A stretch of 64,000 nucleotides of DNA from Methylocystis parvus OBBP (GTDB taxonomy: Bacteria; Pseudomonadota; Alphaproteobacteria; Rhizobiales; Beijerinckiaceae). The stretch is from assembly GCF_027571405.1 (NCBI RefSeq), contig NZ_CP092968.1, positions 1,488,001-1,552,000 on the forward strand. The letters are read 5' to 3'. How positions within the stretch are numbered: position 1 is the stretch's first letter; every line of letters begins with the position of its first letter. The notes beneath the pieces were generated by a model. The model was not told where the DNA came from. It worked only from the letters and a program-made list of their open reading frames with translations, and ran no database searches. The translations under genes and the position numbers were made by a program. Positions 1-64,000 of the stretch are shown in pieces.

Positions 1-3000
1 AAGAACGTCAAAAAAGACGAGAATGACGAAGGAGCGGATGGCGAAAGCGCCGAGGCGACTGCGCCGGACGCCTCCTGCGGCCAGTTTTCCTTCAAGAAGG
101 AAGCCTATCGTCTGCCGACTTTCGAAGTCACGCTCAACGCGCCGCAGACGGTCGCGCTCGACGGAACCTTCGACGTCGATCTCCTTGCGCGATATTTCGC
201 CGGCGGCCTCGCGGCGGATCGTCCGATCAAATGGCGCGCGGCGCAATTCCCGCATGTCTTCACGCCGCCCAATCGCGAGGGTTTCCTCTTCTCCACCGAC
301 GCGCGCTTCTCCGGCGACGGCAAGTTCAAATCGACCGCCATCCTTGAGCGCGACGCACGCACCGACGCAGGCGGCGCCGCCCGCATGACCTTCGACACGA
401 CGATCGAACCCACCGCCCAGCCTCGCCGCTACTCCATCGAGGCGACGGTGACGGGCGATGACGGGATCGAGGTGCGCAATGTGCAGAACGTCATCGCGCT
501 GCCGCCTTTCGTGCTCGGCGTGAAGACGCCGCGTTACGTCGAAAAGCCCGGCGCCGTGACGCCGGAGCTCATCGCCGTCGACGGCAAAAGCGAGACGATC
601 GCAGGCGTCGAGATGACGCTGCGGCTCATCAAGCGCAACTGGATCTCGACCTTGCAGGCGAGCGATTTCGCGCAAGGCGCGGCGAAATATGTCACGCAGG
701 TGCAGGACGAGACCATATTCGAACGCAAGGTGACGAGCGCGAAGGAGGCGCAGAAGATCGAGCTGACGACAAAAGACGCGGGCGTCTATCTCGTGCAGCT
801 CGAAGCCTATGACAAATTGAAGCGCCGTCAGCAGGTGAGCGTCGATTTCTTCGTCGGCGGCGACACGCCTGTCACTTTCGCCCGGCCGCCGGCGGCCTCC
901 GCGACCGTGTCGGCCGACAAGGAGAAATATGCGCCCGGCGAAACCGCGACGCTCGTCATCCAGTCCCCCTTCCAGAACGCCCGCGCGCTCGCCATCGTCG
1001 AGCAGCCGAACGGCGTCTATGACTACAGCTTCGTCGACATCGCCAATGGCTTCGGCCGCTTCGCGCTGCCGGTGAAGAAGGAGCAGACGCCGAAACTCGC
1101 CGTTCACTTCCTCGTGATGCGCGGGCGCCTGAAGGACAGCGCGCCGCAGCCTTCCGCCAATTTCGATCAGGGCAAGCCTGTCACCATCGCCGCCACCAAA
1201 TGGATCGAGGTGACGCCGATGAAGAACATCGTGAATGTGAAGCTCGACGCGCCCGGCAAGGCGCGGCCCGGCCAGCAGGTCGAGGTGACATTGAGGCTCA
1301 CTGACGATACGGGCAAGCCCGTCGCGGGCGAAGCGACTTTCTGGATGGTCGATCAGGCCGTGCTCTCGCTCGCCAAGGAGCGTCCGCTCGATCCCCTGCC
1401 CGATTTCATCGTGGCGCGCGAAACGAAGATGGCGGCGCGCGACACGCGCAACATGGCTTTCGGCGTCATCCCGCTCGAAGAGATCGCGGGCGGAGACGGC
1501 GATCTGCAGGAATGGGGCGCCGAAAACAATATTTCCGTGCGCAAAAATTTCACGCCCGTGCCGATCTATCTGCCGAACGTGAAAGTCGGCGACGACGGCG
1601 TCGCGAAGATCAAGGTCGCGCTGCCCGATACGCTCACTGTCTTCAAACTGCGCGCCAAAGCCGTAAGCGGGCCGGATCGCTTCGGCGCGGCGGGGAGCGA
1701 AATGCTCATCCGCCAGGAGCTCGTCGCGCAGCCCGCTCTGCCGCGATTCATCCGCCCCGGCGACGCTTTCGACATCGGCCTCGTGGCGCGGGTCGTCGAA
1801 GGTCCCGGCGGCGCCGGCAAGGCGGCGATCGCCGCGCCCGCGTTGAAACTCGCAGGCGACGCCAGCAATAAAATCGACTGGGCGCAGAACAAGCCTGTCC
1901 GCGTCGATCTGCGCGCTGAAGCGCCCGCATCGCTCGAAGACGGCGTGAAGCTCAATTTCCGCATTGATCGCGACGCGGACCGCGCCAGGGACGCGGTTGA
2001 GATCGACTTGCCCGTCAAGCCCGATCGCGAGCCGACGAAAAAGTATGAGGTCGTTGAAATCGCGCCGGGCGAAACCAGGACGCTCGCCGCGACGGGCGAA
2101 GCTTCGCGGCCGAAGACCTTCTCGCGCAATATCGTCGTCGCGGCCGATCCGGCGCTCGTCAAGCTCGTCGCCGGCCTCAACATGCTCGTCGATTACCCTT
2201 ATGGCTGCACCGAACAACGCCTCGCCCTCGCCCGCGCGAGCCTCTCGCTGAAAGGCTTTTCGCCCATTCTCTCGGCGGCGGGCCTGCAGGATCGCGTCTC
2301 GTCGAGCGTGACGAGCGCCGCGATGCAGATCGAGCAGTCGGTCGACAGCGACGGGCTCGTGGCCTTCTGGCCGCGCGCGCGCGGCAATGTCTCGCTCACC
2401 GCCTGGGCCTACGCCTTTCTGGCGCGCGCCGAACGCGCGGGCGAGCCCGTCGACAAGACGCTGATGGAGCGCCTCGCCAACATTCTGAAACTGTCGCTGC
2501 GCTCCGACTATTCGCGCCTGCTCACGGGCGAGGAAATGCGCGAGCGCGTGGCCGCTCTCGCCGCGCTCGCGGAAGGCGGCAAGCTCGATGAATCCTATGT
2601 CGCCGAGCTGTCGCGCCGCGCGGATTTCCTGCCCAATGAGAGCGTCGCGGAAATGACGGCGGCGGCTTCGCGCATGCCGAATGTCGACCAGCGCATTCTC
2701 GCCTCCCTCATGGAGACCATGTGGGGCCGCGTGAAGTTCGCGAGCCGCAACGGCGCGCAGGTCTATGCGGGGCAGATCGCGGAAAGCGCGTCCGATCTCG
2801 TCCTGCCGTCCGAGACGCGCAGCCTCGCCGAGATGCTGCGCGCCGCGGCGCTCGCCGCGCCCTCCGATCCGCGCGCGCCCGTTTTGCGCGACGCGTTGCT
2901 GCGGCTCGGCGAGGGCGACGGCTGGGGCACGACCAACGCCAACGCCAGCGCGATCGAAGCGCTCGCCGAAGGCTGGCGCCGTCCCGTGACGCCGATCAGC

Positions 3001-3642
3001 GTCGCCTTCGCGCAAGGCGGCGCGCCGTCAAATGTCACGATCGACGCGAATAATCCCGTGGCGCGGCATGTGACCGACAAGGATGCGCCGCTGACGATCG
3101 CCAATGCGTCGAACGCGCCGCTCGTCGCGCTCGTCGAGACAAGCTATATGCCGGTCGAGACGGGCGCGAAGGCGAAGGCGGAGAGCGAGGGCTTCGCCAT
3201 CACGCGGCAAAGCTGGCGCGTGAAGAGCGCACAGGCGCCGCAAAAGCTCGATCCATCAGATGGCGTGCTTCGGATCGATCAGGGCGAGGTCATCGAGGAG
3301 ACGGCCGAAGTCGTGAATCCCGAAGACCGCACTTATGTCGCGATCTCGCTGCCGCTCGCGGCGGGCTACGAGCCGCTCAACCCCAACATCGCCACGGCGC
3401 CTGCCGAAGCGCAACCGTCGAGCGCGCCAACGCTTGCGCCGACATGGGTTTCCTATGGCGACGACCGTGTGCTCTATGCCTACGACTCGCTGCCGAAGGG
3501 CAATTACCGCTTCGCCTTCCGTTTGAAGGCGCAAACGGCCGGATCATATACGCAGCCGCCAGCGCTCGCCGAGACGATGTACAAGAAAGGCGTCCGGGGC
3601 CAGAGCGCGGGCGCGCGCGTGGAGATCGCAAAACAGCCATGA
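1..3642 (+). CDS. Alpha-2-macroglobulin family protein, 5' end outside window
   Basis: The reading frame is open from the first base, so the N-terminus lies upstream of the window; 1213 residues are visible. Bacterial alpha-2-macroglobulins are periplasmic protease traps, usually paired with a PBP1C. The family thioester motif C-T-E-Q is intact at 2206-2217, preceded by Pro-Tyr-Gly, so this should be a thioester-competent member. The macroglobulin-like beta domains fill the first half, and the helical thioester domain covers roughly 2100-3000. The stop codon overlaps the start of pbpC by four bases (ATGA), which indicates translational coupling. Family assignment is secure; the protease target is unknown. 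Confidence 0.93.
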   Translation, partial: KNVKKDENDEGADGESAEATAPDASCGQFSFKKEAYRLPTFEVTLNAPQTVALDGTFDVDLLARYFAGGLAADRPIKWRAAQFPHVFTPPNREGFLFSTDARFSGDGKFKSTAILERDARTDAGGAARMTFDTTIEPTAQPRRYSIEATVTGDDGIEVRNVQNVIALPPFVLGVKTPRYVEKPGAVTPELIAVDGKSETIAGVEMTLRLIKRNWISTLQASDFAQGAAKYVTQVQDETIFERKVTSAKEAQKIELTTKDAGVYLVQLEAYDKLKRRQQVSVDFFVGGDTPVTFARPPAASATVSADKEKYAPGETATLVIQSPFQNARALAIVEQPNGVYDYSFVDIANGFGRFALPVKKEQTPKLAVHFLVMRGRLKDSAPQPSANFDQGKPVTIAATKWIEVTPMKNIVNVKLDAPGKARPGQQVEVTLRLTDDTGKPVAGEATFWMVDQAVLSLAKERPLDPLPDFIVARETKMAARDTRNMAFGVIPLEEIAGGDGDLQEWGAENNISVRKNFTPVPIYLPNVKVGDDGVAKIKVALPDTLTVFKLRAKAVSGPDRFGAAGSEMLIRQELVAQPALPRFIRPGDAFDIGLVARVVEGPGGAGKAAIAAPALKLAGDASNKIDWAQNKPVRVDLRAEAPASLEDGVKLNFRIDRDADRARDAVEIDLPVKPDREPTKKYEVVEIAPGETRTLAATGEASRPKTFSRNIVVAADPALVKLVAGLNMLVDYPYGCTEQRLALARASLSLKGFSPILSAAGLQDRVSSSVTSAAMQIEQSVDSDGLVAFWPRARGNVSLTAWAYAFLARAERAGEPVDKTLMERLANILKLSLRSDYSRLLTGEEMRERVAALAALAEGGKLDESYVAELSRRADFLPNESVAEMTAAASRMPNVDQRILASLMETMWGRVKFASRNGAQVYAGQIAESASDLVLPSETRSLAEMLRAAALAAPSDPRAPVLRDALLRLGEGDGWGTTNANASAIEALAEGWRRPVTPISVAFAQGGAPSNVTIDANNPVARHVTDKDAPLTIANASNAPLVALVETSYMPVETGAKAKAESEGFAITRQSWRVKSAQAPQKLDPSDGVLRIDQGEVIEETAEVVNPEDRTYVAISLPLAAGYEPLNPNIATAPAEAQPSSAPTLAPTWVSYGDDRVLYAYDSLPKGNYRFAFRLKAQTAGSYTQPPALAETMYKKGVRGQSAGARVEIAKQP

Positions 3643-5855
3643 GCAGGCTCGCGCTTCTCGCCGCGCTCGCCGTCGCCCTGACGGCTCTGCGCGGCGGGAC
3701 CATGATCATGCAGGAGGCCGAAGGCGGCGCCGCGTTCGTCGCGCCGCAAGCGACTCAAATCGTCTATGACCGCAACGGCGCCTTTCTCTCGCAGATCGGC
3801 CGCGCGATCCGGGACGCGAAAGGCGAGAAGCGCGTCGAATACGGCTTCTGGCCGCTCGAGCGCATACCCGGACGCGTCGCGGCGGCGACGCTCATTCTCG
3901 AAGACCGGCGCTTCTATTCGCATCCCGGCATTGACGCGCGCGCCGTTTTGCGCGCGCTCTGGGACAATTTCTCGCATCGCCGCCGTGTGGAGGGCGCCTC
4001 CACCATCGCCATGCAGGTCGCACGCATGCAATCGCCGGCGCCGCGCACCTACGCCAACAAATTTTGGGAGGCGGCGACCGGCCTCGCCATTGTCGCGCGC
4101 AACGGCCAGGAGGCGACGCTCTCGCATTATCTGCGGCTCGCGCCCTACGGGCTCGGCAGTCACGGGATCGCGCATGCGGCGCGCTTTTATTTTGACAAGC
4201 CTGTCGACGATCTCTCCTGGGCGCAGGTCGCGCTGCTCGCCGCCATCCCGCAATCGCCGGGCCGCATGAACCTCACGCATGAGAGCGGCTTGCGGCTTGC
4301 AAAAGAGCGGGCGCTCTACGCGATCGCGCAGCTCGAAAAGGAAGGCGCGCTCGACGCGACGCAGGCCGAACTGGCGCGGCGCGAGCTTTCGGCCATGAGG
4401 CCTTTCGAGGGCAAACGCAGGCCGGACACGCTCCATCTCGCTCTGCGTTACGAGCGGCTTGCGCATGAGGGCCGGCTGCATCCTGCGTCGATTTACGATC
4501 AACGCATTCACGCGACCATCGACCTCGCCGTCGAGCGCGAGGCGGCGCAACTCGCGCGGCGTTACCTCTCCATCTTCCGTAACGCCGGCGCGCGTCAGGT
4601 CGCGGTCATGGTCGCGGCGCGTGGAACGAACGCTATCATCGCGGATGTCGGCTCGGCGGATTACAATGATCCGCGCGCGGGCGCCTTCGATTTCACGCGC
4701 GTCTCGCGCTCGCCGGGCTCGACGCTCAAGCCCTTCATCTATGCGCTCGCGCTGGAGCGCGGCGCCTTGAGGCCGACGGACCTCCTCGACGACATTCCCG
4801 AAGGCGCGTCGGGCGTCGCCAATGCGGACGGACTGTATCTTGGACCGATGACGCCCCGACAGGCGCTCGCCAATTCGCGAAACGTGCCGGCGACCAATCT
4901 GCTGCGACGGGTGGGGCTGGAGGCGAATTTCAGTTTCCTGCACGAGCTCGGCCTGCACGATCTCGACGCGGCGCCTGAAAGCTTCGGCGTCTCCATGGCG
5001 ATCGGCGCCTTGCCGACGCGGCTCGAAAAGCTGATGCGCGCCTATGCGGCGCTCGCGGATGACGGCCTCATGCATGATCTCTCATTTGCGCGCGACGAAA
5101 CGCATGAGGCGCCGCGCCGCGTGATGTCGCTCGATACGGCGCGCCTGATCACGTCCTTTCTTGCGGATCCGCAGGCCCGCCTGCCCTCCTTCCCGCGTTA
5201 CGGACCGCTCGAATATCCTTTCGCGGTCGCGGTGAAGACCGGCACGTCGCAAAATTACCGCGACGCCTGGACCGTCGCCTACTCGCACAAATTCATCGTC
5301 GGCGTCTGGCTCGGGCGCGGCGACGCCAACGCGATGCGCGGCCTCGCCGGCGCCAATTCCGCCGCGCGGCTTGCGCATGCGCTGATGGTGAAGCTGCATG
5401 GGGCGAAGCCCGGCGAGATCGCGCTGGAGTCCTTCGCGCCGCCGCCGGATCGCGTCGCCATCGATCTCTGCCGCGCGGATGCGGGCCCAAATTGCGCACA
5501 AACCCTGCGCGAATGGGTGAAACCCGGCGAGATTGCGCCGCCTGCGCCGGCGTCGGTTTCCGCGCAGATCGAAGACGCGTCGGTCGCTGGCCCGCTCGTC
5601 ATCGCCACGCCCGAGCACAATATGCATGTCTGGCGCAATCCCGAACAGCCGCAGCATCTCAACAAGCTCGCCTTGAAGCTCGTCAATGGCGGGAAGGACG
5701 CGCAGATCGTGTGGGTGGTCGACGGCGCGCCTTTCACCGTCGCTCAGGGCGACGAAACCGTGTTCTGGCCGATGACGCCCGGCGCGCATCGCATACAGGC
5801 GCGGCTGGCGCTGGCGCCGGTGAGGTCGCGGCCGGTCAGGGTCGTCGTGGAATGA
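3639..5855 (+). CDS. pbpC: Penicillin-binding protein 1C (bifunctional glycosyltransferase/transpeptidase)
   Basis: This 738-residue class A penicillin-binding protein polymerises and crosslinks peptidoglycan at the outer face of the inner membrane. It has an N-terminal hydrophobic anchor, a GT51 domain with EDRRFYSHPG and EGASTIAMQ motifs, then a transpeptidase domain with SPGSTLKPF (SxxK), an SRN motif and KTGTSQNYRDAW, and a C-terminal PBP1C-type domain. I chose the ATG at 3639, which overlaps the macroglobulin stop, rather than an upstream in-frame codon that would lie deep inside that gene. The pairing with an alpha-2-macroglobulin gene is the classical yfhM-pbpC arrangement and suggests joint action in envelope defence and repair. 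Confidence 0.95.
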   Translation: MSRLALLAALAVALTALRGGTMIMQEAEGGAAFVAPQATQIVYDRNGAFLSQIGRAIRDAKGEKRVEYGFWPLERIPGRVAAATLILEDRRFYSHPGIDARAVLRALWDNFSHRRRVEGASTIAMQVARMQSPAPRTYANKFWEAATGLAIVARNGQEATLSHYLRLAPYGLGSHGIAHAARFYFDKPVDDLSWAQVALLAAIPQSPGRMNLTHESGLRLAKERALYAIAQLEKEGALDATQAELARRELSAMRPFEGKRRPDTLHLALRYERLAHEGRLHPASIYDQRIHATIDLAVEREAAQLARRYLSIFRNAGARQVAVMVAARGTNAIIADVGSADYNDPRAGAFDFTRVSRSPGSTLKPFIYALALERGALRPTDLLDDIPEGASGVANADGLYLGPMTPRQALANSRNVPATNLLRRVGLEANFSFLHELGLHDLDAAPESFGVSMAIGALPTRLEKLMRAYAALADDGLMHDLSFARDETHEAPRRVMSLDTARLITSFLADPQARLPSFPRYGPLEYPFAVAVKTGTSQNYRDAWTVAYSHKFIVGVWLGRGDANAMRGLAGANSAARLAHALMVKLHGAKPGEIALESFAPPPDRVAIDLCRADAGPNCAQTLREWVKPGEIAPPAPASVSAQIEDASVAGPLVIATPEHNMHVWRNPEQPQHLNKLALKLVNGGKDAQIVWVVDGAPFTVAQGDETVFWPMTPGAHRIQARLALAPVRSRPVRVVVE

Positions 5856-5860
5856 CTCCC

Positions 5861-5933
5861 GTCATTGCGAGCGCAGCGAAGCAATCCAGAGTCTCATCCC
5901 TGTCTGGATTGCTTCGCTGCGCTCGCAATGACG
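5861..5933. repeat. REP-like inverted repeat, copy 1
   Basis: Near-perfect hairpin with arms of about 28-30 bases (GTCATTGCGAGCGCAGCGAA and its complement) around a short loop. It sits between the converging genes pbpC and dapE and could also act as a bidirectional terminator. Related copies with the same outer arms GTCATTGCGAG / CTCGCAATGAC are at 7179-7259 and 18307-18372. Confidence 0.85.
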
Positions 5934-5940
5934 AGGGGAG

Positions 5941-7098
5941 TCAGCGCGTGAAATAAGACTCCAGGATCTTCAGATACACCGCCGCCAGCGCGTCGATGTC
6001 GGCGACGCGCGCATTTTCGTCCACGGCGTGGATCGTTTCGTTCGTCAGCCCAAATTCGACGACGGGACAATGGCGCGTGATGAAGCGCGCATCCGACGTG
6101 CCGCCGCTCGTCGAAAGCTCCGGCGTCAGCCCGGTCACTTCCGTCACGGCGTTGGCGACGAGCGCGGTGAAGTCCCCCGGCTGCGTCAAGAAAGAAACAG
6201 CGTTGCTCGGCGGAAACTCCAGCTCCACTTTCGCATCGCCCGCCGCCTCCCTCACAATCTCGCCGATCCGCTCGCGCAGCGTCTCGAGCGTCCAGGCGTC
6301 GTTGAAGCGCACGTTGAACTGCGCGCGCGCTTCGGCGGGGATGACGTTCACGGCCGGATTGCCGACGTCGATCGACGAGACTTCGAGATTGGTGCGATCG
6401 AAATGCGCCGTGCCGCGATCGAACTCATAGGATGAAAGCGCCGCCGCGATGCGCGCGATCACGGGCACGGGATTCGCCGCGCGGTGCGGATAGGCGACGT
6501 GGCCCTGTTTGCCGAGGACGCGGATCCTGCCGTTGAGCGAGCCGCGCCGCCCAATCTTGATCGTGTCGCCGAGCGCGTCGACATTGGTCGGTTCCCCGAC
6601 GATGCCGTGATCGAATGTCACGCCTTGCGCGCGCGCCCAGTCGAGCATCTTCACCGTGCCGTTGATCGAAGGGCCTTCCTCGTCGCCGGTGATCAGGAAA
6701 GAGAGCGTCCCCTTGGGCGCGCCGTGGCGCCCGATATAAGCCGCCGCCGCCGCCATGAAGGCGCCGATGGCGCCCTTCATGTCGCTCGCGCCGCGGCCGT
6801 AGAGAACGCCGTCCGCAATCGCCGCCTCGAAAGGATCGCATCGCCAGCGCGCAACGTCCCCCGTCGGCACGACGTCCGTATGGCCCGCGAAAACAAGATG
6901 CGGCGCGCCGGTTCCGATCGTGGCGAAGAGATTGTCCACATCGGGCGTGCCGGGCTCGGTGAAAAGCAGCCGGTGCGTCGTAAAGCCCACGGCCTTCAGC
7001 GTTCGCTCGACGACATCAAGCGCGCCGGCGTCGGCGGGCGTGACGGACGGGCAGCGGATGAGGTCGCGCGTGAGGGTTACGGCGGAAGAGAACGACAT
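5941..7098 (-). CDS. dapE: Succinyl-diaminopimelate desuccinylase
   Basis: A 385-residue M20-family metalloamidase that removes succinate from N-succinyl-LL-diaminopimelate in the lysine/meso-DAP pathway. Visible metal and catalytic motifs are [22 protein letters not shown] and [13 protein letters not shown], and a dimerisation domain follows. The length matches the family. The ATG at 7098 is preceded by a region without a gene that holds a repeat. The gene lies downstream of dapD and a DUF805 gene on the same strand, so DAP synthesis is grouped here. Confidence 0.96.
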
Positions 7099-7178
7099 GG
7101 TTAAAGCGCCTTCGGCAGACTGGCCTGTGACTTCATTGGCGGAGGTAAGGAGAAGTTTCGGATGATCGCTGCGCCGCC

Positions 7179-7259
7179 GTCATTGCGAGCGGAGCGAAGC
7201 CATCCAGAGCCGCATCATGGCCCTGGATTGCTTCGGAGCTAACGCTCCTCGCAATGACG
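7179..7259. repeat. REP-like inverted repeat, copy 2
   Basis: Imperfect hairpin with outer arms GTCATTGCGAGCGGAGCGAA and the matching complement ending CTCGCAATGAC, between dapE and the DUF805 gene. It has the same outer arms as the copies at 5861 and 18307 but a different loop. Confidence 0.8.
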
Positions 7260-7288
7260 GACCTGTCGACCGCCATTGTCAAGCAGGC

Positions 7289-7768
7289 TCAAACCTTGCC
7301 GCTCTCCCTGAACCCCAACTCGTAAACCGTCCAGCCGATCACGCCGACCAGCGCCGCGTCCACGCCCCACACCCAATAGATCGGCATGACCTCCGCCACG
7401 CGCGGCTGCAGCCAGCGCGTCGCGCCGTCGATCAGCGCTATGAGCGGCGCGAGGCCGGCGAGCGCGACCGGCCATTCCCAGCCAATGTCGCGGAAGCGCT
7501 TGGCCGAAAGGTTCACGTAGCAGACCGCCACAAGCAGGATGACGAAGGAATAGAGAAGAACGAAGGCGTAGGCGACCGCCGTCATCGGGACGAAGAAGGG
7601 GTCCCTGGCGAGATCATGCGCCGTATAGGGCGAGAGAAAGAGCCAGATGAGCGCGAAAGGCGCGATGACCCAGGCGAGCGCGCCGGCGCCTCTTCGCCAC
7701 GTCGCGCGGTCGATGCGGCCCTGCTCGGTGCGGTAGAGGAAGCGGATGCGCTCGGCGTCTATGGCCAT
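7289..7768 (-). CDS. DUF805 family membrane protein
   Basis: Predicted 159-residue inner-membrane protein. It begins with a conserved short cytoplasmic stretch (FLYRTEQGRIDRATWRRG), then has four hydrophobic segments and the family motif SAKRFRDIGW between segments two and three. Its ATG overlaps the dapD stop by one base (TGATG), so it is probably translated with dapD. DUF805 proteins are widespread and their role is unknown. The position between dapD and dapE does not by itself imply a lysine-pathway role. Confidence 0.85.
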   Translation of the reverse strand: MAIDAERIRFLYRTEQGRIDRATWRRGAGALAWVIAPFALIWLFLSPYTAHDLARDPFFVPMTAVAYAFVLLYSFVILLVAVCYVNLSAKRFRDIGWEWPVALAGLAPLIALIDGATRWLQPRVAEVMPIYWVWGVDAALVGVIGWTVYELGFRESGKV

Positions 7769-8625
7769 CAGTCCCTCAGCAACTCGTTGATGCCCGTCTT
7801 GCTGCGCGTCTGCGCGTCGACCGTCTTGACGATCACGGCGCAATAGAGAGACGGCCCCCAATTCTCGCCCGGCAACGCCTTGCCGGGGATATTGCCCGAG
7901 ACGACCACCGAGTAAGGCGGCACATAACCCATGTGAATCTTGCCGGTCTGCCGATCGACGACCTTGGTCGAGGCGCCGATGAAGACGCCCATCGAAATGA
8001 CCGAGCCTTTGCCGACGACGACGCCTTCCACGATCTCGGAACGCGCGCCGATGAAACAGTCATCCTCGATGATCGTCGGATTGGCCTGCAGCGGCTCCAG
8101 CACGCCGCCAATGCCGACGCCGCCGGAAAGATGCACATTCTTGCCGATCTGCGCGCAGGAGCCGACCGTCACCCAGGTGTCGACCATCGTTCCCGCATCC
8201 ACATAGGCGCCGAGATTGATGAAGGACGGCATGAGAATCGCGCCGGGCGCGACGAAGGCGGAGTGACGCACGATCGCGCCGGGAACCGAGCGAAAGCCCG
8301 CGGCGCTATGCTCGCCCGCGCCCCAGCCCATAAATTTAGAGGGAACCTTATCCCACCAGGTCGCCCCGCCCGGGCCGCCCGCGATCACGGTCATATCGTT
8401 GAGCCGGAAGGACAGGAGCACGGCTTTCTTCAGCCACTGATTGACCTTCCAGGAGTCCGGCCCGTCCCTGCCCTCGATCTTCTCGGCGACGCGCAGCTTG
8501 CCCGTGTCCAGAAGCCGCAGCGCGCTTTCGACGGCGCGGCGAATGTCGCCCTGCGTGTCGGTATTGATATTGGCGCGATCCTCGAAGGCGGCCGTGATGA
8601 GGGTCTCGAGTCCCGTGTGCGGCAT
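7768..8625 (-). CDS. dapD: 2,3,4,5-tetrahydropyridine-2,6-dicarboxylate N-succinyltransferase
   Basis: A 285-residue enzyme that transfers succinyl from succinyl-CoA to tetrahydrodipicolinate in DAP/lysine synthesis. The C-terminal half shows the hexapeptide-repeat left-handed beta helix (for example [20 protein letters not shown] and [12 protein letters not shown]), and the N-terminal helical domain is present. The length is normal for the family. It begins a minus-strand group with the DUF805 gene and dapE. Confidence 0.97.
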
Positions 8626-8730
8626 GAATGTCCCGGTGCTGCGTGAAGGCTGAGCCGGGTTGTAGGCGGGTGGCGCGGGGAGTCAACCTCGCGCTGTCCC
8701 CTCCGCCGGAGGATCGATCCGGGATGTGGG

Positions 8731-8756
8731 ATCGGAGGCGCAGCTGCGCCTCCGAT
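8731..8756. terminator. Perfect 26-base palindrome, candidate terminator
   Basis: A perfect 26-base palindrome with 13-base arms starting ATCGGAGGCGCAG, just downstream of the phosphoesterase gene. On the plus strand it is followed by TTTTC, but on the minus strand (the direction of the adjacent gene) there is no T-run. A terminator role is therefore only plausible. Confidence 0.45.
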
Positions 8757-8764
8757 TTTCATGG

Positions 8765-9877
8765 TTATTTGCAACTCGTCAGCGGATCCTTGCAGTAGGG
8801 AACGTTGATCCAGCTGAATGGCGAGGCGGCCGAAGCGTCGATCGTCAGCTTCAGCCATTCCGCCGGCGCGCTGGTCGAGCCCTGCACGGTGATGCGGGTC
8901 AGGTTGGGAACCGCGGTCGTATGGTGGATGAGGCCGGTGGGGCTGTTCGGGTCGGCGAGCGGCTTGTCGGCCCCATAAAGATGCGAGTCGCCGTTGAGCA
9001 ACAGGACCGGCTTGTTATAGATCAGGCAAAGGCGCGCCAGCTCCGCCACGAAGGTGGAATAGCCGTTCAGGCCGTCGCCGCCGGGCGCCACGGCCGCCGG
9101 GTCCCACATGTCGGCCTGAAGGGCGATCACGATCGCCTTCATGTTCTCGCGGATCGCGATCTGGAAAGCCGCATTGAGCCAACGCTCGGCCGCGAAGTTG
9201 CGGTCGATCACTTCCTTCTGATGCGCGGCGTCGTTCTCGAAGCCGTTCGTCCAGGCCAGCGTGTCATTGTTCGAGCCCGGCATGTCCACCGTGACGAACA
9301 GAGTCTGCGCGTCCCACCAGATCACATTCTCGACAAATTGCGCGTCGGACGGATAGGCCGGATCGAATTTCTCGGCCTGGGTGTTGACGAGCATTTCGTT
9401 CAGACCCAGCGTGTGGCCGGGCTTGGCGAAAAACAGCGAGCGAACCGCGGCGATCTCGCTGAGCGGCGCGCCGCTCTTGAACTCCTTGCTCTTGTGACAG
9501 TCGGTCCATTCATTGTCGCCCGGCGTGTAGACGACCGGAGTCCTGAACCGCTGGAAGAAGCTGAAAACCTTCTGATTGAAGCCGGGATCGGACGAGGAGA
9601 TCGGCGGCAGGACATTGGCGCTGGTGCAGGCCATGCTGCCGGAATGGATGTCGCCGACATGGACGAGAAGGCTGACGTCCGGATCGGCGTTGACCGAGTT
9701 GATCAGCAAATTCGCATTGTCGATGAGCAGCTGGTTGTACGGCCAGTCGCCCATGACGGCGATCGTCGTCTTTGTTTTCGGCGCGTAAGGCGTCGTCGCC
9801 ACGGTCGTCGCGCCGGCCGGCGCCGATCCACATATCGCCGCAGTGACGATCGCCGCGGAAAGCAAAAGCGTCTTCAT
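8765..9877 (-). CDS. Secreted calcineurin-like metallophosphoesterase
   Basis: A 370-residue protein with a cleavable signal peptide (hydrophobic stretch to about residue 23, ending ACG-type SAPAGA). Metallophosphoesterase-type metal motifs follow in order: AVMGDWPYNQ, HVGDIHSG, TPGDNEWTDCH and a late NGDSHLYGADKP. It is therefore probably a periplasmic or exported phosphoesterase; the first aspartate motif is GDWPY rather than the common DxH. The substrate cannot be inferred. It is a single gene with gaps on both sides. Confidence 0.75.
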   Translation of the reverse strand: MKTLLLSAAIVTAAICGSAPAGATTVATTPYAPKTKTTIAVMGDWPYNQLLIDNANLLINSVNADPDVSLLVHVGDIHSGSMACTSANVLPPISSSDPGFNQKVFSFFQRFRTPVVYTPGDNEWTDCHKSKEFKSGAPLSEIAAVRSLFFAKPGHTLGLNEMLVNTQAEKFDPAYPSDAQFVENVIWWDAQTLFVTVDMPGSNNDTLAWTNGFENDAAHQKEVIDRNFAAERWLNAAFQIAIRENMKAIVIALQADMWDPAAVAPGGDGLNGYSTFVAELARLCLIYNKPVLLLNGDSHLYGADKPLADPNSPTGLIHHTTAVPNLTRITVQGSTSAPAEWLKLTIDASAASPFSWINVPYCKDPLTSCK

Positions 9878-9973
9878 TCTTCCCCCACAGGTAAATTATC
9901 GAGTGGGGTCCTAGCGGGCGCGCATGTCAGTCGCATGTCGACGATCTTGCGGAGCCGAAAAGCGCTCGATCCG

Positions 9974-10714
9974 TCAAGAAGTCAGGCTTTCGAGAAACGT
10001 CGCCAGATCATCCGTCGCAAAGTCGATATGGGGCTCGTCGCCGCGCGCGATCTCCCAGGCTTCGCGCTCCACATTTTCTCCGGCGCCGGGAAGCACCAGC
10101 ACGGTCGTCATGCCGCGCGCATGCGGCACGACGAGATTGCGCGGAAGGTCTTCGAACAAAGCGGCGCGCGACGGATCTACCTTCAAATGTCGGAAAAAAC
10201 GCTCATAAGCGGCTTCTTCCGGCTTGGCGACGAAGTCGGCGGCGATGATGTCGAAGATGTCCTCGAAGAGATGATCGACGCCGAGCTGCTTCGCCGTGGC
10301 GACGGCGTGGTGGCGCGAGCCGTTGGTCAGAATCAGCTTGCGGCCGGGCAGCGCCGCAATCGCCTCGGCCAGTGAATGGTTGCGATCGAGGCACGAACGG
10401 TCGATGTCGTGCACATAGTCGAGATAATGTTCGGCGTCGACGCCATGCTCGGTCATCAGCCCGCGCAGCGTCGTGCCGTAACGCTCGTAATAATGTTTCT
10501 GCAACGCCCGCAGCGAGATGGCGTCGAGGCCGAAGAGGCGCATCATGAAGAGCGTGATGCGGGCGTCGATCTTCGGCCAGAGATCGCATGTCTGCGGGTA
10601 AAGAGTGTTGTCGAGATCGAACACCCATGTGTCGATGTGAGAGAAGCGGCCGCGCAGCTCCCTCTCCCCGCCTGCGGGGAGAGGGTTGGGGTCAGGGGCC
10701 AAGGCTTTGGTCAC
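9974..10714 (-). CDS. HAD-superfamily pyrimidine 5'-nucleotidase
   Basis: A 246-residue HAD hydrolase with the DxDxT nucleophile motif (WVFDLDNTLYP), motif II (LTNGSRHH) and a C-terminal ED motif (ALFEDLPRN). It resembles the Sdt1/pyrimidine 5'-nucleotidase group of alphaproteobacteria. The only supportable start is GTG at 10714. The first about 20 residues (containing LAPDPNPLPAGGEREL) are translated from a palindromic repeat at 10660-10685, so the repeat has become part of the protein or the real start is unusual. It lies downstream of argB on the same strand. Confidence 0.85.
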   Translation of the reverse strand: MTKALAPDPNPLPAGGERELRGRFSHIDTWVFDLDNTLYPQTCDLWPKIDARITLFMMRLFGLDAISLRALQKHYYERYGTTLRGLMTEHGVDAEHYLDYVHDIDRSCLDRNHSLAEAIAALPGRKLILTNGSRHHAVATAKQLGVDHLFEDIFDIIAADFVAKPEEAAYERFFRHLKVDPSRAALFEDLPRNLVVPHARGMTTVLVLPGAGENVEREAWEIARGDEPHIDFATDDLATFLESLTS

Positions 10715-10801
10715 GGACGCCGCTCGATTCCTCTCATGCTGCGATCAGCATTTGAATTCATCCCCTCGCCCCTCGCCCTCGCCCCGCTTGCGGGGAGAGG
10801 G
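10660..10801. repeat. Paired G/C palindromes flanking the HAD gene start
   Basis: Two related hairpins: 10660-10685 (CCCTCTCCCCGC - CT - complement) and 10776-10801 (CCCCGC - TT - GCGGGGAGAGGG). They are separated by about 90 bases in the argB-HAD junction. Together they look like the two ends of a small non-autonomous repeat element. The first overlaps the coding start of the HAD gene. Confidence 0.7.
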
Positions 10802-10806
10802 AAGGA

Positions 10807-11673
10807 TTACCTCGTGATCAGCGTGCCGGCGCCGTGATCGGTCAGCAATTCGATCAGCACGGCGTGCGGAAGCTTGCCGTCGAGAATGACGACGCCTTCG
10901 ACGCCACGCTCGATCGCATACATGCAGGTCTCGACCTTCGGGATCATGCCGCCGGTGATCGTGCCGTCCGCGATGAGGCCGGGAATGTCGGAGACCTTCA
11001 GCTCGCGGATGAGCTCCTTGTTCTTGTCGAGCACGCCCGGCACATCCGTCAAAAACAACAGGCGCTTGGCGCCGAGAGCGCCGGCGATGGCGCCCGCGAA
11101 AGTGTCGGCGTTGATGTTGAAGCTCGCGCCGCCCGGCCCTTGCGCGACGGGCGCCAGCACGGGAATGAGCTCACGGCCGAGCACCTGATCGAGCACCGTC
11201 GTGTCGACCTTGTCGGGCTCGCCGACATAGCCGAGATCGACGCCGTCCGGGCGCTCGAGCTTCTTGGCGGTCAGCATGCGGCCGTCCTTGCCGGTGAGGC
11301 CGATGGCGCGGCCGCCCTCGGAATTGATATAGCCGACGATCTGCTTGTTGATGGAGCCGGCGAGAACCATCTCGACGATGCCCATCGTCTCGCCATCCGT
11401 GACGCGCAGGCCATCCGCGAATCTCGATTCGACGCCGAGCCGTTTCAGCATGGAGCCGATCTGCGGGCCGCCGCCATGCACAACGACAGGGTTCACGCCG
11501 GATTGCTCGAGCAGCACCATGTCGCGAGAGAAGTTGCGCGCCACTTCGTCATCGCCCATGGCGTGGCCGCCATATTTCACGACGACGATCGCCTCGTCGT
11601 AACGCAGCATATGCGGTAGCGCCTGCATCAGGATGCGGGCGGAGGCGAGGGCGCTTTCGGCGGAGTCGGTCAC
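10807..11673 (-). CDS. argB: Acetylglutamate kinase
   Basis: A 288-residue amino-acid kinase that phosphorylates N-acetylglutamate in arginine synthesis. It shows the phosphate-binding [10 protein letters not shown], the [10 protein letters not shown] substrate loop and the [12 protein letters not shown] nucleotide-binding segment. I chose the GTG at 11673, preceded by AAGGA at a good distance, because the longer frame adds a Pro/Arg-rich N-terminus typical of untranslated GC-rich DNA. It lies downstream of engB, separated by about 190 bases. Confidence 0.95.
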
Positions 11674-11864
11674 GGGCAAATCCTTGCGGCGAGAAGCTTT
11701 ATCCACGCCCTCATGCCGGGGAGGCGGCGCCGCCGACCGTCCTGGAATAGGAGGGCGACGCCGGGGCGCCTTCCTCGTCTTTTGAGACCCCGCTGCGCGG
11801 GCTCCTTCAGGATCGGGAAGGCATTGAGGGGCCGCCCCCACCTAGACCGGAGTTTCTGTCGCTT

Positions 11865-12557
11865 TCAAGCGTTTCGTTCCGCCAGCAACTGCGCGATGGC
11901 GGCGCGCAGCGCGGGAATCCCCTCCCCGGTTTGGGAGGAGGTGAAAATGATCTCCGGATAGGCCGCCGGGCGCTTCGCGAGCGCCGCCAGCGTCGCGGCG
12001 GCGACGCCCGCGCGCTCGGAGACCTTCAGCTCGTCATGCTTGGTCAGCACGATCTGATAGGAAACCGCCGACTGGTCGAGCAGGTCGAACATCTCCTCGT
12101 CGACGGGCTTCACGCCGCGGCGCCCGTCGATCAGCACGAAAGCGCGGGCGAGCGATGCGCGGCCCCTGAGATAGTCGTGCATCAGCACGCCCCAGCTCGC
12201 GACTTTCTCCTTGCCGACGGCCGCGTAGCCATAGCCGGGCATGTCGACGAGGCGCAGCCGCTCGGCACCGGGCTGTCCGCCGAGGGCGAAGAAATTGAGC
12301 TGCTGCGTGCGACCTGGCGTATGGGAGACGCGGGCGAGCGTCTTGCGGTTGGTCAGCGCGTTGAGGAGCGAGGACTTGCCGACATTGGAGCGGCCGGCGA
12401 AGGCGATCTCGGGCGGGCCCAGCGGCGGCAGATCGCTCGACTTGGCGCTGGCGAAAATGAATTCGCAAGGGCCGGCGAAGAGGAGGCGGCCGTCTTCGAG
12501 GAAATCGGTCATCGAGCGGGTCGCTTCCATCGCAATCTGTGTAGTCGGGCGCGCCAT
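11865..12557 (-). CDS. engB: Ribosome biogenesis GTP-binding protein EngB (YihA/YsxC)
   Basis: A 230-residue TRAFAC GTPase for 50S subunit assembly. The G1 motif GRSNVGKSS, G3 DMPGYG and G4 TKHDE are all present. The ATG at 12557 has its Shine-Dalgarno GGGGAGG supplied by the terminal repeat of the 128-base element 12559-12686. Later in-frame ATG codons (for example MEATR and MTDF) are possible alternatives. It follows yidC, a conserved alphaproteobacterial order. Confidence 0.95.
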   Translation of the reverse strand: MARPTTQIAMEATRSMTDFLEDGRLLFAGPCEFIFASAKSSDLPPLGPPEIAFAGRSNVGKSSLLNALTNRKTLARVSHTPGRTQQLNFFALGGQPGAERLRLVDMPGYGYAAVGKEKVASWGVLMHDYLRGRASLARAFVLIDGRRGVKPVDEEMFDLLDQSAVSYQIVLTKHDELKVSERAGVAAATLAALAKRPAAYPEIIFTSSQTGEGIPALRAAIAQLLAERNA

Positions 12558-12558
12558 A

Positions 12559-12686
12559 CCTCCCCTTTACGGGGAGGTCGGCGGCCAGAGGCCGCCGGGT
12601 GGGGTTCTTCCCGGCCGCAACGATGACGAAGCCCTTACCCCACCCGGCCCCGCTTTCGCGGGGCCACCCTCCCCGTAAAGGGGAGG
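12559..12686. repeat. 128-base MITE-like element with 19-base terminal inverted repeats
   Basis: The ends are exact inverted repeats: CCTCCCCTTTACGGGGAGG at 12559-12577 and CCTCCCCGTAAAGGGGAGG at 12668-12686. Nested inside is a second inverted pair GCCGGGTGGGG / CCCCACCCGGC. The element lies between yidC and engB and provides the ribosome-binding site of engB. A partial relative is at 26514-26620. Confidence 0.85.
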
Positions 12687-12718
12687 GATTGCTTACGCCC
12701 CGAGGCGCTCATCGGCCA

Positions 12719-14497
12719 TCAAGCCAGCCCGAACGACTTGCGCAGATTGTCCCACAATTCGAACTTCACGCCCGCGCGCTTCATGATGACGCCCTGCTGG
12801 ACGATGGAGAGCAGATTGTTCCACGACCAGTAGATGATGAGGCCCGAAGCGAAACTGCCCATGGTGAAGGTGAACATCACCGGCATCCAGGCGAACATGG
12901 TTTTCTGGATCTCGTCCGTCGGCTCCGGATTCATCTTCATCTGCAGCCACATGGTCACGCCCATGACGAGCGGCCAGAGCCCGAGCGCCAGATAAGGCCC
13001 GAAGAAGATGACATGGGTCGGGTCCCACGGGATAAGGCCAAAGAGGTTGAAGACGTTGGTCGGGTCCGGCGCGGAGAGGTCCTTGATCCAGCCGAAGAAG
13101 GGCGCGTGGCGCATCTCGATCGTGACCACGAGCACCTTATAGAGCGAGAAGAAGACCGGGATCTGCAGCAGCACCGGCAGGCAGCCGCTCGCGGGATTCA
13201 CCTTCTCCCGCTTGTAGAGCTCCATCTGCGCCGTGTTGAAGCCGTGCTTGTCGTCGCCGTATTTTTCTTTCAGCTCTTTGATCTTGGGCTGAATCTCCTT
13301 CATCTTGGCGATCGACTGATAGCTCTTGTTGGCGAGCGGCAGGAAGGCGAGCTTCACGATGACCGTGACCGCCAGGATCGCGACGCCGAAATTGCCGAAG
13401 AGCTTGTAGAGGAAGTCGATCAGTTTGAACATCGGCTGGGTGATGAAGTAGAACCAGCCCCAGTCGATGAGATAGCCGAAGCGCTTCAGGCCCGGATTGG
13501 CGGCGTAGGCGTTGAGAAGATCGACCTCCTTGGCGCCCGCGAAGACGTATGACGTCGCGTCGGCCATGGCTCCCGGCTCGACGACCTTGGGCTCGCTGAT
13601 CGTATCGGCCTGATAGGTCTTGATCGCGCCGCCGCCCATGGCGACGTAGCGCGCCTCGAAGGCCGTCGTCTGCTCGGGCGCGACCACCGCGCCCCAATAT
13701 TTGTCGGTGAAGCCGACCCAGCCGCCGACCCCCTTGAAGGTCTTGGTGAAGTTCGGCTCCTTCTCGATCTTGTCGTAGGTCACTTCCTGGCTGACGTCGC
13801 CGATCGTGCCGACAAAACCCTCATGCAGGGCGGCGTAGCCCGCCGACGGCGGGTGGCCGATGCGGGTGACGCGCTGGAAGGTATAGAGCGAAACCGGCCT
13901 GCCGGACTTGTTCTCGACGCTGTCCTTGACCGTGAAGAGATATTCGTCGTCGACCGAAACCACGCGTTTGAAGACGAGGCCCTGACCATTGTCCCAGGTC
14001 AGCGTCACCGGCGCGCCGGGCGTGAGCTTGTCCGAGTCGGCGGTCCACAGCGTCTCGGTCGTCGGCAGAACCGGCGCGTTCTCGATCTCGCCGGTCAGAT
14101 AGCCGAGTTCGGCGTAATAGGCTTCGGGGCCGTGTTCCGGCGAGAGCAGCGTGATGATCGGGCTCGAGGGGTCGACGGTCTGGTGATAGTGCTTGAGCGA
14201 AACGTCGTCTATGCGGCCGCCCTTGAGCGCGATCGACCCGGAAATGGAGCGCGTGTCGATCGAAACGCGCGGGCTCGACGCCAGCGCCTCGGCGCGGGTG
14301 AGCGGCTTCGGCGGCGTCGCGACGGCGCCGGCCTGCTCGGGCGCGCCGAGCTTCGGAAGCTTGGCCATGCGCTGCTGTTCGATCTGCGCCTGCCGCTGCC
14401 GCTCCATTTCGGGGAAGGCGTAGAAATAGTCCCACAGGCCGATGAAGATCAGCGACAGCGCCGCAGCCATGAGCATGTTTTTTGTATTATCTTTCAT
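12719..14497 (-). CDS. yidC: Membrane protein insertase YidC
   Basis: A 592-residue inner-membrane insertase. It has an N-terminal anchor, a large periplasmic beta-supersandwich domain (about residues 60-350), then the five-helix insertase core with YFITQPMFKLIDFLY and the NPASGCLPVLLQIPVFFSLYKVL region. Its ATG overlaps the rnpA stop by four bases. The gene order rpmH-rnpA-yidC-engB is the classical cluster. Confidence 0.98.
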   Translation of the reverse strand: MKDNTKNMLMAAALSLIFIGLWDYFYAFPEMERQRQAQIEQQRMAKLPKLGAPEQAGAVATPPKPLTRAEALASSPRVSIDTRSISGSIALKGGRIDDVSLKHYHQTVDPSSPIITLLSPEHGPEAYYAELGYLTGEIENAPVLPTTETLWTADSDKLTPGAPVTLTWDNGQGLVFKRVVSVDDEYLFTVKDSVENKSGRPVSLYTFQRVTRIGHPPSAGYAALHEGFVGTIGDVSQEVTYDKIEKEPNFTKTFKGVGGWVGFTDKYWGAVVAPEQTTAFEARYVAMGGGAIKTYQADTISEPKVVEPGAMADATSYVFAGAKEVDLLNAYAANPGLKRFGYLIDWGWFYFITQPMFKLIDFLYKLFGNFGVAILAVTVIVKLAFLPLANKSYQSIAKMKEIQPKIKELKEKYGDDKHGFNTAQMELYKREKVNPASGCLPVLLQIPVFFSLYKVLVVTIEMRHAPFFGWIKDLSAPDPTNVFNLFGLIPWDPTHVIFFGPYLALGLWPLVMGVTMWLQMKMNPEPTDEIQKTMFAWMPVMFTFTMGSFASGLIIYWSWNNLLSIVQQGVIMKRAGVKFELWDNLRKSFGLA

Positions 14498-14949
14498 GAC
14501 GCAGCAGGCCTGTCTTTTTGTTTGCGCCGAGAATTCGCGGCGTGGCGCTCGTCGAGCCGCGCGAAGCCTTCGGCCATTTGAGTGACGATATCGGCGAAGG
14601 ACGCGTCGAGCGCCCCGCGCCGGGCGACAAACACGTAATCGCGGCCGGCGCGCGCGCCAAGGTCTCCGCTGACGCGGAGCGCCTCTTTGAGGCGCCGCCG
14701 GATGCGGTTGCGCCCGACGGCGCCCGCGACCTTCTTCGTGACCGTGAAGCCGAAGCGGGCCTCCGCGGGCGCGGCCCCATCCTCCGGCGCGCTTCGCCCG
14801 GCCATTTGGAGGGTGAACAGGCGTGCGGAAAAGCGCGCGCCGGTCTTCGACGCGCGCACAAAATCCTGTCGCCGGCGCAGGCGCGCCGGCTTCCTGGAGA
14901 TTTTTCGCGTTTCGGCGGGGGCGTCCGTCGTCATCATGCCGTCCGCCAT
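14494..14949 (-). CDS. rnpA: Ribonuclease P protein component
   Basis: A basic 151-residue subunit of RNase P, which matures tRNA 5' ends. It contains the family signature region RFGFTVTKKVAGAVGRNRIRRRLKEALR. It is slightly extended at both ends compared with the roughly 120-residue norm, as in many Hyphomicrobiales. The start could be 14949 or a nearby downstream ATG. It is 22 bases from rpmH and overlaps yidC. Confidence 0.95.
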   Translation of the reverse strand: MADGMMTTDAPAETRKISRKPARLRRRQDFVRASKTGARFSARLFTLQMAGRSAPEDGAAPAEARFGFTVTKKVAGAVGRNRIRRRLKEALRVSGDLGARAGRDYVFVARRGALDASFADIVTQMAEGFARLDERHAANSRRKQKDRPAAS

Positions 14950-14971
14950 TTCCGTCGATTCGCGAAAAGCC

Positions 14972-15106
14972 TTAGGCCGAGAGGCGCTTGCGGCCGCGCG
15001 CGCGGCGCGCCGCGATGACCTTGCGGCCGCCGACCGTGGCCATGCGGGAGCGGAAGCCGTGGCGGCGCTTGCGCACGATTTTCGAGGGCTGATAGGTTCT
15101 TTTCAC
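14972..15106 (-). CDS. rpmH: 50S ribosomal protein L34
   Basis: A 44-residue ribosomal protein with the canonical [17 protein letters not shown] start and arginine-rich C-terminus. The correct start is GTG at 15106, because homologues begin MKRTYQPS. It heads the minus-strand cluster with rnpA and yidC. Confidence 0.97.
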
Positions 15107-15385
15107 CGTTCTTCTCCGCGGCGATGCGCGCGCGGACGCGGCGATCGCTTCTCTTTTCAATTATCTGCCGCGGCTTGCGCCTTGGCCGGAAAGGGGACGG
15201 CGCTTTCGGGGTCCGCAAAACGGGCCGCCACAAAGCATTCGCCGCCCCAAGAGGAGCGGCGCCGGTCGCAGGCATATAGGAGAAAGCCGCGGCTCAAGTC
15301 AATGTTATGGGAGGGAGGTTTTCGGTGTGCGCCAGCGGGAATTCCACAGCCTGAACCATTTGACGCGCGCCTCCACTTTGCGAGG
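15107..15385. other. Intergenic region upstream of rpmH
   Basis: About 280 bases without a convincing gene. It should contain the rpmH-rnpA-yidC promoter on the minus strand. I see no DnaA-box cluster and no dnaA gene, so there is no sign of a replication origin here. Confidence 0.5.
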
Positions 15386-15958
15386 TCACGATGCGCGCCG
15401 CGCTTTTTTCCAGAGAAACTGCGCCAGCGCGACCGTCGCCCCAAATACATAGAACCCGCAAAAAAACGTCGCCACGCCGCCGAGCACGTAAGAGAGCCCC
15501 CAGGACGCGTAGACTGAGACCGTCATTGGCCCGGCCGCCCCGCTTTTCGCAAACTGGTCGAATTTGGCCGAGACTTCCTTCGCCAGCGGCGGCGCGGCCT
15601 GCACGACGACCTCGGGGCCATCGCCGATGATCGCCACCTGTCCCGTGGCGTAGCTCGTGCCCCTCCGGCCCCTTCGCCGATTCTCGACTGTGTCGGCGTA
15701 ATGAACTTCATCCGTAACGTCGACGCGCAGCCGCTTCACATTTTCGACGCGCGCCGTTCGCCACGGAACGAACATCAGGACGTACCGCTCCACCACGACG
15801 TTGGTCGCGGCGCCGGATTTCTCGAATTCGATCGTCGACAGCGGCGCGACCAACGTGATGACAATGGGAACGATCACGAAGCCGACGACGGCGATAGCTT
15901 GCGTGATCGCGATGTCGGAGAAAGAAGAACCTTTGCCGATCGATTTGAAATCGCCCAT
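15386..15958 (-). CDS. Hypothetical two-helix membrane protein
   Basis: A 190-residue protein not recognised as a named family. It has one hydrophobic segment near residues 20-45 (AITQAIAVVGFVIVPIVITL), an extracytoplasmic or cytoplasmic middle domain of about 100 residues, and a second membrane segment near the C-terminus (GLSYVLGGVATFFCGFYVFGA). I chose the ATG at 15958, with AAGG upstream, over a longer GTG frame. The neighbours give no functional clue. Confidence 0.65.
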   Translation of the reverse strand: MGDFKSIGKGSSFSDIAITQAIAVVGFVIVPIVITLVAPLSTIEFEKSGAATNVVVERYVLMFVPWRTARVENVKRLRVDVTDEVHYADTVENRRRGRRGTSYATGQVAIIGDGPEVVVQAAPPLAKEVSAKFDQFAKSGAAGPMTVSVYASWGLSYVLGGVATFFCGFYVFGATVALAQFLWKKARRAS

Positions 15959-16028
15959 CCGAGCCTTCTGAAAGCCGCCCACTCGATCGCCCGCAGCTGG
16001 GCCGTTGCGAAAATCCCGCTCCGCCCCC

Positions 16029-16877
16029 TCACCGCTGCGACAGCTTCTCCACCGGCTGCGCGCCGCGCGAGCCGAGCACCACCACCCGCGCCCCCGGCTG
16101 CGCCTTACTGTAAAGGTCGATCGCGTCCTGGTTGATCATGCGGATGCAGCCGGAGGATTCACTGTGGCCGATGGTCCAGGGCTCGTTGGTGCCGTGGATG
16201 CGGAACAGCGTATCCTTGTCGCCCTGCCAGAGATACATGGCGCGGGCGCCGAGCGGGTTGCCGGGGCCGCCATGCATGCCCTCGCCGCTTTGCAGCTTCG
16301 ACATCTTGCCCTGCAGGTCGGGGCGCCGCGCGATCATTTCCTTGGGCGGATACCAGTCCGGCCATTCCTGCTTGTTCTTGATCGTCGCGTCGCCCGTCCA
16401 GACGAAGCCTTCGCGTCCTACGCCTACGCCATAGCGGGTCGCGCGGCCTCCGCCCTCGACGTAATAGAGAAAGTGGTTCGCCGGATCGACGACGACCGTG
16501 CCCGGCTGTTCCTTGGTGGCGTAGGCCACGTTCTTGCGCAGGAATTGCGGGCTGATCTGGGAAAGCTTCACGGCGGGAACGACATGCTCGCCGTCCCGCA
16601 TTTCTCCGTAGACGGAGCCATATCTGGGCTCGACCGCGTCCGCGCCGAGCGAGGCGCTGCGGGAGGGCGACTCGAGGGGCAGCGTCTCGACCGGGGCGCG
16701 CTCGATGACGGGATCGGGCGCGGGCTCGACGAGCGGCGGGGGCGCGACCGGCGCGGGCTCCGGCGGCGCGGCGAAGGCGACGACGTTCTGGACCGCGTTC
16801 TGGGTCGTGTTGCATCCGGCGAGGGCGGCGGCGGCGAAAGCCAGCGCCGTCAGCTTGCGGCAAATCCGAAGATCCAT
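16029..16877 (-). CDS. L,D-transpeptidase (YkuD) lipoprotein
   Basis: A 282-residue envelope protein. The N-terminus has a lipoprotein signal with lipobox LAGC, then a Pro-rich linker. The C-terminal half is an ErfK/YbiS/YcfS/YnhG domain with the catalytic HxnSxGCxR motif, seen as IHGTNEPWTIGHSESSGCIR. The likely role is formation of 3-3 crosslinks or attachment of proteins to peptidoglycan. The ATG at 16877 is preferred over an in-frame TTG six bases upstream. Confidence 0.9.
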   Translation of the reverse strand: MDLRICRKLTALAFAAAALAGCNTTQNAVQNVVAFAAPPEPAPVAPPPLVEPAPDPVIERAPVETLPLESPSRSASLGADAVEPRYGSVYGEMRDGEHVVPAVKLSQISPQFLRKNVAYATKEQPGTVVVDPANHFLYYVEGGGRATRYGVGVGREGFVWTGDATIKNKQEWPDWYPPKEMIARRPDLQGKMSKLQSGEGMHGGPGNPLGARAMYLWQGDKDTLFRIHGTNEPWTIGHSESSGCIRMINQDAIDLYSKAQPGARVVVLGSRGAQPVEKLSQR

Positions 16878-16883
16878 GTTCAA

Positions 16884-17535
16884 CCGTCTTCGCTAGAGGG
16901 CGGCGTCCGCCCTTTTATACGGCGAAAGGGCCGGACCGCGGGCGGAGGTCTCGCCAGTCTACCAGATGGCGAGGCGGCATGGGAGCCGCAACCAGCGCCG
17001 CGCGGCGGCCGGGTGATTCGCCGCCGCGCCGCGCCGTCCTCGCCCATCCCCCAGCCGGTGCGCGAAGCGGGTCGCAGCTTCGACGTTCCTCGACTTGATC
17101 GAGCCGTCCGCGCGGTTCTCGGCGGGCGTTTTTCGGACCGGCCGCAAAAGCGCAAGCGTTAAAATTCGAGCTTAATCTTTCGTTCCCGCGCGGGCTTACG
17201 TCAACCTTTGGAGGCGCCCCGAATATTTGCGCCGACGGCCTGTTTTTGCCTTTGCGCCCCGGAGTCGCGAGAGCGTATAGATTGGGAAAGGCGCTTGATT
17301 CGCTTCGCAAGTCTCTCCGCCTGCACTCTCCAGTTGCGTCCCGCGTTCCCGCTCGAGCCCGAATTAAGACTTTGGGCCGCATTGCGGGCGCAAGTGAAGG
17401 TTTATTAACCAATTCCGCTTACCGTCGAAACTAGACGGGAAGAGTCGCGGGGCCTGCGAGGGCCGGCGGCGGATGCGAGTCGATGCGGCGCGCGTCGTCC
17501 TTGGATGATTCGATGGAGCTCGGTGGGGACCCAAC
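16884..17535. other. Long intergenic region upstream of ctrA
   Basis: About 650 bases without a supportable gene. The left part is GC-rich and featureless. The right part (17160-17535) has several TTAA half-sites (for example TTAACC at 17405) and a cluster of GANTC sites, as expected for a cell-cycle-controlled ctrA promoter region. Confidence 0.6.
17262..17511. promoter_or_regulatory. Cluster of five GANTC (CcrM-type) sites upstream of ctrA
   Basis: GANTC occurs at 17262-17266, 17297-17301, 17442-17446, 17477-17481 and 17507-17511, five times in 250 bases. In Caulobacter and relatives, CcrM methylation of GANTC in the ctrA promoter couples transcription to replication. The sequence shows the sites; their function here is inferred. 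Confidence 0.6.
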
Positions 17536-18237
17536 ATGCGCGTTTTATTGATCGAAGACGACAGCGCGACGGCTCAGAGCATCGAGCTCATGCTCAAATC
17601 CGAGAATTTCAACGTCTATACGACGGATCTCGGCGAGGAAGGCATCGACCTCGGCAAGCTCTATGATTACGACATCATCCTTCTCGATCTGAACCTTCCC
17701 GACATGTCGGGCTATGAAGTTCTTCGTACGCTGCGCGTCGCGAAAGTGAAGACGCCGATCCTCATCCTTTCGGGCCTCGCCGGCATCGAAGACAAGGTGA
17801 AGGGCCTCGGCTTCGGCGCCGACGACTATCTGACCAAGCCCTTCCACAAGGACGAACTGGTCGCCCGCATCCACGCCATCGTCCGCCGCTCCAAGGGCCA
17901 TGCGCAGTCGGTCATCACCACGGGCGATCTCGTCGTCAATCTCGATCAGAAGACCGTCGAAGTCGGCGGCGTCCGCGTGCATCTGACGGGCAAGGAATAT
18001 CAGATGCTCGAGCTCCTCTCCCTGCGCAAGGGCACGACGCTGACGAAGGAGATGTTCCTCAATCATCTCTATGGCGGCATGGACGAGCCGGAGCTCAAGA
18101 TCATCGACGTCTTCATCTGCAAGCTGCGCAAGAAGCTCGCCAACGCCAGCGACGGCCGCAACTATATCGAGACGGTCTGGGGCCGCGGCTATGTGCTGCG
18201 CGAGCCCAACGAAGCCGACGAGCGCATCACGGCGTAA
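17536..18237 (+). CDS. ctrA: Cell-cycle response regulator CtrA
   Basis: A 233-residue OmpR/PhoB-type master regulator. The receiver domain has acidic pocket D8-D9, phospho-acceptor D51 ([13 protein letters not shown]) and conserved K in LTKPFHKDE. The winged-helix domain contains [20 protein letters not shown] and the ending [16 protein letters not shown]. The C-terminal tail differs from the degradation-signal region of Caulobacter CtrA. CtrA is phosphorylated through CckA-ChpT; chpT is 5 kb downstream, with the che genes in between. Confidence 0.98.
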
Positions 18238-18258
18238 GACCTCCGACGGTTCTTCACG

Positions 18259-18296
18259 AAAAAGGCCATGTCAGCGACGTGGCCTTTTCTTTTTTG
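18259..18296 (+). terminator. Rho-independent terminator of ctrA
   Basis: Strong hairpin AAAAGGCCATGTC / GACGTGGCCTTTT with a short loop, followed by CTTTTTTG, 22 bases after the ctrA stop codon. Confidence 0.9.
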
Positions 18297-18306
18297 TTCG
18301 TCACCC

Positions 18307-18372
18307 GTCATTGCGAGGCGCATGTGGCGAAGTCGGGTATGCCCGACTTTCGAAAAAATGCTCGCAATGACG
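18307..18372. repeat. REP-like inverted repeat, copy 3
   Basis: Diverged copy of the repeat at 5861 and 7179: outer arms GTCATTGCGAG and CTCGCAATGAC, with an inner hairpin AAGTCGGGTATGCCCGACTT. It lies between the converging ctrA and cheR genes. Confidence 0.75.
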
Positions 18373-18385
18373 GCGATTGACGCGA

Positions 18386-19219
18386 TCACGCCAGCCGCAA
18401 TTGCGGCGCGCCGCGGCGACGGGCGCGCCAAACGCCGTCCTGCGTCACCTTGGTGAAATACGCATTGGCCTCATTCGTCGGCTCGGCCGCGCCGAGGAAG
18501 AGATAGCCGCCTTCGTTGAGCGCCTGGCTCAGACGCGCAAGCACGGCGCGTTTCATGTCCGGCTCGAAATACATCAGCACGTTGCGGCAGAAGATGACGT
18601 CGAAGGTCCCAAGCTCGGCGTAGTCCGAAAGGAGATTGAAGTCGCGGAAATCGATACGCGCGCGCAGATGTTCGTTGACGCGCCAGCTTTCCTCTTCGCG
18701 GTGGAAATAGCGCAGGAGCTGGCTCGTCGAGAGTCCGCGCTGCACCTCGAACTGGCTGTAGCTCCCGACGCGCGCCGCCTCGACAGCGGCGGTCGAGAGA
18801 TCGGTGGCGAGCACTTCCAGGGTCCAGCCGCGCAGCGCGGCGGCGTCCTGATCGAGCGTCATCGCCAGCGAGTAGGCCTCCTGCCCCGTGGAGCAGGCCG
18901 CGCACCAGAAGCGCAGCCGGCGCTCATTGGCCCGCGACGCGATCAGCTCCGGCAGCGCCTGGGCGCGGAAATTCTCGAAAGGCGTCCTGTCGCGGAAGAA
19001 CAAGGTTTCGTTCGTCGTCATGGCGTCGATGGCGTCCCGCGTCAGTTGAGGGTTTTCCTGACGCTCGAAAGCGTCAACGAGTGAGGCGAAATCGGCGAGG
19101 CCGTGAGCGCGCGCAACCGGGGCGAGACGGCTTTCGGCGAGATATTGCTTGTCGGCGCCCAGCGCGATGCCGGTCAAGGCGGCGAGCTGGCGGCGGAAAC
19201 GTGCGAAAACAAAATTCAT
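18386..19219 (-). CDS. cheR: Chemotaxis protein methyltransferase CheR
   Basis: A 277-residue SAM-dependent enzyme that methylates glutamates of chemoreceptors. It has an N-terminal CheR helical domain and a catalytic domain with RFWCAACSTGQEAYSLAM, LATDLSTAAVEAAR and FDVIFCRNVLMYF motifs. ATG 19219 with upstream GGGAGGATC is preferred to a longer frame. It is last in the minus-strand set cheA-cheW-cheY-cheR. No cheB gene or chemoreceptor gene is present in the window. Confidence 0.93.
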   Translation of the reverse strand: MNFVFARFRRQLAALTGIALGADKQYLAESRLAPVARAHGLADFASLVDAFERQENPQLTRDAIDAMTTNETLFFRDRTPFENFRAQALPELIASRANERRLRFWCAACSTGQEAYSLAMTLDQDAAALRGWTLEVLATDLSTAAVEAARVGSYSQFEVQRGLSTSQLLRYFHREEESWRVNEHLRARIDFRDFNLLSDYAELGTFDVIFCRNVLMYFEPDMKRAVLARLSQALNEGGYLFLGAAEPTNEANAYFTKVTQDGVWRARRRGAPQLRLA

Positions 19220-19352
19220 GCGTCGATCCTCCCGGCGGGAGAAAGGGGCGCAAGAGAGGGCGGGACGGCCCGCCGCGACGCGAACGATTGACGCATGCAC
19301 AAACGCCTTCTGAACGAGCGCCGGCGCAACTCTCCGGCAGCGAGGAACCGGC

Positions 19353-19718
19353 TCAGACGAGGCCGATTTCCTCGAATTTGGACCGCACGATATTCTGGTC
19401 GAAAGGCTTCATGATGTATTCGTCGGCGCCGGCGTGCATGGCGCGCGCGATATGGCCGACTTCGTTCTCCGTCGTGCAGAAGACGACCTTGGGGGAGGCG
19501 CCGCCCGGCATGCGGCGCAAGGCGCAAAGGAATTCGAAGCCGTCCATCTCCGGCATGTTCCAGTCGAGCAGAATGGCGTCGGGCATGCCCTTTTCGCATT
19601 CGGCCAGCGCCGCGCGGCCGTCCGGCGCCTCGCTGGTGCGGAAATGCAAGCCTTCCAGAATGCGACGCGCCACCTTGCGGATCACCGCCGAATCGTCGAC
19701 GACGAGAACCTGTTTCAT
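19353..19718 (-). CDS. cheY: Single-domain response regulator, CheY type
   Basis: A 121-residue receiver domain alone: acidic pair D8-D9, phospho-acceptor D52 in LLDWNMPEMDG, Thr in FCTTENE and Lys in IMKPFDQ. The start overlaps the cheW stop by four bases. Given the neighbours it is the output or phosphate sink of the adjacent CheA. With no flagellar genes nearby, the output may not be a flagellar motor. Confidence 0.92.
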   Translation of the reverse strand: MKQVLVVDDSAVIRKVARRILEGLHFRTSEAPDGRAALAECEKGMPDAILLDWNMPEMDGFEFLCALRRMPGGASPKVVFCTTENEVGHIARAMHAGADEYIMKPFDQNIVRSKFEEIGLV

Positions 19719-20263
19719 GAGTTTGCTCCTTTATTGGACTTGGCAGGCCTTGCGTTGCGAAGCGCGGCCTCGCTCAATTTCGCGACGCGGCGCAGCATGG
19801 CGTCGACGTCGAGAATGGACAGAAATTCGTCATTGTATCGATAACAGCCCGCCATCATCTCGGAGAGGCGCGGATCGATATGCCCCGGGCAGGCGATCCT
19901 GTCGGCCTCGTTCGAGGCGACGACGTCCTCGGCGCCGTCGACGAGCAGCGCATATTCCTCGCCGCCATGCTCGACGCCGACGGCCAGCGTATGTTCGCCT
20001 TCCGCCGCCGCGTCGAGCCAAAGGCAACGATCGAGATAGAGCGCGGTGACGATGCGGCCGCGCAGATTGGTCAGGCCCGCGACCTCGCGCGGCGCGAGCG
20101 GCACGCGCGTGAGATTGTCGAGATGGAAGATCGTCTTCACGCAATCTACCGGAATCCCGATCGCCTGGCCGCGCAGTTTGATGGTGAAATGGCGGCTTTG
20201 CGCGACGGCGGCGGCGGCGCGTTTGCGGCTGTAGCTGTAGTCGGCGATGTCGAAGCTGGTCAT
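19715..20263 (-). CDS. cheW: CheW-type coupling protein
   Basis: A 182-residue protein with a CheW SH3-like domain (residues about 25-165; motifs GQAIGIPVDCVKTIF, PLAPREVAGLTNLRG, TALYLD). It couples receptors to CheA. The ATG at 20263 is chosen because it overlaps the cheA stop by four bases, while the longer frame begins with an Arg-rich antisense-like stretch. It also overlaps cheY. Confidence 0.92.
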   Translation of the reverse strand: MTSFDIADYSYSRKRAAAAVAQSRHFTIKLRGQAIGIPVDCVKTIFHLDNLTRVPLAPREVAGLTNLRGRIVTALYLDRCLWLDAAAEGEHTLAVGVEHGGEEYALLVDGAEDVVASNEADRIACPGHIDPRLSEMMAGCYRYNDEFLSILDVDAMLRRVAKLSEAALRNARPAKSNKGANS

Positions 20264-22812
20264 GCCGCGATCTCCGCCATGATGCGTCGCTCGATCTCGT
20301 CGCCTGCGGAAGAAACTTCCTTCAGCAATTCGTCGACGGTCTCGACGAGCGCGCGCCGGTCGAATTTCCCGACGACCGCGCGCGCGCCGCACAACGTCGC
20401 GACTTCCACCGCGCTCGCCGTCCGTTGCGGCGCCAGGGCGACGATGGGCAGGTTTTCGAGCCCGGGCGCCTGAAGCAAGGCGCGCGACAGCGCGTAGCCG
20501 TCCATCTCCGGCATATCGATATCCGTAACGGCGAGATGAACGCGCAGGCCGCGCTCGATCAGCGCCAGCGCCTCGCGTCCGGACGCGGCCGTGGTCACTT
20601 CGTAGCCTGCGGCGAGCAGCACCGGCGCCAGCATGTCGCGGAAGAATTGCTTGTCGTCGACGAGCAGAATGCGCGGCCGCTGATTGACGCCGCGCGTCAG
20701 AACGGTCGGATCGACGCTTTCGATGAAATAGGCGACGTCGAGAATGTCGACGATATGGTCGCCGATATTCACCGTGCCGATGACGCTCGGATCGGCGCTC
20801 TTCTTCTGGAAGACGAGCGCCTCCTCGGCGACGTCGACGATCTCCTCGGCAATGAGCGCCATCGCCTGGCCCGCGCCGGCGAGAATGAGAACGGGGTAGG
20901 AGTCGCGCTCCAGCCGCATGTCCTTCGCGGTCGGTATGATCGGCATCAACCGGCCCTCATGCAGCATCAGCAGGCCGTCGCCCGAAATCGAAAACTTGTC
21001 CGCGCCGACTTCTTCGATGCGCATGATGAGCGAAAGCGGCAAGGCCTTGAGCGCGCCGGCTCCCGCGCGCATCAGCACGACGCGCGTCTTCTCACGTTCG
21101 GGCGCATTGGCTTCGAGCGGCATGGGCCGCGTCGATTCCGCGTTCTTGTCGAGGCCGGCGCGCTCCATGATCGTGGCCGGATCGAGGATCAGCACCACGG
21201 CGCCGTCGCCGAGGATCGTCTGGCCGGAAAAGACGCCGATGCGCGCGAGAGGGCCGACGAGCGGCTCGATGACGACTTCCTGAACGTCGGCGATGGTTTC
21301 GACAAGCAAGCCGAAACGCACGCCGCCGACGCGCAGAATGACGGCGTAGCCGTCGCGCGGCGCGTGGCCGTCCGACCTCCGCAGTTCGAGCGCCTCGACG
21401 AGATCGACAAGCGGCAGCGCGTCGCCGCGCAGGCGCAGCACCGGCGCGTCGTGAATGAGCTGGATCTCGTGATCGAAGCCGGCGCCGACGCCGACGACCT
21501 CCACCACCGCCATCTGCGGAACCGCGAAACGCGAACCGCAGCTCGAGAGAATAAGCGCCGGCGCGATGGCGAGGGTGAGCGGAATGCGCAGCGTGACCGT
21601 CGTGCCCTTGCCGGCTTTGGAATTGAGCGACACGGCGCCGCCGATCGACTGGATGTTCTCGCGCACCACATCCATACCGACGCCTCGGCCCGACACTTTC
21701 GTCACGCTCGACGCCGTCGAAAAGCCCGGCAGCATGATGAACTGATAGATATCGGAGTCGCTCATATGCGCGAGCGACTCCTCGGTCACGAGGCCGCGCG
21801 CGAGCGCCTTGGTCCGGATGCTCGAAAGATCCAGGCCCCGCCCGTCATCCTTCACCTCGATCGTGATCTGTCCGGCGTCATAGGTGGCGCTGACGCGGAT
21901 CAAACCGATCTCCGGTTTGCCGATCGCGAGGCGCTCGGGGACGGTCTCCAATCCATGGTCGGCCGCGTTGCGGACGATATGGGTGAGCGGCGCGCGGATG
22001 AGCTCGATCACCTGACGGTCGAGCTCCGTCTCCGCGCCGAACGAGACGAGTTCGATCTTCTTGCCGAGATCGATCGAGAGGTCGCGCACGAGACGCGGCA
22101 GAGTCGCGAAGAGGCGCTCGACCGGCTGCATGCGCGCGCGCATCACGGCGTCCTGAAGGTCGCTCGTCACGCTCGACAGGTTCTGCACGGAGGCCTTCAC
22201 CGTCTCGTCGCCGGCCGCGCTTGAAATTTCGAGGAGCTGATTGCGCGTGAGAACGAGCTCCGAAACGATCCCCATCAGACGGTCGAGGACGCCGACCGAA
22301 ACGCGAACCGTCTCGCCGATCCGCGCTCCGGGCGCGTGAATATGCTCGGGAAGGGTCGTCAGATGCGAAGCGTTGAACGCCGGCGCGGCTTCGTCGGTCT
22401 CCGCCTGTTTCGCCGCCGACGCGGCGGGCGCCGAACGCAGGCTGGCGGCGCCGATCTCCAATTCGCGTAGCAGCTCGGAATCGTCGCCCTCCGGCTCGGC
22501 CTCGTTGCAGGCGATGTCGATCAGGAGCGCGGAAAGACGGTCGACGGCGGCGAGAATCAGCGACACATGGCCCGGCGTCGCTTTGGCGCCGTCCCGCAGC
22601 CTGCCGATCAGCGTCTCCGTGGCGTGCGTGAGCCGCGCGACGCGCGGCAGACTCAGAAAGCCGCTGGAGCCTTTGATCGTGTGGATGTGCCTGAAAAGAC
22701 TCGCGATCAGCGCGGGGTCCGCCTGATCCTTCTCGAAGCGCAGCAGCTCCACCGACGTCGCGTCGATGTGCTCGGTCGCCTCCTGAAGGAATTCTTTTAG
22801 CAGATCGTCCAT
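20260..22812 (-). CDS. cheA: Hybrid chemotaxis histidine kinase CheA with C-terminal receiver
   Basis: An 850-residue kinase. The HPt domain has phospho-accepting H44 in HIHTIKGSSGF. Dimerisation and HATPase segments follow (HIVRNAADHGLE, DDGRGLDL, GRGVGMDVVRENI), then a CheW-like domain, a second diverged CheW-like segment (about residues 570-700) and a receiver from about residue 713 with phospho-acceptor in VTDIDMPEMDG. The fused receiver and second CheW-like segment are unlike enterobacterial CheA and occur in alternative chemosensory systems. ATG 22812 is preferred over a longer frame. It heads cheA-cheW-cheY-cheR, directly downstream of chpT. Confidence 0.95.
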   Translation of the reverse strand: MDDLLKEFLQEATEHIDATSVELLRFEKDQADPALIASLFRHIHTIKGSSGFLSLPRVARLTHATETLIGRLRDGAKATPGHVSLILAAVDRLSALLIDIACNEAEPEGDDSELLRELEIGAASLRSAPAASAAKQAETDEAAPAFNASHLTTLPEHIHAPGARIGETVRVSVGVLDRLMGIVSELVLTRNQLLEISSAAGDETVKASVQNLSSVTSDLQDAVMRARMQPVERLFATLPRLVRDLSIDLGKKIELVSFGAETELDRQVIELIRAPLTHIVRNAADHGLETVPERLAIGKPEIGLIRVSATYDAGQITIEVKDDGRGLDLSSIRTKALARGLVTEESLAHMSDSDIYQFIMLPGFSTASSVTKVSGRGVGMDVVRENIQSIGGAVSLNSKAGKGTTVTLRIPLTLAIAPALILSSCGSRFAVPQMAVVEVVGVGAGFDHEIQLIHDAPVLRLRGDALPLVDLVEALELRRSDGHAPRDGYAVILRVGGVRFGLLVETIADVQEVVIEPLVGPLARIGVFSGQTILGDGAVVLILDPATIMERAGLDKNAESTRPMPLEANAPEREKTRVVLMRAGAGALKALPLSLIMRIEEVGADKFSISGDGLLMLHEGRLMPIIPTAKDMRLERDSYPVLILAGAGQAMALIAEEIVDVAEEALVFQKKSADPSVIGTVNIGDHIVDILDVAYFIESVDPTVLTRGVNQRPRILLVDDKQFFRDMLAPVLLAAGYEVTTAASGREALALIERGLRVHLAVTDIDMPEMDGYALSRALLQAPGLENLPIVALAPQRTASAVEVATLCGARAVVGKFDRRALVETVDELLKEVSSAGDEIERRIMAEIAA

Positions 22813-22935
22813 GCCGCGCCCCTCGCCGCAAGAAGCGGCGAATGCGCGGAGTATGGGCAAGACGGGTTAAAAGAAGCGAAATCCCGTCCCGGAGCCCTTA
22901 AGCTCGATTGGCCGCCCGGACAGCTTGGCCCTGCG

Positions 22936-23634
22936 TCACGCGACGGCGCTTTGCGGCGCCTGAGTCGGCGCGCCCGCGCCGGCGCCGGCGGCTTCGGCGG
23001 GCTTCGCCTCGATCGTCACGAGCTCCGGCTCCGCCGACACGGTGACGTCGAGTCCGCAGGCCTTGGCGACGAGGCCGGCGTAATAAGGCTGGATCGCGCG
23101 CGCGTCGATCGACGCGTCCTCGGCCTCGCCGGCGAGCAGCGCCGGTATATTCGCGGCGATGCGCGCATTCGTCCCCTTCGCCTCGATCTTGAAGGCGACC
23201 TTCTCCTCTTCGCCCGTCGCGGAGACGGAGATCACGCCGCCGCGCGGAATGGCGGCGTCGGCCATCAGGCAGAGATTGAGCAGAAGCTTGACCTTGTTCT
23301 TCGACATCAGCACGCGCGGAATGCTCCAATTGAGCTGCGTGCGCTCGTCGGCGAGAAGCTGGCGCGTGACCAGTTCGGCGTCGCCCGTGTCGATCGAGGC
23401 GCCCTTGGAGCCGGCGGCGCCGAAGGCGAGGCGGCAGAACTGGAGCCGGGCCGACGCCTCGTTGGCGCTGGACTTGATGAGCGCGAGCGCATGGCCGCGC
23501 ATCTCCGCGTCCTTTTCTTCCTCGAGCACTTCAAGGCCGTTGACGATCGCGCCGACGGGAGAGATGACGTCGTGGCAGACGCGCGACGAAAGCAGCGCCG
23601 CGAGATCGAGAGCGTCGAGCGAGAACTGGGTCAT
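22936..23634 (-). CDS. chpT: Histidine phosphotransferase ChpT
   Basis: A 232-residue protein that relays phosphate from CckA to CtrA and CpdR in alphaproteobacteria. The dimerising DHp-like helix carries H21 in SSRVCHDVISPVGAIVNGLE, the signature of the family. The C-terminal degenerate ATPase-like domain follows, ending in an Ala/Pro-rich tail. It is 123 bases upstream of cheA on the same strand, so the two could share a transcript. ctrA is on the other side of the che genes. Confidence 0.94.
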   Translation of the reverse strand: MTQFSLDALDLAALLSSRVCHDVISPVGAIVNGLEVLEEEKDAEMRGHALALIKSSANEASARLQFCRLAFGAAGSKGASIDTGDAELVTRQLLADERTQLNWSIPRVLMSKNKVKLLLNLCLMADAAIPRGGVISVSATGEEEKVAFKIEAKGTNARIAANIPALLAGEAEDASIDARAIQPYYAGLVAKACGLDVTVSAEPELVTIEAKPAEAAGAGAGAPTQAPQSAVA

Positions 23635-23823
23635 GAGGCAATCCCGTTGGCGCGAGAGGGCGCGATCTGGTTAGAAGGCGCGTCGCATTCTTTCGCTATT
23701 CATCGCGGACTGGCGGACGCGTTAGCGAATCACTGCTTACAGTCTGTGCGAAAAGTAACCGCGACCGCGCGGATTGCAAATTGTGCGGCCTATGGTCGTA
23801 AACAAAAGACTAAGGACCCTCTC

Positions 23824-24666
23824 ATGACTATCGGGCAGGCTTTGCTTAACGATGCGGCTTCCGAGCGCGGCAGGCTTGCGCGACTCTTCGGCGATCTCGT
23901 TGTCGGCGCGGGCGCTTTGGCGATGGAGGCGCTGGCGCGCCCGCAAATCGCCGCGCAGCTCAAAGACGACAAGTCGCCGGTGACGGAGGCCGACGAGCGC
24001 ATCGAGGAATATCTCTTCAAGGCGCTGGCGCGCGACCTTCCCGGCGTGCCGATCATCGCCGAAGAGGCGGCGGCGCGGGGCGAGACGGCGGCGCATGGCG
24101 ACGCCTTTCTGCTCATCGACCCGATCGACGGCACGCGCGAATTCCTCGCCCGCAGCCCGGAATTCACTGTCAATCTCGCGCTCGTCATCGGCGAGACGCC
24201 CCTCGTCGGCGCCATTTCCGCGCCGGCGATGAGCCGCGTCTGGTTCGCGGGCGTCGAGAGCTTCATGGCGGACGCGGCGCCGGGCGGCGCCCTCCCCGCG
24301 CCGCAGGAGTGGCGCGCCTTGCGCACGCGCAAGACGCCGCCGCAGGGCATGACGGCTCTCCTCTCGAAATCGCATCTCGACGCTGAAACGCAGGCTTTCG
24401 TCGCGCGTCTGAAGATCGCGGATCGCATCTCCGCGGGATCGTCGCTGAAATTCTGCGCGATCGCGGAAGGGCGCGCCGACGTCTATCCGCGTTTCGGACC
24501 GACGATGGAATGGGACACGGCTGCAGGCGACGCGATCCTGCGCGCGGCGGGGGGCGTCGTGGTCGATCCGGGCGGCGCGCCGTTCAAATACAATAAGACC
24601 GCGCAGAAATATAAGAATGGCGCTTTCATCGCCTGGGGCGATCCGGCGTCCGCAACGCTTTCTTAA
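23824..24666 (+). CDS. cysQ: 3'(2'),5'-bisphosphate nucleotidase (CysQ-type inositol monophosphatase family)
   Basis: A 280-residue Li-sensitive phosphatase expected to remove 3'-phosphate from PAP made during sulfate assimilation. Metal motifs IIAEEAAA, LIDPIDGTREF and MEWDTAAGDAIL are present. ATG 23824 has AAGGA nine bases upstream; the much longer upstream frame is antisense to chpT. It is divergent from chpT. Confidence 0.92.
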   Translation: MTIGQALLNDAASERGRLARLFGDLVVGAGALAMEALARPQIAAQLKDDKSPVTEADERIEEYLFKALARDLPGVPIIAEEAAARGETAAHGDAFLLIDPIDGTREFLARSPEFTVNLALVIGETPLVGAISAPAMSRVWFAGVESFMADAAPGGALPAPQEWRALRTRKTPPQGMTALLSKSHLDAETQAFVARLKIADRISAGSSLKFCAIAEGRADVYPRFGPTMEWDTAAGDAILRAAGGVVVDPGGAPFKYNKTAQKYKNGAFIAWGDPASATLS

Positions 24667-24792
24667 TCACGTCGCGCGACTCTTACGCAAGACGTCAACG
24701 CCGCCGCAACCATGACGCGGCGGCGCCGCGCGGCGGCCGCAATCGCGGCCGACCCGTCGAACGTCCCGTTTGCGTTTTGGAGTTGAGCGAAA

Positions 24793-25380
24793 ATGAGCGC
24801 CTCGCAATCTTCCTCCCGCCGCGATCTCATTCGCCTCGCCGCCGCCGCCATCGGCGGCGCCGTCCTGCCGGGCTTCGCGCGCGCGGGCGTGCGTCCCGAG
24901 ACCTATTCGAGCGGCGAGATCGTCGAGAACGGCCATCGCTTCTTCGGCTCCATCTCGCGCGGCCTCGCCGAGGGGCTCGAGAAAGCCAATAAGCAATGGG
25001 GCCGACCCAACGCCTATATTCTCGGCCAGGAGGCGGGCGGCGCCTTTGTCGGCGGCGTGCGCTATGGCGAAGGCACGATGTTCACGCGCAACGCCGGCCA
25101 GAAGGGCGTCTTCTGGCAGGGGCCGTCCATCGGCCTCGACGCCGGCGCCGACGGCGACCGCACCATGATGCTGGTCTATAATCTGCCCGAAGTGAATTCG
25201 ATCTATCGGCGCTATGCGGGCGTCAACGGCTCCGCCTATCTCGTCGGCGGTCTCGGCTTCACGGCGCTCAACAATGACGAGGTCGTGGTGATGCCCGTGC
25301 GCGCGGGCCTCGGCGCCCGGCTCGGCCTTGCGCTCGGCTATATCAAATTCACGCCGGATTCGACCTGGAACCCCTTCTAA
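24793..25380 (+). CDS. DUF1134 periplasmic protein, EipA-like
   Basis: A 195-residue exported protein. The N-terminus has a Tat-type signal (SSRRDLIRLAAAAIGGAVLP) ending near residue 31. The mature part matches DUF1134, with long glycine-rich beta-strands (GQEAGGAFVGGVRYGEG, LVYNLPEVNSIYRRY, GSAYLVGGLGFT). The Brucella member EipA supports envelope integrity and, from published work, is under CtrA control. I see no full CtrA site upstream here. Its presence near ctrA and chpT fits a cell-cycle/envelope link but is not proof. Confidence 0.88.
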   Translation: MSASQSSSRRDLIRLAAAAIGGAVLPGFARAGVRPETYSSGEIVENGHRFFGSISRGLAEGLEKANKQWGRPNAYILGQEAGGAFVGGVRYGEGTMFTRNAGQKGVFWQGPSIGLDAGADGDRTMMLVYNLPEVNSIYRRYAGVNGSAYLVGGLGFTALNNDEVVVMPVRAGLGARLGLALGYIKFTPDSTWNPF

Positions 25381-25381
25381 A

Positions 25382-25410
25382 AACGCCGCGCCCGGCGTTC
25401 CGCCTTTTTT
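25382..25410 (+). terminator. Candidate terminator after the DUF1134 gene
   Basis: Hairpin AACGCC-GCGCCC-GGCGTT, five bases, then a six-T run (25405-25410), directly after the stop codon. Confidence 0.55.
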
Positions 25411-25486
25411 GATTTCGCGGGCCGGACATGGCACTCTCGCACCCGTCCCGCCCGATGATCCCTGTGGCGGCGCGAGGTAAAGCGTC

Positions 25487-26503
25487 TTGATCGAACAGGC
25501 GATGTATTTCGCGCTCGGCTTTCTCGTCGCCGGGCTGATCACGCTTCTGTTTCTGCCGGCCTTCTGGCGGCGCGCGCTGCGTCTTTCGATGCGGCGGCTG
25601 CAAATGCTCGCGCCCATGTCCATGGAGGAGGTGATTGCGGAGCGCGATCTCCTGCGCGCGGAATTCGCCGTGCGCGAACGGCGCCTCGAGCAGGAGATGG
25701 AGGCGGTGAAGGCCTTCAGGGCGACGGACCTCGCCGCCATCGGCCGCCACGCCGCGCGCGTCGCGGGAGCGGAAGCGCGGCTGAAAAAGGCCGAGGCCGA
25801 TAATCGCGACATGGAGCTGGCTTTGCGGGAGGCGCAGAAAGTGCTCGCCGAGCGCACCGACCTCCTGAGCTCCACCGAGCTCGCCTTGCACGAAATGACA
25901 GAGCGCGCCGATCGCGGCGTCGAGCGCTTGCGCCTGCTCGAATCCGACAAGGAGGAGCTCGGCCGCGAGAAGGAGGCGCAATATAGCCGCGTCGTCGCGC
26001 ACGAAGCCAAGATCGGCGCATTGCACGAGCAGACCACGCAGTTGCAGCGCGAGCTCGACGAACTGAAGGAGAAGCTCGCGCGCGTCTCGACCGAAGCCGC
26101 CAAGGCGCCGGGGCTGATCAAGGATTACAACGAGACTTTCGAGAAGCTGCAGCGCGCGCAGGAAGAAGCGCGCATGGTGACGAAGGAGCGCGACGAGACC
26201 AAAAGCGCGCTCGCCGCCGAGCAGGACCGCCGCAAGAACGACGTCGATCATCTCGAAAACGCGCTGCGCATCGCGCGCGCGGAATCGCGCGACAACGCCG
26301 ACAAGCTCGAGGTCGCGCGCGCCGACAACGCCATGCTGAACGGCGCCGTCGAGGCGCTGCGCGCCGAGCGCGAAAACCAGCGCCGCGCCGGCGCATCTCT
26401 CGCGGCCGAAACGCCGGCGGAGGCAGCGGCGCTGCGCGAAGCCATCATCGATTTCGGCGAGCGCGTGGCGCGGCTCGCCGAGCCGGCGGAAGCGGATTCA
26501 TGA
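25487..26503 (+). CDS. Membrane-anchored coiled-coil protein
   Basis: A 338-residue protein of unknown function. A single N-terminal transmembrane helix (about residues 6-27) is followed by almost 290 residues of charged heptad-rich coiled coil. It is topologically like RmuC or ZipA-type anchors, but no such domain is recognised. The start is TTG at 25487 with GAGG upstream, or ATG at 25502. Similar anchored coiled coils in alphaproteobacteria are often annotated only as hypothetical. Confidence 0.75.
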   Translation: MIEQAMYFALGFLVAGLITLLFLPAFWRRALRLSMRRLQMLAPMSMEEVIAERDLLRAEFAVRERRLEQEMEAVKAFRATDLAAIGRHAARVAGAEARLKKAEADNRDMELALREAQKVLAERTDLLSSTELALHEMTERADRGVERLRLLESDKEELGREKEAQYSRVVAHEAKIGALHEQTTQLQRELDELKEKLARVSTEAAKAPGLIKDYNETFEKLQRAQEEARMVTKERDETKSALAAEQDRRKNDVDHLENALRIARAESRDNADKLEVARADNAMLNGAVEALRAERENQRRAGASLAAETPAEAAALREAIIDFGERVARLAEPAEADS

Positions 26504-26513
26504 CGGGGCGTAC

Positions 26514-26620
26514 AATCCCTCCTCTTTACAAGGAGGGTGGTCCGCGCGGCGAACCGGGTGAGGTAAAACCCCGTCATTATTGTGGATTGTGGCGGGAGAG
26601 CCCCCACCCGGCGGTCTCGC
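26514..26620. repeat. Partial MITE-like palindromic element
   Basis: Contains CCTCCTCTTTACAAGGAGG at the left and a GGGTG...CACCCGGCGG pair further right. It resembles the element at 12559-12686 but is diverged. It lies between the coiled-coil gene and the YciI gene. Confidence 0.55.
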
Positions 26621-26730
26621 AGCCCCGATAGGGTTCGCCGTTTTCTCTGTCGGTCGCGCGCCCCATTCTTGACCCGGCGCGCCCGCTTTGGGACAAGGGC
26701 GCGTTTTCAATTCACCTGAAGGAGGCCGCC

Positions 26731-27012
26731 TTGCTCTTCGTCGCTCTTTGCTTCGACAAGCCCGGTCAGGTCGATCTGCGCATGGCGACCCGCGCCGAGC
26801 ATCTCGCCTTTCTCGACACGCACGCCGCGAAAGTGAAGCTTGGCGGGCCCTTTCTCGACGGCGAGAAGCCGGTCGGCTCCATGCTCATTCTCGATTGCGC
26901 CGATTACGCCGACGCGCGCGACCTTCTCGGGCAGGATCCCTACGCCAAGGCCGGCCTTTTCGAGCGCGTGGAGCTGCGCGCCTGGAAGCGCGTCGTCGGA
27001 GCCGACCTCTGA
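26731..27012 (+). CDS. YciI family protein
   Basis: A 93-residue member of the dimeric alpha-beta barrel YciI family (MLFVALCFDKPG start, conserved His in RAEHLAFLDTH, GPFLDGEKPVGSMLI). The start is TTG at 26731 with GGAGG ten bases upstream. Biochemical role is uncertain across the family. It overlaps the EVE-domain gene by one base (TGATG). Confidence 0.88.
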   Translation: MLFVALCFDKPGQVDLRMATRAEHLAFLDTHAAKVKLGGPFLDGEKPVGSMLILDCADYADARDLLGQDPYAKAGLFERVELRAWKRVVGADL

Positions 27013-27428
27013 TGGCGCATTGGCTTTTCAAAAGCGAGCCCTCCACCTGGTCCTGGGAGCGGCAGGTCGAGGCGGGCGCCAAGGGCACCTTCTGGAACGG
27101 CGTGCGCAACCATCTCGCCAAGCAGCAGATGATGGCCATGAAGAAGGGTGAGCGCGGCTTTTTCTACCACTCCAACGAAGAACGCGCGATTGTCGGAATC
27201 GTCGAGATTATCAAGGAATATTATCCCGACCACACGGATGAGACCGGCAAATTCGGCATGGTCGACGTGAAGGCGGTGAAGGCGCTGAAAAACCCCGTGA
27301 CGCTCGCCGACATCAAGGCCGAACCGAGCCTCGCGGAGATGGCGCTGGTGAAAAACTCGCGCCTGTCGGTGCAGCCGGTGACGGATGAGGAATGGGCGGT
27401 TGTGATGGAGATGGCGGGGAAGAAATGA
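27012..27428 (+). CDS. EVE domain protein
   Basis: A 138-residue EVE (PUA-like) domain that may bind modified nucleobases or RNA. Visible motifs are HWLFKSEPSTWSW at the start, WNGVRNHLAK and GFFYHSNEERAIVGIVEI. It covers nearly the whole protein, as in the single-domain YciI-EVE pairs of Hyphomicrobiales. The start overlaps the YciI stop codon. Confidence 0.92.
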   Translation: MAHWLFKSEPSTWSWERQVEAGAKGTFWNGVRNHLAKQQMMAMKKGERGFFYHSNEERAIVGIVEIIKEYYPDHTDETGKFGMVDVKAVKALKNPVTLADIKAEPSLAEMALVKNSRLSVQPVTDEEWAVVMEMAGKK

Positions 27429-27494
27429 TCTCCTCCAACCCAACCATTTTTTCAGGAGAGTCTGGCGGCTTTGCCCCTCTATCGGAGCAAGTGG

Positions 27495-27614
27495 ATGTGG
27501 GAGCTGGAGGACTGGAAAGATTTTTCCAAAATGCTGACGAATTTCGCCGAGGCCGGCTTCGCCCTCGCCGCCGTTTTCGTTCTGCTGAGCTGGCTGTCGC
27601 GGCAAAAGGACTGA
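27495..27614 (+). CDS. Micro-protein A, tandem pair with 27662
   Basis: A 39-codon open frame, MWELEDWKDFSKML then an Ala-rich hydrophobic segment (GFALAAVFVLLSWL) and a short basic end. A GGAGC Shine-Dalgarno lies eight bases upstream. It is a one-helix membrane peptide with an amphipathic Trp-rich N-terminus. It is aligned in sequence and topology with the 43-codon frame at 27662. No known family is recognised. Confidence 0.6.
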   Translation: MWELEDWKDFSKMLTNFAEAGFALAAVFVLLSWLSRQKD

Positions 27615-27661
27615 CGATGTAGCGGCGCGCCCGCGCGACGCGCATGCCCGAGGAAAGCTGT

Positions 27662-27793
27662 ATGTGGGGTCTGGACGATTGGAAGGACGTCGCGGAAGTC
27701 GTCAAGAACTTCGCGGAGACGGCGCTCGCCATCGTCGCAACGCTTGCGCTGCTGAAATGGAATGCGCAGCGCAAGAAGAATGAAGCGCCGTAG
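27662..27793 (+). CDS. Micro-protein B, tandem pair with 27495
   Basis: A 43-codon frame, MWGLDDWKDVAEVV then NFAETALAIVATLALLKW and a basic tail ending NEAP. A strong Shine-Dalgarno (GAGGAAAG) lies just upstream. It shares MW-x-L-[DE]-D-W-K-D, then NFAE and a hydrophobic helix with micro-protein A, 48 bases after its stop. This points to a tandem duplication under selection for protein sequence. Function is unknown. Confidence 0.65.
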   Translation: MWGLDDWKDVAEVVKNFAETALAIVATLALLKWNAQRKKNEAP

Positions 27794-27936
27794 AACGCAC
27801 GCCCCGCCGCGGTCCCCTCCCCGGAAAGAAGGACGTCTTTCAGGCCTTTTGAACCCAGCGTATCGCGACTGAATCGCGTCGTCGTTGCGCTTGCAATGAC
27901 CAGCCGCATTATCCGAATGAGCGGGACCCTGCGTCC

Positions 27937-29703
27937 CTACCCCCCCGTCTTCGTCGTATTCCCCGCCACTTCCGGCTGCTCCTTCATGCCGTTCTTGATC
28001 TTGTCCATGATCTTCGGCAGGTCTTCCGGGTCCGGGTTCAGATCGCGCGCATGGTTCCATTGGAATTGCGCTTCGAGCTTGCGGCCGACGCGCCAATAGG
28101 CGTCGCCGAGATGGTCGTTGATCACCGGGTCGGAGGGCTTCAGGTCGATCGCCTTTTCCAGCTCGCGCACCGCGTCCTCATAGCGGCCGAGCTTGTAATA
28201 GGCCCAGCCGAGACTGTCGACGACATAGCCGTCGCGCTGGCGCAGATCGACCGCGCGGCGCAGCATCTTGAAGGCTTCGTCGAGATTGGTTCCCTGATCC
28301 ACCCAGCTATAGCCCAGATAGTTCAGCACCAAAGGCTGGTCCGGATTGAGCTCCAACGCCTTTTTCAGATCGGCCTCGGCGGCCTTCCATTCCTTGCGGC
28401 GCTCATTGGCGATGCCGCGATAATAATAGAGCAGCCACTGGCTCTTCTCGGGCTTGGGCTGCAGCTCGATCACGCGCGAATAGGTCGCCGCCGCGTCGGG
28501 GAAGAGCTTGCGCGCGCGCTGCAGATTGCCCAGCGCGGTGAGCGCCTCCTGATTCTTCGGGTTCGCCGCGACGACGGCCGCGAGATGCTCGGTCGCCTCT
28601 TTCGATTTGCCGAGCGTCTCGAGCAGCAGCGCCGCCTGCACGTCGGCGTTGACGCGCAGCGCGCTGTCCTTCGGCACGCTGTCATAGAGGTCGATCGCCG
28701 TCTCTTCCTGCTTCATGCGCTCATAGACGTCGCCGAGCGTGATGATGGCGAGGGCGTTCTCCGGCGCGAGCGCCAAAGAGAGACGCAGATAGATGAGCGA
28801 GGCGAGTTCGTCGCCCTGACGGCCGCCCACGGCGCCGAGGCCATACAGCACTTCGGCCGCGCCTTCGTCCGGCGTGCGCACGAAGGGCGGAAGCGGCTTG
28901 CCCTCGTCGAGCGCGGCGATGCCGGCGACGATGATCGGATGGCCGGGCGCCACTTCGTCGAAACCCAGATAGAGCTTCTTGGCCTCGTCGCGCTGGCCGC
29001 GGCTCGCGAGAAAACGCGCATAGGCGTCGACGAGGCGCAGCGTGTTCTTCTCGGCGGCATAAGCGGATTTGAAGCGCTTTTCGGCCTCCGCCTTGTCGCC
29101 GCCCATATCGGCGATCAGCGCCGCGTGATAGTCGCGGAAGACGACGAACGCCTCGTCATTGAGCTGATCGAGCGTCTGGAGCGCCTTGCGCGTATCCTTG
29201 GCGCCGGCATAGGTCCAGGCGACGAGAAGCGTCGAGGTGATGTCGCGGCGCTTATCCCCGCCGCCTTTGGAGAGTTCGGCGCGGGCGGCGGCCCAGCGGC
29301 GGTTCTTGATGAAGTCGACGCCCCTGGTCAGATGGGCGAGGCCGTTGCCCTTGTCATGGGCGATGACGCGCGGCGCCAGCGACACCGCCTCCGGCATGCC
29401 GCCATTGGCCAGCGCCGCGACGAAGGCGCGGTCGACGAGGTCCTGATTATTGGGGTCGTCGCGCAGGGCCTCCCGGAAGAAGGTCGAGGCCGCGAGCGTG
29501 TCGCGCTCCGCGCCGGCGACGATGGCCGCGAGATAATTGCCGGAAAGGCTGGAGCCGACCTCGAAAGGCCGCGCGACCGCGAGGCCTCCCTCGCGGGCGA
29601 GCGCGAAGCTGGCCTGCGGAAAAGCGCCGAGCGCGGCGAAGGCGAGGCCGCCGCGCAACAGCAGGCGAAACACCGGAGCGAGCGGGCGGACGAGATGAGG
29701 CAA
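27937..29703 (-). CDS. Exported TPR-repeat protein
   Basis: A 588-residue protein with an N-terminal signal or anchor (FRLLLRGGLAFAALGAFPQA) and at least eight tetratricopeptide repeats, clearest in the C-terminal half (for example LNYLGYSWVDQGTNLDEAFK, GYVVDSLGWAYYKLGRYEDA, VINDHLGDAYWRVGRKLEA). Probably a scaffold in the periplasm or at the membrane. The start is TTG at 29703 with AGGAAAG upstream. No partner is obvious. Confidence 0.85.
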   Translation of the reverse strand: MPHLVRPLAPVFRLLLRGGLAFAALGAFPQASFALAREGGLAVARPFEVGSSLSGNYLAAIVAGAERDTLAASTFFREALRDDPNNQDLVDRAFVAALANGGMPEAVSLAPRVIAHDKGNGLAHLTRGVDFIKNRRWAAARAELSKGGGDKRRDITSTLLVAWTYAGAKDTRKALQTLDQLNDEAFVVFRDYHAALIADMGGDKAEAEKRFKSAYAAEKNTLRLVDAYARFLASRGQRDEAKKLYLGFDEVAPGHPIIVAGIAALDEGKPLPPFVRTPDEGAAEVLYGLGAVGGRQGDELASLIYLRLSLALAPENALAIITLGDVYERMKQEETAIDLYDSVPKDSALRVNADVQAALLLETLGKSKEATEHLAAVVAANPKNQEALTALGNLQRARKLFPDAAATYSRVIELQPKPEKSQWLLYYYRGIANERRKEWKAAEADLKKALELNPDQPLVLNYLGYSWVDQGTNLDEAFKMLRRAVDLRQRDGYVVDSLGWAYYKLGRYEDAVRELEKAIDLKPSDPVINDHLGDAYWRVGRKLEAQFQWNHARDLNPDPEDLPKIMDKIKNGMKEQPEVAGNTTKTGG

Positions 29704-29847
29704 AGGCGCTTTCCTAGACGAGGGCGGAGAGGCCTATGCGCAGGACGCAGCGGGTCCGCCGGAACGAGTGGCCGGAATGTCCAGATTCGCGCGTAAAGAT
29801 GGCGGTTTTGGGAGCGCCTTGCAAGACGGAAACGCCCTGCCCGCCCG

Positions 29848-30099
29848 TCACCCGCCGCAGGCGTCGTCGAGTTCGCTCGCAAGGTCGCGGCCGCACAGAT
29901 TGGCGCCCTCGATGAAAGGCGTGCCCGGCGAGAGCGCGACCCCGCAGGGCAGGATCATCCAGCCTTTGGCGCGCCATGTTCCGTCCTTGCTCTTTTTGAA
30001 CTGGCCGCAGGAAAGGCCGCTCGTATCCCCGAGCGCCTGCGCCTGCGCGACGGCGGCGGAAGCGAAAATGAAGATGGCGGCAATGGCGAGACGGCACAT
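29848..30099 (-). CDS. Small secreted Cys-containing protein
   Basis: An 83-residue protein with a signal peptide (LAIAAIFIFASAAVAQAQA) and a mature part of about 60 residues with four cysteines (SCGQF, LPCGV, NLCGR, DACGG), likely two disulfides. I chose the ATG at 30099 because GGAGT is placed upstream. The family is not recognised. It lies downstream of sucC but beyond a terminator, so it is probably transcribed on its own. Confidence 0.65.
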   Translation of the reverse strand: MCRLAIAAIFIFASAAVAQAQALGDTSGLSCGQFKKSKDGTWRAKGWMILPCGVALSPGTPFIEGANLCGRDLASELDDACGG

Positions 30100-30188
30100 G
30101 GAATAACTCCTCGATTCACGCAAATCATGCGTGCACGGAAGAGGTTACGCCTGAATTTCTTGGCGGCCGGCAAATGGCCGCGGCGCAG

Positions 30189-30224
30189 TTTGAATAAAAT
30201 AAGGCGGCGGATCGCTCCGCCGCC
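30189..30224 (-). terminator. Terminator of sucC
   Basis: Hairpin with 9-base arms GGCGGCGGA / TCCGCCGCC at 30203-30224. On the minus strand it is followed by CTTATTTTATTC, 36 bases after the sucC stop codon. Confidence 0.8.
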
Positions 30225-30259
30225 GGGATTCATAAGCTCTGCAAAGCGGCGCTACCCGA

Positions 30260-31450
30260 TCAGCTGATCGCCTTCACGATCTTCTGCGCGGCGTCGTCGA
30301 GATCGTCGGCGGGGATGACGTTCAGGCCCGATTCGCTGAGGATCTTCTTGCCGAGATCGACATTGGTGCCTTCGAGGCGCACGACCAGCGGCACTTTCAG
30401 GCCCACTTCCTTCACGGCCTGGATCACGCCCTCCGCGATGGTGTCGCAGCGCATGATGCCGCCGAAGATGTTGACGAGAATGCCCTTCACATTCGGATCG
30501 ACGGTGATGATCTTGAAGGCCGCCGTGACCTTCTCCGCAGTGGCGCCGCCGCCGACGTCGAGGAAGTTCGCCGGGAAGGCGCCATAGAGCTTGATGATGT
30601 CCATGGTCGCCATGGCGAGGCCGGCGCCGTTGACCATGCAGCCAATATTGCCGTCGAGCGAGATATAAGCGAGGTCGTATTTCGACGCCTCAATCTCCTT
30701 CTCGTCCTCTTCCGAGAGATCGCGCAGCTCCATCAGCTCCGGATGGCGGTAGAGCGCGTTGTTCTCAAAGCTCACCTTGGCGTCGAGGCAGCGCAGCTTG
30801 CCGTCCTTGGTCGTGATCAGCGGGTTGATCTCGAGCATCTCCATGTCCTTGGCCACGAAGGCCGCGTAGAGCTTCTCGACCAGCGCGCCGGCCTGCTTGG
30901 CGAGATCGCCGGCGAGCTTCAAGGCGTCGGCGACATGGCGGCCATGATGCGGCATGAGGCCCGTCGCCGGATCGACCGAGAAGGTGACGATCTTCTCGGG
31001 CGTGGAGTGCGCCACTTCCTCGATGTCCATGCCGCCTTCCGTCGAGACGACGAAGGCGATGCGCGAGGTCGCGCGGTCGATGAGCATGGAGAGGTAGAAT
31101 TCCTTGTCGATCGCGGCGCCGTCCTCAATATAGAGGCGGTTGACCTGCTTGCCGGTCTCGCCGGTCTGGATCGTGACCAGCGTATGCCCGAGCATCTGCC
31201 TGGCGAAGGCTTCCGCCTCCTCGATCGACTTGGCGATGCGCACGCCGCCCTGCGGGCCGGCCGCCTCTTCCTTGAACTTGCCCTTGCCGCGGCCGCCGGC
31301 GTGAATCTGCGCCTTCACCACATAGACCGGGCCGGGAAGCTGTTTCGCCGCCGCAGCAGCCTCCTCGGCCTTCAGGACCGGAAAGCCTGCGGCGACGGGC
31401 GCGCCGAAATCGCGCAGAATGGCTTTGGCCTGGTATTCATGGATGTTCAT
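30260..31450 (-). CDS. sucC: Succinate--CoA ligase beta subunit (ADP-forming)
   Basis: A 396-residue ATP-grasp subunit of succinyl-CoA synthetase (TCA cycle). The N-terminal [19 protein letters not shown] and the ATP-grasp segments ([39 protein letters not shown]) are intact. ATG 31450 gives the canonical start. No sucD gene follows: a terminator and an unrelated gene come next, so the alpha subunit must be elsewhere. Malate thiokinase (MtkA) is related and cannot be completely excluded, but the sequence reads as SucC. Confidence 0.9.
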
Positions 31451-31860
31451 GCGGTGGGCTCTCCCTCGAAGCAATCAGCGCGCCTTGGAACGCATTCCGC
31501 AAAATCGCAGTTTTTTGCGATGAGAATGCGCTCCGCAGCGGAAAGCAGCTTGCGGGCTTAATGGCCATGCCATGGCGGCGGCGTCAAGCGGGCGGGTGGT
31601 CGCGGGGAAGCACTGACCCGAGGGCCTTCTTTCGACCTGCATTCCCTCTCTTCGGCGCCGCGCATATAGAGCAGATCGTCTTCATGGATGGGAAGGACGG
31701 CGTCGAGATGCGGCGCGGCGGCGCGGAATGGCATTTCGAAACAATCGAGAAGCTGTGTCTATAGACGGCGCGTTCCAAAGCGCGCCGCGCGGAACGGCGC
31801 CCGCCCGCATTTGTTCAAGGCGGAAGTCGACTTTGCCCTGATTTGACGCCATGGCGGCTC
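31451..31860. other. Intergenic region upstream of sucC
   Basis: About 400 bases with short open frames on both strands but no Shine-Dalgarno, codon pattern or recognisable protein that I would support. It should hold the sucC promoter. Confidence 0.4.
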
Positions 31861-32247
31861 TCAGACGCCGGCCGGCGAACAGATTTCGACGAGAAACCCG
31901 TTATTGTCCCGAACATAGGCGACCACTTGTCCCCAAGGCTTTTTCTCGGGCTGCTTATAGGCCGCGGCGCCGGCCGCAACCGCTTTGGCGAAAGCGGCCG
32001 GAACGTCGTCGGAGACGAAAGCGATCTCCGCTCCCGCCGCTTCGGCGTCCGGCCGGTTTCGCCGCGTGGCGACGCCATTCGCGGCGGCCAGTTTTTCGGA
32101 GGCGAAAGCAAGCGCCGTCGCGCCGGTCTCCATTTCCGCATAGCCGCTTTCATGCAAAAATCGGCGAGAAACACAGAAAGCCTTTTCATAAAAGGCGACC
32201 GTCTCCTCAAGATCGGAGACGTAAATGATGACATAGCCCAGGCGCAT
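31861..32247 (-). CDS. VOC (glyoxalase/bleomycin resistance fold) family protein
   Basis: A 128-residue vicinal-oxygen-chelate domain with paired beta-alpha-beta units, starting RLGYVIIYVSDLEETVAFYEK and ending GQVVAYVRDNNGFLVEICSP. The Glu in the last strand is a typical metal ligand. GGGAGG lies upstream of ATG 32247. The substrate is unknown. Confidence 0.85.
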   Translation of the reverse strand: MRLGYVIIYVSDLEETVAFYEKAFCVSRRFLHESGYAEMETGATALAFASEKLAAANGVATRRNRPDAEAAGAEIAFVSDDVPAAFAKAVAAGAAAYKQPEKKPWGQVVAYVRDNNGFLVEICSPAGV

Positions 32248-32553
32248 AGGTCCCTCCCCCGATCCGGCCCGGTCATTATAACGATGTTCTCTTTATGTTC
32301 CAGACGAAATTGGAGGGGCCTCGAGCAAAAAGTTATCTGATGCGTAAGCGCGGCTCCGTTGAGGTCAAAAGAACCTCGCGGCGTTGAGGCGCAGGCGCGT
32401 CCTGAGCGTGGAGCTTCAAGATGACGTTTTCAGTCTGGCTCGCTTTCGCCGCTGGGATGGCGACAGCAGCCGCCAAATGAGAATATGGCGAGAAGCGCGC
32501 TCGGCGACCCGCCCGAACCGCAGCCGAAGATTCCGGCTGCCGAGATCCTCACA

Positions 32554-33207
32554 ATGACCATCACAATCACCGCCTTCGAACGATCGCCCGACGGCGGCAG
32601 GGGATTGGCGCGCGATATGCACGTTCGCTGGGCGCTCGAGGAAGTGGCTCAACCCTACGAGGTTCGCCTTGTTTCCTTTCAGGCGATGAAGGAAGCCGCG
32701 CATCTGGCGCGGCAGCCTTTCGGGCAGATTCCGACTTACGAGGAAGATGATCTCGTCCTGTTCGAGACAGGGGCGATCGTCCTCCATATCGCGCAGCGCC
32801 ATGCGGGTCTTCTGCCCGATGACGCCAATGCCCGGGCTCGGGCAATCTGCTGGATGTTCGCCGCAGTCAACACGGTGGAGCCGCCGATCCTCGAACTTGC
32901 AACCGCGAGGCTCCTTGAGGGTGACAAGCCTTGGCGCGACGAGCGCTCGCCTCTGGTCGAGGAGCGCGTCCGCGTCCGGCTGAAACAACTTTCCGCGCGC
33001 CTCGGCGACGCCGACTGGCTCGACGACGCCTTCAGCGCGGGCGACCTCATGATGGCGTCGGTGCTGCTCAGACTGAAATCGTCGGGAATGCTGGACGCGT
33101 TCCCAAATCTGGCCGCCTATCTCGCCCGCAACGAAACGCGGCCCGCCTATAAACGCGCTTTCGCCACTCAATTGGCGGTCAATGCCGGTGGGCCGCCGAC
33201 CGGTTGA
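32554..33207 (+). CDS. Glutathione S-transferase family protein
   Basis: A 217-residue protein with a thioredoxin-like N-terminal domain containing FGQIPTYEEDDLVLFETGAI (cis-Pro and the ES/ET glutathione-binding step) and an all-helical C-terminal domain ending around SAGDLMMASVLLRLK. It is transcribed away from the VOC gene; both could act in detoxification. ATG 32554 is chosen over a longer frame lacking GST sequence. Confidence 0.85.
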   Translation: MTITITAFERSPDGGRGLARDMHVRWALEEVAQPYEVRLVSFQAMKEAAHLARQPFGQIPTYEEDDLVLFETGAIVLHIAQRHAGLLPDDANARARAICWMFAAVNTVEPPILELATARLLEGDKPWRDERSPLVEERVRVRLKQLSARLGDADWLDDAFSAGDLMMASVLLRLKSSGMLDAFPNLAAYLARNETRPAYKRAFATQLAVNAGGPPTG

Positions 33208-33255
33208 ATTTCCGTCCTAAACGACCTCCTTGTCCGCCGTTCCGGCGAATGCTCG

Positions 33256-33312
33256 TCAGGCGCGCCTTGACGAAAAGTCAGGAGGCCCCTTACAGTCAGG
33301 ATAGTCCTGACG
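33256..33312. promoter_or_regulatory. GTCAGG repeats and 17-base inverted repeat upstream of zinc-finger/HTH gene
   Basis: GTCAGG occurs at 33256, 33278 and 33296. The third forms a palindrome with CCTGAC (GTCAGGATAGTCCTGAC, 33296-33312). The last repeat ends ten bases before the start codon. It may be the operator of the adjacent small DNA-binding protein. Confidence 0.5.
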
Positions 33313-33321
33313 GAGGCCGCG

Positions 33322-33675
33322 ATGAAACCGTCTCTCAAAAGAGCCCTTTGCTGCTCCTTTTGCGGAAAGTCCGAACATGACGTCGCCAAGCTGGCGGCCG
33401 GTCCCGGCGGCGTCCATATTTGCGATGCATGCGTCGAAGCCTGTCGTCTCTTCATGAGCGGAAAGGCGGCGCTGCCTCGGGACTTCGAGCCGACCAACTG
33501 GCCGACCGAGAGACTGCTCGACGTGCTCGGTCCGCTGAACGCCACCGCGGAAGCGCATCGCCGCCATCTTGGCGAAGTCGTCGACGCGCTCAGGGCGCGG
33601 GAGATCAGCTGGGCCAGAATCGGCGAAAAGCTCGGCGTATCGCGCCAGACCGCCTGGGAGCGGTTCGGTTCCTAG
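33322..33675 (+). CDS. Small ClpX-type zinc-finger protein with C-terminal HTH-like segment
   Basis: A 117-residue protein. Residues about 9-45 match the ClpX C4 zinc-binding domain ([26 protein letters not shown]) with no AAA+ module after it. The C-terminus ([22 protein letters not shown]) looks like a helix-turn-helix. It could be a DNA-binding regulator or an adaptor. The short inverted repeats upstream suggest autoregulation. The combination is known in some Actino- and Proteobacteria but is poorly studied. Confidence 0.75.
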
Positions 33676-33700
33676 ACGACAGGCCGTCTCGACTCAAATC

Positions 33701-33741
33701 TAGTTGACTACGCAACTACACCCATCTAGTTTCCTAGGAAA
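33701..33741. promoter_or_regulatory. Candidate MarR operators
   Basis: Two palindromes in the MarR promoter region: TAGTTG-ACTACG-CAACTA (33701-33718) and TTTCCTAGGAAA (33730-33741). The ATG of the MarR gene follows at 33763. Confidence 0.5.
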
Positions 33742-33762
33742 TCAGATGAAGGCGTCTTCTTC

Positions 33763-34218
33763 ATGTCGACCCGCGTTCCGGAACTGACGGACCACCTCGG
33801 CTACTGGCTGCGCCAGGTTTCAAATCATGTGTCGCACGGCTTCGCCCGAAAGCTCGCCGACAAGGACGTGACGGTCGCCGAGTGGGGGCTGTTGCGCATG
33901 TTGTACGAAAGGAAGCCATGCGCTCCCAGTCAGCTGGCGCAGGAGATGAGCCTGACGCGGGGAGCGGTTACCAAACTGGCCGACCGCCTCATCGCCAAGG
34001 GGCTCATTATTCGCGAGGCCAGCGCAGAGGACGGCCGCGCGCAAACGCTGAGGCTGACGGCCAAAGGAGCCCGATTCGCGCCGGCGCTCGCGGCGCTCGC
34101 CGACAAAAACGAAATCGAATGCTTCGCGCATCTCTCCGCCGCCGACAGGCGCGCGCTCAAGCGGATTCTGAGCGAGACCGTCGCGCGGCTCGGCCTGACC
34201 AAGATGCCCCTCGACTGA
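33763..34218 (+). CDS. MarR family transcriptional regulator
   Basis: A 151-residue winged-helix regulator: helices VSHGFARKLADKDVTVAEWGLL, recognition region APSQLAQEMSLTRGAVTKLADRL, wing EASAEDGRAQTLRLTAKG. MarR proteins usually respond to phenolic or oxidative ligands and repress their own gene. It is immediately upstream of a DUF1398 gene (33 bases), its probable target. Two upstream palindromes may be its sites. Confidence 0.92.
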   Translation: MSTRVPELTDHLGYWLRQVSNHVSHGFARKLADKDVTVAEWGLLRMLYERKPCAPSQLAQEMSLTRGAVTKLADRLIAKGLIIREASAEDGRAQTLRLTAKGARFAPALAALADKNEIECFAHLSAADRRALKRILSETVARLGLTKMPLD

Positions 34219-34250
34219 CCGCCTTTCCATCTTCATGCGAAGGAAAACCA

Positions 34251-34658
34251 ATGGACGCTCATTTGTCTCAAATCGCCGAAAGCTGTTTGCGCGCGGCTGA
34301 AAGCGACGGCATGAATTTTCCGGAAATCGTCGAGAGGCTGATGGAGGCGGGATTTGAAAGCTATGCGATCGACTTCCGCCGCGCGACAGCGACCTATTAC
34401 CTGCCGGACGGCGAAAGCGTCGTCCTTCCGACGCATCGCCATCACGCGCCGATCGCCGCCACGCTGAATGTCGCGGCTCTGCAGGCGGCGATCCGGGAGG
34501 CGCAACAGTCCGCTCCGAACTACGCCTATCTGGGTTTTTGCGAGAAGGTCATGGCCGGCGGCTGCGCCGGCTATGTCGTGTCGTTCCCCGGCCGCCGCGC
34601 CGTATATTTCGGTCGCGCGGCCGAGACGCATGTGGAACATTTCCCTCGGCAAGGATGA
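34251..34658 (+). CDS. DUF1398 family protein
   Basis: A 135-residue cytoplasmic protein that covers the whole DUF1398 domain (SDGMNFPEIVERLMEAGFES, IREAQQSAPNYAYLGFCEKV, AGCAGYVVSFPGRRAVYFGR). Function is unknown. It is 32 bases downstream of the marR gene and likely co-transcribed with it. Confidence 0.88.
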   Translation: MDAHLSQIAESCLRAAESDGMNFPEIVERLMEAGFESYAIDFRRATATYYLPDGESVVLPTHRHHAPIAATLNVAALQAAIREAQQSAPNYAYLGFCEKVMAGGCAGYVVSFPGRRAVYFGRAAETHVEHFPRQG

Positions 34659-34716
34659 ACCCGATAGCTCGAGAGGCGGCGGGGATTGGGGAATTCGTCC
34701 GAGATTTTTCTGTAGC

Positions 34717-34876
34717 GGCGCCGCCCCACCCCTGCCCCTCCCCGCAAGGGGGAGGGATGGCGCCGTTCGGGATCATGGTCGAGGCGCTTATCTTGCCGGT
34801 CGAGACGTATCTTGATCGTGATCTGCAATGGCGCCGCATCATCCCTCCCCCTCGCGGGGAGGGGCAGGGGGGCGCC
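34717..34876. repeat. 160-base MITE-like element with about 47-base terminal inverted repeats
   Basis: The left arm 34717-34764 and the right arm 34830-34876 are inverted copies with few mismatches, both bounded by GGCGCC and both containing CCTCCCC / GGGGAGG palindromes. They enclose about 65 unpaired bases. No gene in this stretch. Confidence 0.85.
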
Positions 34877-34979
34877 GTGATGCGAGTGTCAAACGCAGGC
34901 CCGGTTCAGCCCGCGCGCTGACGCACATACTCACGGGCGGAAGCGATCCAAACATGCGTCCGAACATAAGAGGTCTTCG

Positions 34980-35321
34980 ATGGCGCTTCATTATCCAACC
35001 GCGCGTTTGATGCGCTGTGTGCTATTGTTCGGCTGTCTCGTCTCTGCGCAAGCCGCTTCGGCCACGGAATTCTGCAATGTCAAACGCACCGCCGACGGCT
35101 TCGTCGCGTTGCGCGCGGCGCCCGATCCCAAGGCGGCCACTGTCGGGCGCATGACGCACGCCGACGAGGTGCTCGGCGATCCCACAATCGAAAGTCGCAA
35201 TGGCTGGATGTTCGTAACCTAGTCGAAAGGCGGGCGGTTTCGCCCCGGCGGTTACGAATTCGACAAACCCGCGGGAAAAGGCTGGGTGAACAGCCGGCTC
35301 ATCGAGGAGGAATGCGGCTGA
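34980..35321 (+). pseudogene. SH3-domain secreted protein gene interrupted by an in-frame TAG
   Basis: The frame from ATG 34980 encodes a signal peptide (VLLFGCLVSAQAASA) and the start of a bacterial SH3 domain (VALRAAPDPKAATVGRM). It then meets TAG at 35220-35222 after NGWMFVT. The same frame continues without a shift for 32 more codons in SH3-like sequence (GGYEFDKPAGKGWVNSRLI) to TGA at 35321. A single C-to-T or similar change would explain it. It may be a recent pseudogene, a sequencing error or, less likely, stop read-through. Confidence 0.75.
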
Positions 35322-35357
35322 CGCGCGCCGCGAAACGCCGGAAAGGACATCGCCTCA

Positions 35358-35876
35358 ATGCGTAGGCCTATCGCAATCCTCTTCCCCTTATTGCTGTCCG
35401 GCGCCGGCGCGCAGGCGGATCAGTTCGCGCAAATCCGATGCGGCGCGGATATTCCCAAAGCATTGGTCGGACAGCGCGAGTCGAACGCGCCTGTCGTCAA
35501 GACGGAAGCGGCGTACAAGCATCTTCGACTCGAGCATCTGGGCGCCGACATTGTCGCCGACGACATGAATGCGATTTCATGGCGGCTCTGCGGGCAGGAA
35601 TATCTGATGCTGGACAAAGGCTCGATCATTCGCGACGTCATTGCGTTCCCACCCCATTCGAAGACGACGCCGGCCTTTAGCGGCTCCTGCCGGATCAGGG
35701 GACGCGACACGAAGGATATGATTGTCGGCGTGCTCGACGCGTCGGGAAAGGGCGAGCGGCTGCCGGCGAAGGAAGCCTGGCGGATCGATGAAAAGGCGGC
35801 CAAATTCGTCAGGATGGATGTCCGCGACATGCTCTGCCCGCGCAGCGGCGTCTATACGGCGGATGGCGGGATGTAG
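35358..35876 (+). CDS. Hypothetical secreted protein
   Basis: A 172-residue protein with a signal peptide (PIAILFPLLLSGAGAQA). The mature part has about four cysteines (RCGADIP, RLCGQEY, SCRIRG, LCPRSG) and no recognised domain. It lies 36 bases after the interrupted SH3 gene and may be co-transcribed with it. Confidence 0.7.
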   Translation: MRRPIAILFPLLLSGAGAQADQFAQIRCGADIPKALVGQRESNAPVVKTEAAYKHLRLEHLGADIVADDMNAISWRLCGQEYLMLDKGSIIRDVIAFPPHSKTTPAFSGSCRIRGRDTKDMIVGVLDASGKGERLPAKEAWRIDEKAAKFVRMDVRDMLCPRSGVYTADGGM

Positions 35877-35952
35877 GGTCCCTACCCTCCTGCCGAGAGG
35901 AGGATGTCGACGCTCGACGGGATTGCTTCGAAACGAGCCAGAGAACTCGCCC

Positions 35953-36573
35953 CTACGCCGCCGTCTCGCGCCCGGCGCGGCCATCGACGAGCACATCGAT
36001 CTTTCCTGTCTCCACCCGGTAAAGCCAGCCGTGAATGCGCGGCAGCGGGCCGGCGGCGTGCATGTTGCGGATGAGCGCCAGGCTGCGCAGATGCTTGATC
36101 TGCAATTTCACATTTTCCGCGGTCAGCACTTCGAGCTTCTGTTCGCGCGAGAGCTTCTGCTCCTTGGCGATCTTGTCCGCTCTTTCCTTGGCGCCGCTCG
36201 CGATGCACAGCCAGTCGGCGATGTAATTCTCATGCACGCCGTCCTCGATCGCCGCAATGCCGCCGCAACGCGTATGGCCGCAGACGATGATGTCCTCGAT
36301 CCTCAGATGCACCACGCCATATTCGATGATCGACGCGACATTGACGTCGTTGAAGGCGATGATGTTCGCCACGTTGCGATGCACGAACATCGTGCCGGGT
36401 TTGGAGCCCGTGATCACGTCTTCGCTCACGCGCGAATCGGAGCAGCCGATCCACAGCACTTTCGGCGTCTGCCGCTGGGCGATGGATTGGTAGTAGGAGG
36501 CGTGCGGCTCGAACTCGTCGGCCCTGAATTTCACGTTGCCGCTGAGCAGATGGTCGATCGTGTGTTTCGCCAT
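35953..36573 (-). CDS. Beta-class carbonic anhydrase
   Basis: A 206-residue zinc enzyme that interconverts CO2 and bicarbonate. Zn ligands are in CSDSR (first Cys, Asp/Arg dyad) and HTRCGG (His and Cys). It also has the GTMFVHRNVANI strand, and the length is typical. Bicarbonate supply would matter to a carboxylating C1 metabolism, but this enzyme is also common in other alphaproteobacteria. Confidence 0.95.
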   Translation of the reverse strand: MAKHTIDHLLSGNVKFRADEFEPHASYYQSIAQRQTPKVLWIGCSDSRVSEDVITGSKPGTMFVHRNVANIIAFNDVNVASIIEYGVVHLRIEDIIVCGHTRCGGIAAIEDGVHENYIADWLCIASGAKERADKIAKEQKLSREQKLEVLTAENVKLQIKHLRSLALIRNMHAAGPLPRIHGWLYRVETGKIDVLVDGRAGRETAA

Positions 36574-36639
36574 GAACGCCCGCTTCCCTTCCCGCGACTG
36601 GCTACGCCGATTCGAGTGTCGAGCAAGGGGCGGACCAGA

Positions 36640-37143
36640 TCAAGCCGCCTGCGCCGCCTCGACTTGCGCGGCGAGAAAATCCAGGGCCGCCTTCGGCGCG
36701 CGCTCGACAGGAAGCGCGATGAAGTGGTTTGTCGCGACGATCAGCAGCCAGACGCGATCGCCGGGCCAGACGGCCTTGATCGACTTCCAGGGCAGGAGCG
36801 GCGCAGCGCCGCCGGCGTCGATCACGACGCCCTCGTCGAAAAGCCGCGCGCTGGAGAGATGGCCGCGCGCCTGTTCGACCTTTTCGCGCATCATACGCTG
36901 CTGCATGCGCCAGCCCGCGCCGACGAAGATGGCGAGAAGCGCCGCCGCGCCGAAGAAGAGCAGCGCAGCGTCCTCGGCATCCCCCGAATAAGCGAGCCCG
37001 ACGCAGGAAAGGACAAGGAGCGCAAGCGGCAGAACGGCCCCCAGCGGCTTTTCGAGAAAAAGCGCGCGCCAAACGAAGGCGTTGACGGCGGCGCGCATGT
37101 CGGCGTCGTCAAAACGGATGGAAAAGGAAAATCGCTCGCGCAT
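36640..37143 (-). CDS. YcxB-like membrane protein
   Basis: A 167-residue protein with two central hydrophobic helices (about residues 36-52 and 62-78) and a C-terminal domain with LPWKSIKAVWPGDRVWLLIVATN, matching the YcxB-like family. Function is unknown. It lies between mdh and the carbonic anhydrase gene on the same strand. Confidence 0.78.
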   Translation of the reverse strand: MRERFSFSIRFDDADMRAAVNAFVWRALFLEKPLGAVLPLALLVLSCVGLAYSGDAEDAALLFFGAAALLAIFVGAGWRMQQRMMREKVEQARGHLSSARLFDEGVVIDAGGAAPLLPWKSIKAVWPGDRVWLLIVATNHFIALPVERAPKAALDFLAAQVEAAQAA

Positions 37144-37203
37144 CTGCGGCTCCCTGGCGGACAGCCGACCAGATATAAGCGCGCCAACTCCGTTCGAAAG
37201 GGC

Positions 37204-38259
<1,056 letters not shown>

Positions 38260-38429
38260 CTAGCAGGATCAGGGCGCGCGCCTTCGCGCCAAAACGCTCA
38301 AAACCGTGGCGCCGCCCATAGGCGCCTCAATGTCGCGCAAATGTTCGCAATTGTCGCAGGGGTTGCGCGCGCCGACGGCGCCTCCCACCTGCCTAGCCAG
38401 GCGACGCGCTGGCGTCTGGAGGGCCGAAT

Positions 38430-38987
38430 ATGGGAAAATTCACTTTATGCGCGCGTTTTGGCGTCCTGGCGCTCATTGCCGCGTCGGCCGCTTCGGCTGG
38501 CCCGGCGGCTGCGGGTGACCCCGACGAGGCCGCGCTGGCGCAGAATTTCGAGCAGGTGGACGTCTGGCATTACCCCGTCGACACAACCGTCCGATACAAT
38601 AATCAGGACGCGGTCGTGACGCGGGAGCTCGTCTTTCTGCCGAAGCCGCCCAAGGGCGAACTCTGCTATGTCCGCTTCGACCTCGTCAAGGGAGAGGGCG
38701 ATTATGGCTACGGCTTCAGGCCGGGGACGCGGCCGCAGGAAGGCGAGAGCCCCGTATGGGGCACGAATGTCCTCAAGCGCGGCGACATTCTCAATCAGAA
38801 TTACTCGGCGCTGAAGCTCAACGTCGTCTATTTTTTCGTCGACGGCCCGAAATCCCCCGCGGCCAAGGAAATCTGCGCCCAAAAACAATCCGCTCCGATC
38901 CCCGAAGCCGGCGCGGCCTACCGGGGGCCCTGGGCCGAACTCGTGACGAAAGCCAAGGCGATCCACGGCTGGCCGGCGCAAAAGTGA
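38430..38987 (+). CDS. Hypothetical secreted protein
   Basis: A 185-residue protein with a signal peptide (ALIAASAASAGPAAAG) and a mature domain of about 155 residues rich in aromatic residues (VDVWHYPVDTTVRYNNQD, GYGFRPGTRPQEGESPV). No family is recognised. It is a single gene that reads away from mdh. Confidence 0.65.
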   Translation: MGKFTLCARFGVLALIAASAASAGPAAAGDPDEAALAQNFEQVDVWHYPVDTTVRYNNQDAVVTRELVFLPKPPKGELCYVRFDLVKGEGDYGYGFRPGTRPQEGESPVWGTNVLKRGDILNQNYSALKLNVVYFFVDGPKSPAAKEICAQKQSAPIPEAGAAYRGPWAELVTKAKAIHGWPAQK

Positions 38988-39102
38988 GGATTTCCGGCCG
39001 TACGACGGAAATTTGACCGACAATGCATATCCCGGCTGGACAGGGGGGCGGGCATTTGATATTCGCTCCCCCGTTCCGAGGGCGCTACGGCGTCCGCCGG
39101 AC

Positions 39103-39178
<76 letters not shown>

Positions 39179-39337
39179 ATAAAATCAAGGACGTAGCGAC
39201 GAGATGGCGGGGTCTTGGACCCCTGCCGGGCGTTTCGCGTCGCCACGGTGAGAGAAATCATTCGGCGGAGCGATTTTCCAGAACTGGAGCCGAAACGCGA
39301 TTGACGGCTACGCCTTCTTCCAGATCCCGAAGCCGCT

Positions 39338-40810
39338 CTAACGGAATGCCGGCGCGTCGACGCCGAACCATTTCGTCCTTATTTGTTCGTAATGAAGCCT
39401 TGGATCGTAGATGGGGACATCGAGATTCAAGCTGCGCGCCGTGAGCCCGCCGACGGCGCTTAGCGCTTCATAAGAAGCGACGACGACGTCGCGCTGCGCC
39501 ACGACTATCGCGACGCGTGCGTTCAGAAGGCTTTGTTGCGCGTTCAGGACATCAAGCGTCGTACGTTTTCCCGTCCTCGCCTCGTCTCGCACGCCGATCA
39601 GCGCAGTCTCCGCCGCCATTTCGGTTGCCCGCCCGGAAATCAACGACGCTTTCGCCGCTTCCAGCATCCCGTAGCTTGATACGACACTGGCTCTCACGCT
39701 GTCGCGCTGGACGTCCGCGTTCAAACGCTCCTGCCCCAGTCGCTCCTTGGCCTGGCGGATCGATGAATATTCGCCTCCACCCTGATAGAGAGGCACGTTA
39801 AGCTGGCCAATCACGGCGGCGGCAAATTGGCGTGAGCCCGGAATTCCCATGATAGAATCGTGCTGGTTGACGATCTGCGCGCTAACGGACAGTGTTGGAG
39901 AGAGGACGCTTTCCGCCTTCTTGGCCGCCTGCTCAGCCGCGTCCACCTGATATAGAGCCGCCGCCACGCCTGGATTCTCGGCAAGCGCCACGGCGACTGC
40001 TTCGTTTAAGAGCCTTGGGAGCAAGGATTCGACTGAGCGCGCGGGTTCGAGACGCCGCGGCTCGTCCCCTATGATCTGGCGATAGGCGGCGACGCTTGTC
40101 TTGATTTGCGCCTGCGCGGCGTATAACGCCGATCGCGCCTGCGCCAATGACGCCTGAGCTTGCGCCACGTCGGTCTCGGTTACTGCGCCCACGTCAAACC
40201 GATCGGCGGTCACTCTGAGCTGCTGCTCCAGAACCGATATATTGTTCATACGCAGCTTCATTATCGCGGAATCGCGCAGAACGTTCATATAGGCTGCCGC
40301 GCTTTTTTGAAGGACCGCCTGTTCCGTGAGGCGCAATCTCGCGCGCGCGGCGAGAACGCTCGATTCCGCCTGCCTGAAGGCGCTTTCGGTGTGGCCGCCG
40401 TCGAAGATGGTCTGGGAAACGGCGAGCGTCGCTCCACGGGGATAGCTGATAAATTCGTCGGTGAAAAACTGACGTTGCCCCGTTATTGCAGAACGACCGG
40501 CAAGGATTTTCGCCGCGCCGGTCTGCGCGCCCGCAATGGCCTGGAAACTGGCCTTGGGTCGGAGACCCGCGAGCGCTTTCGGCGCCTCTTCATCTTGCGC
40601 GCGAACGCTCGCCCGGTTTTGGTTCAGATCGGGATTGCCGACATAGGCGCGCGCCAAAGCCGATAAGAGACTTTCTGCGTGAGCCGCCGGGACATCAAAG
40701 GCGAGGACAAAACCGCCGAGGAGAACGGCGGACAGGAATGGGCGCCTTGCTGAAACATTCGTGCGCGCGGTTCCCGGCCTGTTTTTCACGACGGCTTCTA
40801 TTTGCCTCAC
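39338..40810 (-). CDS. TolC-family outer membrane efflux protein
   Basis: A 490-residue outer-membrane channel. It has a signal peptide near residue 45 (AFDVPAAHA) and duplicated OEP domains with long helices, with the typical VSQTIFDGG and VPLYQGGGEYSSIRQAKE features. The start is GTG at 40810, overlapping the tetR stop. It would pair with the divergent FUSC/HlyD genes to form an export system through both membranes. Confidence 0.93.
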   Translation of the reverse strand: MRQIEAVVKNRPGTARTNVSARRPFLSAVLLGGFVLAFDVPAAHAESLLSALARAYVGNPDLNQNRASVRAQDEEAPKALAGLRPKASFQAIAGAQTGAAKILAGRSAITGQRQFFTDEFISYPRGATLAVSQTIFDGGHTESAFRQAESSVLAARARLRLTEQAVLQKSAAAYMNVLRDSAIMKLRMNNISVLEQQLRVTADRFDVGAVTETDVAQAQASLAQARSALYAAQAQIKTSVAAYRQIIGDEPRRLEPARSVESLLPRLLNEAVAVALAENPGVAAALYQVDAAEQAAKKAESVLSPTLSVSAQIVNQHDSIMGIPGSRQFAAAVIGQLNVPLYQGGGEYSSIRQAKERLGQERLNADVQRDSVRASVVSSYGMLEAAKASLISGRATEMAAETALIGVRDEARTGKRTTLDVLNAQQSLLNARVAIVVAQRDVVVASYEALSAVGGLTARSLNLDVPIYDPRLHYEQIRTKWFGVDAPAFR

Positions 40811-41457
40811 CGATCGAAAAGGAGATCGAGATTGGCCTGAAATAGCGCGCCGATATCGAGGGGCTGTGACCTGTCGAGCAGGCCGTTATGCACAATGCCG
40901 TACCAAACCGGCGCAATCAGCAATTCGGGATGGCTCGCCAGCGTATCGGATTTCAACTCTCCGTCTTTCTTCGCCAATCTCACCAAATGACGAAGCTGGT
41001 TCAGGAGAGGGTCGAACATTTCACGACGGTAGATTTCAACGAGCACCGGGAATCGCACGCCCTCCGTGAGAACGAGCCGCGCAAGCGCCGCGCGGCCCTG
41101 CCGCTCGACCGCTTCCATCGCAGGCGACATCGTACGCCTGAGGAAAGCGCCCACTGTTTCGCCCGGCGCCCGATTGGCGACGTTCACATCGACGACCGCG
41201 CTGGCGATCTCCTGCCGGACAACAGCTTCGAACAATGCTTCCTTCGTCGGGAAATATCGGTAGGGCGTGCCCTTTGCGACGCCCGCGCGCCGCGCGACCG
41301 CTTCCATGGTCGTGCTTGCAAATCCCCTTTCGAGAAACGCCCCGAGCGCGGCGGAGACGATCATGTGGCGGGTCTGCGTCGTCTTCTCGACGCTCGGGCT
41401 TCTCTTGCGCTGCTGAATTTTTGGCGCTTCGCTTCGCTGTTGACGGGTCGCCGCCAC
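40807..41457 (-). CDS. TetR family transcriptional regulator
   Basis: A 216-residue repressor: N-terminal HTH with FLERGFASTTMEAVARRAGVAKGTPYRYFPTKEALFEAV and a C-terminal all-helical ligand domain of the AcrR-like type. The start is GTG at 41457. It overlaps tolC by four bases and faces the FUSC operon across a promoter region with an inverted repeat, so it probably controls both units. Confidence 0.92.
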   Translation of the reverse strand: MAATRQQRSEAPKIQQRKRSPSVEKTTQTRHMIVSAALGAFLERGFASTTMEAVARRAGVAKGTPYRYFPTKEALFEAVVRQEIASAVVDVNVANRAPGETVGAFLRRTMSPAMEAVERQGRAALARLVLTEGVRFPVLVEIYRREMFDPLLNQLRHLVRLAKKDGELKSDTLASHPELLIAPVWYGIVHNGLLDRSQPLDIGALFQANLDLLFDR

Positions 41458-41483
41458 TGTTGTTCTCCGTCTCTTGACATGAG

Positions 41484-41499
41484 ATGACTAAACGGTCAT
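41484..41499. promoter_or_regulatory. Candidate TetR operator
   Basis: Inverted repeat ATGAC-TAAACG-GTCAT in the 108-base tetR/FUSC intergenic region, just after a TTGACA (-35-like) element at 41474-41479. Binding here could shut off both divergent units. Confidence 0.55.
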
Positions 41500-41565
41500 T
41501 TTTATAAAATCAAGTGGCCTGGCGGCGCGACTGGCGGCGCCCCTCATCGTCGCCAAAGGAAGAAA

Positions 41566-43560
41566 TTGCCGCCGCGCCGCGAACATTGGCTTTTCTCGAT
41601 CCAGGCGTTTATCGCCGGCGTCCTCTCGCTGGCGATCGCCTTCTGGCAGGATTTGCCGCGGCCCTATTGGGCGCTTGCGACGGTGTACATCGCGTCGCAG
41701 CCGCTGATGGGGGCGACGTTTTCGAAGTCGTTCTACCGGGCGATCGGGACGTTGGCCGGCGCCGCAATGGCGGTTCTGCTCATTCCAAATCTCGTTAACG
41801 CGCCGCCGGTTCTCGTGCTCGCTGTCGCCTTCTGGTCCGGACTCTGCCTGTATCTGTCGGTCCTGGACCGCACGCCGCGCGGATACGCCTTCATGCTCGC
41901 GGGCTATACGACCGCGATCATCGGCTTCCCCGCCGTCGACGCGCCGGGCGAAATCTTCGACCTCGCGCTCGCGCGAACCGAGGAGATCCTTGTCGGGATC
42001 TTCTGCGCCGCATTGACGTCGAGCCTTCTTTTCCCGCGCAGCGTCGGGCCGGCCGTGGCGGAACGCGCGATGCTTTGGCTGGCGGACGCGAGGATTGCGG
42101 CGTTCGACGCATTGCGCGAGACAGATGCAAGCCTGAGAGAGGCGCATTGGGTGCGACTCGCTGGCGACACGACGAAAATCGAAGCGCTCGCGGAGCATCT
42201 ACCCTTCGAGCCGGCGGCGGACCGCGTGTCCCTCCCCCTGGTTCAAAGCCTTGTCCCGCGCATGCTCATGACATTGGCGGCGATCTCGGCGATCAGAGAC
42301 CTGACATACGAGCTTCAGGGGCTCGGCGGACCGTCGCCCCGGATGGCGTCTTTGCTGGCGCGCGTCGAGAGCGCGCTCACGAGTTCGAGCGGCGCAAGCG
42401 CTGCAGCGAGATGCACAATAGAGGCTTACATAACGGCTTTGGGCGACGTGAAGTCGTGGGGCGAACTCGTCGAGTTGAACCTTGCCATTCGCCTGCGCGA
42501 CCTTGCCGCGCTCTTTGCGGACAATAGCGCCCTGGTCGGAGCCCTCGCCTCAGACAGGCAAGGCGCCAATATCCCGCTCGTCTTTCCGATCGACGTCGAC
42601 GCATCGCGCATTCGCCACGACGAACATGCGCGCGCGCTCATCGCCGCCGCTACGCTCTCGTCAACGCTCATCTTGTGCTGCGCCTTCTGGATTCTCACAA
42701 GCTGGCCTGACGGGGCCGCCGCCGCGATGATGGCGGCGGTCGCCGGCAGTCTCTTCGCGACGCAGGATGATCCCGTGCCGTCCATCCGGAAATTCGGGGT
42801 CTGGAGCGCGGTCGCCGTCGCCATTGCCGGCGTCTATCTCTTCGTTATCCTGCCCAAGGCGCATAGCTTCGAGACTCTCGCTCTCGCTCTTGCGCCGACA
42901 ATGCTCGTCTTCGGACTGCTGATCGCGGAACCGAAGACATTCGTGATCGGCGTCGCCCTCGGCATTCTCATGCCTACGACCCTGGCGCTGCAAGGCGCTT
43001 ATGAGGTAAACGCGCAAGCCTTTCTGAATACCGGCCTCGCAATGGTCACGGGCATGGCGATGGCGGCCGCGACGACGGCCGTGTTGCGCGTGATCGACGC
43101 CGAATGGCGTCTCGCTCAGTTCATTCGAGCGAATAACCGCAGCCTCGCGGAAGTCGCCGATATAAGAGGCCGGCGCAACGACGCCTATCTGCTGGCGCTG
43201 ATGTTCGACAGGCTGTCGACGGTCGCGCCCATCGTTCAATCCGCTGATGAAGATATGCCCGACGCCATGCGACAATTGCGGGCGGGGCTGAACATGGTGG
43301 AAGCCCGCAGGGCGCGCGCGGGTCTGTCGACTCAAGCGCGCCGGCGGCTCGATGCGGCCCTGTTACGACTGCGAAAGAGCTACCGCCGGCATGCGCCCCT
43401 CGACCAGCGCGAACTTGGATCGCTTAATCGCGCCATTCGAGCCCTGAGTCCCAATGATCCTGCGGACAGGACGGCGCTACTCGCGCTTTTGGGTCTGCGC
43501 CGGTGCCTCTTCCCCGAAGCGGAGCCCCTGCAAATCGCCAGTTCAGGAGGCGTCCCGTGA
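41566..43560 (+). CDS. FUSC-family (AaeB-like) efflux membrane protein
   Basis: A 664-residue inner-membrane protein with two blocks of transmembrane helices (about residues 10-160 and 360-500) and two cytoplasmic domains, as in p-hydroxybenzoate efflux protein AaeB and the fusaric-acid resistance family. Sequence includes AFWQDLPRPYWALATVYIASQPLMG. The start is TTG at 41566 with AAAGGAAG upstream. It is first in FUSC-DUF1656-HlyD and divergent from tetR-tolC. Confidence 0.92.
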   Translation: MPPRREHWLFSIQAFIAGVLSLAIAFWQDLPRPYWALATVYIASQPLMGATFSKSFYRAIGTLAGAAMAVLLIPNLVNAPPVLVLAVAFWSGLCLYLSVLDRTPRGYAFMLAGYTTAIIGFPAVDAPGEIFDLALARTEEILVGIFCAALTSSLLFPRSVGPAVAERAMLWLADARIAAFDALRETDASLREAHWVRLAGDTTKIEALAEHLPFEPAADRVSLPLVQSLVPRMLMTLAAISAIRDLTYELQGLGGPSPRMASLLARVESALTSSSGASAAARCTIEAYITALGDVKSWGELVELNLAIRLRDLAALFADNSALVGALASDRQGANIPLVFPIDVDASRIRHDEHARALIAAATLSSTLILCCAFWILTSWPDGAAAAMMAAVAGSLFATQDDPVPSIRKFGVWSAVAVAIAGVYLFVILPKAHSFETLALALAPTMLVFGLLIAEPKTFVIGVALGILMPTTLALQGAYEVNAQAFLNTGLAMVTGMAMAAATTAVLRVIDAEWRLAQFIRANNRSLAEVADIRGRRNDAYLLALMFDRLSTVAPIVQSADEDMPDAMRQLRAGLNMVEARRARAGLSTQARRRLDAALLRLRKSYRRHAPLDQRELGSLNRAIRALSPNDPADRTALLALLGLRRCLFPEAEPLQIASSGGVP

Positions 43561-43766
43561 ATCCGGAAATAAGCTTTTTCGGGCTCTATGCGCCAAGCCT
43601 TCTGGTATGCGCGCCCATCGCTTACATCCTCGCATCCCTCGTGAGAAGGATGTTGGGCGCTTTGGGAATTTATAGATATCTGTGGCATCAAAGCTTGGCT
43701 GCTCTGGCCATCTTCGTCTGCCTCCTCGGCGCACTCTTGCACATTCTTTCGGAGGCATCGTTTTGA
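43557..43766 (+). CDS. DUF1656 membrane protein (AaeX-like)
   Basis: A 69-residue protein with two transmembrane helices, matching the small AaeX/DUF1656 component of FUSC efflux pumps. The GTG start overlaps the FUSC stop by four bases. Confidence 0.88.
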   Translation: MNPEISFFGLYAPSLLVCAPIAYILASLVRRMLGALGIYRYLWHQSLAALAIFVCLLGALLHILSEASF

Positions 43767-44695
43767 AGGCGGCGATCGCAAAACTAATCGGGTTTCTCTT
43801 CACCACGGCTTTGACCGCGGCGGCGATCTTCGTTGGTTGGCGCCTCTGGGCCTATTATGAAGAGGAGCCATGGACGCGCGACGGCCGCGTTCGCGCGGAG
43901 GTCGTCGCCGTCGCGCCTGACGTCTCCGGGCTTGTGAGCGAAGTGCTGGTTCACGACAATCAGCGCGTTCGAAAAGGCGACATTCTCTTCCGCATAGACC
44001 GGAAGCGTTTCGAGCTTGCATTGCGCCAGGCGGAGGCGACCGTCGCCAACCGCATCGCGGCGCTGGAGGTCGCGTCACAGGACTTCAAGCGCTACCGCAC
44101 GCTCGACGCCAAGAATAACATCGCCGTTTCAAAACAGCAGCTCGAAAACGTCACCGGCCAGCAGGCTCAGGCGCAGGCCGTCTATGAACAGGCGCTTGCG
44201 GAGCGCGATCTCGCCCGCCTCAATCTCGAGCGCTCGGAGGTGCGCGCCTCCGTGAATGGCCCCATGACGAATTTCGAACTGCGGCCAGGAAGCTATGTGA
44301 CCGCCGGCAAGGCGATCGCGGCGCTTGTCGATGAGGATAGCCTTCATGTGGACGGCTATTTTGAAGAAACCAAGCTTCCGATGATCCGTGTGGGCGATCG
44401 CGCCGCCGTGCATCTGATGGGCGAGCGGCGGGCGCTCTTCGGCCATGTCGAGGGAATTGCGGCCGGCATCGAGGACCGCGACAGAAGCAGCGGCGTCAAT
44501 CTCTTGGCTAATGTGAACCCTACCTTCAACTGGGTGCGGCTCGCTCAGCGCGTTCCGGTCCGCATCGCGCTCGATCGGCCGCCCCCGGATGTCCCGCTCG
44601 TGGCGGGCCGGACAGCGACGGTCGTCATCGGGCCGGACAAGGAAGGAAACGCAACCTTCTCGTTTTTCTCCCGCGCAGGATCCGCACGCCAGTAA
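43763..44695 (+). CDS. HlyD-family membrane-fusion protein (AaeA-like)
   Basis: A 310-residue periplasmic adaptor: one N-terminal membrane helix (FTTALTAAAIFVGWRLWAYY), lipoyl/barrel-sandwich segments (PDVSGLVSEVLVHDNQRVRKGDILFRID), a helical hairpin and the GPMTNFELRPGSYVTAGKAI return half. TTG 43763 starts inside the DUF1656 stop, with GGAGG upstream. It should link the FUSC protein to the TolC homologue. Confidence 0.92.
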   Translation: MKAAIAKLIGFLFTTALTAAAIFVGWRLWAYYEEEPWTRDGRVRAEVVAVAPDVSGLVSEVLVHDNQRVRKGDILFRIDRKRFELALRQAEATVANRIAALEVASQDFKRYRTLDAKNNIAVSKQQLENVTGQQAQAQAVYEQALAERDLARLNLERSEVRASVNGPMTNFELRPGSYVTAGKAIAALVDEDSLHVDGYFEETKLPMIRVGDRAAVHLMGERRALFGHVEGIAAGIEDRDRSSGVNLLANVNPTFNWVRLAQRVPVRIALDRPPPDVPLVAGRTATVVIGPDKEGNATFSFFSRAGSARQ

Positions 44696-44853
44696 CGTCC
44701 TGATTACAGATGCAGGGCCGCCTTCAGCCAGCATTTTGTATCACGCTTCAAACCGGAATCGCCCGATTCTGAGACGATAAGACACACTCCCGGGCGGGCG
44801 CATCAGTAGCGGCGAGCGGCGATTTTAACGCTTGCCGAACGCAAGCTTATAAG

Positions 44854-44878
44854 CGATATATGTTCTGTATATATAACG
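44854..44878. promoter_or_regulatory. 25-base dyad, Mo-box-like site 1
   Basis: Arms CGATATAT and ATATAACG with a 9-base spacer; the arms match as inverted repeats at 7 of 8 positions. It lies 72 bases upstream of the 105-residue gene at 44951. The arms are like those of the ModE operator (CGTTATAT...ATATAACG), though my recollection of the Escherichia coli site has an 8-base spacer. Confidence 0.7.
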
Positions 44879-44950
44879 ATGAGACGGCCTCGATGTAGAT
44901 CGACCGGCTTTTCTCATGTCCCCGGAAATATAAATATAAAGAGGGTTTCC

Positions 44951-45268
44951 ATGGCCGAGACGAATCTGGAAATGAATGTGGACGTCGTACAAACAGGGGT
45001 CGCCCCCCATTTTGAGAACGAAAAGGCTTCCGATCCTGTCGCTGAAGGGGTCGCAATCGGCGGCGGCTCGGTTCTGATCCATGTGCGGTTCAGACCCGAC
45101 GGGACGGTGTGGGAAATCTCCGCCTGCCCGCCGGATGTCTCCAAAGACGCCTGGTTCAAAAAGCTTTGCGCGCGAGCGAGCGACCGCTTTCAGGCGCGGG
45201 CCGGCGGGCGCGGCATGTTTCGCCTGACCGCCGAGCAATTGGATGCGTTGAAAGCTCAGTCGCATTGA
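44951..45268 (+). CDS. Hypothetical 105-residue cytoplasmic protein
   Basis: A small soluble protein with no signal and no membrane helix. It has an acidic N-terminal half, a central beta-rich stretch (GGGSVLIHVRFRPDGTVWEI) and one helical C-terminus (LTAEQLDALKAQ). The ATG has AGAGGG upstream. It is not recognised as a known family. It is downstream of a Mo-box-like dyad and next to the TonB/ABC genes, so it may belong to the same regulon. Confidence 0.75.
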   Translation: MAETNLEMNVDVVQTGVAPHFENEKASDPVAEGVAIGGGSVLIHVRFRPDGTVWEISACPPDVSKDAWFKKLCARASDRFQARAGGRGMFRLTAEQLDALKAQSH

Positions 45269-45273
45269 TTAAA

Positions 45274-45300
45274 CGGCGGCGGCCATTGCGGCCGCCGCCG
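45274..45300. terminator. Bidirectional terminator hairpin
   Basis: Perfect 11-base arms CGGCGGCGGCC / GGCCGCCGCCG with a 5-base loop, between the 105-residue gene (+) and the YkgJ-type gene (-). On the minus strand it is followed by TTTAAT. Confidence 0.75.
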
Positions 45301-45334
45301 CTCGAGACGCCGACATAGATGTCTCCGTCGCATT

Positions 45335-46072
45335 TTACGCAGGCTGGAGCCCGTCGAACATCGCTGCAGCTTCCGCAGCGTCAAAATCGGGGATCGCCGC
45401 GGGCGCCAATGGATCGGCGCCCCGGAGCCAGGCGTCGATGACGCCCTGAGAGTCGATCGCGATTTTCAGGCCCCGCGTCAGTTCATACAGCCCCCAAGCC
45501 AATCGGGCCTGACGCAGGCCGTTCATCATGGCGTTCTGCACGAGGCTACGCACGACGAGATGCGGCGTCGAGACCGGCGCGTCCTCACCGCCGCCGTCAG
45601 CGGCCGAAATACAAGCTTGCCGGTCAAGCGCGGCATGGCCTCGACAGGCGAGCGGCCGCAAACGATAGGCCAGGCAAAGATCGTTCTCGATAAAAGGACA
45701 GTAGCGCCTGGCGGCCATCCGGTCGGCTTCATCGAGGTCCCCGACGGTCAGCGCCGTATCGGCGATGCGCTGGGAGAGCATGACGCCGCGCGCTTCGAAG
45801 GCTTTCGCATTGACCTCCACGAAACGCGCCAGAACGAAAATTTCCGGAGCGGTCGCGACCACGCGCAGCCGGCAGCAGGCCGCGCATTCTCCCTTACAGG
45901 CGATCTGCGGCGCGCCCTCCGCCTGGATGGCCGCATTTTTCTCGAAAAGATCGAACGCCTGCGCACAAAGCGCGGCGACGAGATCGAACTGGCCGCGGCG
46001 CGTCGCGATTGTCGCGCCGAAGGCCCGGGTCGTTTCCCGGAAGAAGGAAGCAGGTCCAGAGCGGTCGTTCAT
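45335..46072 (-). CDS. YkgJ-family cysteine-cluster protein
   Basis: A 245-residue protein with the CxxxCxxCC metal cluster motif (CKGECAACC at about residue 60), followed by CPFIENDLCLAYRLRPLACRGH, which supplies further cysteines; this is the YkgJ (zinc or iron-sulfur cluster) family pattern. Residues after about 160 form an alpha-helical tail. It begins 35 bases downstream of the TonB receptor gene and is probably co-transcribed. YkgJ proteins are suspected metal-cluster-binding proteins; the partner is unknown. Confidence 0.85.
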   Translation of the reverse strand: MNDRSGPASFFRETTRAFGATIATRRGQFDLVAALCAQAFDLFEKNAAIQAEGAPQIACKGECAACCRLRVVATAPEIFVLARFVEVNAKAFEARGVMLSQRIADTALTVGDLDEADRMAARRYCPFIENDLCLAYRLRPLACRGHAALDRQACISAADGGGEDAPVSTPHLVVRSLVQNAMMNGLRQARLAWGLYELTRGLKIAIDSQGVIDAWLRGADPLAPAAIPDFDAAEAAAMFDGLQPA

Positions 46073-46106
46073 TTTCAGTCTCTTTCGGCCGCCTCCCAAC
46101 GTCCTA

Positions 46107-48521
46107 TCAGAACTTATACCCGATTTTCGCGACGACGGTGCGCGGCGCGCCAGGGAAATAAATGCCTGAACTGGACGTCTGTTGATAGTAGCCATTGCTG
46201 ATCTGGCCGATATAGGCCGTGTTGAACACGTTCATCACCGACAGACTTGCGTTGAAGACGCCGAAGGCGACCTTGCGCTCATAGCCGAAATTGAGATCGA
46301 GCGTCGCATAACCGGAAATCGGCTGATAGCCCGTCGTATCGCCCGAGCGCGAGCTGACGACGTGAACGATGGGCGTGAAGACGAAGCCCATGAAACGAAC
46401 ATTGGCGCCGGCGGTGGAGATCCAGTAAGGCACGTCCGGAAGCTGGCGCCCGGCGACACGGTTATTGAGCAACGTCAGAAGCGGCGCGGTCGCCAAAGTT
46501 TGCAGATTTTGCAGGAAGAGCGAGCGCTGATAGCCGATCGTCCCGAAGAGATCGATCCCTTCGACCGGGGTGATCTGCCCCATCCCCTGAAAGCCGAAAT
46601 TCTCGCTTTGACCGTTGTTCTGGCCGTAGGCGACGCCGATGCCGGGATCGTAAACAACCGATTTGTTGTAGTTCCTCGAATAATAAATCGTCGGCGCCAG
46701 GAAGCCGTTTCCAGCCCAGCTGGCGAAGGACCATCTCGCGCCGGCGTCGACCATCGCGGCGGTTTCCGGCCGCAAGGATTGCCATACCTGGTTCGCGGAA
46801 ATGCCGTTCCTCTGGAAGGTCGCGACATTTTGCTGATAAGCCGGCCATACGTCGAATGACGGCCCGCCATATCCGCCGCCGGCGCTGACCCTCAGTTGCA
46901 GGTCCTTGTTGACGTCATAGGCCAGCGCGCCGAACGGAAGGACAGTGCCGATCGTGAAGCTGTTGACGCTGCGGGAAGGGATGACGCTCGGCGAGAGAGC
47001 CAGCGCCATATTGTAGGGAAACGCGCCGAGGCCGGTGGCGGTCATCTCGTTGATTCCGGCGAATGTCTCCCAATTGTAGCGAATCCCCGCCGTCGCATGG
47101 AGCGCGCCGAAATCGCGGCTGGCGGTCCCGTAGACGGAATTATTGACGTGCGGGCTGGTCTGGGACGCAAGGATCGCCCAGTTCGGATTGGTCATTCCCC
47201 CGAGAACGTTCGGCGCGGACATCTGCCACGCCGTCGGCGGGCCGGGGAGGTTCTGCACGCCGAACCAATGACCGACAGTCAGATCGGTTTCGAGGATTCG
47301 AGATTTGATCTCACTGGTGACGCCATAACTGTCATGGTGGATGAGCCAGTTGCGAACCATCCCGTTCGCCATGCCGTCCAGATAATTTCCGTCCTCACGG
47401 AAATAATAGGGTTTGACGACGACGCGGGCCACATCGCCGACTTTCACCGTGAATTCGCCGAGCGCCGTCCAGCTGTCGAACGATTGCGTGTTGTAATTGT
47501 AATAGTTGACAGCGAGCGACGGAATCGCGCTCGAGATCGGCAAGAAGTTGTAATAGCGATACGCGCTGAGGTTCTGCACCTGACTATAATTGAGGCCGGC
47601 ATATGTATTCGCATTGTAGCTGCTTTTGGCGACGAAAAGCTTGGCTTCAAGAAAGTCCGTCGGGTTCGTCTGGATGCCGACGGCGAAACCCGATTTGCCT
47701 TGCGGCGCCATTCCAGGGCCGCGCCATTGGTGGGCGTCCGTCCAGGACCCCGATAGAAAGACCTTGGTCGTGCCGTTCAGGAAGGCGCCGGAATCGATGC
47801 GCGCGAATGTGCGCAGGAAGCTCGCTGAACCAGCCGATTGGGAAATCTCCGCTCCGAATTTATCGGAGCCCCATCTGAGGCGCGTGTCGATGACGCCGGG
47901 AAGCGTGAAATAGCTATTGACGTTCGCCGGCACGGGTCCCTGATAGAGATCGATCGACGAAAAATTCTCTTGATCGATCATCATTGTGGAGCCGGGGCCG
48001 GGATTGATGCCGTTTATCGGCAATCCATCCACGAGCGTGATGCTGTTGCCGTGCTGGCTCACCTCGCCGCGAATACGAATGCCCTTGAAGCCGCCAGGAA
48101 GATTCGCCAAGCCATATGGATCGATGGCCGGCGCGTCGACCGAAGGTAGAAAACCGACCGCGCGGAGCGGATTCGTTCCGCCCAAGCCGGTCGCGAGTTG
48201 AGCGCCGCGCGGATCGACTCGATAGGTCGTGGAAGGAGAGTCGGGCGCGACGCCGCCGATCGGACTGACGAGCTTTGTCTGCTGCGGAATGGACGCGGCC
48301 TCCGAGCCAGACGCCGCCCTTACCGGAACCGAACGCGCGGCGCGGCCGTCGGCGCCAGATCGTCCGCCACCCGCATTTGCGCCGCGCGCCCCGATCTCGA
48401 TCGCCGGGAGCGGGGTCTGCGCCAGCGCGTCATGCGCGAGCAGAATGAGCAGCGGAATGGAAACGCCGACCCTCAAAGCCGACTGTCTTTTCGTCTTGCT
48501 GACTTGCGTGGCGCGGTACAT
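46107..48521 (-). CDS. TonB-dependent outer membrane receptor
   Basis: An 804-residue receptor. After a signal peptide (IPLLILLAHDALAQ) there is a low-complexity Ala/Gly/Arg region, then a plug domain (GIRIRGEVSQHGNSITLVDGLPING) and a 22-strand-type barrel ending in the aromatic terminus AKIGYKF. ATG 48521 with GGGGGA upstream is chosen. The adjacent BtuCDF-type ABC importer and the Mo-box-like dyad suggest uptake of a metal oxyanion complex or metallophore rather than classical siderophore or B12. No B12 riboswitch fits in the 106-base upstream gap. Confidence 0.92.
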   Translation of the reverse strand: MYRATQVSKTKRQSALRVGVSIPLLILLAHDALAQTPLPAIEIGARGANAGGGRSGADGRAARSVPVRAASGSEAASIPQQTKLVSPIGGVAPDSPSTTYRVDPRGAQLATGLGGTNPLRAVGFLPSVDAPAIDPYGLANLPGGFKGIRIRGEVSQHGNSITLVDGLPINGINPGPGSTMMIDQENFSSIDLYQGPVPANVNSYFTLPGVIDTRLRWGSDKFGAEISQSAGSASFLRTFARIDSGAFLNGTTKVFLSGSWTDAHQWRGPGMAPQGKSGFAVGIQTNPTDFLEAKLFVAKSSYNANTYAGLNYSQVQNLSAYRYYNFLPISSAIPSLAVNYYNYNTQSFDSWTALGEFTVKVGDVARVVVKPYYFREDGNYLDGMANGMVRNWLIHHDSYGVTSEIKSRILETDLTVGHWFGVQNLPGPPTAWQMSAPNVLGGMTNPNWAILASQTSPHVNNSVYGTASRDFGALHATAGIRYNWETFAGINEMTATGLGAFPYNMALALSPSVIPSRSVNSFTIGTVLPFGALAYDVNKDLQLRVSAGGGYGGPSFDVWPAYQQNVATFQRNGISANQVWQSLRPETAAMVDAGARWSFASWAGNGFLAPTIYYSRNYNKSVVYDPGIGVAYGQNNGQSENFGFQGMGQITPVEGIDLFGTIGYQRSLFLQNLQTLATAPLLTLLNNRVAGRQLPDVPYWISTAGANVRFMGFVFTPIVHVVSSRSGDTTGYQPISGYATLDLNFGYERKVAFGVFNASLSVMNVFNTAYIGQISNGYYQQTSSSGIYFPGAPRTVVAKIGYKF

Positions 48522-48549
48522 GGCCGGATCCCCCAATGCCTGCTCACAT

Positions 48550-48574
48550 CGATATGTATCGATATTATACAACC
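48550..48574. promoter_or_regulatory. Degenerate Mo-box-like site 4 (upstream of TonB receptor)
   Basis: CGATATGT, nine bases, ATACAACC; the same architecture as sites 1-3 but with only 4 of 8 arm matches as an inverted repeat. It lies 29 bases upstream of the receptor start. Confidence 0.4.
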
Positions 48575-48627
48575 GATTCACAGAAGAGGCGGCAAGAAGA
48601 TAAATACATCAAGTATTCATTAGAGCG

Positions 48628-49428
48628 TCAGCGTTGCAATTCTGCCACGATTTGTTCGTCGCGCAGGCAAAGCGGCCAATCGATGGGCGCCGGCAGGGTT
48701 ACGCCGTAGAGCTTTTCAATCATCTCCGTCGTTATGACGCTCCGCGCCGGAGCGTCGGCGATGACGCGCGCGTCTTTAAGAACAGCGGCGCGGTTCGCAA
48801 TCTGGAGCGCATGTTCGGGATGGTGCGTGCTGAAAAGAATGCCGCGTCCGTCATCGGCGAGATGTCTCAACAATCGAAGGACTCGTATCTGGAAGCCGAA
48901 ATCGAGACCCGTCAAAGGTTCATCGAGCACAAGAAATTGCGCTTCCTGCGCGATCGCGCGCGCCAGCAGCACGAGTTGTCGCTCACCGCCGGATATCTCG
49001 GTATAGGGGCGCGACAGCAATGGCGTCAGGCCGAGCTGTGCGGCGACGTCATGCGCCACGCGACGGTCCTTCGCATTCGGTTCGACAAAGATCCCGTTGT
49101 GTGGAAGCCTGCCGAGCAGAATGACGTCCGCGACCAGATATGGGAAAGGCGTGACATGCCCTTGCGGAACGTAAGCGATCTGACGCGCGAGCTCACGACG
49201 TCCGAGATTGGCGATGTCGCTTTCGTTGAGAGCGATGCAACCTCCATCCGGCTTCATCAACCCGAGAAGGATGCGAAACAAGGTGCTTTTGCCGGCGCCG
49301 TTCGGCCCGAGCAGCGCGACCGTCTCCCCCTGCGAAATCGACAGGCCGACGCCGTCGAGAATCCGTCGCTCCCCTCTCGAGAAAGTAATATCTCGCGCCG
49401 TGAGGTTCGCCTTCGTCGCTTCCCTCAT
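48628..49428 (-). CDS. ABC transporter ATP-binding protein, BtuD/FecE type
   Basis: A 266-residue ATPase with Walker A (LGPNGAGKST), Q-loop (YVPQGH), signature SGGERQLVLLARA and Walker B (FLVLDEPLTGLDF). The start overlaps the permease stop by four bases. It is the last gene of LLM-SBP-permease-ATPase. The family imports vitamin B12, siderophores or, in MolBC, molybdate/tungstate. Confidence 0.95.
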   Translation of the reverse strand: MREATKANLTARDITFSRGERRILDGVGLSISQGETVALLGPNGAGKSTLFRILLGLMKPDGGCIALNESDIANLGRRELARQIAYVPQGHVTPFPYLVADVILLGRLPHNGIFVEPNAKDRRVAHDVAAQLGLTPLLSRPYTEISGGERQLVLLARAIAQEAQFLVLDEPLTGLDFGFQIRVLRLLRHLADDGRGILFSTHHPEHALQIANRAAVLKDARVIADAPARSVITTEMIEKLYGVTLPAPIDWPLCLRDEQIVAELQR

Positions 49429-50426
49429 ACCCAGCCTCGCCGCGCATGCCGCAGGACGAGCACGAAGGCTGGAACGCCAAGCAGTTCGGTGACGACGCCG
49501 ATCGGCGCCTCCGCATAGGCGATATTGCGGGAGAGGCAGTCCGCGAGAATGAGGAAGGTCGCGCCGAGCAGCGCGCTCGCGGGGATGAGCCTTCGATTGA
49601 GAGGCCCGATCATGAGCCGCGCAATATGCGGGACAACGAGCCCGATCCAGCCGATCATGCCCGCGAGCGCGACGGAGAGGGACGAGATGAGCGTCGCGAG
49701 GCCGATGACGCCGTAGCGCAGCGCATGAACCGGAACGCCAAGAGAGGCGGCTTCATCGTCGCCCATGGTCATCGCGTCGAGAGCGCGTCCGAAAAGGGAG
49801 AGCAGCGTCACGCCGGCGAGTATCGGCGCGGCGGCGTAAGCGACTTGCGCAAGCTCCAGCCCGCCCAGGCTGCCCATCAGCCAATAGACGATCGTCGGAA
49901 GACGATCCGCCGGATCGGCGGCGTATTTCACGATTGAAAGGAGCGCGTTGAAGAACGCGCCCGATATCATGCCGCCGAGCACGAGCACGATGATGGAGGG
50001 CGCGCCGTAAAGATTGGCGATCAGGACGCCAGTCGCGACCGCCGCCACGCCCATTCCAAAAGCGGCGAACTGCACGACGAACCAGTTTCCCGAGACGAGA
50101 ATGCCGAGCGCCGCGCCGAAACTCGCGCCGCCGAGCACGCCCAATATTCCTGGCGACACGAGAGGATTGCGGAACACAGCTTGGAACGCGGCGCCCGACG
50201 CCGACAGCGCCGCGCCGATCAGCGCCGCCCCGAGCACGCGCGGCAGGCGGATCTCGACGATGAGATTGCGCAACAGATCGGCGCGCTCGGGCGGCAACTC
50301 GACGACGCCCAGCGCGGAACCGGCATAGGCGAGGATCTCGCCCGGCGGGAGCGGATAGCGGCCGACGCCGAGCGCAAAAAGCATCGCAGCGGCGAGAAGC
50401 GGCGGCAAGAGGTAAAGCCTGCTCAC
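49425..50426 (-). CDS. ABC transporter permease, FecCD/BtuC type
   Basis: A 333-residue permease with about ten membrane helices and the FecCD signatures LRLPRVLGAALIGAALSASGAAFQ and GVPVHALR (the coupling-helix region). It is the type II importer fold. The start is GTG at 50426, one base after the SBP stop. It forms a homodimer with the adjacent ATPase and SBP. Confidence 0.95.
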   Translation of the reverse strand: MSRLYLLPPLLAAAMLFALGVGRYPLPPGEILAYAGSALGVVELPPERADLLRNLIVEIRLPRVLGAALIGAALSASGAAFQAVFRNPLVSPGILGVLGGASFGAALGILVSGNWFVVQFAAFGMGVAAVATGVLIANLYGAPSIIVLVLGGMISGAFFNALLSIVKYAADPADRLPTIVYWLMGSLGGLELAQVAYAAAPILAGVTLLSLFGRALDAMTMGDDEAASLGVPVHALRYGVIGLATLISSLSVALAGMIGWIGLVVPHIARLMIGPLNRRLIPASALLGATFLILADCLSRNIAYAEAPIGVVTELLGVPAFVLVLRHARRGWV

Positions 50427-50427
50427 G

Positions 50428-51456
50428 TCAATTCTTGCCGAGAATGCGATCGACGTCCGCGTCGTCGATCTCGACGCCGAGGAAGAAGCTGTAGAATTTC
50501 TTTGTCTCAGCTTTCAAATCGAGGGGAAAACGGTTCGGATAAAACAAATTGGCGAGCCACTGTATGCCTAATGCGCGCATATAGCTCGGGGGCCGGTCGA
50601 GCCAATTGAAAGGTTCATGCGGGATGTAGAAGACCTTCCCGTCCTTCGCCGCGGGGACGTTGCGCCAAAAGGGGTTCGTCATGACCCTCCCCGCGAAGCT
50701 CCTGTCCTGCGCCAATATGATTTCCGGCCTGAAGGCGACGATTTGCTCCAGCGCGATTTTCTCCATTCCCATATGGTTGGCTTGACCGCAGTGATAGACA
50801 TTGTCGCCGCCGGCGAGAACGATCGGTTCCGCATGGAAGCTCTTGTCGCAATCCGTCGCGAGACCATCTGGGCTTTCCGCGTAATAGACACGCAACTTCT
50901 CGGCGGCGGGGATGTCGCCGACGGCGCGCTTCACCCCCGCCTGCGCGTCCTCGACATAGGCGGCCAGAGCTTCAGCCTTTTCCTTCTTGCCGAAAAGATC
51001 GCCCAGGAAGCGAAATGTCGCCGGATAGTCGGCGAGCGTGTCGAGTTTCACGAAGACGACGGGCAGGCCCATCTTCGAGAAGCTCGACTCCGCCTTGGCG
51101 CTGTCCACGAAGCGATCGAGCCAGGCGATGACGACGTCCGGATGGCGGCTCATGACTTCTTCGGGATTGAGCGTGCGCCCGAAACCAGCCTGGCTTCCGA
51201 GAGCCGGCAGATTCGCTGCTTCCTTGCGGAGGTAGGATTTCTCGCCGACCAGATAGGGCGTGTTGAGCCCGATCATCATTTCCGGAGCGAGCGCGTAAAT
51301 CATCAAGGTTGCAGGCGGCGACGAGCCGTAGACGCGCGCGATTTTGTCCGGGATCGCGACATGGCGGCCCGCCATGTCGACGATCTCGCGCGCGGATGCG
51401 AGACAAGGCGTCGCAAAAGACAGGATCGCCAGCAGGAGGCGCGCGAAACGGTTCAT
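50428..51456 (-). CDS. ABC transporter substrate-binding protein, BtuF/FepB type
   Basis: A 342-residue periplasmic binding protein: signal peptide (LLLAILSFATPCLASA), then a class III fold with REIVDMAGRHVAIPDKIARVYGSSPPA and a later segment RHPDVVIAWLD. The ATG overlaps the LLM stop by four bases. MolA-type molybdate binding proteins belong to the same fold family; this cannot be distinguished from heme, iron or B12 binding by eye. Confidence 0.92.
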   Translation of the reverse strand: MNRFARLLLAILSFATPCLASAREIVDMAGRHVAIPDKIARVYGSSPPATLMIYALAPEMMIGLNTPYLVGEKSYLRKEAANLPALGSQAGFGRTLNPEEVMSRHPDVVIAWLDRFVDSAKAESSFSKMGLPVVFVKLDTLADYPATFRFLGDLFGKKEKAEALAAYVEDAQAGVKRAVGDIPAAEKLRVYYAESPDGLATDCDKSFHAEPIVLAGGDNVYHCGQANHMGMEKIALEQIVAFRPEIILAQDRSFAGRVMTNPFWRNVPAAKDGKVFYIPHEPFNWLDRPPSYMRALGIQWLANLFYPNRFPLDLKAETKKFYSFFLGVEIDDADVDRILGKN

Positions 51457-52454
51457 AGAGCTGCCTGCCTTTCCGGCGCTTGCGTGACGAAGGGTCGAAT
51501 ATGTTCGGCGAAATCGTCGAGCGCGCCGAGATTTCGGTCTTCGTCGAGCGACGCCGGTTTGAGAATGACGGAACGAAACCCGGTTCGCTCTTGCAGGAAG
51601 GCGATTTTGTCGCGCACCTCGTCGAAACTGCCGATCAATGAGCGTTCGATCAATCCGCTCGGATCGAAGACCGGCCCTTTTTCACCGCGCGCCAGAAAGA
51701 TTCCCTGCATCCGTTCGGAAAAGCGATGAATGAAAGGAACGGCCTGCGCGAGCGCTTTGTCTCTTGTCCGCGCCGCGAAATAGAAGCGCGCCAGAATGAG
51801 CCTGGGATCGGCCTCCGGCCCTCCGGCCTCACGATAGGCTTCCACGGCCTGAACGATGCGCTCGATCGGAAAAGGCGAGCCGCCCATGATGCCGAATCCC
51901 CTCCGCGCCGCATAGGCGACGGCGTCGGGCGTGGCGGTTGCGACATAGGTCGGAACCGGAGATTGAAGCGGTCTTGGCGCGATCGACACATGGTCGCACG
52001 CATAATAATTCCCTTGAAAACTGACGGTCTCTTCGTTGAGGAGGCGATCGATCAGCTCGAGCGCTTCAACGGTCATGGCGCGGGAATCCTTCTCCTCGAC
52101 GTCGAAATGCTTGTTCTGGAGCGCGAAGGGACCGCCTTTGGCGACCCCGAAATCGAAACGCCCGCCCGAAAGCACATCGACCGTCGCAACATCCTCGGCG
52201 ACCTGAATCGGATTGCGGAAGGCAAGGAGCGCGGCCGCGGAGCCAAGACGGATTCGAGAGGTGACGCCCGCCAGATAGCCGATCAGCGGAAAGATGGACG
52301 GACTCGCCGCATCCGGGTCGAAGTGATGCTCCGCGACCCAGGCCTCGTCGAAACCCAGCGCCTCGGCGCGGCGAATGAGCTTGGATTGCGCGGAATAAGC
52401 GCGCGCAAAATCGGCGTCGGGGTTCTCGTAGGTGCAGAAGACGCCGAATTTCAT
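51453..52454 (-). CDS. LLM class flavin-dependent oxidoreductase
   Basis: A 333-residue luciferase-like TIM-barrel monooxygenase that uses reduced FMN. It contains EAWVAEHHF, the characteristic RIRLGSAAALLAFRNPIQVAEDVATVDVLSGGRFDFGVAKG segments and PTYVATATPDAVAYAARRGFG. ATG 52454 is chosen. It heads the ABC operon and is preceded by the Mo-box-like site 2. It might modify the imported ligand. A possible FMNH2 source is the FMN reductase at 57864. Confidence 0.93.
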   Translation of the reverse strand: MKFGVFCTYENPDADFARAYSAQSKLIRRAEALGFDEAWVAEHHFDPDAASPSIFPLIGYLAGVTSRIRLGSAAALLAFRNPIQVAEDVATVDVLSGGRFDFGVAKGGPFALQNKHFDVEEKDSRAMTVEALELIDRLLNEETVSFQGNYYACDHVSIAPRPLQSPVPTYVATATPDAVAYAARRGFGIMGGSPFPIERIVQAVEAYREAGGPEADPRLILARFYFAARTRDKALAQAVPFIHRFSERMQGIFLARGEKGPVFDPSGLIERSLIGSFDEVRDKIAFLQERTGFRSVILKPASLDEDRNLGALDDFAEHIRPFVTQAPERQAAL

Positions 52455-52504
52455 GCTCTGTCTCTTGGGACGAAGACTTCCACGCCAGACAGCCTCGGGC
52501 ATCT

Positions 52505-52529
52505 GGATATATAAGTTACAAATATAGCG
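52505..52529. promoter_or_regulatory. 25-base dyad, Mo-box-like site 2
   Basis: GGATATAT, nine bases, ATATAGCG, 51 bases upstream of the LLM start. The two arms are identical to those of site 3 read on the other strand. Confidence 0.7.
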
Positions 52530-52611
52530 CTATATGAGGCAGGCCGGCCGCCGCAAGTAAAAAGGAATGGCGAGATCTGCGGCTTTTTGCGCATCGTTGG
52601 CGCGGCCCATC

Positions 52612-53157
52612 CTAATTCGGGCGCTCGCATCCCTCGAAGGACGCGCTTTGATTATGCCACCAGGCGGAAAGCGCATTCACATGCGCGTCGACGAATTCCG
52701 ACAGTTCGCCGGCGAAGCGGTCCCAATCTTCGGCCAGCGGCGGAGGAACGGCCGTAATCACCGGTATGTCGGCCATCATCGCCGCGCGGAAAGCATCGCA
52801 TAATCCGCTGCGGGCGGCTTCGAGCTTGCCGAATTTGCTGAGGACGACCACGTCGACCCCTTGCGCGATCGCCTCCTCGATCATGCCGCAGGCCAAAGCG
52901 AGGCCATTTGGGTCGAGATTGCAGGCCTCCGATCCTCCGCCAAGTTTCTGCGAGATGGAATAAGTTTCGCCGGAGCTGAGATCCCGAACGCTGAGGCTTT
53001 TGCACCGTCCCTCTTCCGCGCAACGGGAAATTTCCACGACCCCCGCGACCCGAAGGCCCTGATCGCGCAGTTGCTGCGCAAAGGCGTAGAGGGTGTTTTG
53101 GATCAGCGGGCTCGAGGCGCCTTGAACGGCTGCGATGCGTTTGACTGCGAGTTTCAT
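52612..53157 (-). CDS. DUF2478 family protein
   Basis: A 181-residue protein of the DUF2478 family (nucleoside-triphosphatase-like fold) with VEISRCAEEGRCKSLSVRDL and the hallmark VVLSKFGKLEAARSGL. The ATG with GGAGG upstream is at 53157. DUF2478 genes are often found beside molybdate transport genes. Here it follows the EF2563-type gene by 15 bases, so they form one operon. Confidence 0.88.
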   Translation of the reverse strand: MKLAVKRIAAVQGASSPLIQNTLYAFAQQLRDQGLRVAGVVEISRCAEEGRCKSLSVRDLSSGETYSISQKLGGGSEACNLDPNGLALACGMIEEAIAQGVDVVVLSKFGKLEAARSGLCDAFRAAMMADIPVITAVPPPLAEDWDRFAGELSEFVDAHVNALSAWWHNQSASFEGCERPN

Positions 53158-53172
53158 CGAGGCCTCCAACAT

Positions 53173-54039
53173 TCAATGCAGCGACAATTGCGTCATGGCT
53201 GGCGCATGACGGCCAAGCGTTCTCTCGATCGCTTCGACGACCGCCGAGGCGACCGCCCGGCCGCGCTCGTCCGTGCCGGTCCAGCAGGCCTGCCGCCCGC
53301 GCGTATCGATCTCGACGAGCTTCACGCCGCCCGGCGTCGGCGTTCCGTCGCGGGCGACGCCTCTCAGATAGCCGTCCATCGGAGCGCGAACGGGGGAGCC
53401 CTCCAGATAACCGATCACGAAGCCGCGAAAGACCAATGCGCCAATATCGAGCGGCGTGCGCCAGACGCCCTGCCGGTTCGCATAGACGAAGCGCTCCTTG
53501 CCGGCTCCGCCGAGCGGCCGCGCGACGCCGTCGGCGAGCCGCGTCTCGCCCGACGCCACCAGATCGCCGGTGCGATCCGGATGCGTTTCGATGGCGATGT
53601 CGCAGTTTTCGTGCGCGGCGAATTTCGGTCCGACGCCGACGGCCAGCCGCGCGAGCCGGCGCAAATCGGGCGTCACCCGGTGCTTCTGCATGCGCGCGTC
53701 CACAACGACCGTCGGCGTTCTGAGCGTTATCAGGTCCGTTAGCTGGCGGTGGGTGACGACGACCCGGCCGGAAGCCATGAGCGTCTGGACGATATCGACC
53801 GCGGTTTCGGCGCGCTCGCCGACGATCCCGTCGACCTCGGCTCGATCGTCATACAGCGCGTCGTGAAATGACATGCCGCGTCGGATAACGGGCGGAAAGG
53901 GGTCGTGACTCATCACGACCCGAAAACGCTCCCATGAGAGACGAACCGCCACGGCCGACGCGATTTCATTCGTGCCGAGAATGATCGCATATGGCCCAGC
54001 GCGGTCGGAGAGAAAGGCGTTCGGGCAGAAGTCGTCCAT
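53173..54039 (-). CDS. EF2563/YqeB-family selenium-dependent molybdenum hydroxylase system protein
   Basis: A 288-residue Rossmann-type protein with LGTNEIASAVAVRL and the signatures GVGPKFAAHENCDIAIETHPDR and GYLEGSPVRAPMDGYLRG. Members are linked to maturation of molybdenum hydroxylases. ATG 54039 has GGGGG upstream. It is divergent from the formate dehydrogenase gene, with Mo-box-like site 3 upstream. Confidence 0.9.
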   Translation of the reverse strand: MDDFCPNAFLSDRAGPYAIILGTNEIASAVAVRLSWERFRVVMSHDPFPPVIRRGMSFHDALYDDRAEVDGIVGERAETAVDIVQTLMASGRVVVTHRQLTDLITLRTPTVVVDARMQKHRVTPDLRRLARLAVGVGPKFAAHENCDIAIETHPDRTGDLVASGETRLADGVARPLGGAGKERFVYANRQGVWRTPLDIGALVFRGFVIGYLEGSPVRAPMDGYLRGVARDGTPTPGGVKLVEIDTRGRQACWTGTDERGRAVASAVVEAIERTLGRHAPAMTQLSLH

Positions 54040-54093
54040 GCTGAGACCCCCTTTCAAATCAGGTCTGAGCAAAGGCCGGGCCAAAATGGGCGT

Positions 54094-54118
54094 CGCTATA
54101 TTCTTATGTTATATATCC
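54094..54118. promoter_or_regulatory. 25-base dyad, Mo-box-like site 3
   Basis: CGCTATAT, nine bases, ATATATCC, 55 bases upstream of the EF2563-type gene. Its reverse complement has exactly the arm bases of site 2 (GGATATAT...ATATAGCG). Confidence 0.75.
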
Positions 54119-54627
54119 ATATCCTCGGCCGGCTGAGGCTTCTCGAACGGTCGGCTAACGCACAATGACGTCGAAAGCGCGCAAAATTGTGGGGAACCAA
54201 ACAGGACGGGAGCCGCCGCGGCGCCGGCCGCTTTTTGTCCTATAGGCCCCTTCGCGTTTGGCGTTGGGCGGCGGAACAGGAAATAAAAACCGCCTGACGC
54301 CTGGAAAACCCGGCGACGGGCGCGACGCGGCTCCAAATCAAAAGATCGCGCGTCGAAGCGAAAATCTCAAAATCGATATGTATTCAATTTTTATTTCGAT
54401 TGATAGACATTAACAACTCTTCAAAAATCACCCAAAATAGGCTGACACATATCCAGCATATTTTTCAGATCTAGGTCAATTCGTGATAATTCTCTAAGCA
54501 AATCGGCCGATTGATATTTTGGTATTGATCAATTGATGCTTTAAAATCATTCATCGACCTTCCGATACGGGCGGCTGCAACCACGAGCAATCGCGCAGCC
54601 CGGCGAGGCGAACAGGGATTTGCGACC
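54119..54627. other. AT-rich intergenic region upstream of fdhA
   Basis: A region of about 500 bases without a gene. Bases 54360-54600 are markedly AT-rich compared with the rest of the window, with runs such as AATTTTTATTTCGATTGATA. It presumably carries the fdhA promoter. Confidence 0.6.
54374..54398. promoter_or_regulatory. Degenerate Mo-box-like site 5 (upstream of fdhA)
   Basis: CGATATGT, nine bases, TTATTTCG, with outer AATCGA / TCGATT completing the dyad; 230 bases upstream of fdhA. Only the outer bases match sites 1-3 well. Confidence 0.35.
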
Positions 54628-57507
54628 ATGGCTTTGATCAAGGAAACGGATTTCGGCACGCCGGCGTCGCGGTCGGAAACCCTCGTCACGCTGACGATCG
54701 ACGGCAAGAGCGTCACGGTTCCCGAGGGCACGTCGATCATGCGCGCCGCGATGGAGATCGGCGTCGAGATCCCGAAGCTCTGCGCGACGGACATGGTCAA
54801 ATCCTTCGGCTCCTGCCGGCTATGCGTCATCGAGATCGAAGGCCGCAACGGCGCGCCCGCCTCCTGCACGACGCCCGTCGCGCCGGGAATTTCGGTGAAG
54901 ACGCTCACCCCGCGCGTCGACGCCATCCGGCGTGGGATCATGGAGCTTTATATCTCGGATCATCCGCTCGACTGCCTCACCTGCGCGGCGAATGGCGATT
55001 GCGAGCTGCAATCCATGGCCGGCGCGGTGGGCCTGCGCGAGGTGCGCTACGGCTATGACGGGAAGAACCATGTCTTCGCCCGCAATGACGGCAAGCCCAA
55101 CGAAGAGTGGCTGCCGAAGGATCAGAGCAATCCTTACTTCACCTACGACCCCTCCAAATGCATCGTCTGCAATCGTTGCGTGCGCGCCTGTTCGGAAGTG
55201 CAGGGGCAGTTCGCGCTGACGATCGAGGGGCGCGGCTTCGACAGCCGCGTTTCGCCCGGCGTCCATGAAGCTTTCATGGAGTCGGAATGCGTTTCCTGCG
55301 GCGCCTGCGTGCAGGCCTGCCCGACGGCGACGCTCGTCGAAAACTCCGTCATCGCCATCGGCCAGCCCGAACATTCCGACGTGACGACCTGCGCCTATTG
55401 CGGCGTCGGCTGCGCTTTCAAGGCGGAGATGCGCGGCGAGGAGATCGTGCGCATGGTTCCCTGGAAGGACGGCAAGGCCAATCACGGCCATAGCTGCATC
55501 AAGGGCCGCTTCGCCTATGGCTATGCGCTGCATCGGGACCGCGTGCTCTCGCCCATGATCCGCGAGAAGGTCACCGACCCGTGGCGCGAGGTGAGCTGGG
55601 AGGAGGCGATCTCCTACGCGGCGTCGCGTTTCAAGGCCATTCAGGAAAAATACGGCCGCCTCGCGGTCGGCGGCATCACCTCCTCGCGCTGCACCTGCGA
55701 GGAAACCTATCTGATGCAGAAGATCATCCGCAGCGGCTTCGGCAACAATAATGTCGACACTTGCGCGCGCGTCTGCCATTCGCCGACAGGCTACGGGCTG
55801 AGCCAGGCTTTCGGCACGTCGGCCGGCACGCAGGACTTCGACTCGGTGGAGGGCGCCGACGTCATCCTCATCATCGGCTGCAATCCGACCGACGCGCATC
55901 CGGTCGTCGGTTCGCAGATCAAGAAACGGCTGCGCGAGGGCGCGAAGCTCATCGTCGTCGATCCGCGCCGCACGGAGATGGTGCGCACGCCCTATATCGA
56001 GGCGGCGTTCCATCTGCCGCTGAAGCCGGGAACCAATGTCGCGATCGTCACGGCGCTGGCGCATGTCATCGTCACGGAAGGCCTCGTCAACGAGGAGTTC
56101 GTCCAGACGCGCTGCGAGTGGGACGAATATCAGGACTGGGCGGCCTTCGTTTCCGAAGAACGCAACAGCCCCGAGGCGGTGGAGCAATATACGGGCGTTC
56201 CGGCGCATCTCGTGCGCGGCGCGGCGCGGCTCTACGCCACCGGCGGCAACGCCACGATCTATTACGGCCTCGGCGTCACCGAGCATAGCCAGGGCTCGAC
56301 CACCGTCATGGCCATCGCCAATCTGGCCATGGCGACCGGCAATCTCGGCCGCAAGGGCGTGGGCGTCAATCCGCTGCGCGGACAGAACAATGTGCAGGGC
56401 TCCTGCGACATGGGCTCCTTCCCCCATGAATATCCAGGCTATCGCCACGTCTCCAACGATGACACGCGCGAACTCTTCGAAAAGGCCTGGGGCGTCGATC
56501 TCGATCCCGAGCCGGGCCTGCGCATCCCGAACATGTTCGACGCGGCGGTCGAAGGGCGTTTCAAGGGCCTCTATGTGCAGGGCGAGGACATTCTGCAATC
56601 CGATCCCGACATCAAGCACGTCTCGGCCGGCCTCGGCGCATTGGATTGCCTCATCGTGCAGGACCTCTTCCTCAACGAGACGGCCAATTACGCCCATGTG
56701 TTCCTGCCGGGCGCGAGCTTCCTCGAAAAGGACGGCGTCTTCATCAACGCCGAGCGCCGCGTGCAGCGCGTGCGCAAGGTGATGAGTCCCAAGGCCGGCT
56801 ATGCCGACTGGCAGGCGACGCAGATGCTCGCCAACGCCATGGGCTGCGACTGGGACTATAAGCATCCGAGCGAGATCTGGGCGGAGATGGCGAGCCTGAC
56901 GCCGCCTTTCGCGGGCATCTCTTACGAGAAGCTGGACGAGGTTGGCTCCGTGCAATGGCCCTGCAACGACGCCACGCCGGAAGGCATGCCGATCATGCAT
57001 ATTGACGGCTTCGCGCGCGGCAAGGGCAAATTCGTCATCACCGAATATGTGCCGACCGACGAGCGCACCGGCCCGCGCTTCCCGCTGCTGCTGACGACGG
57101 GACGCATCCTGTCGCAATACAATGTCGGCGCGCAGACGCGTCGCACCGAGAACAGCCAGTGGCATCCGGAAGACGTGCTGGAAATCCATCCGCATGACGC
57201 GGAGCTGCGCGGCGTGCGCGACGGCGACTGGGTGCGCGTGCAAAGCCGCGCCGGCGAGACGACGCTGCACGCGAAGATCACCGACCGCGTGGCGCCGGGC
57301 GTCGTCTACACGACGTTCCACCATCCGCTCTGCCAGACCAATGTCGTGACGACGGACAATTCCGACTGGGCGACCAACTGCCCCGAATACAAAGTCACCG
57401 CCGTGCAGGTCTCGCCCTCCAACGGCCCGACCGAATGGCAGGAGCGCTATCGCGCCATGGCCGAGAACAGCCGCAGGATCGAAGCCCCGGCGCCGCCGGC
57501 GGAGTGA
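54628..57507 (+). CDS. NAD-dependent-type formate dehydrogenase alpha (molybdenum) subunit
   Basis: A 959-residue FdsA/FdhA-like subunit that oxidises formate to CO2. Order: 2Fe-2S ferredoxin domain with SFGSCRLC (about residues 20-95), NuoG-like His-Cys cluster segment (HPLDCLTCAANGDC), two 4Fe-4S motifs (CIVCNRCVRAC, CVSCGACVQAC), a further CAYCGVGC cluster and the bis-MGD domains. The catalytic pair is Cys383-His384 (RVCHSPTG), with cysteine and not selenocysteine. No diaphorase (fdsB) or fdsG gene is present in the window, so this subunit appears alone here. Confidence 0.96.
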   Translation: MALIKETDFGTPASRSETLVTLTIDGKSVTVPEGTSIMRAAMEIGVEIPKLCATDMVKSFGSCRLCVIEIEGRNGAPASCTTPVAPGISVKTLTPRVDAIRRGIMELYISDHPLDCLTCAANGDCELQSMAGAVGLREVRYGYDGKNHVFARNDGKPNEEWLPKDQSNPYFTYDPSKCIVCNRCVRACSEVQGQFALTIEGRGFDSRVSPGVHEAFMESECVSCGACVQACPTATLVENSVIAIGQPEHSDVTTCAYCGVGCAFKAEMRGEEIVRMVPWKDGKANHGHSCIKGRFAYGYALHRDRVLSPMIREKVTDPWREVSWEEAISYAASRFKAIQEKYGRLAVGGITSSRCTCEETYLMQKIIRSGFGNNNVDTCARVCHSPTGYGLSQAFGTSAGTQDFDSVEGADVILIIGCNPTDAHPVVGSQIKKRLREGAKLIVVDPRRTEMVRTPYIEAAFHLPLKPGTNVAIVTALAHVIVTEGLVNEEFVQTRCEWDEYQDWAAFVSEERNSPEAVEQYTGVPAHLVRGAARLYATGGNATIYYGLGVTEHSQGSTTVMAIANLAMATGNLGRKGVGVNPLRGQNNVQGSCDMGSFPHEYPGYRHVSNDDTRELFEKAWGVDLDPEPGLRIPNMFDAAVEGRFKGLYVQGEDILQSDPDIKHVSAGLGALDCLIVQDLFLNETANYAHVFLPGASFLEKDGVFINAERRVQRVRKVMSPKAGYADWQATQMLANAMGCDWDYKHPSEIWAEMASLTPPFAGISYEKLDEVGSVQWPCNDATPEGMPIMHIDGFARGKGKFVITEYVPTDERTGPRFPLLLTTGRILSQYNVGAQTRRTENSQWHPEDVLEIHPHDAELRGVRDGDWVRVQSRAGETTLHAKITDRVAPGVVYTTFHHPLCQTNVVTTDNSDWATNCPEYKVTAVQVSPSNGPTEWQERYRAMAENSRRIEAPAPPAE

Positions 57508-57553
57508 GCGTCGTCGGACGTCGCAGGAACCGCGGCTGTTGAGGAGGATGAAA

Positions 57554-57817
57554 ATGACCGTTGCGCCGTCACATGAGCAATTCTTTCTGGCGTCCGGCCA
57601 TCTCGCAGACGCGGACCCCGCCGCGGCGGAGCGACTTGTCCGCGCGCGCGAAATCGCGGGCTATGCCACGCCCGGCGCCGCCGTCGCCTATCGGCGCTGG
57701 AGCCTCAAGGACTATCTCGACCACGAATCCGGAAAACGCGCCATTACGCCAGACGACGCCCGGCGCTATGCGAAGGGCTACCGCGTCAGCGCGAGGTGGA
57801 TTTTGATGGGGGCGTGA
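57554..57817 (+). CDS. Small XRE-like helix-turn-helix protein
   Basis: An 87-residue protein of mostly helical character. The central region (LVRAREIAGYATPGAAVAYRRWSLKDYLDHESGKR) fits an XRE-type helix-turn-helix. The ATG 57554 has GGAGG upstream. It is about 45 bases after fdhA on the same strand, so it may be co-transcribed. I do not see the FdsD signature that sometimes follows fdsA. Confidence 0.7.
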   Translation: MTVAPSHEQFFLASGHLADADPAAAERLVRAREIAGYATPGAAVAYRRWSLKDYLDHESGKRAITPDDARRYAKGYRVSARWILMGA

Positions 57818-57863
57818 TCCGATGGTTGGCGGCCGCGAATCGGCGAGCGCCTCGCCAGGCCCC

Positions 57864-58451
57864 CTACTTCGCAGCGGCCGCGCCGCGTCGGGCCGATGCG
57901 GCCTCGGCGAGCGCCGTCACAACGCGGCTGACGCCCGTCTGGATTTCTTGCGAGGCGATGAAACCGTCCTCGTCGACGGCGTCCCTCGGAACGGGAATGT
58001 CCCGGCATGCGGCTTCGACGATGTCGGCGCCAGCTCGACCGAGCACGATGCGCAATGCCGCATAAGCGTCGTGGGAACCGCCATGCGGCGAGGGGTTGAT
58101 CCAGCCGACGGGAAGGCGGTAGATGCAGCTTCCTCCAACCGTCCAATCCAGCAGATTCTTGAAGCTGCCCGGCAGCGAACCTGCATATTCCGGAGTCGAG
58201 AACAAAATCGCGTCGGCGCTTCGAAGCTGTGCGCGCATCTCCGCGACGGCCTCTGGAAGAAGATCGTTGTCGTCATCGGGGTTGAAATGGGGGAGAGAGC
58301 CCAGTTGCCGGTAGATGACGGCGCATATGCCGGCCGGAACAAGTTTGGCGGCCGTCGCGACGACCGCGCCATTGACCGATCTGGCGCGTAAGCTTCCGCT
58401 GATGAGAACAAGCGTGGCGGAACGGTCTTCAGATGGCGATGCTTCCGGCAA
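57864..58451 (-). CDS. NADPH-dependent FMN reductase family protein
   Basis: A 195-residue flavodoxin-fold reductase with ISGSLRARSVNGAVV (FMN phosphate loop), FSTPEYAGSLPGSFKNLLDW and a C-terminal helix. It could supply reduced FMN to the LLM oxidoreductase in the neighbouring operon. The gene converges on the HTH gene. Confidence 0.88.
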   Translation of the reverse strand: MPEASPSEDRSATLVLISGSLRARSVNGAVVATAAKLVPAGICAVIYRQLGSLPHFNPDDDNDLLPEAVAEMRAQLRSADAILFSTPEYAGSLPGSFKNLLDWTVGGSCIYRLPVGWINPSPHGGSHDAYAALRIVLGRAGADIVEAACRDIPVPRDAVDEDGFIASQEIQTGVSRVVTALAEAASARRGAAAAK

Positions 58452-58649
58452 GATGATCTCCGTGCCCCCTCGTCCGAACTTATTACCATAATGGCTCGAC
58501 CCTCGGCGGCATCGAGAGCGCGCAGAGCCGAACGGACTCGCGTAGGGCGATCGAGCGAACTTGTGACGGAAACCCGGCGAGCCTCACGTCAAAAAAGGAT
58601 CATTATTTAGTCTCTTGATGCGACAATTAGTTCTGGCTGTATTTACGGA

Positions 58650-59621
58650 ATGATCAACATGCAACGCCGTGATTTCCTACTGGGCGCATCGACCCTCGCC
58701 GTCGGCGGACCCGTCTCCGCAGCGCCTCCGTCGGACCAGCCGTCCGCCGGGAAGCCGGCGTGGACGGAGTCCGAGGCGCCGCCGCCGCAAGGCGGGGTCA
58801 GTCTCTTCGCGCAGGTCAACGGCATTAGATTGCATTATGTGCGAGCCGGTTCCGGGCCGAAAGTCGTCCTGCTTCACGGATGGCCGCAAACCTGGTTCGC
58901 ATGGCGCGGCGTCATGGAGCGGCTCTCATCGCGTTTCACCCTCATCGCGCCGGATTTGCGCGGGCTTGGATTGTCGGAAAGGACCGTCGGCGGATACGAC
59001 AAGCGAACCATCGCCGCCGATATTCGAGATCTCATAGATCAGACTGCGGACGGGCGGGCTCATGTCGTCGGACATGACATGGGCGGCAAGGCGGCCTTCA
59101 CGCTCGCGCATCTCTACCCCGAGCATGTCGAAAAACTGGTTCTGGCGGATTGCCTCATTCCCGGCGCGGAGAATATGGACGCCGCCCACGGGGGCGCTTG
59201 GCACTATGGATTCCACATGGCGCCGGAAATTCCCGAGATGCTCACGAAAGGCAGGGAAAGGGAGTATATCGCCGCACAGATCCGGACGTGGTCGCACAAG
59301 AAGGACGCCGTCTCCGAAGAGGCGATTACGGAGTTCGCCCGGCGCTACGCCACGGACGGCGGCATGACGGCGGGATTCAATTATTATCGAGCTCTTCGCG
59401 AGGACGCCGCGATGGTCGCGTCATTTCAAGGCCGCAAGCTCGAAATGCCTGTTTTGACGATCGCCGGGCGCCACAGCGTGGGAGCGAGGCTCGCCGAAGC
59501 GCTGCGGCCGCAGGCCAGCGCGCTGACGTCGCTCATCGTGGACGATAGCGGCCATTTCGTCGCCGACGAAGCGCCTGATTTCTTCTGCGAGCAGGTGGGT
59601 AAGTTTCTCGCCGGCGGATGA
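58650..59621 (+). CDS. Alpha/beta hydrolase (epoxide hydrolase-like), Tat-exported
   Basis: A 323-residue protein with a twin-arginine type signal (MQRRDFLLGASTLAVGG) and an alpha/beta hydrolase fold: HGWPQTWFAWR oxyanion region, the nucleophile segment VVGHDMGGKAAF (Asp, as in epoxide hydrolases and haloalkane dehalogenases), and a late DSGHFV His. The substrate is unknown. The start is 58650; a Met three codons on is also possible. Confidence 0.88.
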   Translation: MINMQRRDFLLGASTLAVGGPVSAAPPSDQPSAGKPAWTESEAPPPQGGVSLFAQVNGIRLHYVRAGSGPKVVLLHGWPQTWFAWRGVMERLSSRFTLIAPDLRGLGLSERTVGGYDKRTIAADIRDLIDQTADGRAHVVGHDMGGKAAFTLAHLYPEHVEKLVLADCLIPGAENMDAAHGGAWHYGFHMAPEIPEMLTKGREREYIAAQIRTWSHKKDAVSEEAITEFARRYATDGGMTAGFNYYRALREDAAMVASFQGRKLEMPVLTIAGRHSVGARLAEALRPQASALTSLIVDDSGHFVADEAPDFFCEQVGKFLAGG

Positions 59622-59831
59622 CGTCGCGCGCTTCCCCGTCGCCCGCGTCACAGAGGCCGGATCAAGCCTTCGTTAACCTGGCCATCCTGCGCTTTGTGTA
59701 AAAGGCGCGGCCGGGACGAAACTAAACGCTCAGCATAAAGACATTAATCGGGCTTTAAACAGCAGGCGAGAACAAAACGATAGGACTCGCGCATTTACAT
59801 ATGCGCACAGCCTCGCCAGTTGGAATTTCTT

Positions 59832-61994
59832 ATGAAAACTCATTCAAATGGCCAAAAGCGAATTTTCCTGGAAGATCAGCAACTGGGGCCCGGCTGCGAG
59901 GATAGGTCCTGCGCCCTGGCGTGCGGCGAGAAGCCGGATGCGCTCGTGGATTTCGCCAAACTTCTTCGGCAGGCGTTTCTCGTCATGCCCGAAGGTTTGG
60001 CCTTTTTTGACGAAGAGGATCGCTTCGTCATGTGGAACCAGCCTTACGCCGACATATACGCCGATTTTCCCGAGCAGGATCTGACGGGCGTGCGCTTTGA
60101 GGATTTCATCCGCACGAAGGTCGAGCGCGGTCTCTTCCGGGAAGCCGTCGGTTGCGAAGAAGAGTGGCTGAAAGATCGTATCGCCCGGCATCAACACGCG
60201 GCCGAATATTTTTACGAACAGGAATTCTCCGACGGACGCTGCATCCGGGTCGCCGAACGGCGCCTCGGCAATTGCGGGCGGCTGGGAGTCCATGTCGACA
60301 TCACCGACCTGAAACGCCGAGAAAATTCCTTCAAGCTGCTGCTTGAAAATAATCCGGTGCCGATGTGGGTCGTGGATGCGAAGACCCTGCAATTTCTCTG
60401 TGTGAACGACGCCGCCGTCGATCACTATGGCTATTCGAAAGAGCGCTTCCTGTCGATGTCGCTCATGGAGATCTGCGGCGCAAGGCAATGCGCCGATCTG
60501 CCAAATAGATTCAGCTCGGCCAACCAGATCGCCTTCGAACCGAAGACCTGCCAATTCAGAAAGGCCGACGGCGCCTTTGTCGATGCGACCCTATATGCGC
60601 GCGCTTGCCCTTTCGACGGCGTCGACGCCGTCATGGTCGCCAGCGTGGATGTGACGGAAGCCCGCCGCGCGGAGCAACGCATTGAATATCTGGCTCACCA
60701 CGACCTTCTTACCGGCCTGCCCAACCGGGCGTCCTTCACCGAACGCCTGCGTGCGTCCATCGCCGACGCGCGCGCGAAAAACGGCAATTTCGCGCTGATT
60801 TTCGTCGACCTCGATGGCTTCAAGGATGTCAACGACGTCTTCGGCCATCAATGCGGCGACGCTTTATTGGGAGAGGTCGCCGGCAATTTCAGAAAGGTCG
60901 CGCAGGACGCCTTTGTCGCCCGCGTCGGCGGCGACGAGTTCATGATCCTGTTGACCGAAGGAGCTCAGCCAGAGGCCGCGGCGGAGCTTTGCGAGCGTCT
61001 GCTCGAACTCGCCGAGACGCCGCTCCGGATTCGCGGCAATCAGATCCATGTCGGCGTCAGCATCGGCGCGGCGCTGTTTCCCGATGACGGAACGGATGAG
61101 GAGAAACTTCTCGCCAACGCCGATGCCGCACTCTATCGCGCGAAAGGGGACGGCCGCGGTCGAATTCATTTCTTCGACGCCGATCTCGACGCCCAGTTGC
61201 AGGAACGCCAACTGCTCAAACATGACCTGGCGCACGCGCTGGAGCAGGGAGAATTTCAGCTCCACTATCAGCCGCAAGCCGCGCTGGACGGACGCATCGT
61301 GGGGTTCGAGGCGCTGCTCCGCTGGTCGCATCCCAGCCGGGGAATGGTGTCGCCAGCGGTTTTCGTTCCCCTGGCGGAGGAGAGCGGCCATATCGTGGCG
61401 ATCGGCGGATGGGCGCTCGAGCAGGCGTGCCGCGAGGCGACGAATTGGCGCCCGGATATCAGGGTCTCCGTCAATCTCTCGCCCATTCAGTTCCAGACGA
61501 CGAATGTTCAGCAGCTTGTGCATCAGGTCCTGTTCGACACGGGCCTCGCGCCGAGCCGCCTGGAGCTCGAAATCACCGAGGGCGTGCTCATCAACGATCA
61601 TTCGCGAACGCTGGCGACTCTTCGCGCGCTGAAGGCCCTCGGAGTTCGCGTCAGCATGGATGATTTCGGCACGGGGTATTCCTCGCTCTCTTATCTCCAG
61701 TCCTTCCCGTTCGATCGCATCAAAATCGATCGGTCATTCGTCATGAATCTGGAGAAGATTCTGCATTCGGCGGTGATCGTGCGGACAATCATCGGTCTTG
61801 GGCGCGGCCTCGGGATTCCGGTGACGGCTGAAGGCGTCGAAACGGAAGCCCAACAGGAATTTCTCAAAGCCGAAGGATGCAGCGAGCTGCAAGGCTATCT
61901 GATCGGACGCCCGCGGCCTATCTCGGATTACATTCATCTCGCATATGACGACGCCGAGAAAGCAAGAGACCGCGAACGCCGCATGGCCAAGTAG
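59832..61994 (+). CDS. PAS-GGDEF-EAL diguanylate cyclase/phosphodiesterase
   Basis: A 720-residue cytoplasmic signalling protein. Two PAS-like domains (about residues 40-160 and 165-280) come before a GGDEF domain with intact GGDEF in ARVGGDEFMIL and an EAL domain with FEALLRW, MDDFGTGYSSL and GRPRPIS. Both active sites look complete, so it may make or degrade cyclic di-GMP. ATG 59832 is preferred over an in-frame TTG. Confidence 0.93.
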   Translation: MKTHSNGQKRIFLEDQQLGPGCEDRSCALACGEKPDALVDFAKLLRQAFLVMPEGLAFFDEEDRFVMWNQPYADIYADFPEQDLTGVRFEDFIRTKVERGLFREAVGCEEEWLKDRIARHQHAAEYFYEQEFSDGRCIRVAERRLGNCGRLGVHVDITDLKRRENSFKLLLENNPVPMWVVDAKTLQFLCVNDAAVDHYGYSKERFLSMSLMEICGARQCADLPNRFSSANQIAFEPKTCQFRKADGAFVDATLYARACPFDGVDAVMVASVDVTEARRAEQRIEYLAHHDLLTGLPNRASFTERLRASIADARAKNGNFALIFVDLDGFKDVNDVFGHQCGDALLGEVAGNFRKVAQDAFVARVGGDEFMILLTEGAQPEAAAELCERLLELAETPLRIRGNQIHVGVSIGAALFPDDGTDEEKLLANADAALYRAKGDGRGRIHFFDADLDAQLQERQLLKHDLAHALEQGEFQLHYQPQAALDGRIVGFEALLRWSHPSRGMVSPAVFVPLAEESGHIVAIGGWALEQACREATNWRPDIRVSVNLSPIQFQTTNVQQLVHQVLFDTGLAPSRLELEITEGVLINDHSRTLATLRALKALGVRVSMDDFGTGYSSLSYLQSFPFDRIKIDRSFVMNLEKILHSAVIVRTIIGLGRGLGIPVTAEGVETEAQQEFLKAEGCSELQGYLIGRPRPISDYIHLAYDDAEKARDRERRMAK

Positions 61995-62074
61995 ATTACG
62001 CCCGCCTCTTCCACTTTGTCTCATTCGCGGAAAAGTCTGCCGCAACCTTCATCCGGCATGAAAAAAGCGCATCC

Positions 62075-62413
62075 TCACGCCGGGGCGCGCGCTGGCTTGA
62101 CCGGGCCGACATCGACCTGAATCTCTTCTCCTTCCACACGCAGCGGATAGGGATGAAGCGCGTTTCGGACGGCGTGCGTGACGCATTTGCCGCTCGCGCA
62201 ATCGAAACCCCATTGGTGATGCGGACACATCACCTTTCGCCCGTCGAAACTGGCCTCGGTCAGAGGCATGTCGGCATGGGGGCAACGCCCGCGATAGGCT
62301 TTGAGTTCGCTGCCTGCCGGCCACACCACGAGCACGCTCTTCTTGCCGGCCTGAAACAGTCCCATGCCGCCTTCGCTCACGGCGCTAATGTGACAAATTG
62401 CGGTGTAGGCCAT
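62075..62413 (-). CDS. Rieske [2Fe-2S] domain protein
   Basis: A 112-residue single-domain Rieske protein with the ligands CPHADMPL (Cys-X-His) and CPHHQWGFD (Cys-X2-His), as in small ferredoxin-like components of oxygenases and NirD. No oxygenase gene is nearby in the window. The start is ATG 62413. Confidence 0.88.
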   Translation of the reverse strand: MAYTAICHISAVSEGGMGLFQAGKKSVLVVWPAGSELKAYRGRCPHADMPLTEASFDGRKVMCPHHQWGFDCASGKCVTHAVRNALHPYPLRVEGEEIQVDVGPVKPARAPA

Positions 62414-62531
62414 CGCGATCGCCTCCCAGCGGACCATGCTGACGGTCTCGACGCAAGTTGCGGACCAGCATCAATCCGCCCCGCCGCATCGGGACGGCGG
62501 GGCCGATATGCCGCTCTGACGCCTATCCGGG

Positions 62532-64000
62532 TTAGAATGTCCCAGACTGCGTGAAGCTCTGCCCGCCGGCCGTGTAGGTCGCGGTCCAGCTATCGCCCGA
62601 AAGGTCGCGCTGGACGCCGTTCCCGTTCATTTGCGCGGCGAAAGTCCCGGAGCCCGGATTGATCGTCTGTCCTGGACCCAGCTTGAACGAATAAACGAAA
62701 CTTGCGCCGGTCGTGTAGCTCTGCGCGATCTGCCCGCCGAAGGTATTATAGGAGCCGTTATAGCTCGCATTTGTCGACGGGACGGCGATTGTCACCGTGA
62801 GCGCCGTGATCTGCGTCGTCGTCGAGAGAGTGAGGTCGTCCTCATAATACCAGGGGCCAGCGGCGTTGCGCCGGCTGGAGAAAACCGCGGGCCCGGCTCC
62901 GCCGCCGCCGGGAGGCGCGCTTGCGGCGATCGTCAGAGCGAGCGCGGTCGTCGCGCTCAGCGCGCCGCTCGTCCCCGTTATGGTGAAGGCGCTGGTTCCC
63001 GCCGGGGCGGAAGCGCCGGCGGTCAAAGTGAGCGTTGTCGAAGACGTCGCACTGGGCGGATTGAAACTCGCCGTGACGCCGGCCGGCAGGCCGGTTGTGG
63101 AGAAGGCGACATTGCCGTTGAAGCCGCCGCCAGGCGCAACTGCGATCGTCGCCGTTCCCGACGCGCCTTGCGTCATCGACAGGCTCGACGGATTGGCCGA
63201 CAGCGTGAAGCTGGGATTGACCGGACCCGATTGTCCGGCGAGGACGATCGTCGTCAGCGAATAAGGCGCGACCGCGATCGAGAAGGACGTCCCCTGCCCG
63301 CTGACATTCGTGGAGGTGACGCCGCTGCTCGCGGGCGTATACGAATAGACCGTCGCCGCGCCCGACGGCGTGAAGCCGGAGAGCGTTACATTGGCGTTGA
63401 TCGTATTGTTGCGGTCCTTGTTGATGAGAAGCAACGCCAGGCCGCCATTCGCCTGCTTCGCCGCATGCGTCGTCAGCAGCGCGTTGCTCGACGTCGTCGC
63501 AACGAGCGTATCGCCCGCCCTGCCCAGAAGCGAGACCATCCGCATGCCGTGATAAGTCGGAAAAAGCGTGTTTGCGGCGGGCTCGCCGGATTGTCCATTC
63601 GACAGGACGCCATAGTCGCCGTAATTGGACGTCCCGAAAAGGCTGCCCGAGGCGTTGCCCCAAACGGCCCCGTTATGCAGGCCCCAGACGTCGACATTCG
63701 CCGCGCCTTGCCCGATCCAGGTCGCCATATTGTCGGCGGTGAACATCGCATTGACGATGCTCAATGTCTGCTTTCCGGGATTGTATGAAACCGAATTGGT
63801 CTCCGTGACCATGATCTCGATCTTCGCGGCGTTGGCGCCGCCATATTGCGTGATCAGCGTTTTGAGTTTCGCCGTCATGGCGGCGACGCCGGTCGTCGGA
63901 TGCTGGGGCGCGGCGAGAAGGCCGGCGTCCGATTCATTGTAAGGGTCTTGCGGATACCAATGCACCGCGACGAAATCGATCGCCGCGCCGCATTGCGCCA
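62532..64000 (-). CDS. Secreted modular glycoside hydrolase, 5' part outside window
   Basis: The frame is open to the window edge, with AIDFVAVHWYPQD continuous upstream of the GTG at 63965, so the gene is truncated at its 5' end. Visible parts: the end of a TIM-barrel with MVTETNS (Glu a likely catalytic residue) and VDVWGLHNG; a beta-sandwich (ALLLINKDRNNTINANVTLSGF); an Ig/BACON-like repeat rich in Ser/Thr/Ala/Gly; a Pro-Gly linker; and a C-terminal carbohydrate-binding-like domain (YNTFGGQIAQSYTTGASFVY). Probably an arabinofuranosidase- or glucanase-type enzyme; the exact family cannot be fixed. Confidence 0.75.
   Translation of the reverse strand, partial: AQCGAAIDFVAVHWYPQDPYNESDAGLLAAPQHPTTGVAAMTAKLKTLITQYGGANAAKIEIMVTETNSVSYNPGKQTLSIVNAMFTADNMATWIGQGAANVDVWGLHNGAVWGNASGSLFGTSNYGDYGVLSNGQSGEPAANTLFPTYHGMRMVSLLGRAGDTLVATTSSNALLTTHAAKQANGGLALLLINKDRNNTINANVTLSGFTPSGAATVYSYTPASSGVTSTNVSGQGTSFSIAVAPYSLTTIVLAGQSGPVNPSFTLSANPSSLSMTQGASGTATIAVAPGGGFNGNVAFSTTGLPAGVTASFNPPSATSSTTLTLTAGASAPAGTSAFTITGTSGALSATTALALTIAASAPPGGGGAGPAVFSSRRNAAGPWYYEDDLTLSTTTQITALTVTIAVPSTNASYNGSYNTFGGQIAQSYTTGASFVYSFKLGPGQTINPGSGTFAAQMNGNGVQRDLSGDSWTATYTAGGQSFTQSGTF

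Follow-up and report, generated by a model that had tools for sequence, protein, structure and literature searches.

In the 64,000-nucleotide stretch of the Methylocystis parvus OBBP genome analysed here (the window), 25-base dyads accompany the genes for a TonB-dependent outer-membrane receptor, a MolA-like periplasmic binding protein (SBP) and a BtuCD-type ABC importer. Judged from sequence comparisons, these genes probably belong to a ModE regulon (we put the probability at roughly 0.8), in which receptor, binding protein and importer would together take up molybdenum and be induced when it is short. Five dyads were located in the window, at the positions assigned to them in an earlier reading of the letters (the sequence-only reading):

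44854..44878, no strand assigned: ModE-type dyad 1, CGATATAT-N9-ATATAACG, an exact match to the pattern, 72 bp before the orphan gene
48550..48574, no strand assigned: weaker dyad (TonB copy), 28 bp before the TonB receptor ATG at 48521
52505..52529, no strand assigned: ModE-type dyad 2, 50 bp before the LLM-SBP-permease-ATPase operon
54094..54118, no strand assigned: ModE-type dyad 3, 54 bp before YqeB-DUF2478
54374..54398, no strand assigned: weaker dyad (fdhA copy), 229 bp before the fdhA start

Sites 1 to 3 are inverted repeats of the form CGnTATAT...ATATAnCG with 8-base arms, of which 7/8, 6/8 and 6/8 bases, respectively, are self-complementary; the corresponding figures for the weaker copies are 4/8 (TonB) and 5/8 (fdhA), and a 9-bp spacer separates the arms at all five sites. 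As had been proposed, sites 2 and 3 carry identical arms in opposite orientation, site 2 being read on the reverse strand, and sites 1 to 3 lie 50–75 bases before the starts of the orphan, LLM and YqeB genes. The weaker copies announced near the TonB receptor and fdhA are likewise present, but the fdhA copy lies far outside this range, at a distance where activation, repression or no effect at all are equally conceivable. Site 1, itself a training site, has a matrix score of 29.1; the TonB and fdhA copies, neither of which was used in building the matrix, score 20.0 and 17.9. It is confirmed that the window dyads exceed chance: the pattern CGYTATATN9ATATAKCS with at most three mismatches is matched at nine places in the window, whereas 100 dinucleotide shuffles gave 0.67 matches on average and never more than 4. 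A promoter scan detected none at sites 1 and 2 and gave four weak candidates between 54400 and 54547. The genes concerned are the following:

44951..45268, + strand: orphan of 105 residues, with conservation beginning at about residue 42
45335..46072, - strand: CxxCxxCC (YkgJ-type) protein, PF03692, convergent to the orphan
46107..48521, - strand: TonB-dependent outer-membrane receptor, PF00593 over its cut-off, PF07715 just below
48628..49428, - strand: ABC importer ATPase, BtuD/FecE type, PF00005
49425..50426, - strand: ABC importer permease, FecCD/BtuC type, PF01032
50428..51456, - strand: periplasmic binding protein (SBP), a distant relative of MolA
51453..52454, - strand: LLM (luciferase-like) flavin monooxygenase family protein, PF00296, first gene of the operon
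52612..53172, - strand: DUF2478 protein (NTPase-like), PF10649
53173..54039, - strand: YqeB/EF2563-like protein, TIGR03309
54628..57507, + strand: formate dehydrogenase (FDH) alpha subunit (fdhA), TIGR01591

As in MolABC, a FecCD/BtuC-type permease, an ATPase and a Peripla_BP_2 binding protein are encoded in one operon, and the binding protein is related to MolA. C203, H208 and C223 of the SBP are invariant in 35 relatives, whereas MolA, in an alignment inspected by eye, has no counterpart of these invariant Cys/His positions. The TonB receptor matched no PDB chain by sequence. The EF2563 label given to the YqeB-like protein holds in the sense of homology but not as an equivalog, the TIGR03309 score being 158.9 bits against a cut-off of 220. 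The fdhA product belongs to TIGR01591, with 948.4 bits against a cut-off of 666.25.

Exact matches to the pattern in the 4.53 Mb genome are confined to the three window sites; the pattern was written from sites 1–3, which therefore match by construction, and the informative part is the location of the next-best places. Eight other places have at most two mismatches: three flank a modE gene that is accompanied by SBP439 and a second YqeB/EF2563 paralogue (75% identical to the YqeB-like protein of the window and preceding modE), one precedes modBC, one a gene for a NifA-like activator and one a plasmid nifD-like gene; two look like chance. With six of the eight at such genes, the random scatter that the sequence-only reading had named as evidence against itself is not seen among the best matches. 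A place with three mismatches sits before vnfDGK. The genome encodes two ModE-like proteins with an HTH plus two TOBE stretches each, both of which score below the TIGR00637 and NF007957 cut-offs. At up to three mismatches the whole genome shows no excess of the pattern (88 matches versus 95 for the reversed-pattern control), so that only the top-scoring places are informative. This lack of excess, together with the AT-richness of promoters, is what would be expected if the dyads were chance AT-rich sequences in promoter regions with coincidental neighbours. Such an explanation is very improbable. The fdhA copy and the site before the NifA-like gene have 22/25 bases in common, and a joint pattern of the two, with at most three mismatches, is found at those two places only in the genome (control 0), which argues against chance, as do the comparisons with other genomes.

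Across 59 other genomes of the family the strict pattern with at most one mismatch gave no excess (29 matches versus 23 in the control), and homologous loci were therefore compared instead, using a matrix trained on sites of the own genome only and a threshold score of at least 15. Dyads were found in 8/29 orphan, 8/29 SBP and 6/29 YqeB loci of other Beijerinckiaceae, versus 0/30 control loci of other Peripla_BP_2 proteins, a result that is hard to reconcile with coincidence. For the orphan loci 8/29 is the unselected figure; an upstream count of 7/10 was dropped as a headline because eight of the orphan stretches had been picked after their dyads were seen, or as a sibling genome. The FDH genes found in the relatives' SBP loci all occur with a dyad (4/4), and gene maps place FDH next to the SBP system in four genomes. 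The arrangements vary: one locus (L167) reads dyad-YqeB-DUF2478-SBP-permease-ATPase, another (L175) combines dyads with NifK-like, LLM, orphan-YkgJ and ModC-ModB genes, and in a third (L182) YqeB-ModE is divergent from SBP439, with two dyads. The proposal that the dyads are ModE operators thus gains support from the next-best genome places, from the two ModE-like genes and from the presence of dyads in homologous loci together with their absence from control loci.

The 9-bp spacer is a habit of the own genome (9/9 own loci) and, within the family, a tendency rather than a rule. It occurs in 13/19 Beijerinckiaceae dyads scoring at least 19, a sample that carries dyad-selection bias; in loci not chosen on a dyad, 9 bp is found in 10/18 and 8 bp in 3/18, and in YqeB loci alone in 2/6 and 3/6, respectively. 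In other bacteria, the spacer measures 8 bp in 83/103 dyads (score at least 19).

Beyond the family, 80 named SBP loci out of 109, drawn from several proteobacterial classes and Campylobacterota, were examined at a score of at least 17. They contain 121 ModE-type dyads, as compared with 9, 2, 4, 5 and 5 in five dinucleotide shuffles, which again speaks against coincidence; 35 of the 121 lie up to 1 kb ahead of the SBP match, and the next kilobase contains none. A ModE homologue is present in 30/80 of these loci, a TonB-receptor homologue in 47/80 and an LLM gene in 29/80; ModC counts were left out, being mostly cross-matches of other ABC ATPases. In Rhodomicrobium (L189), modE and a dyad are followed by genes for a TonB-plug protein, LLM, SBP, permease and ATPase. 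The pairing of dyad and SBP system recurs in distant bacteria and points to a widespread, little-studied form of molybdenum scavenging.

ModE operators are already known. Those described here resemble them in their arms (CGnTATAT / ATATAnCG), in lying upstream of molybdate transport or molybdoenzyme genes and in the presence of modE in the genome. The E. coli-type operator has the consensus ATCGNTATATA-N6-TATATANCGAT, as quoted in PMC545781; in contrast to its 8 bp between 8-base arms, the spacer here is 9 bp and many arms are imperfect, and so the dyads are claimed as ModE-type, not as E. coli-type, operators. According to passages of PMC6925177, the ModE-like proteins MopA and MopB of Rhodobacter capsulatus repress anfA and mor/mod genes, a molybdenum regulon that shares with the present one two ModE-like regulators and Mo-boxes before mod genes and the gene for an alternative-nitrogenase activator. 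The additional transporter of that organism, MorABC, is described there as similar to ModABC, whereas the importer of M. parvus is of the FecCD/BtuC type and comes with a TonB receptor; identity with MorABC was ruled out, as the permease is FecCD and the binding protein Peripla_BP_2, not ModABC-like. For MolBC-A (HI1470-HI1472) of Haemophilus influenzae, no TonB receptor is mentioned in the passages of PMC4031551 consulted. The entry title of 4pag, a Sulfurospirillum deleyianum binding protein, names no function. A conserved TonB/LLM system under ModE operators was not found in the titles, abstracts and selected passages of the literature searched.

If the dyads act as predicted, high cellular molybdate would place ModE on them and shut the promoters of the orphan, of the LLM-SBP-permease-ATPase operon (possibly including the TonB receptor) and of YqeB-DUF2478, and molybdenum shortage would switch these genes on. 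Alongside ModBC, the receptor, the MolA-like SBP and the BtuCD-type importer would then bring molybdenum through both membranes, either as molybdate or in chelated form. YqeB and DUF2478 may have a part in cofactor or insertion steps, and the far-upstream fdhA copy may act as an activating site. The regulon would extend to modBC, the YqeB2-modE operon and the genes for the NifA-like activator and the V-nitrogenase, with the effect that molybdenum uptake and the use of molybdenum-free nitrogenase would rise together. The small metal regulon including the 105-residue orphan that was first envisaged is supported in kind but not in extent: it is much larger than the window, and the orphan has a paralogue.

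Under the same ModE control, the TonB/ABC system could carry a different metal needed when molybdenum is short, either vanadium for the V-nitrogenase or iron, which we regard as unlikely. Such a role would suit the vnfD and vnfG genes, both detected in the genome over their cut-offs, the NifA-like proteins (75% and 72% identity to that of M. parvus) that adjoin TonB receptor-SBP-permease-ATPase genes in L203 and L215, and an SBP fold common to iron and siderophore binding proteins. It is less easily squared with the Campylobacterota loci L240, L249 and L250, which combine the SBP system with ModE dyads and contain no nitrogenase query match within those stretches, with FDH beside the SBP system in four genomes, or with molybdate-binding MolA being the sequence relative with a known ligand.

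Chelates are usually imported by a TonB receptor together with a BtuCD-type importer. On this ground, it may tentatively be suggested that the imported form is an organic molybdenum chelate (molybdophore), whose chelator would be broken in the cytoplasm by the LLM monooxygenase, joined in some clusters by a methyltransferase and a globin. A chelate is favoured by the frequency of LLM genes in the SBP loci and by the clusters of L203 and L229, which contain LLM together with a methyltransferase and a globin, although LLM matches at 25–40% identity may represent other subfamilies, and MolA binds bare molybdate, as stated in passages of PMC4031551.

The orphan, which has a 70-residue paralogue encoded in the nif cluster, adjoins the YkgJ-type family also in L175 and L178. 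No Pfam or NCBIfam family with support was found for it, and its structure model (pLDDT 68.5) gave no Foldseek matches with E ≤0.001. A broader and rather doubtful extension of the molybdenum uptake reading would make ModE-controlled, TonB-energised molybdenum acquisition common to diazotrophic Proteobacteria and Campylobacterota, with a Cys/His-containing MolA-like SBP, a BtuCD-type importer, a receptor class for molybdenum chelates that would be defined by its own molybdenum sensor, an LLM protein that frees molybdenum from the imported chelate and the orphan as the molybdenum-shortage version of the nif-cluster protein.

M. parvus OBBP is a nitrogen-fixing bacterium of a methane-oxidiser family. 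In many soils and waters molybdenum is a limiting factor for nitrogen fixation, yet accounts of known bacterial molybdenum uptake deal mainly with inner-membrane transport of the ModABC type. If the proposed uptake route is correct, an outer-membrane step of molybdenum uptake would stand under direct molybdenum control, via a TonB receptor and a type II importer over which ModE-type operators would have been kept in several proteobacterial classes and in Campylobacterota, and the orphan, YqeB, DUF2478 and LLM would gain a common physiological setting.

The five dyads of the window, each made of 8-base arms around a 9-base spacer, lie where the sequence-only reading had placed them, and the three strong ones are, as it claimed, within 50–75 bases of start codons:

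44854-44878, site 1, 72 bases upstream of the start of the 105-residue orphan protein (44951..45268)
52505-52529, site 2, 50 bases upstream of the start of the luciferase-like monooxygenase (LLM) gene (51453..52454)
54094-54118, site 3, 54 bases upstream of the start of the YqeB-like gene (53173..54039)
48550-48574, weaker copy, 28 bases upstream of the TonB receptor gene
54374-54398, weaker copy, 229 bases upstream of fdhA

At up to three mismatches the dyad pattern matches nine times in the window (0.67 expected). In the whole genome (4.53 Mb, three contigs), exact matches to the pattern derived from sites 1–3 are these sites only, and eight further places occur at up to two mismatches:

two places, between a modE gene and a periplasmic binding protein gene (SBP439)
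one place, upstream of a second YqeB paralogue that shares 75% identity with the window's and precedes the same modE
one place, upstream of modB-modC
one place, upstream of a NifA-like sigma-54 activator gene
one place, contig C2, upstream of a nifD-like gene and, after it, a TonB receptor gene
two places, C1:1310117 and C1:1416138, at genes showing no evident link to molybdenum

The C2 dyad (two mismatches; L029:6209-10247, G000:C2:13208-17246) precedes a divergent nifD-like gene (TIGR01282 score 166.7, cut-off 653.55) and a siderophore-type TonB receptor split into two reading frames. At up to three mismatches there is no genome-wide excess (88 matches versus 95 for the reversed pattern), so that this tier is mostly noise; one such place precedes vnfDGK. 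The genome carries V-nitrogenase genes (L035; G000:C1:2244327-2253379) with VnfD and VnfG over cut-off, nifDKEN-type genes at C1:74514-80450, and nine Oxidored_nitro matches in all. Two ModE-like proteins are encoded; each combines an HTH with two TOBE stretches and scores below the TIGR00637 and NF007957 curated cut-offs. The stretch L026:9068-9457, adjacent to ModE2 and a transporter gene, resembles by eye the antisense of an fdhA start and is possibly an fdhA remnant.

Taken together, the dyads and their neighbours probably constitute a ModE-type regulon with putative operators (probability about 0.8). The closest database relatives of the window's proteins come from Methylocystis and Methylosinus. 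A symmetric matrix trained on eight own-genome sites was applied to ~3-kb loci around homologues in other Beijerinckiaceae genomes. Dyads scoring at least 15 were found in 8/29 orphan, 8/29 SBP (homologues of the binding protein at 50428..51456) and 6/29 YqeB loci, and in 0/30 control loci, which surround other Peripla_BP_2 proteins of this family and include one locus (L293) from the own genome. Longer SBP stretches picked regardless of dyads contain one in 11 of 20 cases, in L162 far from the cluster. Upstream windows carry dyads for FDH (4/4), SBP439 (3/3), SBP (6/24), YqeB (3/15) and LLM (1/8), and none for TonB (0/11), permease (0/19), ATPase (0/25), ModB (0/2) or ModE (0/4); shuffles average at most 0.1. 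An orphan figure of 7/10 was discarded because the choice of stretches was biased. Among 199 family genomes, the orphan gene occurs in 38, SBP in 24 (E up to 1e-60) and YqeB in 39.

Gene orders in relatives link window genes that seem unrelated. L167 presents a single run of dyad, YqeB, DUF2478, SBP, permease and ATPase; L175 combines dyads with NifK-like, two LLM, orphan, YkgJ, SBP, ModC and ModB genes; in L174 the orphan adjoins ModB-ModC with two dyads; and in L182 SBP439 is divergent from YqeB-ModE, with two dyads between or near them. In one genus (g42, L168-L171), two YqeB paralogues flank the orphan, and two of the four loci also have an LLM gene and a ModE-like fragment match close by. 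The weaker fdhA copy shares 22 of 25 bases, spacer counted, with the site upstream of the NifA-like gene; their joint pattern has no other place in the genome at up to three mismatches (control 0). Another genus has fdhA divergent from SBP-permease-ATPase in four genomes (L149, L151, L152, L153), with a dyad on both sides.

The 105-residue protein had been called an orphan, which holds insofar as neither a family search nor a fold search gave a match, and fails in that the own nif cluster encodes a 70-residue paralogue (84 relatives). Seven database proteins, own included, represent the orphan itself, whose relatives span 8 of 43 genera; that it acts in nitrogenase or molybdenum handling is a guess. 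In the nif cluster (L179:4899-6386), SIR2-like and thioredoxin-like [2Fe-2S] proteins adjoin the 70-residue paralogue.

Beyond the family, an alignment of 35 SBP sequences led to 109 related loci, of which 80 were retrieved and named. Scanning these (1.27 Mb; own-matrix arms, spacers of 8 or 9, score at least 17) yielded 121 dyads, whereas five dinucleotide shuffles gave 9, 2, 4, 5 and 5. Of the 121, 35 fall in the kilobase preceding the SBP match and none in the next, and 17/80 loci have one within 700 bases upstream. Homologues (tblastn, 1e-8) of ModE occur in 30/80 stretches, of the permease in 73/80, and of the TonB receptor and LLM in 47/80 and 29/80; for the last two, matches of 25–40% identity denote superfamily level rather than orthology. 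ModE is nearby in 20 of 31 loci taken as Campylobacterota, L233 and L259 solely on cluster likeness, versus 10 of 49 others. Near-perfect copies of the E. coli-type dyad (8 bp) occur in many Campylobacterota loci (e.g., L240, L249, L250). Spacers are 9 bp in all nine dyads of own loci (score at least 19; mostly training sites), 9 bp in 10/18 and 8 bp in 3/18 from other Beijerinckiaceae loci not selected for dyads, and 8 bp in 83/103 from other bacteria. In Rhodomicrobium (L189) the order is modE, dyad, TonB-plug protein, LLM, SBP, permease, ATPase. The L229 cluster additionally encodes a methyltransferase and a globin along with ExbB- and TonB-type proteins, and that of L203 a methyltransferase, LLM and a globin; the Bac_globin proteins (L229:4524-5099, L203:13492-14112) lie in ModE-dyad clusters with LLM and methyltransferase genes. 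NifA-like regulators 75% (L203:4764-6329, Rhodocyclaceae) and 72% (L215:14338-15894, Chromatiales MAG) identical to the own one are found beside TonB receptor-SBP-permease-ATPase genes.

No description of a TonB-dependent molybdate system under ModE was found in the accessible parts of the literature searched, including PMC6925177 (section 3.3), PMC4031551, PMC545781 and PMC2700814. Exact-phrase searches returned 0 papers; subscription literature is thinly covered there, making this weak evidence of novelty. Given a ModE-type regulon, the TonB/ABC genes likely constitute a putative molybdenum uptake system, with vanadium, iron or a chelate as other candidate cargo.
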